This document shows positions 1 to 33,816 of a stretch of 33,816 nt of DNA, piece after piece. Both the position numbers and the translations under genes were made by a program. The number at the start of each line of letters is the position of its first letter. Within the stretch, counting starts at the first letter, position 1. The DNA lies in assembly GCA_947165755.1 (NCBI GenBank), contig CAMVBR010000006.1, positions 1 to 33,816 on the forward strand, written 5' to 3'. The notes beneath the pieces are model-generated. The model searched no databases and was not told where the DNA came from. It worked only from the letters and a program-made list of their open reading frames with translations. The stretch comes from an uncultured Clostridia bacterium. GTDB taxonomy: Bacteria > Bacillota > Clostridia > Oscillospirales > Acutalibacteraceae.

Positions 1-272
1 CTTTTTAAGGCCGCCTCCATGTAAATGCGCAGATTGTCTTTTACCTTTTCCTGTATCTCACGCAGATGCGAGATGTAATCCAGCACGCTGTCGTCCCTGT
101 CCGCGGAGCAAGGACCAATGATCAGCAGAAAACGGTCGTCTTTTCCCGTAAAAATATTCTCGATCTCTTTGGCGCGTCTTGCTACGGTCTCATGCATCTC
201 TGCGGTTAAGGGATACATCTCCTTTACCTCTTTGGGTATCGTCAGTTTCCGTTCAAAAACCATATTCATCAT
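1..272 (-). CDS. aroF: 3-deoxy-7-phosphoheptulonate (DAHP) synthase, type I, partial (N-terminal ~90 residues)
   Basis: This gene is cut by the left edge, so only the N-terminus is present. The enzyme condenses phosphoenolpyruvate and erythrose-4-phosphate, the first step of the shikimate pathway. The visible protein contains KDDRFLLIIGPCSADRDD, matching the GPCS phosphate-binding signature of AroF/AroG/AroH-type synthases. I start it at the ATG at 272, because a GGAG lies about nine bases upstream and overlaps the TAA of tyrA; ATGs at 269 and 263 are also in frame. It follows tyrA by 13 bases and is the last visible gene of the aromatic operon. The isozyme letter is a convention, and the feedback specificity cannot be judged from this fragment. 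Confidence 0.9.
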   Translation of the reverse strand, partial: MMNMVFERKLTIPKEVKEMYPLTAEMHETVARRAKEIENIFTGKDDRFLLIIGPCSADRDDSVLDYISHLREIQEKVKDNLRIYMEAALK

Positions 273-285
273 GGCGCATTTCTCC

Positions 286-1143
286 TTACTTTTTATCAAA
301 CAGCGCTCTTCTGGCGGTGGAAAGGCGCATTTTTGTTTTCAACGCATCGATATCTTCTCTTTCCAATATATCATGTATCTCATTCAATTCATCGGTAAAC
401 GTTCTGATTTCATCCAAAAGCGCATCTTTGTTCAGCAGAAACAGCTCGCTCCACATATTCTCATTGATGCGGGCAATGCGCGTCAGATCCCGGAAGGAAT
501 CGCCGGTATAATCCACAAGATGCTCGCTCTTGGAGCAGGTCATCAAACACATGGCAATGATATGCGTAAGCTGCGAAACGAACCCGATCATCTCATCGTG
601 CGCTTTGGGCGGCAGCGCCGAGATCCTTGCGAAATCCAGCGTTTCTCCGATCCCCTTGCATACTTCGATCGCATTGAACGTATTCGCGTCGGTTGGCACA
701 ACGATATAGTTCGCATCGAGAAAGATCCGATCGTCGCTGTTTTGAACCCCGTAAACCTCTTTACCGGCCATGGGGTGCGCAGCAATAAACTCCACGTCTT
801 TTCTCAGCATGCTTTGGATCTCGTATACCACGGGCGCTTTCACGCCGGTCACGTCGGAAATCACGGCCCCGCGCTTGAAAAAGCGCTGATTTTCTCCGAC
901 CCATTCCAAAAACACGTGTGGGTACAATGCAAAAATACAAAGATCCGCCTCCCCGACCAAAGCCGCGTCAACCGTACTTGCACCCTTCTCTATCAACCCC
1001 TTATCAAGGGCAAATCCGATCGCATTTTGGTCGGTATCGATCGCACTCACGTGGTATCCTCTCTTTGAGAACCCCATCGCGTAGCTGCCCCCGATCAACC
1101 CCAAACCGACGATCAGTATGCGCATATTTTTATCCAGCTTCAT
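286..1143 (-). CDS. tyrA: prephenate dehydrogenase
   Basis: This enzyme oxidatively decarboxylates prephenate to 4-hydroxyphenylpyruvate, the committed step to tyrosine. The 285-residue protein begins with a Rossmann motif (ILIVGLGLIGGS, about residues 9-20) and has the HPMAGKE substrate-binding motif in mid-protein. There is no obvious C-terminal ACT domain, so this is a short form with no visible tyrosine-sensing module. The ATG at 1143 lies inside the end of aroA (14-base overlap) with GGTGA nine bases upstream. An in-frame ATG at 1128 is possible but has a poorer ribosome binding site. The overlap implies translational coupling with aroA. Confidence 0.95.
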   Translation of the reverse strand: MKLDKNMRILIVGLGLIGGSYAMGFSKRGYHVSAIDTDQNAIGFALDKGLIEKGASTVDAALVGEADLCIFALYPHVFLEWVGENQRFFKRGAVISDVTGVKAPVVYEIQSMLRKDVEFIAAHPMAGKEVYGVQNSDDRIFLDANYIVVPTDANTFNAIEVCKGIGETLDFARISALPPKAHDEMIGFVSQLTHIIAMCLMTCSKSEHLVDYTGDSFRDLTRIARINENMWSELFLLNKDALLDEIRTFTDELNEIHDILEREDIDALKTKMRLSTARRALFDKK

Positions 1144-2344
1144 AATTGATTTTCACCTTCAGTTTTTCAAGATCCTCAAAAAATCCTGGATAGCTTTTCT
1201 TCACAGCTTCCGCGCCGTCGATCTCACCGCCGTACCGCGTACACAATACGGCAAGGCTCATTACGATCCGGTGATCGTTATGTCCCCATAAAACAGCGTT
1301 CGGGCTGTGCGTACAGGATGGCGGAATTTCGATTCGGTCTTCTCCGAGTTCCACGTTCACTCCGAATTTGGCAAGCTCCTGGGCCATGGCGGCGCCGCGA
1401 TCGCTCTCTTTTAAGGCCAATCGCTTCGTTCCCGTGAATACTCCTCCGTAGTGCATCGCGGCAAACGCAAACAGGACCGGCGCAAGATCGGGACAGTCTG
1501 AAATATCACAGCTTGAATACTCTTTCTTCAGCCGCGCGAAGTACTGTATACATACCTTATCGCCCTGCAGGGAATCTTCGCGAACACCGGAAATTTCCAT
1601 CGGCGCGCCGCACTCCCGCAAGGCATACAGGAACGCCGCGTTGGACCAATCCCCTTCATTCTCCGTTTCAACGGCTTTATAGGCCTGCCGACCCTTTACA
1701 TATAAAGCATTACCGCATATCCACCTTACAGAAATCCCAAATACAGAGAGAACTGCCACCGTGATATCGATATACGGCTTGCTTTCCACGCTACCGGTCA
1801 GGCGGATCTCGCTATCGCCGTCCAAAAGCGGCAGCGCAAATAACAACCCCGATACGAACTGGCTGCTGATATTCCCCGGGAATGTAAATATGCCCGAACG
1901 CAGCATCCCGTTTACAGTGATCGCCTCGCTTGTTTGCTCGAATTCAATCTCCTGCGAACGGCAAATTGCTTCGTAAACCTGCATCGGGCGCCGTAAAAGC
2001 GTTTCGCTCCCCTGCAGCACAACGCGCCGCCCGGCAAGCATACACAGCGGCATGAAAAACCGCATCGTACTTCCGCACTCGCGGCATGGGAGCGGTTCGT
2101 TGATTTTAAAACTCTTTCCGCCGACCCCATATACCGTAAGCGCGCTTTTTTTGTAATCCGTTTTTGCTCCAAGCGCATGCACACAGTCTATCGTTGCGCA
2201 TATATCGTCAGACAAAGATACATTTTTTATCGTGCTCTCTCCGTCTGCGAGCGCCGCGCACAGGATCAGCCGATGCGCATAGCTTTTGGAAGGCGGCGCC
2301 TGAATTCCGCCGGACGGCACAGAAGGTTCAATTTTTACTATCAT
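1130..2344 (-). CDS. aroA: 3-phosphoshikimate 1-carboxyvinyltransferase (EPSP synthase)
   Basis: This enzyme joins shikimate-3-phosphate and phosphoenolpyruvate, the sixth shikimate step. Visible family signatures are APPSKSYAHRLILCAAL near the N-terminus (the SKS shikimate-3-phosphate loop), CGSTMRFFMPL (the PEP-site glycine/threonine segment), ALKESDRG in the C-terminal half, and NDHRIVMSLAV near the end. At 404 residues it is slightly short for the family, but both halves of the double-domain fold are represented. Its start overlaps the end of aroQ by 17 bases, and its end overlaps tyrA. Confidence 0.96.
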   Translation of the reverse strand: MIVKIEPSVPSGGIQAPPSKSYAHRLILCAALADGESTIKNVSLSDDICATIDCVHALGAKTDYKKSALTVYGVGGKSFKINEPLPCRECGSTMRFFMPLCMLAGRRVVLQGSETLLRRPMQVYEAICRSQEIEFEQTSEAITVNGMLRSGIFTFPGNISSQFVSGLLFALPLLDGDSEIRLTGSVESKPYIDITVAVLSVFGISVRWICGNALYVKGRQAYKAVETENEGDWSNAAFLYALRECGAPMEISGVREDSLQGDKVCIQYFARLKKEYSSCDISDCPDLAPVLFAFAAMHYGGVFTGTKRLALKESDRGAAMAQELAKFGVNVELGEDRIEIPPSCTHSPNAVLWGHNDHRIVMSLAVLCTRYGGEIDGAEAVKKSYPGFFEDLEKLKVKINYEAG

Positions 2345-2774
2345 GATCGTAATTCTTTTTCAATAAGTCGATAGCTTCCAGATACCCCTTCACTCCGTGG
2401 CCCTTGATCGTTTTCACGCAAGCGGAACGGATATAACTGATTTTTCTGAAGGGTTCCCGCAGATCGGGATCGGAAATATGCACTTCCACCGCAGGGATCG
2501 CAACCGCCTTTAATGCGTCGAGCAGAGCAATGCTGGTATGCGTATACGCGCCGGGATTGATCACGATGCCGTCCGCATTTCCGTAAGCGGCCTGGATCCT
2601 GTCCACAAGATCCCCCTCATGATTCGATTGATACAATTCAACATCCACGTCAACTTTGTTTGCATGGTTCCTGATCTGTTCGCACAAGCCTTCATACGTG
2701 CAGCTTCCGTAGATCTCCGGCTCACGGATTCCAAGCATATTCAGATTCGGGCCGTTTATTACCAAAATCTTCAA
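2328..2774 (-). CDS. aroQ: 3-dehydroquinate dehydratase, type II, with a TTG start
   Basis: This enzyme dehydrates 3-dehydroquinate to 3-dehydroshikimate, the third shikimate step. The 148-residue length fits the type II family. Conserved parts are INGPNLNMLGIREPEIYG (containing the catalytic tyrosine), YQSNHEGDLVD, NPGAYTHTS and VEVHIS (the catalytic histidine). The start codon is TTG at 2774-2772: the preceding in-frame codon is a stop, the next ATG would remove the conserved N-terminal strand, and AGAAGG sits eight bases upstream. The TTG overlaps the TGA of the aroE-aroK gene as TTGA, so translation is probably coupled. Confidence 0.95.
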   Translation of the reverse strand: MKILVINGPNLNMLGIREPEIYGSCTYEGLCEQIRNHANKVDVDVELYQSNHEGDLVDRIQAAYGNADGIVINPGAYTHTSIALLDALKAVAIPAVEVHISDPDLREPFRKISYIRSACVKTIKGHGVKGYLEAIDLLKKNYDHDSKN

Positions 2775-4009
2775 TTAAAATGCCTTCTTTCTATTTCATA
2801 CGCAACTGCGGCAACGGCCGTATTATCATTGATAACGTCGTCCGCCGTATTGCAATAAATATCATACCGTTCACGGTATCTGTTAAATATAGCCTCTTTC
2901 GACAAGGCCAAGGGCCGATCGCCCGTGGGCGTCAACAATTCAGGGGAACGGTCAAGAAAATAAATGCGGCCGTTCATTTTCAATGCATCGGTATTTTCAA
3001 AATTCAGCACCGCGCCTCCGCCGGTAGAAATCACACAACCGGAGCGCGCAGAGATCTCTCTTATGATTTCCGTTTCAATTTTCCGGAATGCCGTTTCCCC
3101 ATGCAAACGGAAGATATCGGGAATCGAAACGCCGGTCTTATTCACGATACATTCGTCGGTATCAATAAACGGTCTGTGAAGCTTTTCGGAAAGAAGCTTG
3201 CCGATCGTCGTTTTTCCGCAGCCGGGCATACCGGTCAAAACGATATTCTGCTTTGCATTAAAAATATCTCTGAAGATCCGATCGGCTGTTCCCTCTTCCG
3301 CTTCGGTCTCCATAAAGATCTCATACGCCCTTACCGCCTGTGAAACGAGCATATACAATCCGGTTTGCGCTTGTAAACCTATTTTAGCCGCCGATGCGGT
3401 AAGCAACGTATGCAGAGGATTATACACTGCGTCCAATACCGCCTCCAAAGCAGGAAAAGCCTTTACGTCTATTGCGGACTCAAATAGATTCGGATACATA
3501 CCTACAGGCGTTGTATTGATTATGATTTGTATATCCGCGTGTTTTTTCAGCGCTTCCGCATAGGTGATCGCTCCGGGCTGCGCTCTTCTGCTTACCTTGT
3601 AAACCTCTGACGCCCCGAGCCGGGATGCTGTATACGCAGCGGTTTTTGAAGTGCCTCCGGTCCCGAGGATGAGCACCTTCTTCCCGTTAAGGGAGATTTT
3701 TTCTTTTTCGATGAGCGCCTGCATACCGAACGCATCCGTATTATACCCATACAGTTTTCCGTTTCTGTTTACAACGGTATTCACCGCGCCGATGGCAGCG
3801 GCGGTCTCGTCTGCGGCGTCAAGGTAAGGGATCACGGTTTGCTTATAAGGAATGGTCACGTTGATTGCGATAAAATCGCGGCGGAGCATAAAAGGACCGA
3901 CTTGGTCCGGCGCCAATTCCTTCAGCTCGTATGCATAAGATCCTATTTTTTCATGTATTTCCTTTGAAAAGCTGTGCGGCAGACGTTCTCCGATACAGCC
4001 GTATTTCAT
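2771..4009 (-). CDS. aroE-aroK: bifunctional shikimate dehydrogenase / shikimate kinase
   Basis: One 412-residue chain carries two consecutive pathway enzymes. Residues 1 to about 250 are shikimate dehydrogenase: HSFS at 12-15 (shikimate binding), NVTIPYK with the catalytic lysine near 56, GYNTD at 88-92, and the nucleotide loop LGTGGTSKTAA at 115-124. Residues from about 255 are shikimate kinase: Walker A GMPGCGKT at 260-267, DTD at 283-285, GGG at 330-332, and GDRPLAL toward the end. The ORF track starts at 4063, but the ATG at 4009 forms an ATGA overlap with the stop of aroC and has GGGAGG nine bases upstream, so I use it. No stop or frameshift separates the domains. The fusion would reduce NADP-linked dehydroshikimate and then phosphorylate the product. 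Confidence 0.95.
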   Translation of the reverse strand: MKYGCIGERLPHSFSKEIHEKIGSYAYELKELAPDQVGPFMLRRDFIAINVTIPYKQTVIPYLDAADETAAAIGAVNTVVNRNGKLYGYNTDAFGMQALIEKEKISLNGKKVLILGTGGTSKTAAYTASRLGASEVYKVSRRAQPGAITYAEALKKHADIQIIINTTPVGMYPNLFESAIDVKAFPALEAVLDAVYNPLHTLLTASAAKIGLQAQTGLYMLVSQAVRAYEIFMETEAEEGTADRIFRDIFNAKQNIVLTGMPGCGKTTIGKLLSEKLHRPFIDTDECIVNKTGVSIPDIFRLHGETAFRKIETEIIREISARSGCVISTGGGAVLNFENTDALKMNGRIYFLDRSPELLTPTGDRPLALSKEAIFNRYRERYDIYCNTADDVINDNTAVAAVAYEIERRHFN

Positions 4010-5106
4010 ATTATGTCGCCTCCCAGCCAATCCGTACCGTAACGAAGCGCAAGCTGATCGCAAAGAACAAGCGCCGTAATGCTATCCACAACAACACGCG
4101 CCCTATGCAATATTGCAGGGTCGTGCCGCCCCCTGATTTCCAGAGTTGCATCTTCCTTCGTGCCGGTGTTTACCGTTTGCTGCGGCTTTGCAATGGATGG
4201 GGTCGGTTTTACGGCGCAGCGGAAGATAACGGGCATACCGTTGGAGATTCCGCCGTTGACGCCGCCGTTATGATTGGTCGTTGTTCTAACACCGTCATTC
4301 GCCCAAACGATTGGGTCATTCGCTTCACTGCCACGCATCTCCGCGAATCCAAAGCCTGCGCCGAACTCCACGCCTTTTATGGCCGGAATGCTGAACAAGC
4401 CATGGGACAAAACGCTTTCCAACGAATCGAACCACGGCTCCCCTACGCCGGCAGGCAAACCGATCACAGCCGTTTCCAAAACGCCGCCAACACTGTCCTT
4501 TTCCAAGGCCGCGGCTTCGATCGCCGTTTTCATTTTCTCCCCCGCTTCTTCACAAATCACAGGAAAGGGGCTTTCATTCAATAATGTTATCTCGTTTTTC
4601 AAATCAGAAAAAGCATGATCCTGAATACCGGCGCAGTTCTTTATATGCGTTCCGATCGCAATACCCTTTTTACGCAATGCCGAAATCACGATCGCCCCTG
4701 CCGCCACCAAGGGCGCAGTCAGCCTGCCGCTGAAATGCCCGCCGCCGCGATAGTCCTCATACCCGTGATACTTAATATGCGCCGTTAAATCCGCATGGCC
4801 GGGACGGGGCAAAAACCGCACGTCCTCATAATCCGCGCTTTTTATATCTTTGTTCGGAAGAAGAATGCAAATCGGCGCGCCTGTGGTTATTTTATTGAAT
4901 ACACCGCTTACGATCTGAAACGAATCCTGCTCCTGCCTTGCAGTGGAGATCCTCCCCTGCGGTCTTCTGAGAAAAAGCTGATGCGCAATAAAATCACCGT
5001 CGATCGTAATCCCCGGCGCTATGCCGTCAAGCACGACGCCGATCGCATCTCCGTGGCTCTCTCCGAATAGCGTAATGCTTACACTGTTGCCAAACGTATT
5101 CTTCAT
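4006..5106 (-). CDS. aroC: chorismate synthase
   Basis: This enzyme converts EPSP to chorismate using reduced FMN, the last common step of the pathway. The 366-residue protein shows the family signatures FGESHGDAIG at the N-terminus, RRPQGRISTARQEQD, RPGHADLT, YRGGGHFSGRLTA, NHNGGVNGGISNGMPV and a C-terminal GRHDPAILHRA. All three classical chorismate synthase patterns are intact. It begins four bases after the stop of aroB with GAGG seven bases upstream, and ends in an ATGA overlap with the aroE-aroK fusion. Confidence 0.97.
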   Translation of the reverse strand: MKNTFGNSVSITLFGESHGDAIGVVLDGIAPGITIDGDFIAHQLFLRRPQGRISTARQEQDSFQIVSGVFNKITTGAPICILLPNKDIKSADYEDVRFLPRPGHADLTAHIKYHGYEDYRGGGHFSGRLTAPLVAAGAIVISALRKKGIAIGTHIKNCAGIQDHAFSDLKNEITLLNESPFPVICEEAGEKMKTAIEAAALEKDSVGGVLETAVIGLPAGVGEPWFDSLESVLSHGLFSIPAIKGVEFGAGFGFAEMRGSEANDPIVWANDGVRTTTNHNGGVNGGISNGMPVIFRCAVKPTPSIAKPQQTVNTGTKEDATLEIRGRHDPAILHRARVVVDSITALVLCDQLALRYGTDWLGGDII

Positions 5107-5110
5107 GCAA

Positions 5111-6124
5111 TTACCTCTTTATTATGCATTGCAGCCGATCCATAAGCTCTTCCGGCTGCATGATCGAACTGACATACGCACCGGGAGTATTCACAGTAGT
5201 TACCGCAATGCCGCTGCTTTCACTTTTCTTATCATGTTTCATCGCCTGCATGATCACGGCTTCATCCATTTCGATTTCCGTTGGAAGCGAAAGCTTTTCT
5301 AAAGCTTTTTTTACTCTCGGGCGCAGCTGCGTACCGCACATTGGCAGCATTCCCAACGCAACGCATTCGCCGTGGTATAATCCGTGCAAATCCTCTTCAC
5401 TTTCGATCGCGTGGCCGATCGTGTGACCGAAATTCAGGATCTTCCGAAGCCCCTGTTCCTTTTCGTCCTGCTCCACAACACTTTTCTTTATTTCGATCGA
5501 CCGAGTGATCACCGTATCCATATTTTCATAGACGTCCCCATGCTCAAACAAATCAAATAAAGCGCCGTCGGACGTCAACGACATTTTCAAGGCCTCCGCA
5601 AGCCCGTTTGAAATATGCCGCACAGGCAGAGTTTTCAGCACGTCCGGATCGATGAGAACGGCTTTCGGTTGATAAAAAGCCCCAACGATATTTTTTATGC
5701 CGTTCAGATTCACGGCTGTTTTCCCGCCGATCGAAGAATCCACCTGCGAAAGAACTGTAGTGGGAACGTTATAGAAATCCACGCCGCGCATATAACTTGC
5801 AGCGGTAAATCCTGCGAGGTCTCCCACCACGCCGCCGCCCACGGCGACGACGCAATCTTTTCGGGTAAACCCCAGCTCCAGCATTTTTGAGAGCAGCGCT
5901 TCAAACTGAAAAATACTTTTGCTCCGCTCCCCCTGCGGGATCGTATATACGTGCCCCTGCGCACATTGTTTTAATAATGTGTCCGCATAAACCGGGGGAA
6001 CGCCGGTGTCTGTCACAATAAAAACTTTTCTGTTCAGATCCAGGATCTCTCCTGCGCGGAAAAGGATCCCGTGCGAGAAGCAAATATCATACCCGTTCTG
6101 ATTTAAAGCCACATGAATCACCAT
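5111..6124 (-). CDS. aroB: 3-dehydroquinate synthase
   Basis: This NAD- and metal-dependent enzyme cyclises DAHP to 3-dehydroquinate, the second shikimate step. The protein has 337 residues. Recognisable segments are GERSKS, the nucleotide-binding VAVGGGVVGDLAGF, PTTVLSQVDSSIGGKTAVN, and the metal-ligand motifs GLAEALK, LNFGHTIGHAIE and YHGECVALGM. It starts at the ATG at 6124 with GAGG six bases upstream, 12 bases after pheA ends, and is followed by aroC after four bases. Confidence 0.96.
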   Translation of the reverse strand: MVIHVALNQNGYDICFSHGILFRAGEILDLNRKVFIVTDTGVPPVYADTLLKQCAQGHVYTIPQGERSKSIFQFEALLSKMLELGFTRKDCVVAVGGGVVGDLAGFTAASYMRGVDFYNVPTTVLSQVDSSIGGKTAVNLNGIKNIVGAFYQPKAVLIDPDVLKTLPVRHISNGLAEALKMSLTSDGALFDLFEHGDVYENMDTVITRSIEIKKSVVEQDEKEQGLRKILNFGHTIGHAIESEEDLHGLYHGECVALGMLPMCGTQLRPRVKKALEKLSLPTEIEMDEAVIMQAMKHDKKSESSGIAVTTVNTPGAYVSSIMQPEELMDRLQCIIKR

Positions 6125-6136
6125 ATTAAGCCTCGT

Positions 6137-7231
6137 TCATTCTGAAAGATTGATCTCTTTCGCGTAATGTCCTACGATCTTGAGCTGCTCACAGCATACG
6201 GAAAGCTCGCGCAGCATGCGTTTTCCCTCATCGCTGTTCTGGTCGCCCTTTGCCTCCACGTAAAAATAATACTGCCACGGAATATCTTTTACAGGACGGC
6301 TTCTGAGCACGCGCATATCAAAGCCGTGCGCCGAAATAATGTTCACCGCTTTGGCCAGCGCGCCAACGTCATTCTTTACCGTAAACAATAGAATAAAATG
6401 ATTCTCTGCCCCCACATATGTATTCTCGGAACGCGAGAACACGGCGAAACGGGTGGTATTGACAGACCGTTCATTGATATCATGATCCAATATCTGCAAG
6501 CCGTAAAGCTGAGCGGTTTCTTTGCTTGCGATAGCCGCAATATGCACGTCGTTCGACGAGGCAACCATTTTTGCGGCTGCTGCGGTATTGGAAGCCTGTA
6601 TTGCCTCATACCCGTTTTCTTTAATGTAAGCAGCGCACTGCATAAGGGCCTGCGGATGGCTCACTACTTTTTGAACGTCCGATAAATTCGCATTCGTGAT
6701 ACCAAGCAGATGGTGAATCACCGGCAGCGAATATACGCCGTTGATATACAGGGGGCCTTTGAACATCAGATCCACAACCTGCCCCACCTCACCGGCGGTA
6801 CTGTTCTCAATCGGCAGCACGCAGCAGTCACACTCCCCGTTCCGAACGGAAAAATAGGCCGAATCAAAATCGACGTAAGAAATGAGATTGCCCGATGGAA
6901 ATATCTTTTTTGCGGCAATTCCGGCGAAAGCGCCTTCCACGCCGCAGAACGCGATTTTCATTCCTTCCATCAACCGGCTCTGATACCGTTTGGAAATATC
7001 CATAACTGCCTGCAGAAAACTGACGTAATACGAGGTATAAACGGTATTATTCAGCATAGCGCTGTTTTTTTCAATAAGAACAGATTCTCTTTGCGGATCA
7101 AATACAGGCAAACCGTTTTCCGTTTTATACCGTGCAATTATTTCCGCCGCGTTCAGCCGGGATTCAAACAACAAAGCCATTTCCCGGTCGATTCTGTCGA
7201 TTTCCTGCCTTGCCTTATCCAAGTCACTCAT
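6137..7231 (-). CDS. pheA: bifunctional chorismate mutase / prephenate dehydratase (P-protein)
   Basis: This is the first gene of the aromatic operon; it converts chorismate through prephenate to phenylpyruvate. Residues 1 to about 85 are an AroQ-class chorismate mutase helical domain. Residues from about 91 to 270 are prephenate dehydratase, with PIENSTAGE at 140-148, SHPQALMQC at 191-199 and the catalytic TTRF at 259-262. Residues from about 278 form an ACT domain. The ACT phenylalanine-binding motifs, classically GALV and ESRP, read GALA (290-293) and RSRP (310-313), so feedback control may differ. AGGAGG lies eight bases before the ATG. An attenuator-like terminator sits just upstream. 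Confidence 0.95.
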   Translation of the reverse strand: MSDLDKARQEIDRIDREMALLFESRLNAAEIIARYKTENGLPVFDPQRESVLIEKNSAMLNNTVYTSYYVSFLQAVMDISKRYQSRLMEGMKIAFCGVEGAFAGIAAKKIFPSGNLISYVDFDSAYFSVRNGECDCCVLPIENSTAGEVGQVVDLMFKGPLYINGVYSLPVIHHLLGITNANLSDVQKVVSHPQALMQCAAYIKENGYEAIQASNTAAAAKMVASSNDVHIAAIASKETAQLYGLQILDHDINERSVNTTRFAVFSRSENTYVGAENHFILLFTVKNDVGALAKAVNIISAHGFDMRVLRSRPVKDIPWQYYFYVEAKGDQNSDEGKRMLRELSVCCEQLKIVGHYAKEINLSE

Positions 7232-7249
7232 ACCAAAATCCTCCTGCAG

Positions 7250-7289
7250 TAAAGAAAAACCACCGCATTTATGAAAAAATAAGCGGTGG
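7250..7289 (-). terminator. intrinsic terminator in the pheA leader (candidate attenuator)
   Basis: Read on the minus strand, CCACCGC pairs with GCGGTGG, with an inner TTAT/ATAA helix, followed by TTTTTCTTT. It lies between the promoter at 7413-7441 and the pheA ribosome binding site, so transcripts must pass it before entering the operon. No T run follows the hairpin on the plus strand, so it acts in the operon direction. A leader segment CCGCAT at 7384-7389 is complementary to ATGCGG in the 3' arm and could form an alternative structure. The effector is not identified. Confidence 0.75.
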
Positions 7290-7344
7290 AAAAAACACTA
7301 TTCAGATCCGAAGGGGTCTTTATAATGTAAAATCCATCGCGATA

Positions 7345-7386
7345 TTAAAATAGAAGTAAAAGCTGTGCTGAAGATGCATATTTCAT
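7345..7386 (-). CDS. possible 13-codon leader peptide of the aromatic operon
   Basis: A short ORF encodes MKYASSAQLLLLF. It starts about 20 bases after the predicted transcription start, behind AAAGGAAG spaced four bases from the ATG. It contains one Tyr and one Phe, the products of the operon, but no run of aromatic codons as in classical enterobacterial leaders. The case rests on position and ribosome binding site only. A second mini-ORF (MDFTL) follows further down the leader. Confidence 0.35.
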   Translation of the reverse strand: MKYASSAQLLLLF

Positions 7387-7412
7387 GCGGCTTCCTTTCA
7401 TAAGTTATTTTG

Positions 7413-7441
7413 ATTGTATTATACATAAATCATTTTGTCAA
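7413..7441 (-). promoter_or_regulatory. promoter of the aromatic operon
   Basis: The minus strand reads TTGACA, 17 bases, TACAAT, a near-consensus housekeeping promoter. Transcription would start near 7406, giving a leader of roughly 175 bases before pheA that contains the small ORF and the terminator hairpin. I saw no T-box sequence in this leader. Confidence 0.8.
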
Positions 7442-7498
7442 CTTAAAATTAATTAATTTATATAATTTACATTATTTTTTTCAATCTTTATGTCTCAC

Positions 7499-7527
7499 TT
7501 GAAAAAGCGCATATCCTTTGATACAAT
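7499..7527 (+). promoter_or_regulatory. promoter of the FAD oxidoreductase gene
   Basis: TTGAAA, 17 bases, TACAAT. The predicted start near 7534 falls right at the ribosome binding site, so the transcript would have a very short leader. About 57 AT-rich bases separate it from the divergent aromatic promoter; I see no clear operator in them. Confidence 0.7.
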
Positions 7528-7550
7528 GATCGGTGAAAGGTGGTTTTTTT

Positions 7551-8855
7551 ATGGCGAACATTATTGTTGTCGGCGCCGGCCATGGCGGTCTGACTGCCGC
7601 CGCTCGTTTGGCTGCGGCAGGTCACTCTGTTACGGTTTTTGAGAAGAAAAACAGAAACGAGCTGGGGTATGATTGGCACGACAGGTTTTCTTTTTCCGTT
7701 TTAGCCAAAGCGCTCGATACTACCGAGGACGCCTTTTCACCGGAAATTTGGGAGTATCGCGGTGATTGCGCGTTTATAAGCCCCGCAAAAAGAAAAAACA
7801 TAGTCATTCGCTACGACATAGAAAGCAGGCAGAAGATCATGTGGCGAAAGCCTCTGATCAACATGCTGGTGGACCACGCGGAACAATGCGGCGTCCGTTT
7901 TGTTTTCGGGGTACCTGTTTTCGGCCCCGAGCTGGCGGGCAAATCCGTTACCGGCATTCACACAAAACACGGTGTTTATTCTGCCGATCTTGTAATAGAC
8001 GCCGCAGGTGTATTCTCTCCGATCCGCTCAAAACTCCCGAAATATTTTCACATTGAAAACGCCCCCAAGGATAACGACGTTTTCTACGCATACCGCGCGT
8101 ACTACAAAAAAACAGAGAATGTTTTACCGGAAGCGCCTTTTGAAGTATATTTGCGGCATAACGGCGAGAAGGGATTATCCTGGCTTTATACCGCGGAGGA
8201 TTACGTGGATATCCTGATCGGGCGTACAGAGCCTTTATCTGAAGAAAAGCTCGAAGAAACCGTTTCCGTGTTTCGTTTCGAGCATCCATGGTTCAACGAT
8301 CAGATCGTTCACGGCGGAAGCCATGGCATTATCCCCGTCAGACGCCCATTAACGCTTATGGTTGCAAACGGATATGCCGCCGTTGGCGACAGCGCATTTA
8401 TGACCACGCCGATGAATGGCATGGGCATCGATCTTTCTCTGCAGGCGGGCATGCTGCTGGCCGATACCGTGCTTCACGCCCCTTCGGATCATTTAACTGC
8501 GGACGTACTGTGGGAATACAACCGAGATTATCATCTGCTTTACGGTGGAGAAACCGCAAGGAACGAAGGGCTGAAAAACGCGCTGCTCTCTTTGTCTGCC
8601 CAAGGCGTTGATTTTCTGTTTGAGCAGGACGTGATCCAGGCAGCGGATCTATCCGGCGCAGGCAGAAATTTGAACCTTCCCGCGCTTCTCGGCAAATTCA
8701 CACGGGGCATGCATAAGCCGCCGTTCTTTTTCACGATCATCAACGGCTTGCGAAAGGGCAGCAAAGCCGCAGCGCTCTATCAATCGCCGCCCCCCGCATA
8801 CGATTTACAGGCTGTCATAAAATGGGATAAGGCCATCCGCGCCTGTGACATATAA
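7551..8855 (+). CDS. FAD-dependent oxidoreductase, geranylgeranyl reductase/FixC-like
   Basis: This is a 434-residue flavoprotein. It opens with the dinucleotide-binding motif VVGAGHGGLTAAARLAAAGH and an acidic strand end (VFEKK). A second FAD contact, AAVGDSAFMTTPMNGMGIDLSLQAG, lies in the C-terminal half; this GD plus glycine-rich arrangement is typical of the geranylgeranyl reductase/FixC and aromatic hydroxylase superfamily. The substrate cannot be named. I start it at the ATG at 7551 rather than the GTG at 7533, because AAAGGTGG lies seven bases upstream of the ATG and the GTG is inside that site. It stands alone, divergent from the aromatic operon and convergent with the next operon. 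Confidence 0.75.
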   Translation: MANIIVVGAGHGGLTAAARLAAAGHSVTVFEKKNRNELGYDWHDRFSFSVLAKALDTTEDAFSPEIWEYRGDCAFISPAKRKNIVIRYDIESRQKIMWRKPLINMLVDHAEQCGVRFVFGVPVFGPELAGKSVTGIHTKHGVYSADLVIDAAGVFSPIRSKLPKYFHIENAPKDNDVFYAYRAYYKKTENVLPEAPFEVYLRHNGEKGLSWLYTAEDYVDILIGRTEPLSEEKLEETVSVFRFEHPWFNDQIVHGGSHGIIPVRRPLTLMVANGYAAVGDSAFMTTPMNGMGIDLSLQAGMLLADTVLHAPSDHLTADVLWEYNRDYHLLYGGETARNEGLKNALLSLSAQGVDFLFEQDVIQAADLSGAGRNLNLPALLGKFTRGMHKPPFFFTIINGLRKGSKAAALYQSPPPAYDLQAVIKWDKAIRACDI

Positions 8856-8856
8856 G

Positions 8857-8942
8857 AAAAAGCACCTGAAGGGCGGCACAAATTAGTGATAAGCAAAGAA
8901 CCTGTATTATCCCTTATTTGCACCGCCCAAAGGGTGCTTTTT
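8857..8942. terminator. large two-way terminator hairpin between convergent genes
   Basis: AAAAAGCACC (8857-8866) pairs with GGTGCTTTTT (8933-8942). Inside, GGGCGG pairs with CCGCCC and CAAAT with ATTTG, separated by small symmetric internal loops. T runs follow on both strands, so it can end both the oxidoreductase transcript and the DNA glycosylase operon. At 86 bases it is much longer than the other terminators here, and it overlaps the stop codon of the glycosylase gene. Confidence 0.75.
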
Positions 8943-9417
8943 ACTTTAAGTGATCGCTCCAAATGCGAACAAGTCGGTCAAAAGAAACGCCGGCGTTTGC
9001 AGGCGAAGTAGACGGCAAACAAATCGCAGGCTTCCCCACAGCGGGCAACAAGTATTTATTGTAGTATTTTTCAGCGGTTTTCCCGTTTACAATAATCCTT
9101 TTGATCGGCGCGCGCTCCAGGATCCATGAAATATCGTTCGGCTGCACGTTTCTGATGGACGCATCGGAGCTTCCGTCAATATCACAGCTTGCGATCACAT
9201 CCCAAAGCGCTATTCTATGGGTCAGAAGAAACGCCTTCTTCTCTTCCGTATTCTTCAAAGGTTCAGCGTTGTAAATAACCGAAAGCATTCTCCAAAACCG
9301 GTTTTGCGGGTGCCCATAGAAAAATGCGGCTTCTCTGGATTTTACCGAAGGAAAACTGCCGAGAATCAGTATCTCGCTGTTATTATTAAATACGGGAGGA
9401 ATATTATGTTCAATCAT
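8941..9417 (-). CDS. DNA glycosylase of the uracil-DNA glycosylase superfamily (hypoxanthine/deoxyinosine type)
   Basis: A 158-residue protein with the superfamily pattern: an N-terminal LILGSFPSVKSREAAFFYG loop followed by HPQNRFWRML, the central IALWDVIASCD, and a C-terminal LPSTSPAN. This arrangement matches proteins annotated as DNA-deoxyinosine or mismatch-specific glycosylases, which remove deaminated bases in base-excision repair. The start ATG shares one base with the TGA of the fucosidase gene and has no clear ribosome binding site, suggesting translational coupling. It is the last gene of the Rex-box operon. The exact lesion specificity is inferred. Confidence 0.75.
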   Translation of the reverse strand: MIEHNIPPVFNNNSEILILGSFPSVKSREAAFFYGHPQNRFWRMLSVIYNAEPLKNTEEKKAFLLTHRIALWDVIASCDIDGSSDASIRNVQPNDISWILERAPIKRIIVNGKTAEKYYNKYLLPAVGKPAICLPSTSPANAGVSFDRLVRIWSDHLK

Positions 9418-10814
9418 CAGTTGATCTGCAAATGAGAAAGCTCAAAGAAATCACGGTATTTTGTAAAAATGAATTTCAGTTCTCTGCATTTTATCGGTTT
9501 GATATTGCAGATCCGCTTATATCCCACGGTAGTACCCTCATAAAGGGTTTTCCACTTTCCTTTTTCGTTCAGGTACAGGATTTCAAACGCTTCAATATGC
9601 TGACCGTTCGCAATATTCTCGGAAAGAACGATCTTATCAAACGGCTCGTCTTCTTTGAACCGAACATGCAGCACAGGCGTTCTGTCTTTTTCCTCCGGCC
9701 GCCAGAATGCGTTCATTGCCGTTGTTTTTATATTTTTCGCTATTGCGGGATCCTTTTCAGACGATGCCGAGATTTCGACGCGGTCATCAACAATATTGCC
9801 GGAGAACATAAGCTTGATATCTTTGCCGAATGCCGTAAGGATCTGTGTATCCACGTCGTCGATCACCCCGCGCTTATTCGGAGACAGACCGAGCATCAGG
9901 CAGGAATTATTACCTACGGAATTAAAATACAGCCCAAGCAGCTTATCTTTTGTTTTTACCGAATATTTGTCGTCCTCATCAAAGAACCAGTGCTTCCGGA
10001 TCGGCAAACTGACTTCACAGGGATACCAAATAAACTTTTCCTGCCCCTTGATCGCCTTCCGGCTGCCGATATCAAGCGCCATCATATCCCCTGCTTTTTT
10101 CGGCGCGGGCTCGGATGTACCGTCTTCATATACGCCGTAATAAGCGGGAACCGAACTCCATTCTTCGCTGCGGGTAACACCGTTTTCATTTCCGCTCCAA
10201 CGCACGTCAGGGCCCATAAAGGAAATCACGGCATTCGGGGCAAGGGTACGGATCGTTTGATAATACCGCCCCCAGTCATACTTCTGCACGCGTGTTTCAT
10301 TGCTGCCGCAGATGCCGTCGAGCCACACGCAGAAAACGTCGCCGTAGTTTGTAAGCAGCTCCGTCAGCAAATTACAGAAATAATCATCGTACGCAACGCC
10401 TGTTCCGTAAGTTTTCTCGTGCATATCCCAAGGGGAAACGTATATACCGAATTTCAAGCCGAACTTTCGGCAGGAATCGGCAACCATACGAACCAGGTCG
10501 CCCTCGCCGTCCATCCAATTGGAATTTTTCACGGAGTAATCCGTATGGGCAGTCGGCCATAAGCAAAAGCCGTCGTAATGCTTGCAGGTAAATACAAGAC
10601 CTCGCATGCCTGCGTTTACCGCCAGCTCGCACCAGCTGTCCGTATCCATATTTTCAGGCCAAAAAACAGAAGGCGATGTGTAACCACCGCCGAACTTTGC
10701 AGAAGTAAACACGGGAAGCCCGTAGCTTACAAGCGCATAGAATTCTGTTTTCTGCCATTCGATCTGCCGCGCAGAAGGTCTGGCGCTGTTTGCAAAACGA
10801 TAAGAATCATCCAT
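9417..10814 (-). CDS. alpha-L-fucosidase, glycoside hydrolase family 29
   Basis: A predicted exo-fucosidase of 465 residues. The GH29 core is recognisable from NMDTDSWCELAVNAGMRGLV, FTCKHYDGFCLWPT (substrate pocket) and CVWLDG, whose aspartate (about residue 166) is the expected nucleophile. The last 130 or so residues look like a discoidin-type beta-sandwich (FDKIVLSENIANGQHIEAFE). There is no signal peptide, so it should act on fucosides taken into the cell. The ORF track starts at a TTG at 10835; I prefer the ATG at 10814, which follows the TGA of the DUF1667 gene by one base, though neither start has a strong ribosome binding site. Its place behind a glycerol-3-phosphate dehydrogenase module is unexpected. 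Confidence 0.85.
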   Translation of the reverse strand: MDDSYRFANSARPSARQIEWQKTEFYALVSYGLPVFTSAKFGGGYTSPSVFWPENMDTDSWCELAVNAGMRGLVFTCKHYDGFCLWPTAHTDYSVKNSNWMDGEGDLVRMVADSCRKFGLKFGIYVSPWDMHEKTYGTGVAYDDYFCNLLTELLTNYGDVFCVWLDGICGSNETRVQKYDWGRYYQTIRTLAPNAVISFMGPDVRWSGNENGVTRSEEWSSVPAYYGVYEDGTSEPAPKKAGDMMALDIGSRKAIKGQEKFIWYPCEVSLPIRKHWFFDEDDKYSVKTKDKLLGLYFNSVGNNSCLMLGLSPNKRGVIDDVDTQILTAFGKDIKLMFSGNIVDDRVEISASSEKDPAIAKNIKTTAMNAFWRPEEKDRTPVLHVRFKEDEPFDKIVLSENIANGQHIEAFEILYLNEKGKWKTLYEGTTVGYKRICNIKPIKCRELKFIFTKYRDFFELSHLQIN

Positions 10815-10815
10815 A

Positions 10816-11169
10816 TCAGTCGTGATTTGTGGCAACGATATCCGCGCCGGTGCCGAGAATGTTCGGAATGATCACCTGACCGAGTTTCACAGGCGCTTCA
10901 ACGGTAACGGAATTGATCGCCTTCATGCAGTCAAAGATCATGCTTTTCGGGATCGGTTTGTTGGATTTGACCGGAACCACGGGATAGATCCCGCCGTTCA
11001 CTTTTACGCTGGTTGCGAGTGAACGTGTGGGATTCACAATTTCCGACCGGGCATAAGCATCGCCGCGCTTGCAGGTGTTTCCCGTAACAGAAAGTACCCC
11101 CGTTTCATCATATTCCACAGTGATCGCGCAGCCCAAGGGGCAGGCAACGCACGTAAGATCTCTTTTCAT
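10816..11169 (-). CDS. DUF1667 family protein with four conserved cysteines
   Basis: A 117-residue protein beginning with CVACPLGC and continuing to TGNTCKRG, giving four cysteines (7, 10, 14 and 33) that look like a metal or iron-sulfur site. DUF1667 proteins are commonly encoded directly after GlpA-like and pyridine nucleotide-disulfide oxidoreductase genes in anaerobic Firmicutes, as here, and probably form the third part of that enzyme. The start has GGAGG seven bases upstream, inside the end of the preceding gene. The precise role is unknown. Confidence 0.85.
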   Translation of the reverse strand: MKRDLTCVACPLGCAITVEYDETGVLSVTGNTCKRGDAYARSEIVNPTRSLATSVKVNGGIYPVVPVKSNKPIPKSMIFDCMKAINSVTVEAPVKLGQVIIPNILGTGADIVATNHD

Positions 11170-11171
11170 AT

Positions 11172-12428
11172 TTATTCCTCCACACGAACAGTAATCGAGC
11201 TGTTCTCATCCATCGCGGCAAGTACGTCCGCAGGGATCACAACGTTTTCCATCTCACCGGGAGCAAGCTTTACTTTCTTCTTAGAAGAAATCGTTTTTCC
11301 GTCGCATTCCAATACGACTCTTGCATTTTTGAAAATTCTGCCTACCCTGAAATACAGCTTCACGTCGTTGGGATTTTTCACGTTTACGCGCTGCGGAACA
11401 AGATACCGCACGCCGTTCCCCGTAACTGTGTTCACATATACCGTTTCCTTCGGCGCAGTACCTAAAATATATTCGGCGGCGCCCTGCCCGGCCAGCTGAG
11501 ACTCCAGCGTTACGTAGTCCACAAGATCATGCACGTGCAAAACGTTGCCGCAGGCGAATATGCCCTGATGGTCTGTTTGCCGCATTTCATCCACAACGGC
11601 GCCGTTCGTAACACGGTCTATCGCTATCCCTACGTTTTTTGTCAGCTCGTTCTCGGGAATCAAACCGACGGAAAGCATCAGCGTATCGCATTCTATATAT
11701 TCTTCCGTTCCCGGGATCGGCTGCAGCCGATCATCCACCTTTGCAATGGTAACGCCCTCCAGCCGCTGGGTACCGTGCGTCTCGATCACGGTCGTGGAAA
11801 GACGAAGCGGGATGCCGAAGTCATCCAAACACTGAACGATATTTCTTGTAAGGCCGCCGGAATAGGGCATGATCTCGCATACCACCTTCACCTCTGCGCC
11901 TTCCAGCGTCATACGCCGCGCCATGATCAGACCGATATCGCCGGACCCCAAAATCACAACCTTTTTGCCGGGCATATATCCGTCGAGATTCACGTATTTC
12001 TGCGCGGTACCGGCAGTCATAATACCCGATGCACGCGTACCGGCCATTTCCAATGCGCCGCGCGGGCGCTCGCGGCAGCCCATGGCAAGCACAACAGCCT
12101 TGGCCTGAATTTTCAGAAAACCGTCTATTTTATTAACAGCGGTCACCAGATTGCATTCGCTGATATCCAATACCATGGTATCGCATTTTACATCGATATC
12201 CGTTTTTTCAACTTCTACGATAAACCTGTCTGCATATTCGGGGCCGGAAAGCTCTTCGCCGAAATAGTGCAGACCGAAACCGGTATGAATACACTGCTCC
12301 AGAATACCGCCAAGCGTTTGCGCGCGCTCAAGAATGATTATCTTTTCCACGCCGCACTCTTTTGCTTTCAGCGCGGCTGCCATACCGGCCGGGCCGCCGC
12401 CTACAACGACAAGATCATAATTCAACAC
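11172..12428 (-). CDS. FAD/NAD(P)-dependent oxidoreductase, partner of the GlpA-like dehydrogenase
   Basis: A 418-residue flavoprotein. The FAD motif VVVGGGPAGMAAALKAKECG is at the N-terminus, a second nucleotide loop VVILGSGDIGLIMARR is in mid-protein, and GIFACGNVLHVHDLVD binds the FAD ribityl part. No CxxxxC redox disulfide is evident near the first motif, so it is not a classical disulfide reductase. The start is GTG at 12428 with GGAGG eight bases upstream. It lies 15 bases after the GlpA-like gene and two bases before DUF1667. The trio probably forms one complex passing electrons from glycerol-3-phosphate or a similar substrate. Confidence 0.85.
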   Translation of the reverse strand: MLNYDLVVVGGGPAGMAAALKAKECGVEKIIILERAQTLGGILEQCIHTGFGLHYFGEELSGPEYADRFIVEVEKTDIDVKCDTMVLDISECNLVTAVNKIDGFLKIQAKAVVLAMGCRERPRGALEMAGTRASGIMTAGTAQKYVNLDGYMPGKKVVILGSGDIGLIMARRMTLEGAEVKVVCEIMPYSGGLTRNIVQCLDDFGIPLRLSTTVIETHGTQRLEGVTIAKVDDRLQPIPGTEEYIECDTLMLSVGLIPENELTKNVGIAIDRVTNGAVVDEMRQTDHQGIFACGNVLHVHDLVDYVTLESQLAGQGAAEYILGTAPKETVYVNTVTGNGVRYLVPQRVNVKNPNDVKLYFRVGRIFKNARVVLECDGKTISSKKKVKLAPGEMENVVIPADVLAAMDENSSITVRVEE

Positions 12429-12443
12429 GTTCTGTTCCTCCGC

Positions 12444-13877
12444 TTATTTCGTTTTGTCAAACAGGATTCTGGAACCCTTACCGAATTTCGTGATCTCATT
12501 CATCTCCACGCCGAGCTCTCTGGCGAGGATCTCAACCACCTTTGAACCGCAGAAACCGCCCTGGCATCTGCCCATTCCGGCGCGCGTACGGCGTTTTACG
12601 CCGTCCACGTCCCTTGCGCCACCCGGAGCTCTGATCGCATCAACGATCTCCCCCTCTGTGATGGTTTCACAACGGCATATAATACGGCCATAGGCGGGGT
12701 TACGCGCAATTGCTGCGGCCCTTTCCTCATCCGTTGCGTTACGGAAATGGAAAATACCTTCCCGTTTACCGTTGAAGCTTTCATTTGCTTCAAGATCGTC
12801 AAAAGCGTTTGTTACGAGATAAGAGAGATATTTCGCTATGGCAGGGGCAGAGGAAAGCCCGGGGGATTCAATGCCGGCGGCATTGATGAATTTCTCGTTG
12901 ATTTTACTCGGGCCAAGCACAAAATCTTGAGAGGTATCGTGCGCGCGCAGACCGCAGAAGGATGTGATTGCGTTTCTTGTGGAAACAAGCTTACAGCTTT
13001 TTGTTGCAAGCGTTTTCACTGCTTTCAAACCATCCAGGGTTGTTGCGGTGTTATCGCGATCCTCAGTTTCGGCAGCGGTCGGACCGATCAACAGGTTGCC
13101 GTCTACGGTCGGCGTGACCAAAACACCCTTACCAAGCTCGGTAGGGCACTGAAAAACGGTATGCGACACAAGATTACCTACCGCTTTATCCAACACGAAA
13201 TACTCGCCGCTGCGCACTTTGATATGTACGCTGTCGTCCCCGATCATGCGGGCGATCTCATCCGAATGCGTGCCTGCAGCATTGATCACATAGGAAGAAA
13301 CGATCTCCCCCTGGGTTGTGGAAAGATGGAATACCCCATCCGAGCAATCAATACCGGTCACCGCGCAGTTTCTGATAAGCTCTACGCCGTTTGCAACGGC
13401 ATTTTCTGCGGCTGCGATCGTAAGCTCGTACGGGCATACGATACCTGCGCTTTTTGCCAGCAGCGCGCCGCACGCCTCTTCCGCGATATTCGGCTCGATC
13501 GCAAGAAGCTGCTCCCGATCCAGAAGCTCCATATCCGGAACCCCGTTTTTGATGCCTCTTTCATAAAGCTCTTTCAGGGTTTTAATTTCATCTTCGCAAA
13601 AAGCAACGACCAACGAACCGTTATTTTTATAAGGTACGTCCAGTTCCTCGCAGAATTCTTTCATGATCGCGGCGCCTTTTACGTTGAAGTTTGCCTTCAA
13701 CGTTCCGGGAACAGCGTCAAAACCTGCATGCACAATGCCGCTGTTTGCTTTTGAAGCTCCCATAGCGACGTCGTTCTCAGCCTCAAGAAGAACCGTACGA
13801 AGTTTATACCTTGATAATTCTCTCGCCGTCAAAGCGCCGATCACACCGGCGCCGATAATAGCAACATCATAAATCAT
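12444..13877 (-). CDS. glpA: FAD-dependent glycerol-3-phosphate dehydrogenase, anaerobic GlpA type
   Basis: A 477-residue protein. It starts with VAIIGAGVIGALTARELSRY (FAD binding) and has the dehydrogenase motif ASKANSGIVHAGFD. The C-terminus carries a BFD-like [2Fe-2S] domain with CRCETITEGEIVDA followed by GMGRCQGGFC. That order matches anaerobic GlpA, which oxidises glycerol-3-phosphate to dihydroxyacetone phosphate. The assignment as glycerol-3-phosphate dehydrogenase rather than another hydroxyacid oxidase is family inference. The ribosome binding site (GGGAG) is unusually far from the ATG, about 12 bases. It is the first gene of a five-gene operon behind a promoter and a Rex-like box. 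Confidence 0.8.
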   Translation of the reverse strand: MIYDVAIIGAGVIGALTARELSRYKLRTVLLEAENDVAMGASKANSGIVHAGFDAVPGTLKANFNVKGAAIMKEFCEELDVPYKNNGSLVVAFCEDEIKTLKELYERGIKNGVPDMELLDREQLLAIEPNIAEEACGALLAKSAGIVCPYELTIAAAENAVANGVELIRNCAVTGIDCSDGVFHLSTTQGEIVSSYVINAAGTHSDEIARMIGDDSVHIKVRSGEYFVLDKAVGNLVSHTVFQCPTELGKGVLVTPTVDGNLLIGPTAAETEDRDNTATTLDGLKAVKTLATKSCKLVSTRNAITSFCGLRAHDTSQDFVLGPSKINEKFINAAGIESPGLSSAPAIAKYLSYLVTNAFDDLEANESFNGKREGIFHFRNATDEERAAAIARNPAYGRIICRCETITEGEIVDAIRAPGGARDVDGVKRRTRAGMGRCQGGFCGSKVVEILARELGVEMNEITKFGKGSRILFDKTK

Positions 13878-13926
13878 TTTGATTCAACATCTCCCAGCGG
13901 TACAAAAAATAGATTTTTGCCAATCA

Positions 13927-13955
13927 ATTATACTATACGCAATCATAAAATTCAA
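13927..13955 (-). promoter_or_regulatory. promoter of the glpA-like operon
   Basis: The minus strand reads TTGAAT, 17 bases, TATAAT. The predicted start is near 13920, about 43 bases before the glpA-like ATG. The Rex-like palindrome sits three bases upstream of the -35 element. Confidence 0.75.
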
Positions 13956-13958
13956 CTG

Positions 13959-13976
13959 TCGTTAATATATTAACAA
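13959..13976. promoter_or_regulatory. candidate Rex (NADH/NAD+ sensor) binding site
   Basis: TCGTTAATATATTAACAA matches the clostridial Rex consensus TTGTTAA-N4-TTAACAA at 13 of 14 defined positions. The core GTTAATATATTAAC is a perfect palindrome. It abuts the -35 element of a flavoprotein dehydrogenase operon, a plausible target for redox repression. No rex gene is in the window. Confidence 0.6.
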
Positions 13977-13990
13977 CGATTTTAAGGTAT

Positions 13991-14027
13991 GAAAAAAAAT
14001 ATCCGCCCTTAAGGCGGATATTTTTTA
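13991..14027. terminator. two-way intrinsic terminator
   Basis: ATATCCGCC pairs with GGCGGATAT around a five-base loop, with a T run after the stem on the plus strand and a run of eight Ts on the minus strand. It lies just after the 51-codon gene and separates it from the glpA-like operon. Confidence 0.85.
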
Positions 14028-14032
14028 AACAA

Positions 14033-14188
14033 TTATTCTGTGGGTTCTTCTACGGCTGCTTCGGTAGGATCTTCAGAAGTGGTTTCTTCTTCAAGAGCGG
14101 TTCCGAGATAATCAAAAATTGCCTGCCAAATCATGATCTTTGCAAAAGGCTTCATGATTTTAAGAAGCATCTTAATAATCCATCCCAT
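14033..14188 (-). CDS. 51-residue small protein, unrecognised family
   Basis: Too short for the ORF track, but it has every mark of a real gene: GGAGG eight bases before the ATG, a promoter upstream at 14223-14251 and a terminator right after. The N-terminal half is hydrophobic and basic with aromatic residues (MGWIIKMLLKIMKPFAKIMI) and looks like an amphipathic or membrane-surface helix. The C-terminal half is highly acidic (EEETTSEDPTEAAVEEPTE). I do not recognise a family; a membrane-associated small protein is a guess. Confidence 0.65.
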   Translation of the reverse strand: MGWIIKMLLKIMKPFAKIMIWQAIFDYLGTALEEETTSEDPTEAAVEEPTE

Positions 14189-14222
14189 AATAATAACCTC
14201 CAATAATAATGATTTCAGTTAA

Positions 14223-14251
14223 TTTATACCACAGTTTACACAAAAAATCAA
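14223..14251 (-). promoter_or_regulatory. promoter of the 51-codon gene
   Basis: The minus strand reads TTGATT, 17 bases, TATAAA, in the gap after the cyclophilin gene. It supports independent expression of the small gene. Confidence 0.6.
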
Positions 14252-14255
14252 TAGA

Positions 14256-14978
14256 CTAAAACAATTTTTTTGAATGTTTTTCAAATGATTCCGGTATGGT
14301 TTCGGGTTCAGGGTAATCCACACCGTGTGTATCTACACGAACGTAGGCCATCACCTGATCTGTTATGGGACGGTCGTATGCGTCGGTTTGCGTATTGCCG
14401 ATACGGTTTACTACGTCCATTCCGTCGATTACTTTTCCGAACGCCGCGTAGTCGCCATCGAGATAAGCCGGCGCGGCAGTACAGATAAAGAACTGCGAAC
14501 CCGCAGTATTATACGCGGCAGCGGGATTAAAACGGTTCCCCTGCCGCGCCATGGAAACAACGCCCTCCGTATGAGATAACGTATTATTATTGTAGCCGTT
14601 ATTGGAAAACTCACCCACGATCTGATATCCGGGGCCGCCGGTACCGTTCCCGAGAGGGTCGCCGGTCTGGATCATGAAGTTTTCGATCACGCGGTGGAAA
14701 ATAATGCCGTCATAAAAACCTTTATTTGCCAAAGAGATAAAATTATTCACGGTATTTTCGGCAATTTCCGGGTACAGCTCAAAAGCGATCACACCGCCGT
14801 CCTTTGTTACAATTACGGCCATAGGATGCTCATTATTCTTGAATTTCTCTATTTCGGCATTATAAAGCTCTTCAAAATTCACAGTTTTCGACTCCTTTTT
14901 ATTACAAGAACTGAATAGGCACATGGAAATTACGGCAACCAAAACAAAAGAAATTGCCGTAGAAATTATTTTACGCAT
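14256..14978 (-). CDS. cyclophilin-type peptidyl-prolyl cis-trans isomerase, probable lipoprotein
   Basis: A 240-residue protein with an N-terminal signal ([19 protein letters not shown]) ending in FSSCNKK, a plausible lipobox with the cysteine at about residue 25. It would therefore be anchored outside the membrane and help fold exported proteins. The cyclophilin domain is intact: [17 protein letters not shown] (catalytic arginine), NTAGSQFFI and [17 protein letters not shown]. Its start overlaps the end of ftsH by eight bases, and it is the last gene of the housekeeping run. Confidence 0.9.
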
Positions 14979-16854
14979 TCTCTGTTACCTCTCCCGGATC
15001 AACGGAAGAACCTTCCATTAAGCGCTTGAAGCCTTCACCGTCGATCTTTTCGTTTTCAATCAAATAGCTCGCAAGAAGGTCAAGACGATCTCTGTGCTCT
15101 CGAAGGATCGATTCGCACCTGCCGTAAGCTTTGAGCATGATCTTTTTCACTTCCGCATCGATATCTTTTGCGATTTCTTCGGAATAGTTCCGTACGGTAC
15201 CGTAGTCTTTACCGAGAAATACCTCATCATGACCGGAACCGAACGCGATGGGGCCGAGGGTATCGCTCATGCCGTATTTGGTTACCATCTTTCTGGCGAT
15301 TTCCGACGCGCGCTCGATATCGTTGGAGGCTCCCGTTGTAATATCGTCGAATACGATTTTTTCTGCGACGCGGCCGCCGAGCAAGGTGACCAGATCATCC
15401 TCCATGCTCTTCTTGGATCTGTAAAGCTTATCTTCCACCGGCAGCGACATGGTATAACCGCCGGCCATGCCTCTGGGAACGATGGAAACCTGATGCACGG
15501 GATCCTGCCCCTCAAGGTAGTAGGTTGCAACCGCATGCCCGGCCTCATGAAAAGCTGTGATCTTTTTATCTTTCTCTGATATCTTATGCGACTTCTTTTC
15601 AGTTCCTACAATAACCCGGATCGCGGCTTCCTCGATCTCGGCTTTTGTGATCGCCTTCAAGCCCTTTCTTGCGGCAAGCAGGGCTGCCTCATTCAGCAGG
15701 TTCGCAAGATCAGCGCCCGTAAAACCGACTGTGGATCTTGCGATCTCCTGAAAATCAACGTCAGGCGCCAGAGATTTATTCCTTGCATGCACCTTAAGGA
15801 TCTCCACACGGCCTTTGATATCAGGATAACCGACGGTCACCTGACGGTCAAAGCGGCCGGGACGAAGCAGCGCGGGATCAAGGATATCCGGTCGGTTGGT
15901 AGCGGCGATCACGATCACGCCTTCGTTTTCAACGAAACCGTCCATCTCAACCAGCATCTGGTTCAGCGTTTGCTCTCTTTCATCGTGTCCGCCGCCCATA
16001 CCGGCGCCTCTGTGGCGGCCGACAGCGTCGATCTCGTCGATGAAGATGATGGAAGGCGCGCATTTCTTCGCCTGCGCAAACAGATCGCGCACACGGGAAG
16101 CGCCGACGCCCACATACATCTCAAGAAAATCCGAACCGGAAATAGATAAAAACGGAGCGTTTGCCTCCCCCGCAACGGCCTTTGCAAGCAAAGTTTTACC
16201 CGTACCGGGAGGGCCTACAAGCAGAACGCCCTTGGGAATCCTTGCGCCGAGCGCGTTGTATTTTCCGGGATCCTTCAGGAACTCAACGATTTCGGCAAGC
16301 TCTTCTTTTTCCTCATCCGCACCGGCGACGTCCGCAAACGTGACCTTTTTTCCGCCGTCGTTTTTTCGTACCCTCGCCTTACCGAAGCTCATGGTTCGGT
16401 TGGATTCACTCATAATGCTCTGGTTCATGCTTCTGGTCATTACGAACATCAGCACGCCGAGCACAACGATCATAAGAATGGTCGGGATCAGGCTTACAAG
16501 CCATGAATTAGACGCCCCGGATTTGTAGTTGAACTCCACGGGTTTATCCGGGTGTTCTTCATTATACCGCATTACATAGGCGTGGACGTCCTCATAAAAA
16601 AGCGTTACGCTTGGAACGGTATACTTATGAACGGCTTTATCGTCGCGCAGCTTATAATTCAGAAGGCCGCTGCCGAGATTCAGCTCGTACGACTCAATTT
16701 TATCTTCTCTGAAAAGCTGAACGATCTCATAATAAGTTTTTTCCTTTTCCGAAGCGGAAGATCTCACAAAAAAGGAAATCACCATAATCATTACCAGCGG
16801 CACAAGAATCAGGGGTAAGAACTGACCGATTTTACGCGTTTTATCGTTGTTCAA
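14971..16854 (-). CDS. ftsH: ATP-dependent zinc metalloprotease FtsH
   Basis: A membrane-anchored AAA+ protease that degrades unneeded membrane and regulatory proteins. Two N-terminal membrane segments (about residues 10-30 and 118-139) flank the extracytoplasmic domain. Then come Walker A GPPGTGKT (about 214-221), Walker [12 protein letters not shown], the second region of homology [19 protein letters not shown], and the zinc motif HEAGH (about 436-440). The ORF track begins at a GTG at 16863, but there AAGGAG overlaps the start codon. The TTG at 16854 sits eight bases after AAGGAG, so I prefer it (627 residues). It follows hpt directly. Confidence 0.95.
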
Positions 16855-16859
16855 TGCTT

Positions 16860-17408
16860 TCACTCCTTGTTTTTCATATAAACCTGCGGTTTCAGTATTC
16901 CCACAAACGGGAGATTTCTGTATTTTTCATCGTAGTCGAGCCCGTAACCGACGATAAACTCATCCGGCACCTCAAGCCCTTTATAATCCGGAAAAATATC
17001 CACTTTTCTGCGTTCGGGCTTGTCAAAGAGCGTACAGATCCGGATGCTGTTCGGATTTCTGGCGTAAAGAAGATCCATAAGATAATTGAGCGTCATACCG
17101 CTGTCGAGAATATCTTCAACGATCAGAACGTCGTATCCTCTGATATCCCGATCCAAATCCTTCATGATTCGCACGGTCCCGCTCGATTTTATACCGCTTC
17201 CGTAGGAAGAAACAGCCATGAAATCGATCTCGCAGGGAATATCGATGGATCGCATCAAATCCGTCATAAAAACGATGGATCCTTTCAGAATGCTTACCAT
17301 AAGCAGATTTCTGCCTTTATAATCAGATGAAATCTGCGCGCCGAGTTTTTTTACAACGCTATCCAGTAATTCTTCTGAAAAAAGGACTTCTTTAATATCA
17401 TTCAACAT
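16860..17408 (-). CDS. hpt: hypoxanthine phosphoribosyltransferase
   Basis: This enzyme salvages hypoxanthine and guanine with PRPP to IMP and GMP. The 182-residue length is typical. The PRPP-binding motif [14 protein letters not shown] lies at about 94-107, and the N-terminal [15 protein letters not shown] and the C-terminal [20 protein letters not shown] are characteristic. It overlaps the end of tilS by seven bases. The tilS-hpt-ftsH order is the classical Firmicutes arrangement. Confidence 0.96.
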
Positions 17409-18751
17409 GATTTGCAGTTCTCCATTCTGATAATCATAATTTTTTTTGTATTTTCGCCCGCAAGTCGGCTGCTGTCCACGCCTGCGCCATAAGCCCAGAT
17501 CACACCGCGGCTGTCTGCGATCACAGGCAGTTCTTTTCTTTCAGCCGCCGGAATTTTCATTTCCGTATACAGTTTTTTCAGTGTTTTGGTGCAGTTTCTT
17601 TTGGAAAGCCGCACGCGATCACCGGTTAAGGGGGTTCTGATCTCTATAAAATCATCTATTTTTTCATAATCGATGTATTCACAGCAATATTCAATTACGG
17701 CTGCGGCATCGAATATCTCGAACTTCAAAATATTACGGTAAAATGGAACCGGTCGAAGCGAATGTTTTGCCAATCTCACATTCGCAGGAATATCACACGC
17801 CGGAACGGCATTATCCTGAAAAAGATACGTTCCGTCGGTTTTGATTCTGATATTGCCCGGGAGCGTTAACGCGAAGCCGGCGCGATCAAGGTTTTGAGAA
17901 ATCAGATCAACATGAACCGCCTCAAACGATGCGCCGGGAACAGAAGACAAATACCGGCAAAGAACTCTTGCAAGCAACGCGGGATGCAGCTTCAAAAGAG
18001 GTGCAACGATCAGCTTACCGTCTTTCATCAAACCGGAGAGCTGTTTCTCTGCTTCCCGATCCATAAAATCATCTTCGGATCTCAGGTTTTTAATACAGCG
18101 CAGCGCCGTTGCCTCAAACGAGGGAAATATCTCCTGCAGCGGAGGGATCACGTTATGCCTGACCCGATTTCTTGTATATGCATCCGAATCGTTGGATTTA
18201 TCCGTCCGGAAAGCAATCCCCTTTTCACTGCAATAGGCCACAGTCTGCATACGCGTAAACCCGATCAATGGTCTGATAATATTGCCCCTTACCGGCGGAA
18301 TTGCGCTTAATCCGTGAAGAGAAGTGCCGCGGCTCAAATTGAGCAGAAACGTTTCGATCACATCGCTGCCGGTATGCGCGGTGGCTATTTTCTCCGCGTC
18401 TATTGAAGAAAAATAATCATACCTTATTTTTCTGGCGGTCAGTTCAATACTTTCACCGTGCGCCTGTGCAATACCGGCAACGTCGGCGCGGTAAACGTAA
18501 AGAGGAATATTTCGCGCCTCACAATAATCCCGAACGAACGCTTCGTCCGCATCGGATTCCTCTCCGCGCAGGCAATGATTTACATGTGCGGCGCTCAGCT
18601 CTACTCCAAGCTGCTTTCTGCATTCATAAAAAAGTTCAAGCAGGCAGGTTGAATCAGCGCCGCCGGAAAAAGCAACGCAAACACGGTCGCCTTTTTGAAC
18701 CATACTATATTGAGAGATCGTATTCAGGAATAATTCACTGAGCGCTGTCAT
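17402..18751 (-). CDS. tilS: tRNA(Ile)-lysidine synthetase
   Basis: This enzyme modifies the wobble cytidine of the CAU-anticodon tRNA-Ile to lysidine, switching it to AUA decoding; it is normally essential. The ATP pyrophosphatase loop FSGGADSTCLLELFYE lies at about 28-43, followed by AAHVNHCLRGEESDADE. The central IATAHTGSDVIETFLLNLSRGTSLHGL and the C-terminal TilS domain are present. I start at the ATG at 18751 (449 residues); the upstream 34 codons of the track ORF lie inside dnaB and do not resemble the family. Neither nearby ATG has a strong ribosome binding site, so coupling to dnaB is likely. Confidence 0.93.
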   Translation of the reverse strand: MTALSELFLNTISQYSMVQKGDRVCVAFSGGADSTCLLELFYECRKQLGVELSAAHVNHCLRGEESDADEAFVRDYCEARNIPLYVYRADVAGIAQAHGESIELTARKIRYDYFSSIDAEKIATAHTGSDVIETFLLNLSRGTSLHGLSAIPPVRGNIIRPLIGFTRMQTVAYCSEKGIAFRTDKSNDSDAYTRNRVRHNVIPPLQEIFPSFEATALRCIKNLRSEDDFMDREAEKQLSGLMKDGKLIVAPLLKLHPALLARVLCRYLSSVPGASFEAVHVDLISQNLDRAGFALTLPGNIRIKTDGTYLFQDNAVPACDIPANVRLAKHSLRPVPFYRNILKFEIFDAAAVIEYCCEYIDYEKIDDFIEIRTPLTGDRVRLSKRNCTKTLKKLYTEMKIPAAERKELPVIADSRGVIWAYGAGVDSSRLAGENTKKIMIIRMENCKSC

Positions 18752-20126
18752 TGTGATCATCAACACCGGTATACATCGTATACATCGGGTTCCATGCAAG
18801 TTTGATTTTACCCGTAGGACCGTGGCGGTTTTTTTCAACGAGAAGCTCCGCAAGGTTCACATTCACCTTCTGCTCCTGCTCTCCGCCATCTTCGTCGTTC
18901 TGTTCGTTTTTCTTATAATAGTCTTCGCGGTAAAGCATGACTACGATATCGGCATCCTGCTCAATAGAGCCGGATTCTCGCAAATCCGCAAGCTGAGGTT
19001 TATGGGATTTATTGCCTCTGGATTCCGTACTTCTCGAAAGCTGCGCGCAAACAACAACGGGAATATTCAGATCCTTTGCCATAAGCTTCAGATTTCTTGT
19101 GATATCGGAAACCTCCTGCACACGGCTCTCTTTTGCATCCGCGGATTTCATGAGCTGCAAGTAATCCACAAAAACGGCGGCGACGTCTTTCAGTCTGCGT
19201 ATTTTTGATTTCATTTCAGGAACAGTGGTATTGGAGGTATCGTCAAAATACAGCGGGACGTCGCCGAGAAACAATGCCGCGGAAAGAAGCGAATCCCATT
19301 CGGCGGGGGTCAGCTCTCCGGTTCGCATTTTTTGGCTCGGGATACGCGCTTCCGAGGCAAGAACACGCTGCGCAAGCTGCTCTTTTGACATTTCCAAAGA
19401 GAAAAACAATACCTTCTTTCTGGATTTTGCAGCCACGTTTCGGGCCATATTCAGCGCAAAACTCGTTTTGCCCATCGCGGGACGGGCGCCTACGATCACA
19501 AGATCTGAACGGTTCAGCCCCGTACACATGGTATCAAAATCCTTAAAACCGGTAGGAAGTCCTTTGTACTGATCACGGTCGTCGGAATTCAGCTTTGCAA
19601 GCGTATCGTAAACGGCCTTGATCATCGTACCGATGCTCGTAGGGCCATCGTCCGTTCGCCCCTGCCGGATATCGTAAATACGCTGCTCCGCCGCATCCAA
19701 CTGCTGATCGGCGTCTTTATTTGAGTTTTGCGCATCGTCTATGATCTTATTGGCAGCCTGTACCAGCGTGCGCACGTAAAACTTGTCTTTTACGATACGG
19801 CAGTACGATTCCAGATTGGAAACAGACGGAACCGCGTCGGTAAGCTGCATAAGATACTGCTTTCCGCCGTCTTCTCCGCTGAATACTTTTTCTTTTCTCA
19901 AGCGATCCAGCAGCATCAGCATGTCGATCGTTCCGGAAGTACTGTCCAGTACCGTCATAATGGAAAAAATGGACTGATGCTGCGGATAATAAAAATATTC
20001 TGATTTCAGGATGGAAGCGGCGATCGAAAAGCATTTCGGATCAAACAAAATACAGCCGAGTACAGCCTGCTCAGCTTCAAATGAATAGATCTTGCTTTGA
20101 GAATCGCCTGTTAATTCCGATGCCAT
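18735..20126 (-). CDS. dnaB: replicative DNA helicase DnaB
   Basis: The ring helicase that unwinds DNA at replication forks. The 463-residue protein has the N-terminal domain (SFEAEQAVLGCILFDP), a linker, and a RecA-like C-terminal domain with Walker A GARPAMGKT (213-221), FSLEMSKEQLAQR, FVDYLQLM and QLADLRESGSIEQDADIV. No intein or insertion is visible. GGAG lies seven bases before the ATG, and the gene begins 18 bases after rplI ends. Confidence 0.97.
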   Translation of the reverse strand: MASELTGDSQSKIYSFEAEQAVLGCILFDPKCFSIAASILKSEYFYYPQHQSIFSIMTVLDSTSGTIDMLMLLDRLRKEKVFSGEDGGKQYLMQLTDAVPSVSNLESYCRIVKDKFYVRTLVQAANKIIDDAQNSNKDADQQLDAAEQRIYDIRQGRTDDGPTSIGTMIKAVYDTLAKLNSDDRDQYKGLPTGFKDFDTMCTGLNRSDLVIVGARPAMGKTSFALNMARNVAAKSRKKVLFFSLEMSKEQLAQRVLASEARIPSQKMRTGELTPAEWDSLLSAALFLGDVPLYFDDTSNTTVPEMKSKIRRLKDVAAVFVDYLQLMKSADAKESRVQEVSDITRNLKLMAKDLNIPVVVCAQLSRSTESRGNKSHKPQLADLRESGSIEQDADIVVMLYREDYYKKNEQNDEDGGEQEQKVNVNLAELLVEKNRHGPTGKIKLAWNPMYTMYTGVDDHNDSAQ

Positions 20127-20144
20127 TATGTAACTCCAATATAA

Positions 20145-20585
20145 TTATTCGCCTACGAAAACGTACATCTGTGCCTGAATACCGGTATAAAGCTTTACGG
20201 TAAAGGGATACGTACCGTATTGGCGGATATCTTCGGAAACGATTTTCTTTTTTTCCACTTCAATACCGAATTCTTCTTTGATTTTTTCTGCAATCTCTTT
20301 CGAGGTTACCGAGCCGAAAAGCTTCCCGTTGGCGCCGGCATTGGCCTTAACGGTAATCGTTTTGCCTTCAAGCGCAGCGGCGTTTTTTTCCGCGGCGGCT
20401 TTCTCCTGCGCGATGCGGTAAGCAGTAGCAGCCTCGCGGTTTTTGAGTTCGTTCATTGCGCCGGCGTCTGCCTGCTTGGCAATTTTTCTGGGGATCAGAT
20501 AGTTTTTGGCGTATCCGTCGGAAACGTTTACAAGCTCGCCCTTTTTACCCAGATCCTTTACATCCATGTTCAGAATGACTTTCAT
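20145..20585 (-). CDS. rplI: 50S ribosomal protein L9
   Basis: A large-subunit ribosomal protein of 146 residues, the usual length. The N-terminal rRNA-binding domain has the L9 signature DVKDLGKKGELVNVSDGYAKNYLIPR. A connecting helix (ELKNREAATAYRIAQEKAAAEK) and the C-terminal domain (GKLFGSVTSKEIAEKI) follow. AGGAGG, located in the last codons of gdpP, lies seven bases before the ATG. Confidence 0.97.
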   Translation of the reverse strand: MKVILNMDVKDLGKKGELVNVSDGYAKNYLIPRKIAKQADAGAMNELKNREAATAYRIAQEKAAAEKNAAALEGKTITVKANAGANGKLFGSVTSKEIAEKIKEEFGIEVEKKKIVSEDIRQYGTYPFTVKLYTGIQAQMYVFVGE

Positions 20586-20588
20586 CTT

Positions 20589-22571
20589 TCATCCTCCTGC
20601 ATCTGTTGTATTTGATAAATATTCGTCTATTTTTTCCTTCAGCAGCGCGAACGCTTCTTCAGGCGTTACGCCGCTGAGCTGAGCCGCAGCCATACTGTGG
20701 TGCCCACCGCCGCCAAGCTTCTCCATAATAAGCTGAACGTTGATCCGCTCAAGACTTCGCGCGGAAATATTGAGCATGTTATCCCCAAAAGGCGATATCA
20801 CAAAGGATGCGTCAACGTTGGAGATCGTAAGAAGCTCATCTGCCGCTTTTGAGCAGATCAGCCTTGCGGCTTCACCTTTTACCTCTGATATCGATATCGC
20901 ATAACGATCATAAAAATGCGCGTTGTTTACGATTTCATTGATCTTTATATTCTCATCAACACTGCCCGCAAACAGTTTTCTGACGGCGACGGTATCCGCC
21001 TTACAGGAACGCAGATAAGAAGCGGCGTCAAACGTGCGGCTGCCGACGCGCAAGGTAAAATCCTTCGTATCCAGCATAATGCCGGCAAGCAGCCCCTGCG
21101 CCTGGTTCTGCGTCAGCTTCGGTTTCGACGGAGAATACTGCACAAGCTCGGTTACCATTTCGCAAGCGGACGAGGCGTGAGGCTCCAGAAGCTCATATGT
21201 ACTTCCTTCTATATGATCCACCGCCATTCTGTGATGGTCGATCACAACCGTTTTCAGCCCCAGATTCAAAAAGCGCGGTTCCTCAACGATTTTCACGCGC
21301 ATTGTATCAACTATGATCAAAAGCGTGTTGTCGTTGATTTCGGATAGCGCCTTTTCGGGCGTAATAAAACTGATCGCACCCGAACCGCTTTCCAGCATAT
21401 GGATCAGAGGCAGCGCCATCGTTTTCTCTTTTTTTACGATAACGTGAGCGTTTTTTCCAACGGATCTCGCAATAGCCACAAGGCCGCCGGCTGCGCCGAT
21501 ACAATCAAAATCACTGAAGCTGTGGCCCATCACCAAAACGTTCGAGCTGTTTTGAATATACTCTGCCAAAGCGCCCGCAAAGGCACGGGATTTGATCTTT
21601 CCCCGTTTTTCTTTTCCGCCGCTGATTCCGCCGAAAAACTCGTAATTATCACCGGTTTTGATCGCAACCTGATCGCCGCCGCGTCCACGCGCCATATCCA
21701 GGGCTTCTCTCGCGTCGTCCTCGCATAAGTCCACTTCATCCGCATGGCCGACGCCTATGCTGAGCGTGATCTCTGTTTCAGAAGGCCCGAAATGGCCGTT
21801 TCTCACCTTATCGATCACGCTGAACCGATTGGCGATCATGTCGTCAAGGTTCTTTGATTCCGTTACGGCAAAAAACCTGCCGTCGGTAAACTTTCTAAAG
21901 ATGCACTTGTTCTCAACAAACCATTTGCTGATGATCCTGTCGATATCGGAATTCATAGCATAATAGTCTTCATGCGGCATCAAATCTTCTGCCTGTTCCA
22001 GCGAATCCACGTTGATCAGCAGCACTACGGGGCGGGTCAGCAAGTATTTTGTGCGAACATCCTTCAAAAGGGTATCGTCCACAAAATACAGTGCGTAAGC
22101 GCCATCCTTCAGGGCGGCCGGGTAAACAGTATACTTGCCTTTATCCCCGTTTACTTCAAAACTCACAGCGTCATTTCCATCGGCAAGATACGTGTGTAAA
22201 GGGATCACAGTTCGCAGGTTGTTGTTCTCCATTCCTGAAAAGTCCTGAAGAACGCTTTCAAAAAGAGCATTGAACCATACGAGCTCGCCATCTGATTCGA
22301 TCAAAGCCGCAGGCAGCGGGAAAGCGCCTACAACGTCCTTATCCGCATCCGAAAGACGCAGCATGTCGGTGAGGCTTCTTACCTGTTCAACTTTTCTTTT
22401 TTGATCTTTAAGGTACCAATGAAAAGAAACGAATACAACAAAACAAACACAGCCGACCTCTGTTAATCCGACCGGTACAGAATACATAACAGTCAAAAGG
22501 CTGACGATCAGCGCGATCGTAATTATAATAAAAGTAAACGGATTGCGCTTAATAATATTTAATATTTTCAA
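20589..22571 (-). CDS. gdpP: cyclic-di-AMP phosphodiesterase GdpP (DHH/DHHA1)
   Basis: A 660-residue membrane phosphodiesterase that lowers c-di-AMP. Two membrane segments occupy about residues 11-50. A PAS-like region follows, then a degenerate GGDEF domain in which FTDGRFF (about 228-234) replaces the active motif. The catalytic DHH domain has MGHSFSDFDCIGA (348-360), VDTM (421-424) and DHH (445-447), and the DHHA1 domain has GGGGHHSMAA near the C-terminus. The start is TTG with AGGAGG seven bases upstream. The gdpP-rplI-dnaB order is conserved across Firmicutes. Confidence 0.95.
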   Translation of the reverse strand: MKILNIIKRNPFTFIIITIALIVSLLTVMYSVPVGLTEVGCVCFVVFVSFHWYLKDQKRKVEQVRSLTDMLRLSDADKDVVGAFPLPAALIESDGELVWFNALFESVLQDFSGMENNNLRTVIPLHTYLADGNDAVSFEVNGDKGKYTVYPAALKDGAYALYFVDDTLLKDVRTKYLLTRPVVLLINVDSLEQAEDLMPHEDYYAMNSDIDRIISKWFVENKCIFRKFTDGRFFAVTESKNLDDMIANRFSVIDKVRNGHFGPSETEITLSIGVGHADEVDLCEDDAREALDMARGRGGDQVAIKTGDNYEFFGGISGGKEKRGKIKSRAFAGALAEYIQNSSNVLVMGHSFSDFDCIGAAGGLVAIARSVGKNAHVIVKKEKTMALPLIHMLESGSGAISFITPEKALSEINDNTLLIIVDTMRVKIVEEPRFLNLGLKTVVIDHHRMAVDHIEGSTYELLEPHASSACEMVTELVQYSPSKPKLTQNQAQGLLAGIMLDTKDFTLRVGSRTFDAASYLRSCKADTVAVRKLFAGSVDENIKINEIVNNAHFYDRYAISISEVKGEAARLICSKAADELLTISNVDASFVISPFGDNMLNISARSLERINVQLIMEKLGGGGHHSMAAAQLSGVTPEEAFALLKEKIDEYLSNTTDAGG

Positions 22572-22595
22572 GCAACCGCCTCCTGATACTGAAAA

Positions 22596-24527
22596 TTATA
22601 CTGCGAATACGCTTACAATGATGATCGGGGACCTTTTTGTTTTATCAAATACGGCTTTTGCAACTGCGTCTTTCAGCCTTTGCTTGAGCACGTTGCTGTC
22701 CATATTCACACCGCGCCTGTATCGGTCAAAAGCATCCTCACAGGCATTTGTGATATATGCGTTCAGCTCGTTCGCATTATCACCGAAAACAAATCCCTTT
22801 GTCTGAATATCCACGGAGGACATCAAACCGCCCGTATACAGATCGTAAACCGCGGTAACAAGCACGATCCCGTCGGTTGAAAGCTTTTTTCTGTCTCGCA
22901 GGACCGAGCTTCCCACATCTCCTACGCCTGAGGAATCCACAAAGATCCTGCCGGCCGCAACATGCGTTTCCGTTTTGATGCCCGCATCAGATAAAGCCAC
23001 AACGTCTCCGAGTTCGGGAACCAGTATATTCTTTTCCGGGATCCCCACGCTCAACGCAAGCTCAGCGTGCTTTCGCATGTGCTTCTGTTCACCGTGGACC
23101 GGAATAAAATATTTCGGACGAACAAGATTCATGATCAGCTTCAGTTCTTCCTGCGCGGCATGACCGGAAACGTGGATCCCAAGGCTTTTTTCGTAGATCA
23201 CCTCTGCGCCGAGCTTCATAAGCTCGTTGATCGTATTGGCAACCGTTTTTTCGTTGCCGGGAATCGGCGTAGCGGAAATGATCACGAAATCGTTATCACC
23301 GATTTTCACTTTTTTGTGTTCGCCCGTAGCCATTCTTGTAAGCGCGGACATCGGTTCCCCCTGGCTGCCGGTGGTAATGATCACGATCTCTTCGTCAGGG
23401 TAATTCCGCAGATGGTCAATCGAAAGGATCAATCCGTCCGGCACGTTCAGATAACCGAGATCCCGGCTGATCGAGGTTACGTTCTCAAGGCTTCTGCCGG
23501 ACAAAAAGATTTTTCTGCCCATGCGCACGGATGCGTCGATGATCTGCTGTATACGATGGATGTTTGAAGAAAAAGAGGCAACGATAATACGCTTTTTATC
23601 GGCCCTCACAAACAGCTGCGCAAGCGTCTCGCCTACTTTTTTCTCACTGGGGGTATATCCGGCTTTTTCGGCGTTGGTTGAATCCTGCAGAAGGCAAAGC
23701 ACACCCTCGTTTCCGAGCTGGGCGAATTTCGGCAAATCAATCACACCGCCGTCGATCGGGGTGTTATCGATCTTGAAGTCGCCGGTATGAACGATCACCC
23801 CAGCTTCGCAGCGAATCGCAAAGGAAAGCGCGTCGGGAATGGAATGATTCACGTGAATTGCCTCAAACGTGAATACGCCGGCTTTGATCACGTCGCCGGG
23901 GTTGATCACGTTCAGCTTTGCGCTGCGAAACATTCTGTGCTCCCGCAGCTTGCCCTCGATCAGCCCCATAGTCAGCCTTGTGGCATAAATCGGAATATTT
24001 ACTACTTTAAGTAAGTAAGGAAGACCGCCGATATGGTCTTCATGTCCGTGGGTGATAAACACCGCTTTGATTTTGGATGCGTTTCTCTCTATAAAGTTGA
24101 AATCCGGCAGTACGTAGTCGATTCCGGGCATATCCGCATCCGGGAACGTCATACCGCAATCCAGTATGACCATATCGCCGTTGTATTCAAATACGGTAAG
24201 ATTCTTTCCGATTTCGTTGATGCCCCCCAGAAATGTGATCCGTACGGGCATTGCAGCATGCGCAGCCTTTTTCTTTTCCCCGGCAGGCGTTCTCTTTTTT
24301 GCTGTATTTTTTTTCTCGGTTTTTGTTTTTGCTTCAGCTTGTTCGGTTCTTGAAGCCGCTTCTGACTCTATTGCTTTTTTCTTTGTTTTTGCAGCGGTTC
24401 CGTTCTTGTCTGAAGATTTTTTTACCGTCGACCTTTTACCGGCTGTGGACGACGAACGTCTATTCGATTTTTTTTCTGTTTTTGTCTCTGTGGTTTCATT
24501 CTGCGTTTTTGCAGTTTTATTTGGCAT
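22596..24527 (-). CDS. rnj: ribonuclease J with a lysine-rich N-terminal extension
   Basis: A 643-residue metallo-beta-lactamase/beta-CASP ribonuclease for 5' exonucleolytic and endonucleolytic mRNA decay. The catalytic core starts at about residue 94 (VRITFLGGINEIGKN) and carries the zinc motif ITHGHEDHIGG (158-168), later VHTGDFK, and SGHAAQEELKLIMNLVRPKYFIPVHGE. Residues 1-93 are low-complexity, rich in Lys, Thr, Ala and Glu, and probably disordered. AAGGAG lies five bases before the ATG at 24527, supporting translation of the extension, although the core could also start at Met93. The gene precedes gdpP by 24 bases. Confidence 0.95.
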   Translation of the reverse strand: MPNKTAKTQNETTETKTEKKSNRRSSSTAGKRSTVKKSSDKNGTAAKTKKKAIESEAASRTEQAEAKTKTEKKNTAKKRTPAGEKKKAAHAAMPVRITFLGGINEIGKNLTVFEYNGDMVILDCGMTFPDADMPGIDYVLPDFNFIERNASKIKAVFITHGHEDHIGGLPYLLKVVNIPIYATRLTMGLIEGKLREHRMFRSAKLNVINPGDVIKAGVFTFEAIHVNHSIPDALSFAIRCEAGVIVHTGDFKIDNTPIDGGVIDLPKFAQLGNEGVLCLLQDSTNAEKAGYTPSEKKVGETLAQLFVRADKKRIIVASFSSNIHRIQQIIDASVRMGRKIFLSGRSLENVTSISRDLGYLNVPDGLILSIDHLRNYPDEEIVIITTGSQGEPMSALTRMATGEHKKVKIGDNDFVIISATPIPGNEKTVANTINELMKLGAEVIYEKSLGIHVSGHAAQEELKLIMNLVRPKYFIPVHGEQKHMRKHAELALSVGIPEKNILVPELGDVVALSDAGIKTETHVAAGRIFVDSSGVGDVGSSVLRDRKKLSTDGIVLVTAVYDLYTGGLMSSVDIQTKGFVFGDNANELNAYITNACEDAFDRYRRGVNMDSNVLKQRLKDAVAKAVFDKTKRSPIIIVSVFAV

Positions 24528-24590
24528 AATAACTCCTTTTTGATTTATATAAAAAGATTATTTCAAAATAAAATAATACGTCTTATAATA

Positions 24591-26915
24591 CTACTTTTTA
24601 TCGTCATTGTCAATATTGATACTTTGTAATTTTGAAAGCAGGTCGCCGCCGATTTCTTTTGCCGTTTCCGTATCGGCAGCCTGAATCACAAGCCGTACTC
24701 GATTTGAATTCCCAAGCTGACGAATTTTCACATCCGCGCCACGATGATCACCAAAAGAATAGTACGGCTCGGCGCTGCTTTTTTTTCTTCCCCCCGCGTT
24801 AAGAAACATGCGTCGAATCTCAGACGGTGCGCGATCAAGCTCAACAACCTTTCTTCGGACCACAAAGTCATTCTGCAGCGACATCAGATGCTCCAGATCG
24901 GTATTCGCTTCCGTTAACACCGAGATTATTTTTACACATAAAAATACAGCGTCAAAATTCCAGAGATTCCCGAGCAGCTGTTCAGAGGTAAAATACGCCG
25001 GAAGCTTTGAAACGGGCCCCATTCGTATTGCGCAGCTGTTGTATACCTGCGCCTTCTCCATGATGAAATCCGGCGCGTCCTCAGGGAGCAGCACGTCCGT
25101 TCCGCGAGCGAACGCGAGTTCGCATAGTACAGCGCGTATGCGGTCGGCGGAATAAACGTGGTCATTTTCTATGCAATACAGGTCGGTTCCGTCTTCATTG
25201 ATCAAAAACTGCATATCGCCGGGCATATCTGCATTTTCGGCTTTCAAAAACAGTCCGTCCAAAATCGATTTGATAATGTTATTCTCACACTCAAAGCGCA
25301 TCCGCTTTCCGTTCGGAAACACAGGCATTATTTTTTTCAATGCGGAAAGGTATGAAGCCCGCATAAGATGCATACGGAACAATTCATAGGGCGGTTGATC
25401 AAAAGAGAAGCGAAAGGCCGAGAATCGGTAATTGTTATTTATAAATCTTGCGACTGAAGGATCAACCGGGAACCCATCCTTACCAAAAACAGCAATATTT
25501 ACGGTCTGATCCGATGCTGAAACATACAAAAACAGATCAAGATTACTGTATGCGCTGTAAAAATATGCCTGTGCCTTATACACAGCTTCGTAGTCGTATG
25601 CAATCGCGCCGCAGGCGCGCACACCGCAAATACACACGTTTTTATAAAGCTCCGAAATATCCGTCCCGTCGCATCCGACGCCGATTCTGCGTATCGTTTT
25701 TACAGAAGCGACAGCATGTCCCAGCTTTATTGCGTCAGACAAAGACAATTCCACATAAGCCCTTCCCGAAATACCGTATATATCGGGTTCGATCCTTTCA
25801 GGCGTTTCATAAAACATGTCTTTGGAAATAATGGCTTCCGGTGTGATCGTCCTCCCCGGCCAGATCCTGCATCCGGGCAAGACTCTGGAAAATCTGCCTA
25901 TCTTAGCCCCGTAGCCGATCACCGCATTTTTCTCGATCACGCAATTCTCGCCCACCTGAACATTGTCGTCAAGGATCGCGTCTAAAAGATCCGTGCCGTT
26001 GCCAACTTCCACATGGTTCCCAACCAAACAAGCATGCACCGTACACCCGCGATCGAGACGAACGGAACTTCCGAGTACCGTATGCGGCCCTATTGTACAA
26101 TTCTCTTCAAAGGTACATCCCTCGCCGATCAGGCACGGCGCAATGATCTTATTTCCCCGGTCATCTTCCCGGTCTTCAGAATAGAACGTACCCTTGAACG
26201 CAAACCGGTCGATATACTGTTCCAGCATTTCGGCCGAAAGCGATCTGTATGCCTCAAATTCCCCGATATCTCCCCACATCTGATCGGTGCGAAAACAGAA
26301 AAAACGCAGTTTTTGTTTTAGTATATCAGGGAACAACTGTCCCGCAAAATCATAAGCCGTTCCGGAAGGAATCAGTTCCAGCACTCTACCCTTCAAAACA
26401 TATATCCCGGTGTTGATCAAACTGGATTCCGCATTCTCCCAAGTTGGTTTTTCCTGAAACCCGATCACATTCCCCTCTCGATCGCACTTGATCACCCCGT
26501 ATTCTCTGGGATCGGATACTTCCTTCCCCACCAACGTTACATCTGCATTTGTGTTCACGTGGGAATCGATCACTGCGTTCAGATCTATATTGAAGATATT
26601 ATCCCCGCTGAGAACAAGCACGTCTTCGTCGGTTTCGGCAACGCAGTTCTTTACGCCGCCTGCGGTACCCAGCGGTTTGTTTTCTTCATAATAGCGCAAT
26701 TCGGCATGAAAGCCGGTTTTTTCACAATATTCCATAATATCCATCGCTTTATAACCGAGTGAAAGACGGATATCGGTAATTCCGGCCCTGATTACACTTT
26801 CAATAATATGCTTCAGCACCGGAACGTTCATGATTCTGATCAAAGGCTTGGGCGTCGTTTCCGTCAGCGGCTGCAATCTGCTGCCAAGGCCGCCGCACAT
26901 AATTACCGCAATCAT
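24591..26915 (-). CDS. sugar-1-phosphate nucleotidyltransferase with left-handed beta-helix and degenerate phosphomutase domain (ManC-like)
   Basis: A 774-residue three-domain protein. Residues 1 to about 235 are a nucleotidyltransferase (MCGGLGSRLQPLTETTPKPLI, LGTAGGVKN, LSGDNIF). Residues about 255-370 are hexapeptide repeats (IGEGCTFEENCTIGPHTVLG). Residues from about 385 resemble a phosphomannomutase/phosphoglucomutase. This order is known in mannose-1-phosphate guanylyltransferase-like proteins. The mutase part looks inactive: where the phosphoserine loop TASHNP is expected there is SASDQTVNIAVFGKDG (466-481), and I find no DxDxDR metal loop. GGGGTGA lies before the ATG. The sugar and nucleotide specificity (GDP-mannose or dTDP/UDP-glucose) cannot be fixed from sequence. 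Confidence 0.8.
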   Translation of the reverse strand: MIAVIMCGGLGSRLQPLTETTPKPLIRIMNVPVLKHIIESVIRAGITDIRLSLGYKAMDIMEYCEKTGFHAELRYYEENKPLGTAGGVKNCVAETDEDVLVLSGDNIFNIDLNAVIDSHVNTNADVTLVGKEVSDPREYGVIKCDREGNVIGFQEKPTWENAESSLINTGIYVLKGRVLELIPSGTAYDFAGQLFPDILKQKLRFFCFRTDQMWGDIGEFEAYRSLSAEMLEQYIDRFAFKGTFYSEDREDDRGNKIIAPCLIGEGCTFEENCTIGPHTVLGSSVRLDRGCTVHACLVGNHVEVGNGTDLLDAILDDNVQVGENCVIEKNAVIGYGAKIGRFSRVLPGCRIWPGRTITPEAIISKDMFYETPERIEPDIYGISGRAYVELSLSDAIKLGHAVASVKTIRRIGVGCDGTDISELYKNVCICGVRACGAIAYDYEAVYKAQAYFYSAYSNLDLFLYVSASDQTVNIAVFGKDGFPVDPSVARFINNNYRFSAFRFSFDQPPYELFRMHLMRASYLSALKKIMPVFPNGKRMRFECENNIIKSILDGLFLKAENADMPGDMQFLINEDGTDLYCIENDHVYSADRIRAVLCELAFARGTDVLLPEDAPDFIMEKAQVYNSCAIRMGPVSKLPAYFTSEQLLGNLWNFDAVFLCVKIISVLTEANTDLEHLMSLQNDFVVRRKVVELDRAPSEIRRMFLNAGGRKKSSAEPYYSFGDHRGADVKIRQLGNSNRVRLVIQAADTETAKEIGGDLLSKLQSINIDNDDKK

Positions 26916-26938
26916 TTTTTCACCCCATATTGATTTAT

Positions 26939-26967
26939 CACGGTTATTATTTACCTGCAGAACCGTG
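26939..26967. repeat. inverted repeat upstream of the nucleotidyltransferase gene
   Basis: CACGGTT (26939-26945) and AACCGTG (26961-26967) are perfect inverted copies around a 15-base spacer. There is no T run typical of a terminator. It lies in the gap between the divergent nucleotidyltransferase and rnhA genes and could be an operator or a leader hairpin. I found no convincing minus-strand promoter here. Confidence 0.4.
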
Positions 26968-26983
26968 TTTAGTCATATTTGCA

Positions 26984-27012
26984 TTGATTTTAGCAAAACA
27001 ATATGCTACAAT
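26984..27012 (+). promoter_or_regulatory. promoter of rnhA
   Basis: TTGATT, 17 bases, TACAAT. The predicted start is near 27019, about ten bases before the ATG and next to the ribosome binding site, so the leader would be very short. Confidence 0.65.
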
Positions 27013-27028
27013 GCACAAAGGTGATCAG

Positions 27029-27481
27029 ATGGATACTGTATATATTTATACCGACGGCGCATGCTCGGGAAATCCCGGCCCCGGCGGATGGTGCGCCATA
27101 CTTCGTTACAAACAAAAAGAACGCGAGGTTTTCGGCGCGGAAAAAGAAACAACAAACAATCGCATGGAACTCACAGCTGTGATCAAAGGGCTGAAAGCTC
27201 TGAGATACCCGTGCAAAGTCATGGTGATTTCCGATTCAAAATATGTTTGCGACGCGATCAATCAGCACTGGCTGAGTTCATGGGAAAGAAAAAGCTGGAA
27301 AAAATCCGACGGAAAACCCGTACTCAATCCGGATTTGTGGATGGAACTGTCATCGTTGCTGAAACTGCATGACGTTCAATTTACGTGGATCAAAGGCCAC
27401 GCCGGTCACCCGGAAAATGAACGTTGCGACGCGATCGCAGTCAGGGAATACCGGAAATATCTTAAAAACAGCGATCTGTAA
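27029..27481 (+). CDS. rnhA: ribonuclease HI
   Basis: This enzyme degrades the RNA strand of RNA-DNA hybrids during replication and repair. The 150-residue protein has the family start YIYTDGACSGNPGPGGW (first catalytic Asp), NNRMELTAVIKGL (Glu), VISDSKYVCDAI (Asp) and a C-terminal WIKGHAGHPENERCD with the final acidic residue. The catalytic DEDD set is complete. The track ORF begins at 26930, but the ATG at 27029 has AAAGGTGA upstream and begins the conserved sequence. It is a lone gene, convergent with spoIVA. Confidence 0.96.
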   Translation: MDTVYIYTDGACSGNPGPGGWCAILRYKQKEREVFGAEKETTNNRMELTAVIKGLKALRYPCKVMVISDSKYVCDAINQHWLSSWERKSWKKSDGKPVLNPDLWMELSSLLKLHDVQFTWIKGHAGHPENERCDAIAVREYRKYLKNSDL

Positions 27482-27510
27482 GCCACACGTTTACAGATCG
27501 CTTTGCTTTA
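27470..27510. terminator. two-way terminator between rnhA and spoIVA
   Basis: AGCGATCTGTAA pairs with TTACAGATCGCT around a nine-base loop. The plus strand continues TTGCTTTAT and the minus strand GTTTTTAAG, so it can serve both convergent genes. The left arm includes the stop codon of rnhA. Confidence 0.8.
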
Positions 27511-28986
27511 TATGATGATACAGATCAATCCGTTGCAGCCCTCATTGATCACCCGCTCCAGCGTTTGCTGCAATTTCATACGGGCTTCATTCGGCATATG
27601 CGTCAGCTTTGCCTTCAACCCTTCGTTGACCAGATCGTGCAGGGATTTTCCGAAAATATTTGACTCCCAGATCTTTGAAGGATCTTCCTGAAATCCTTCA
27701 AGCAGGTATTTTACGAGGTCTTCGCTCTGCTTTTCACTTCCCACAATAGGAGCCACTTCCGTTTTTATATCGGCTCGCAAGAGGTGGATCGACGGCGCGC
27801 TCGCCTTCAATCTGACGCCGTATCGGTTGCCCTGTTTTACGATCTCCGGTTCCTCCAGCGAGAGTTCGTCAACAGAAGGCATCACAATACCGTAACCTGT
27901 TGAATTCACCTGCATCAATGCGGCTTCTATCTTTTTATACTTTTTGTTTATCGATGAGAGCGTCTGCAGAACTTCAACCAAACCGGCGTCGTTTGCGATC
28001 TGTATATCGGTAATATCGGATATCATACCATAAAACACGGACTTGTCTATTTCCGCATTTATATATGCCGTTCCTTCACCCAGCTTTACATTTTCCGTGG
28101 AAGAGTATGTAACGCTTTCCATTTTATGCATTTCTTCAACAAACGCGGGAACGTCTCTCACTTTTCCGATCTTCGAACCTGCGGCTCTCACTTCTTTCAA
28201 AAGCAGTTCCTTTTTCGGATCACTCTCTTTAAGGCCTGCATACCATCCGGGAAGCGAGATCACAATTTTTTTCAAGGGAAACTCCATCAGTACGTTCTTC
28301 AGAATTTTTGTGATCTCGGTCTCATCCAGCTTGAGGCAATTTACAGGCAGCACGGGAGAAGCATATTTTTCACTCAACTCAGCGGCAAGCTTCTGTGCGG
28401 CATTGCTGTTTGGGTAAACGCAATTCAAGAGGATCACAAACGGCTTGTTTATCGTTTGGAGCTCATTGATCACACGCTCCTCCGCCTCTTCATATTCTTC
28501 CCTCGGGATCTCGCTGATGCTTCCGTCGGTCGTAACCACCAACCCGATCGTCGCATGCTCATTGATCACCTTTTTCGTTCCGATCTCGGCAGCCATATTA
28601 AAAGGGATCTCTTCTTCAAACCACGGTGTTTTTACCATTCTGGGCGCGTCGTTTTCTATATACCCCAGTGAAGAAGGTACGATATATCCAACGCAATCCA
28701 CAAGCCGAACACGAAAACTCGTGTTGTTTTCAAACGAAAGATTCACGGCGCTTTCAGGAACGAATTTCGGCTCGGTAGTCATGATCGTCCTACCGGCAGA
28801 AGACTGCGGAAGCTCGTCTATCATTCGCTCTCTTGCGAAGTCGGCGGGAACGTTCGGCACGATCAACGTTTCAAAGAACTTTTTAATAAACGTGGATTTG
28901 CCTGTACGCACAGGGCCTACGACGCCGATATAAATATCTCCACCGGTTCTTCTTGCAATGTCTTCATAAATATTTGTGTCTGTCAT
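27508..28986 (-). CDS. spoIVA: stage IV sporulation protein A (spore coat morphogenetic ATPase)
   Basis: SpoIVA polymerises with ATP on the forespore surface and forms the base layer of the spore coat. From the ATG at 28986 the protein is 492 residues, the same length as the Bacillus subtilis protein. The N-terminal part has GVVGPVRTGKSTFIKKFFE (Walker A, about 22-33), and the C-terminus ends in the family-typical NGLICIII. AAAGGGG lies seven bases before this ATG; the track start at 29016 has no such support. A sigma-E-like promoter lies upstream. The gene shows that the organism belongs to an endospore-forming lineage. Confidence 0.97.
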   Translation of the reverse strand: MTDTNIYEDIARRTGGDIYIGVVGPVRTGKSTFIKKFFETLIVPNVPADFARERMIDELPQSSAGRTIMTTEPKFVPESAVNLSFENNTSFRVRLVDCVGYIVPSSLGYIENDAPRMVKTPWFEEEIPFNMAAEIGTKKVINEHATIGLVVTTDGSISEIPREEYEEAEERVINELQTINKPFVILLNCVYPNSNAAQKLAAELSEKYASPVLPVNCLKLDETEITKILKNVLMEFPLKKIVISLPGWYAGLKESDPKKELLLKEVRAAGSKIGKVRDVPAFVEEMHKMESVTYSSTENVKLGEGTAYINAEIDKSVFYGMISDITDIQIANDAGLVEVLQTLSSINKKYKKIEAALMQVNSTGYGIVMPSVDELSLEEPEIVKQGNRYGVRLKASAPSIHLLRADIKTEVAPIVGSEKQSEDLVKYLLEGFQEDPSKIWESNIFGKSLHDLVNEGLKAKLTHMPNEARMKLQQTLERVINEGCNGLICIII

Positions 28987-29446
28987 AATCAAACCCCTTT
29001 GCATTCTTATCGTCAATTAACAATATGAACACCGGACGTGTTTTATGACAGCATAGTATTCCCAAAAAAAGAAAAACCCCGTCGTAGACGAGGTCTGTCA
29101 TGTATAAGAGCTCCCCAAAGTGTACCAATCCATAGAAAGAACGAATTACAGTACATTGGTCGTTTAACGACTTGTAAGTTGAATCGACAATATATCCTGT
29201 ACGGTGCAGAAGTTCCAGCCAATAGCCGGTTTCGCTCGCTTCCTTAAGCGCGATCTCAAGCTTTGATATAAAATCCTTTTTGCCTTGCGCGTAGTTTGCT
29301 TCGAAAATATTCGCGCCGATGGAGGTGCCGGAACGTCCAATCTGATTGGAAATAACGGATTCGTGTTTCGCTTTCAAGTCTTTGACAAGATTGATGATTT
29401 GCACAGAGAAATCCATAGAGAGATCACGCAGTTTTGATTCAGACAT
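28964..29446 (-). CDS. four-helix-bundle protein (23S rRNA intervening-sequence/S23 family) with atypical C-terminal tail
   Basis: From the ATG at 29446 (GGGGG seven bases upstream) the ORF encodes 160 residues. The first 100 match the S23/IVS four-helix family: QIGRSGTSIGANIFEANYA (36-54), FISKLEIALKEASETGYWLE (59-78) and KSLNDQCTVIR. Family members usually end near residue 115-125. Here the frame continues without resemblance, passes through the terminator hairpin at 29063-29093 and the predicted spoIVA promoter, and ends inside spoIVA. This suggests a frameshift or a lost stop near residue 103; a +1 shift there reaches a TGA just before the hairpin. The upstream part of the track ORF (29447-29671) is the palindrome array and is not coding. 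Family members occur in 23S rRNA insertions and resemble the Avd proteins of diversity-generating retroelements. Confidence 0.65.
   Translation of the reverse strand: MSESKLRDLSMDFSVQIINLVKDLKAKHESVISNQIGRSGTSIGANIFEANYAQGKKDFISKLEIALKEASETGYWLELLHRTGYIVDSTYKSLNDQCTVIRSFYGLVHFGELLYMTDLVYDGVFLFLGILCCHKTRPVFILLIDDKNAKGFDYDRHKYL
29020..29046 (-). promoter_or_regulatory. candidate sigma-E promoter of spoIVA
   Basis: The minus strand reads GTCATA, then 16 bases, then CATATTGT. This resembles the mother-cell sigma-E pattern (ATA, 16-18 bases, CATANANT) with one mismatch. The predicted start is about 27 bases before the spoIVA ATG, with AAAGGGG in between. It is placed right behind the terminator of the S23 gene. 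Confidence 0.45.
29063..29093 (-). terminator. intrinsic terminator after the S23-family gene
   Basis: On the minus strand CCTCGTC pairs with GACGGGG (one G-U pair) around TAC, followed by TTTTTCTTTTTTT. It lies inside the open reading frame of the S23 gene as extended by the track, which argues that the true coding end is upstream of it. Confidence 0.75.
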
Positions 29447-29496
29447 GATACCGCCCCCTTCTTGTTTATAATACCCAATGAAACTGGAATCGTAAA

Positions 29497-29673
29497 ATGA
29501 TGTATGCGCCGTCGGCGCAAGTGATGCAGTTCGCTCCGCAAACAGTGATGTATTGCGGCTATGCCGCAAAGTGATGTGATGCGTTCCGCTCACGCGCCGA
29601 AGGCGCACATCACGCACGAAGTGCACATCACTTGCGAAGCAAACATCACGTTCCGCGAGAGCGGAACACATCG
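29497..29673. repeat. array of small palindromes separated by a constant GTGATGT motif
   Basis: Palindromes with different sequences lie at 29505-29519, 29529-29543 (one mismatch), 29553-29569, 29594-29606, 29614-29624, 29632-29642 and 29650-29667, most with three-base loops such as GAA. They are separated by GTGATG(T/C) in the left half and its complement ACATCAC in the right half, so the array switches orientation near 29590. There an unpaired GTTCCGCTCAC looks like half of a broken unit. The right half has exact ACATCAC spacers at 29607, 29625 and 29643 (period 18). It lies directly upstream of the S23-family gene, in its presumed leader or as part of the same element. Confidence 0.8.
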
Positions 29674-29676
29674 TTC

Positions 29677-29717
29677 AAAAAAACGCCTTTTGTCGGTAGA
29701 CAAAAGGCGTTTTTTTT
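29677..29717. terminator. two-way terminator after tRNA-Lys
   Basis: AACGCCTTTTGTC pairs perfectly with GACAAAAGGCGTT around GGTA. Eight Ts follow on the plus strand and seven on the minus strand. It ends the secG-tRNA-Lys transcript two or three bases after the CCA end and separates it from the palindrome array. Confidence 0.9.
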
Positions 29718-29719
29718 GT

Positions 29720-29795
29720 TGGTGAGCCAGCGGGGATTCGAACCCCGGACACCCTGCTTAAAAGGCAGGTGCTCTGCCGACTGAGCTACTGGCTC
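29720..29795 (-). tRNA. trnK-UUU: tRNA-Lys (UUU)
   Basis: The minus strand folds as a full cloverleaf: acceptor GAGCCAG with CTGGCTC, D stem GCTC with GAGC, anticodon stem CCTGC with GCAGG around loop CTTTTAA (anticodon TTT), and T stem CGGGG with CCCCG around TTCGAAT. The discriminator A and a genomically encoded CCA follow at 29723-29720. The 5' end shares two bases with the TGA of secG, so the tRNA is probably cut from the secG mRNA by RNase P. Confidence 0.97.
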
Positions 29796-30051
29796 ATTTT
29801 GCAGACAGGAATGCAAACAAGAACGTAGCGACCAATGTAAGAACAAACATAACCACAGTAAGCACTTTCGTGATCTTGGCAAGCTTCGCTTCCATTGTGC
29901 GGCCCTTGTTTTTTCCGAAGAAGGTATCGGCACCACCGGAAATGACGCCGGAAAGCCCTGCTTCGCGGCTCTGCTGCAACAATACGATAATAACGATTAA
30001 AACAGACAGAACGACCAGGACGACTCCGATACAAATCTCATACCATGCCAT
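29794..30051 (-). CDS. secG: preprotein translocase subunit SecG
   Basis: A small membrane subunit of the SecYEG protein export channel. The 85-residue protein has two hydrophobic segments (about 5-25 and 60-82) flanking the conserved loop LLQQSREAGLSGVISGGADTFF. GAGG lies eight bases before the ATG, and a strong promoter lies at 30095-30123. Its stop codon overlaps the following tRNA-Lys by two bases, so the two share a transcript ended by the hairpin at 29677-29717. Confidence 0.95.
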   Translation of the reverse strand: MAWYEICIGVVLVVLSVLIVIIVLLQQSREAGLSGVISGGADTFFGKNKGRTMEAKLAKITKVLTVVMFVLTLVATFLFAFLSAK

Positions 30052-30094
30052 AATTTTTACCTCTTCCTATGCATATTTCCTGCATTGCCTAAGT

Positions 30095-30123
30095 ATATTA
30101 GCACAACGTTATATAAAAATCAA
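30095..30123 (-). promoter_or_regulatory. promoter of secG-tRNA-Lys
   Basis: The minus strand reads TTGATT, 17 bases, TAATAT, about 44 bases upstream of the secG ATG. It lies in the gap after the small membrane protein gene. Confidence 0.65.
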
Positions 30124-30141
30124 GTCTTTTTTTAAATTATT

Positions 30142-30423
30142 TCATTTTTTTTCATTTTCCTTATTTCCGGACCAAATCAGTAAAACTTCAAATATTAATA
30201 CCGGCATAATACAAATTATCAAACTGTCCACGGCAAGAACAAACAGTTCATGATACCAATATAAGCCCGTGGTAATATCCGCGCAGCTGTATGTATAAAA
30301 CAATAAAACAACCACCGCAACCACGTTTGCGGCTAAAAAAATCACATAGCCGGCCGCAAGGATCCTTTTAGATACCTTCTCCATTTGATCGATCAACAGC
30401 GCAATTTGCAATATCGGTTTCAT
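30142..30423 (-). CDS. small membrane protein, unrecognised
   Basis: A 93-residue protein with two hydrophobic segments (about 24-45 and 60-84), a basic amphipathic N-terminus (LLIDQMEKVSKRI) and a charged tail (GNKENEKK). GGGAGG lies upstream of the ATG, and a promoter (TTGCTT, 16 bases, TATAAT) lies at 30445-30472. I do not recognise the family. It is divergent from nrdR and upstream of secG on the same strand, without any evident terminator between them. Confidence 0.7.
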   Translation of the reverse strand: MKPILQIALLIDQMEKVSKRILAAGYVIFLAANVVAVVVLLFYTYSCADITTGLYWYHELFVLAVDSLIICIMPVLIFEVLLIWSGNKENEKK

Positions 30424-30444
30424 TCTTTCTTCCTCCCCGCTTTC

Positions 30445-30472
30445 ATTATAATCATTTGTTTTGAGAAAGCAA
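30445..30472 (-). promoter_or_regulatory. promoter of the small membrane protein gene
   Basis: The minus strand reads TTGCTT, 16 bases, TATAAT, about 22 bases before the ATG at 30423. Confidence 0.55.
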
Positions 30473-30496
30473 TCTGTAAAATTTTCCTCAAAAATA

Positions 30497-30525
30497 TTGC
30501 CAATTCCGATGAACCATGTTAAAAT
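30497..30525 (+). promoter_or_regulatory. promoter of nrdR
   Basis: TTGCCA, 17 bases, TAAAAT, with a predicted start about 28 bases before the nrdR ATG. I saw no clear NrdR-box pair around it. Confidence 0.55.
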
Positions 30526-30559
30526 ATTAAAAATAACAATGAAAGCCGGTGACCAACGT

Positions 30560-31015
30560 ATGAATTGTCCGTTTTGTTATTTTCCCGAAAGCAAAGTGAT
30601 CGATTCCCGTCCTGCGGATGACGGGCAGCGGATCCGCAGAAGAAGAGAATGCGTCAAATGCGCAAAGCGCTTTACCACGTACGAATCCGTTGAAACACAG
30701 CCCCTGATCATTATAAAAAGAGATAGGTCCCGGCAGGTATTCGATCGAAACAAGCTTCTCAGCGGCATGCTCCGTGCTTGTGAAAAAAGACCGGTATCGC
30801 TCCAGACGCTTGAAACGGCAATAGATGAAATCGAAAGCCAGCTCCAGAACTCTTTCGAGCGCGAGGTCACCTCAGTTCAAATCGGTGAAATGGCGCTTGA
30901 AAAGCTTCGCTATATTGACGAGATTGCATACGTGCGTTTTGCATCTGTATACAGAGACTTTAAGGATATCGAATCATTCATGGAAGCTCTTACAAGCTTA
31001 AAGAACGAAAAGTAA
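30560..31015 (+). CDS. nrdR: transcriptional repressor NrdR
   Basis: A nucleotide-sensing repressor of ribonucleotide reductase genes. From the ATG at 30560 it is 151 residues, the usual length. The N-terminal zinc ribbon has cysteines at 3, 6, 31 and 34 (MNCPFC and CVKC) plus the DNA-binding RIRRRREC. The ATP-cone domain starts at about residue 50 ([20 protein letters not shown]) and ends with [19 protein letters not shown] lies seven bases upstream; the longer track start at 30461 overlaps the promoter. No ribonucleotide reductase gene is in the window. Confidence 0.96.
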
Positions 31016-31060
31016 CCAAACGTGATCATTTTTTTGCATCAATAATATCGGAGGATCAAC

Positions 31061-31504
31061 ATGTTTGCATTTATACAAAAACTGATTGCTTTGCTTACCG
31101 CAATGCTCGCTTTTCTCGGTTTTGCAAAAGGGAACGACAAGAATCAGGAACCGGCGGCAGATACAATTGCGTCTTTTACCGTTCATGAAAACAGCGTCGT
31201 ATTCTCTTTTGTCTCAAATCCCTCCACAGGGTACGGCTGGCAGTATACGCTTAACGGAGACAGCGTTGTTTTTACAACAGAGCATTTTGAATGCGGCGAT
31301 AAAGGCAATACCGCAGGCGCGCCCGGAAAGCAGTTTTATACTTTTACCGCTGAAAAACAGGGCAAAACAACGGTTACTTTTATTTATGACCGGCCCTGGG
31401 AAAACAACGAGCCGCTTTATAGCTACACTGCCGTAATCAGTGTAGACGCGGATCTTCATGTTTCTGTGGAATCGTTTACAAAAGCAAATAACGTTTTGAT
31501 ATAG
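31061..31504 (+). CDS. chagasin-like cysteine protease inhibitor (inhibitor family I42), exported
   Basis: A 147-residue protein. A hydrophobic N-terminus (about 4-22) suggests export or membrane anchoring. The three inhibitory loops of chagasin-type inhibitors are recognisable: NPSTGYGW (53-60), the glycine loop GAPGKQFYTF (86-95) and RPWE (111-114). The family blocks papain-like cysteine proteases. GGAGG lies six bases before the ATG, 45 bases after nrdR, so it may be read through from nrdR; the two have no obvious shared job. No papain-like protease gene is seen nearby. Confidence 0.85.
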   Translation: MFAFIQKLIALLTAMLAFLGFAKGNDKNQEPAADTIASFTVHENSVVFSFVSNPSTGYGWQYTLNGDSVVFTTEHFECGDKGNTAGAPGKQFYTFTAEKQGKTTVTFIYDRPWENNEPLYSYTAVISVDADLHVSVESFTKANNVLI

Positions 31505-31542
31505 TAAAAGTAATAAGAATTAAATTATTCAATATCATTTCT

Positions 31543-31582
31543 CAGGTCCTTTTAGCGTATGCCGAAAGGACTTTTTCTTTTT
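31543..31582 (+). terminator. intrinsic terminator after the chagasin-like gene
   Basis: GTCCTTT pairs with AAAGGAC around a 12-base loop, followed by TTTTTCTTTTTT. Confidence 0.8.
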
Positions 31583-31632
31583 TATGGGCATATTTTACAA
31601 GAAATGCGCTTAAAGTTTTTACAATCGATGGA

Positions 31633-31661
31633 TTGTTTTCAATTGTTCTGAATGTTATAAT
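31633..31661 (+). promoter_or_regulatory. promoter of the sugar transporter gene
   Basis: TTGTTT, 17 bases, TATAAT, with a predicted start about 19 bases before the ATG at 31687. No operator palindrome is evident around it. Confidence 0.65.
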
Positions 31662-31686
31662 AAAAAAAATGGAAAGGAGGAACAGC

Positions 31687-33204
31687 ATGGGTAAAGTCAA
31701 AAACCTTTTAGACAAGAAGATCGTTGCGAAAGACGTTGGCGAGCAAACTTACATCAGCTGGCGGGAAGCCCTCTCTTACGCCATGGGGCGCGGCGCGCAG
31801 GGCATGAGCACGTCCATGACGGCCTCCAAATACGTAAATTTCTTTATTACGGACGTTCTGCATATCAATACGAGCCACGCCTCCAATATCCGTCTGTTCT
31901 GCGGTATATTCGACGCGATCAACGATCCGATCATGGGGGTGCTGGTGGATAAAACGCGCACCAAATACGGCAAAATGCGTCCGTATATCAAGTTTGCGCC
32001 TTATTTCGTATCTCTGTTTATGCTGATGTTCTTTATCGGCAGCGATAAACTCTCCTACGCACTCAAGCTTGCGCTTACCGTTTTTGCCTTTGTAGGCCTG
32101 GACGTAACGTATACGGCATTCGACGTGCCTATGGGCGCGCTCGCTTTCTCCATGACGCCGAACGGCACGGAACGCACCAAGCTTTACGGCATTGCATCCA
32201 TCGGCCGCATGATACTCGGCGCTATTCCCACCGCGCTGGTTGCATTCGCCGCATGGTTCCCCTATTTCAATACACATCTCGATAAAGCCTATTTAACAGC
32301 TGCGGTGATCAGCGCTGTTTTTATCATTATATTAACGCGTTTCACATTCCGAAATACCACAGAACGTCTGGAACACCACGATGACGCCCCCGGCGTAAAG
32401 GAATGCCTGAAGCTTCTGTTTTCCAACCGGCCGCTGTTGATGCTTTTCCTTGGAAATATTCTGTTTGTTCTGATCAAGGTACCGGAACAGGCCTCCTTTT
32501 ACTTTGTTTACGATTCTCTTTTCAACGCAAAATACAACGGCTTGCTTGAAATCGCAAAAGCGCCCGGTTCCGTTCTGGCGGCGCTGTTCGTGCCGATGAT
32601 CGTTGAGAAGCTCGGTGAGAGATCCGATTCCAAAAAGTTTTATCAGGCGTGCTGCGTGCTCGGCGTTCTCATCAACGGCGCCTTTGCCGCTTCCACATAC
32701 GGCGGCATTATGAATAAGGCGGACGGGACGCCGATATCCCTTCTGACCGGCATTCTTGTGATCGCCTTTACTTTTTTTGCAACGTTCCCGCTGGAATTCA
32801 AGAACCTGATGCAGAAAGAGATGGAAGCGGAAACGGTGGATTATGTGGAATATCGCTCCGGCAGACGCGTTGAGGGTACAATGCTCTCTATTATGTCATT
32901 TACAGGTAAGCTGGAAGGTACGCTTTCTTCTTTTATAACGCTCAGGATCCTGGATTTTACAAAACGCGTGGAACACACCGCGGACGTACCTACGATCCAG
33001 AACCGGAATACGCAATGGGCGCTGTTTTTAATGACGACTGTTTTTCCTGCCGTCGGCTATCTGCTGATGCTGATTCCGATCCATTTTTACAATATCACCG
33101 GCGAAAGTCACCGGCAGATGATGGCCGAAATACTCTTACGGCGGCGCATGACCGCTGAAACCTTAAACGATACCACGGAAGGAGCAAACACACATGGCGA
33201 ATGA
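31687..33204 (+). CDS. GPH-family (glycoside-pentoside-hexuronide) sugar:cation symporter
   Basis: A 505-residue membrane transporter of the MFS_2/GPH type. The signature DAINDPIMGVLVDKTRTKYG followed by KMRPYI lies near residues 80-105, as in melibiose and glucuronide carriers. About 11-12 hydrophobic stretches follow, with a central cytoplasmic loop (TTERLEHHDDAPGVKECLKL). AAAGGAGG lies six bases before the ATG at 31687; the track start at 31633 overlaps the promoter. Its end overlaps the next gene by 11 bases. The substrate is unknown; import of glycosides for an intracellular hydrolase such as the GH29 enzyme would be speculation. Confidence 0.85.
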   Translation: MGKVKNLLDKKIVAKDVGEQTYISWREALSYAMGRGAQGMSTSMTASKYVNFFITDVLHINTSHASNIRLFCGIFDAINDPIMGVLVDKTRTKYGKMRPYIKFAPYFVSLFMLMFFIGSDKLSYALKLALTVFAFVGLDVTYTAFDVPMGALAFSMTPNGTERTKLYGIASIGRMILGAIPTALVAFAAWFPYFNTHLDKAYLTAAVISAVFIIILTRFTFRNTTERLEHHDDAPGVKECLKLLFSNRPLLMLFLGNILFVLIKVPEQASFYFVYDSLFNAKYNGLLEIAKAPGSVLAALFVPMIVEKLGERSDSKKFYQACCVLGVLINGAFAASTYGGIMNKADGTPISLLTGILVIAFTFFATFPLEFKNLMQKEMEAETVDYVEYRSGRRVEGTMLSIMSFTGKLEGTLSSFITLRILDFTKRVEHTADVPTIQNRNTQWALFLMTTVFPAVGYLLMLIPIHFYNITGESHRQMMAEILLRRRMTAETLNDTTEGANTHGE

Positions 33205-33816
33205 CGTATTCAACAAAGTGAAAACCTTTGCAAGCGACGTAAAAACGCATTGGAGCACCCCCGCCGAGGGCAGATACGTTCCTTATAAAGAGTATAAGGA
33301 TATCTTTATTGCCGTCGGCTCCAACTACGCGGGCTCCAAAATGCTGGAATACCTCTATTTCGGCGCAGGCTGCTTTTTGATGATGTACCATTACAAGCTG
33401 CCCTACCTTACCTTTGCCATTATCGGGCTGATCAATATGCCGCTCAACTATCTCTGGTCCATGATCGGCTGGTACATCAACGACAATCTCGGCTTTTTGG
33501 AGAAAAAAAAGGAACGCGCCCTTTACGCCTTCTATTTTTCCATGATCGTTCTCGGGCTTGTGCTGCTGATCGCCCCGGTATCGCTGCTGTTTAATCAAAA
33601 CGGGGCTTTCGTAACGTTTATGAACGGACTGGAAGGCGTAAACTGCGCTTCCGCATTCAAAATCTTCGGCACGCACATTCTGTGGAACGGCTGGGCCGGT
33701 TCCCGCAATATTTTCTGGCGCAAAAAGCTTCTGCCGAAATTCGGAAGGTATAAGTATTATCTTTACTGCGATTTCTTTCCGAAATGCGTCATGGTGTGCC
33801 TGCTCGGCTGGCTGCC
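33194..33816 (+). CDS. multi-pass membrane protein, partial (C-terminus beyond the window)
   Basis: An open frame of 207 codons from the ATG at 33194 with no stop before the right edge, which is why the ORF track lacks it. AAGGAG lies nine bases upstream, inside the transporter gene. After a soluble N-terminus (WSTPAEGRYVPYKEYKDI) there are several hydrophobic stretches (YHYKLPYLTFAIIGLINMPL, MIVLGLVLLIAPVSLLF). It overlaps the GPH transporter and is probably its partner or a second carrier, but I do not see a GPH signature in this part. Confidence 0.75.
   Translation, partial: MANDVFNKVKTFASDVKTHWSTPAEGRYVPYKEYKDIFIAVGSNYAGSKMLEYLYFGAGCFLMMYHYKLPYLTFAIIGLINMPLNYLWSMIGWYINDNLGFLEKKKERALYAFYFSMIVLGLVLLIAPVSLLFNQNGAFVTFMNGLEGVNCASAFKIFGTHILWNGWAGSRNIFWRKKLLPKFGRYKYYLYCDFFPKCVMVCLLGWL

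Follow-up and report, generated by a model that had tools for sequence, protein, structure and literature searches.

A bipartite hairpin array and an adjacent S23-type gene as, most likely, the two halves of an integrase-less mobile element behind tRNA genes in gut Clostridia

Organisation of the locus

The window analysed here is the whole 33,816-nucleotide stretch of DNA from an uncultured Clostridia bacterium. Sequence reading combined with profile searches revealed, in order along its minus strand, a tRNA-Lys gene, a terminator hairpin, an array of short words alternating with hairpins, a putative promoter and a gene of family PF05635 (S23/IVP; hereafter the IVP gene). The most important anatomical feature of the locus, the tRNA gene, had escaped the first-pass annotation. 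The features of the locus, including the putative element that starts behind the tRNA, are as follows:

29723..29795, minus: tRNA-Lys gene (Rfam RF00005, 73.7 bits, and ARAGORN); the element starts directly after its 3' CCA
29677..29716, minus: H0, an 18-bp intrinsic terminator hairpin (18 nt, 100% complementary) in the interval between tRNA and array
29594..29672, minus: left half-array, with words GTGATGT in one orientation and hairpins H1 (29650-29667), H2 (29632-29642), H3 (29614-29624) and H4 (29594-29606); exact words at 29649-29643, 29631-29625 and 29613-29607, with a degenerate first copy at about 29672; the counterpart of Rfam Gut-1
29576..29593, minus: array centre, GAGCGGAACGCATC, able to pair with the first word and the adjoining H1 5' arm; the point at which the words change orientation, with the first inverted copy at 29582-29576
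29498..29575, minus: right half-array, with hairpins H5 (29553-29569), H6 (29529-29543) and H7 (29505-29519) and inverted words at 29551-29545, 29527-29521 and 29503-29498; the inverted copies read either ACATCAC, an exact match, or GCATCAC, and that at 29503-29498 is partial
29468..29496, minus: putative sigma-70 promoter of the IVP gene by sequence reading, TTTACG (29496-29491), 17 bp, TATTAT (29473-29468)
29138..29446, minus: IVP / S23 four-helix-bundle gene, homologous part; start at 29446, the frame going on to 28964
29040..29137, minus: right junction, with the IVP 3' end, cargo and right end apparently deleted up to the spoIVA leader
27508..28986, minus: host gene to the right of the element, which we take from its sequence to be spoIVA-like; marker for locating empty sites

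Direct reading of the array (29498-29672) gave seven hairpins with arms that all differ, and the minus-strand positions of the words place a reversal of orientation in mid-array. Variable hairpins with GTGATGT separators that flip had been described in the first-pass annotation, and both points stand, with the qualification that the word is exact in only five places. The centre forms an inverted repeat with the first word and H1 arm (29578-29596 with 29654-29672, 89%), the 5' arm of H1 also pairs with the centre at 29581-29591, and the pairing of centre and first arm is arranged likewise at loci L058 and L144. Folding of the stretch as RNA, with the adjacent terminator included, gave -123.8 kcal/mol against a mean of -81.5 for shuffled sequences (z = -9.1). 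The putative promoter begins directly after the last array word.

The S23-type gene reported next to the array was recovered as such, with matches to PF05635 at 29141-29428 (E 6.6e-26, 92 bits against a curated cut-off of 33.8) and to TIGR02436 (E 5.9e-28, 97.3 bits against a cut-off of 24), but its normal C-terminus is missing: near the 3' end the frame departs from those of L058 and L044 and then enters the spoIVA leader. The flank TGTCATAAAACA at the right junction is kept in relatives with an empty site. The window copy is best read as decayed, its right part (the IVP 3' end and any cargo) having presumably been lost by deletion; in L058, its orthologue, the IVP frame is likewise broken. 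A profile of relatives (A1) matches PDB 2RLD (E 4.9e-41), a five-chain solved relative of IVP, and S23 of Xanthomonas is pentameric (PMC4990558), which suggests by analogy a ring-shaped binder without known catalytic function. PADLOC gave no match for IVP, and a role in defence was rejected.

At the gathering level Rfam recognised only the tRNA in the window, and Gut-1 (RF01706) appeared at a lower threshold, with a match on the minus strand at 29582-29651 (31.8 bits, E 3.3e-4) that falls below the gathering score of 50. The passages concerned with Gut-1 in Weinberg et al. (2010; PMC2864571) describe a non-coding RNA seen only in environmental sequence from the human gut, and within those passages there is no mention of a mirrored half, a tRNA, an IVP gene or mobility. 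The consensus, CAaUGAAAU-hairpin-GUGAAAU-hairpin-GUGAAAU-hairpin-UGAAAU, corresponds to a left half-array of the TGAAAT word family, and both halves of locus L064 match Gut-1, each on a different strand (61.8 and 48.4 bits). Arrays of other word families, that of L064 among them, pass the gathering score; the array of the window counts as a cousin of Gut-1 and not a member. The Gut-1 'RNA' is to be regarded as one half of an element array, and IVP-less Gut-1 elements are abundant.

Arrays and IVP genes in the genus and its relatives

The genome to which the window belongs has four PF05635 genes, two others of which have similar arrays with the words ATGAAG and TGAATTG, while the fourth is flanked on each side by short tandem repeats. 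Such genes occur in 24 of the 26 genus genomes, with up to eight per genome. When arrays were scored by a heuristic of our own that counts word-hairpin-word units, at least three distinct units were present within 400 bp upstream of 28 of the 64 genus genes as compared with 3 of 763 control windows, some of which hold genuine gene-less arrays; the heuristic undercounts, as the Gut-1 model showed later. Most of the remaining genus genes belong to what is termed class A here, with inverted short tandem repeats on both sides and without hairpins, recalling rRNA intervening sequences. As to background density, 800 kb of two congeners contained eight arrays, three of them with an IVP gene, and an array followed two of ten tRNA genes. 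The closest IVP homologues, a set of 80 named loci, come from rumen and gut Clostridia, from Oscillospiraceae and Ruminococcaceae assemblies and from one assembly labelled Lentisphaerae, and arrays of at least two units were present in 66 of 74 of these relatives. The suspected link between arrays and S23-family genes is borne out by both sets.

The number and order of words is strikingly fixed across the genus, its relatives and their families, typically ++++----, and the word itself differs by lineage, with at least nine word families of which GTGATGT is one. Nearly every word family forms one clade in a tree of 74 IVP proteins, which was built from a short alignment and leaves many forks unresolved, and host families are mixed within the tree (for instance L050 and L145), indicating horizontal transfer. 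The tracking of word with protein fits recognition of the word by its IVP, a pattern that co-inheritance alone would also predict.

Several individual loci may be recorded here. In the window's own genome, a gene-less array (L097, 1500-1760; G000, contig C53) combines GTGATGT words on the left with GTGAAGT words on the right, and the hairpins at its two outer ends are longer. At L067 the whole bipartite array is tandemly duplicated upstream of the IVP gene (---+++++---+++++). In four species (L001, L094, L084, L060) two apparent V-type ATPase subunit genes enclose a class-A IVP gene that is flanked on either side by short, inverted TAATGCG-like repeats.

The Gut-1 model found between 1 and 77 places per genome in all 26 genus genomes and none above cut-off in 14 controls. 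Across 245 genomes of the order, 105 had Gut-1 hits; both Gut-1 and IVP were present in 90, IVP alone in 26, Gut-1 alone in 15 and neither in 114, corresponding to an odds ratio of 26 (Fisher's test, p 4e-27, with kinship between genomes ignored). Among 50 strong Gut-1 places, 24 lie behind a tRNA or tmRNA gene and only three near an IVP gene, so gene-less copies dominate.

Pairing within the hairpins was examined with 455 spacers (363 distinct) from 97 loci. Stems of at least four pairs were present in 81% of spacers, compared to 29% after shuffling and 38% when arms were swapped between loci, and stems of at least five pairs in 55%, 7% and 16%, respectively. The arm-swap control (81% versus 38%) upholds the earlier proposal of selection on pairing with compensated arms. 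Hairpin loops are mostly C(TNC)G on one half-array and the complement on the other.

Insertion sites, ends and cargo

Same-strand tRNA or tmRNA genes lie within 700 bp upstream of 22 of the 64 genus IVP genes, with none on the opposite strand and none at 79 random positions. Among relatives with enough sequence the proportion is 53 of 65, comprising 17 kinds of tRNA or tmRNA and again none on the opposite strand, and the distance to the IVP gene is usually 210-300 bp in the named relatives. Units that are 84-91% identical over approximately 590-650 bp stand behind different tRNAs, and the matches between near-identical units break off at two points, the tRNA CCA at the left end and the stop codon of the IVP gene at the right end. 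One type of terminator stem occurs behind 25 of 58 element-bearing tRNAs as compared with 1 of 43 other tRNAs. H0, whose TTTTGTCTACCGACAAAA stem is seen again behind other tRNAs, is probably the left end of the element; terminators at tRNA tails are normal, and H0 is assigned to the element because stems are shared and because the H0-type terminator is absent at the empty tRNA-Gly site described below.

Empty sites in relatives, which a mobile module as first proposed should have, were found at two loci. At the window locus, only a short spacer separates tRNA-Lys from spoIVA in genomes G009 and G023. The clp-tRNA-Gly-tRNA-Arg locus is an empty site in eight genomes, that of the window among them, where 3-14 nt separate the two tRNAs. 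A further six genomes carry an insert there that starts precisely at the CCA of tRNA-Gly; in four of them it contains an array, the word type differing between genomes, and in two it consists only of a terminator and a cargo gene. As the empty genomes belong to another sub-clade than the filled ones, the point of insertion is well fixed only at its left side. A similar patchwork of filled and empty sites was observed at tRNA-Tyr over the order. The same unit occurs at different sites, with exact ends and with empty sites in relatives, and the near-identical units at different sites support mobility of the module. Thus none of the three outcomes named in the first-pass annotation as refuting its proposal (no link of arrays to S23-family genes, no empty sites, no compensatory changes in the arms) was observed. 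Some arrays stand behind protein genes rather than tRNAs.

With regard to single loci, the two tRNA-Gly inserts of terminator and cargo gene, without array or IVP gene, are L242 and L246. In other families, L375, L376, L385 and L382 have inverted short-repeat arrays without hairpins behind tRNA-Tyr and are perhaps relatives of class A. Behind a serine-recombinase-like gene, one and the same site is occupied by different IVP elements in the two species concerned (L055 and L061), and at L186 (2700-2733) a duplicated tRNA-Cys 3' tail of the kind that tRNA-targeting integrases leave directly precedes the element.

At 24 loci the IVP stop codon and the start codon of the cargo gene behind it overlap, mostly in the form ATGA, and the last IVP codons contain the ribosome-binding site of the cargo gene, which varies by locus; the cargo proteins tested included GNAT, NUDIX, nucleotidyltransferase, pyrophosphatase-like, DUF4279 and deaminase proteins, plus unknowns. 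Downstream of different cargo genes lies a conserved right-end motif of some 60 nt. Gene-less elements have a right-end motif of their own, GAGTTCGAATTCATACGCAAAA..., which comes directly after the array in 10 of 11 occurrences, the eleventh lying at a contig start just before another element. Four gene-less units are stacked in tandem behind one tRNA-Trp at L347, and gene-less arrays often bear words for which the genome concerned has no corresponding IVP gene (TGAAAT in G013 is one case). The gene-less copies L340, L360 and L362 retain only the last IVP codons, the look that would be expected of internal deletions. Second arrays, with IVP missing or reduced, are stacked behind the cargo gene at L205 (4000-4350), L086 (3900-4060) and L080 (5850-6090).

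No relative was found in viral_contigs, two unannotated gut phage records matched at 53-57% identity, and carriage by phage was rejected; plasmid matches were distant and mostly cyanobacterial.

The proposed element, its rivals and known systems

The comparison of loci shows recurrent insertion at tRNA tails, including repeated independent insertion at a single site, a fixed architecture, empty sites, conserved ends, exchange of cargo, gene-less derivatives, horizontal spread and words that go with the IVP tree. The array and the S23-type gene are most likely the two halves of an integrase-less mobile element behind tRNA genes, and very probably the unit is a mobile element of tRNA tails. Its intact form would have tRNA and tmRNA 3' ends as insertion sites and would comprise, behind the tRNA CCA, a terminator hairpin, the bipartite array (four words forward, four inverted, seven hairpins), a promoter, the IVP gene, a cargo gene coupled to the IVP stop codon (in some lineages), and a right-end sequence.

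A sigma-70-like promoter with at most two mismatches follows the last word at 50% of 58 loci as compared with 1.7% of shuffles, and in related loci its -35 box abuts or overlaps that word; in the same 58-locus scan, no promoter was found between array and gene in some GTGAAGT elements. The intrinsic terminator on one side of the array and the IVP promoter on the other should leave the array out of the IVP mRNA, an arrangement that seems general if not universal. The initial suggestion that the protein acts on a hairpin transcript does not find support in this order of terminator, array and promoter. An array outside the expected transcript favours a role as DNA, be it as a binding site, a cruciform or single-stranded hairpins, and it is likely that the array acts mainly as DNA. 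Binding of the array words by IVP is, on balance, probable. In the mechanism favoured here, which we rate as fairly likely as a whole, the window holds a decayed mobile element whose IVP, with its pentameric S23/Avd-like fold, would bind the words of its own array as DNA, would repress its own promoter, the -35 box of which abuts the last word, and may prepare the array for movement by marking it or by folding it into a cruciform or into single-stranded hairpins; copies without the gene would be mobilised in trans.

It is conceivable, though unlikely, that the array is instead transcribed as a non-coding RNA that is bound by IVP and moves or acts via RNA, possibly with a reverse transcriptase in trans. 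In Rfam, Gut-1 stands as an sRNA candidate (PMC2864571), the fold of the window array is very stable as RNA, and IVP is described as homologous to Avd (PMC10053308), which works with RNA in diversity-generating retroelements. Against this, the array stands behind a terminator and ahead of the IVP promoter, and it is moreover a mirrored pair as expected of DNA sites. Reverse transcriptase genes are present in 16 of the 26 genus genomes, but with none detected in G013, G015 and G002, which have 6, 3 and 8 IVP genes, respectively, the case for this enzyme in trans is weakened. The abutment of the -35 box on the last word and the translational coupling of cargo could mean that the binding of words by IVP serves solely for control of the IVP promoter and the coupled cargo gene, as a small module for cargo control or stress, with mobility being incidental and due to ordinary recombination at tRNA genes. 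However, gene-less arrays are far commoner than IVP genes and have conserved right ends, which looks like transposition in trans and not like regulation, making a purely regulatory or decoy array improbable.

The ends of tRNA genes at the 3' side are classic integrase sites, and together with the duplicated tRNA-Cys tail at L186 this lends some credence to passive carriage of the units, either by unrelated integrases that target tRNA 3' ends or by homologous recombination from tRNA to tRNA. The units are nevertheless only ~0.3-1 kb long, have exact ends behind 17 kinds of tRNA or tmRNA and, when gene-less, may be stacked in tandem (L347), and an integrase gene is not apparent in most of the listed neighbourhoods, although a serine-recombinase-like gene precedes L055; such hitch-hiking is considered rather unlikely. 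No transposase, integrase or reverse transcriptase was found linked to the element. Chance repeats or replication slippage beside an ordinary gene might be entertained for words so short and hairpins so variable, but the recurrence of 4+4 words and seven hairpins across families, the arm-swap control and the site data contradict it, and its probability is negligible.

To our knowledge, the purpose of S23/IVP proteins has been a loose end since rRNA intervening sequences were described. The element would give an anatomy to this question, to the orphan Gut-1 RNA and to the arrival of accessory genes at tRNA tails in gut Clostridia and, if the mechanism is true, a gene-shuffling element without a recognisable recombinase would be common in the animal gut. 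By extension, the S23 proteins of rRNA intervening sequences would then be mobility factors of the same kind. The pairing of word and protein is directly testable, as both the protein and its short DNA word change from one lineage to the next. Openly licensed literature yielded no account of array and S23 gene as a pair and, as far as that literature shows, the parts are known and the whole is unreported.

Among known systems, the intervening sequences (IVS) of 23S rRNA that encode S23/IVP, as in Coxiella and Leptospira, the former with tandem heptamers before the ORF (PMC4990558), resemble the element in protein family, in insertion at a structural RNA gene and in self-complementary ends. However, the IVS lies inside 23S rRNA, with a long terminal stem and its ORF in the loop, whereas the window element lies between tRNA-Lys and spoIVA with both array halves upstream of the gene, and the IVS differs from the element in having no bipartite palindrome array, cargo genes or gene-less copies. 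Class-A IVP loci in the same genomes, in which short inverted repeats flank the gene, are closer to the IVS. REP sequences and BIMEs are dispersed palindromes with a constant tag, many gene-less copies and one associated protein, features that the element shares, but RAYT (TnpA-REP) is a Y1/HUH transposase, while the only gene associated with the element is of family PF05635, whose product is a small four-helix bundle for which we know of no catalytic motif. Integron cassettes are similar in their palindromic sites, in swappable genes with a common 3' motif and in stacking behind one anchor, which in the element is a tRNA 3' end; no gene noticed among the neighbouring ORFs looked IntI-like, and an attC consensus was not recognised. 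Group IIC introns prefer insertion behind terminator hairpins, a position that the element shares, but its unit has no reverse transcriptase or ribozyme, and Rfam gave no intron match in the element searches. Homology of PF05635 with Avd of diversity-generating retroelements has been reported (PMC10053308); unlike in Avd systems, no linked reverse transcriptase, TR or VR was seen. CRISPR arrays combine constant repeats with unrelated spacers that are not self-complementary and with cas genes, whereas the element has palindromic spacers and flipping words, and no cas gene was noticed among its neighbours. Gut-1 covers half of the array only, the rest of the element lying outside its model. The element lacks the defining features tested of IVS, REP/RAYT, group IIC introns and CRISPR, and we see about an even chance that it constitutes a separate mobile class, one that would use tRNA 3' ends as landing sites without a cutting and joining enzyme of its own, in which a pentameric S23/IVP protein would recognise lineage-specific words of 6-9 nt between palindromes, with IVP-less Gut-1 copies as non-autonomous derivatives and an integron-like shuffling of accessory genes.
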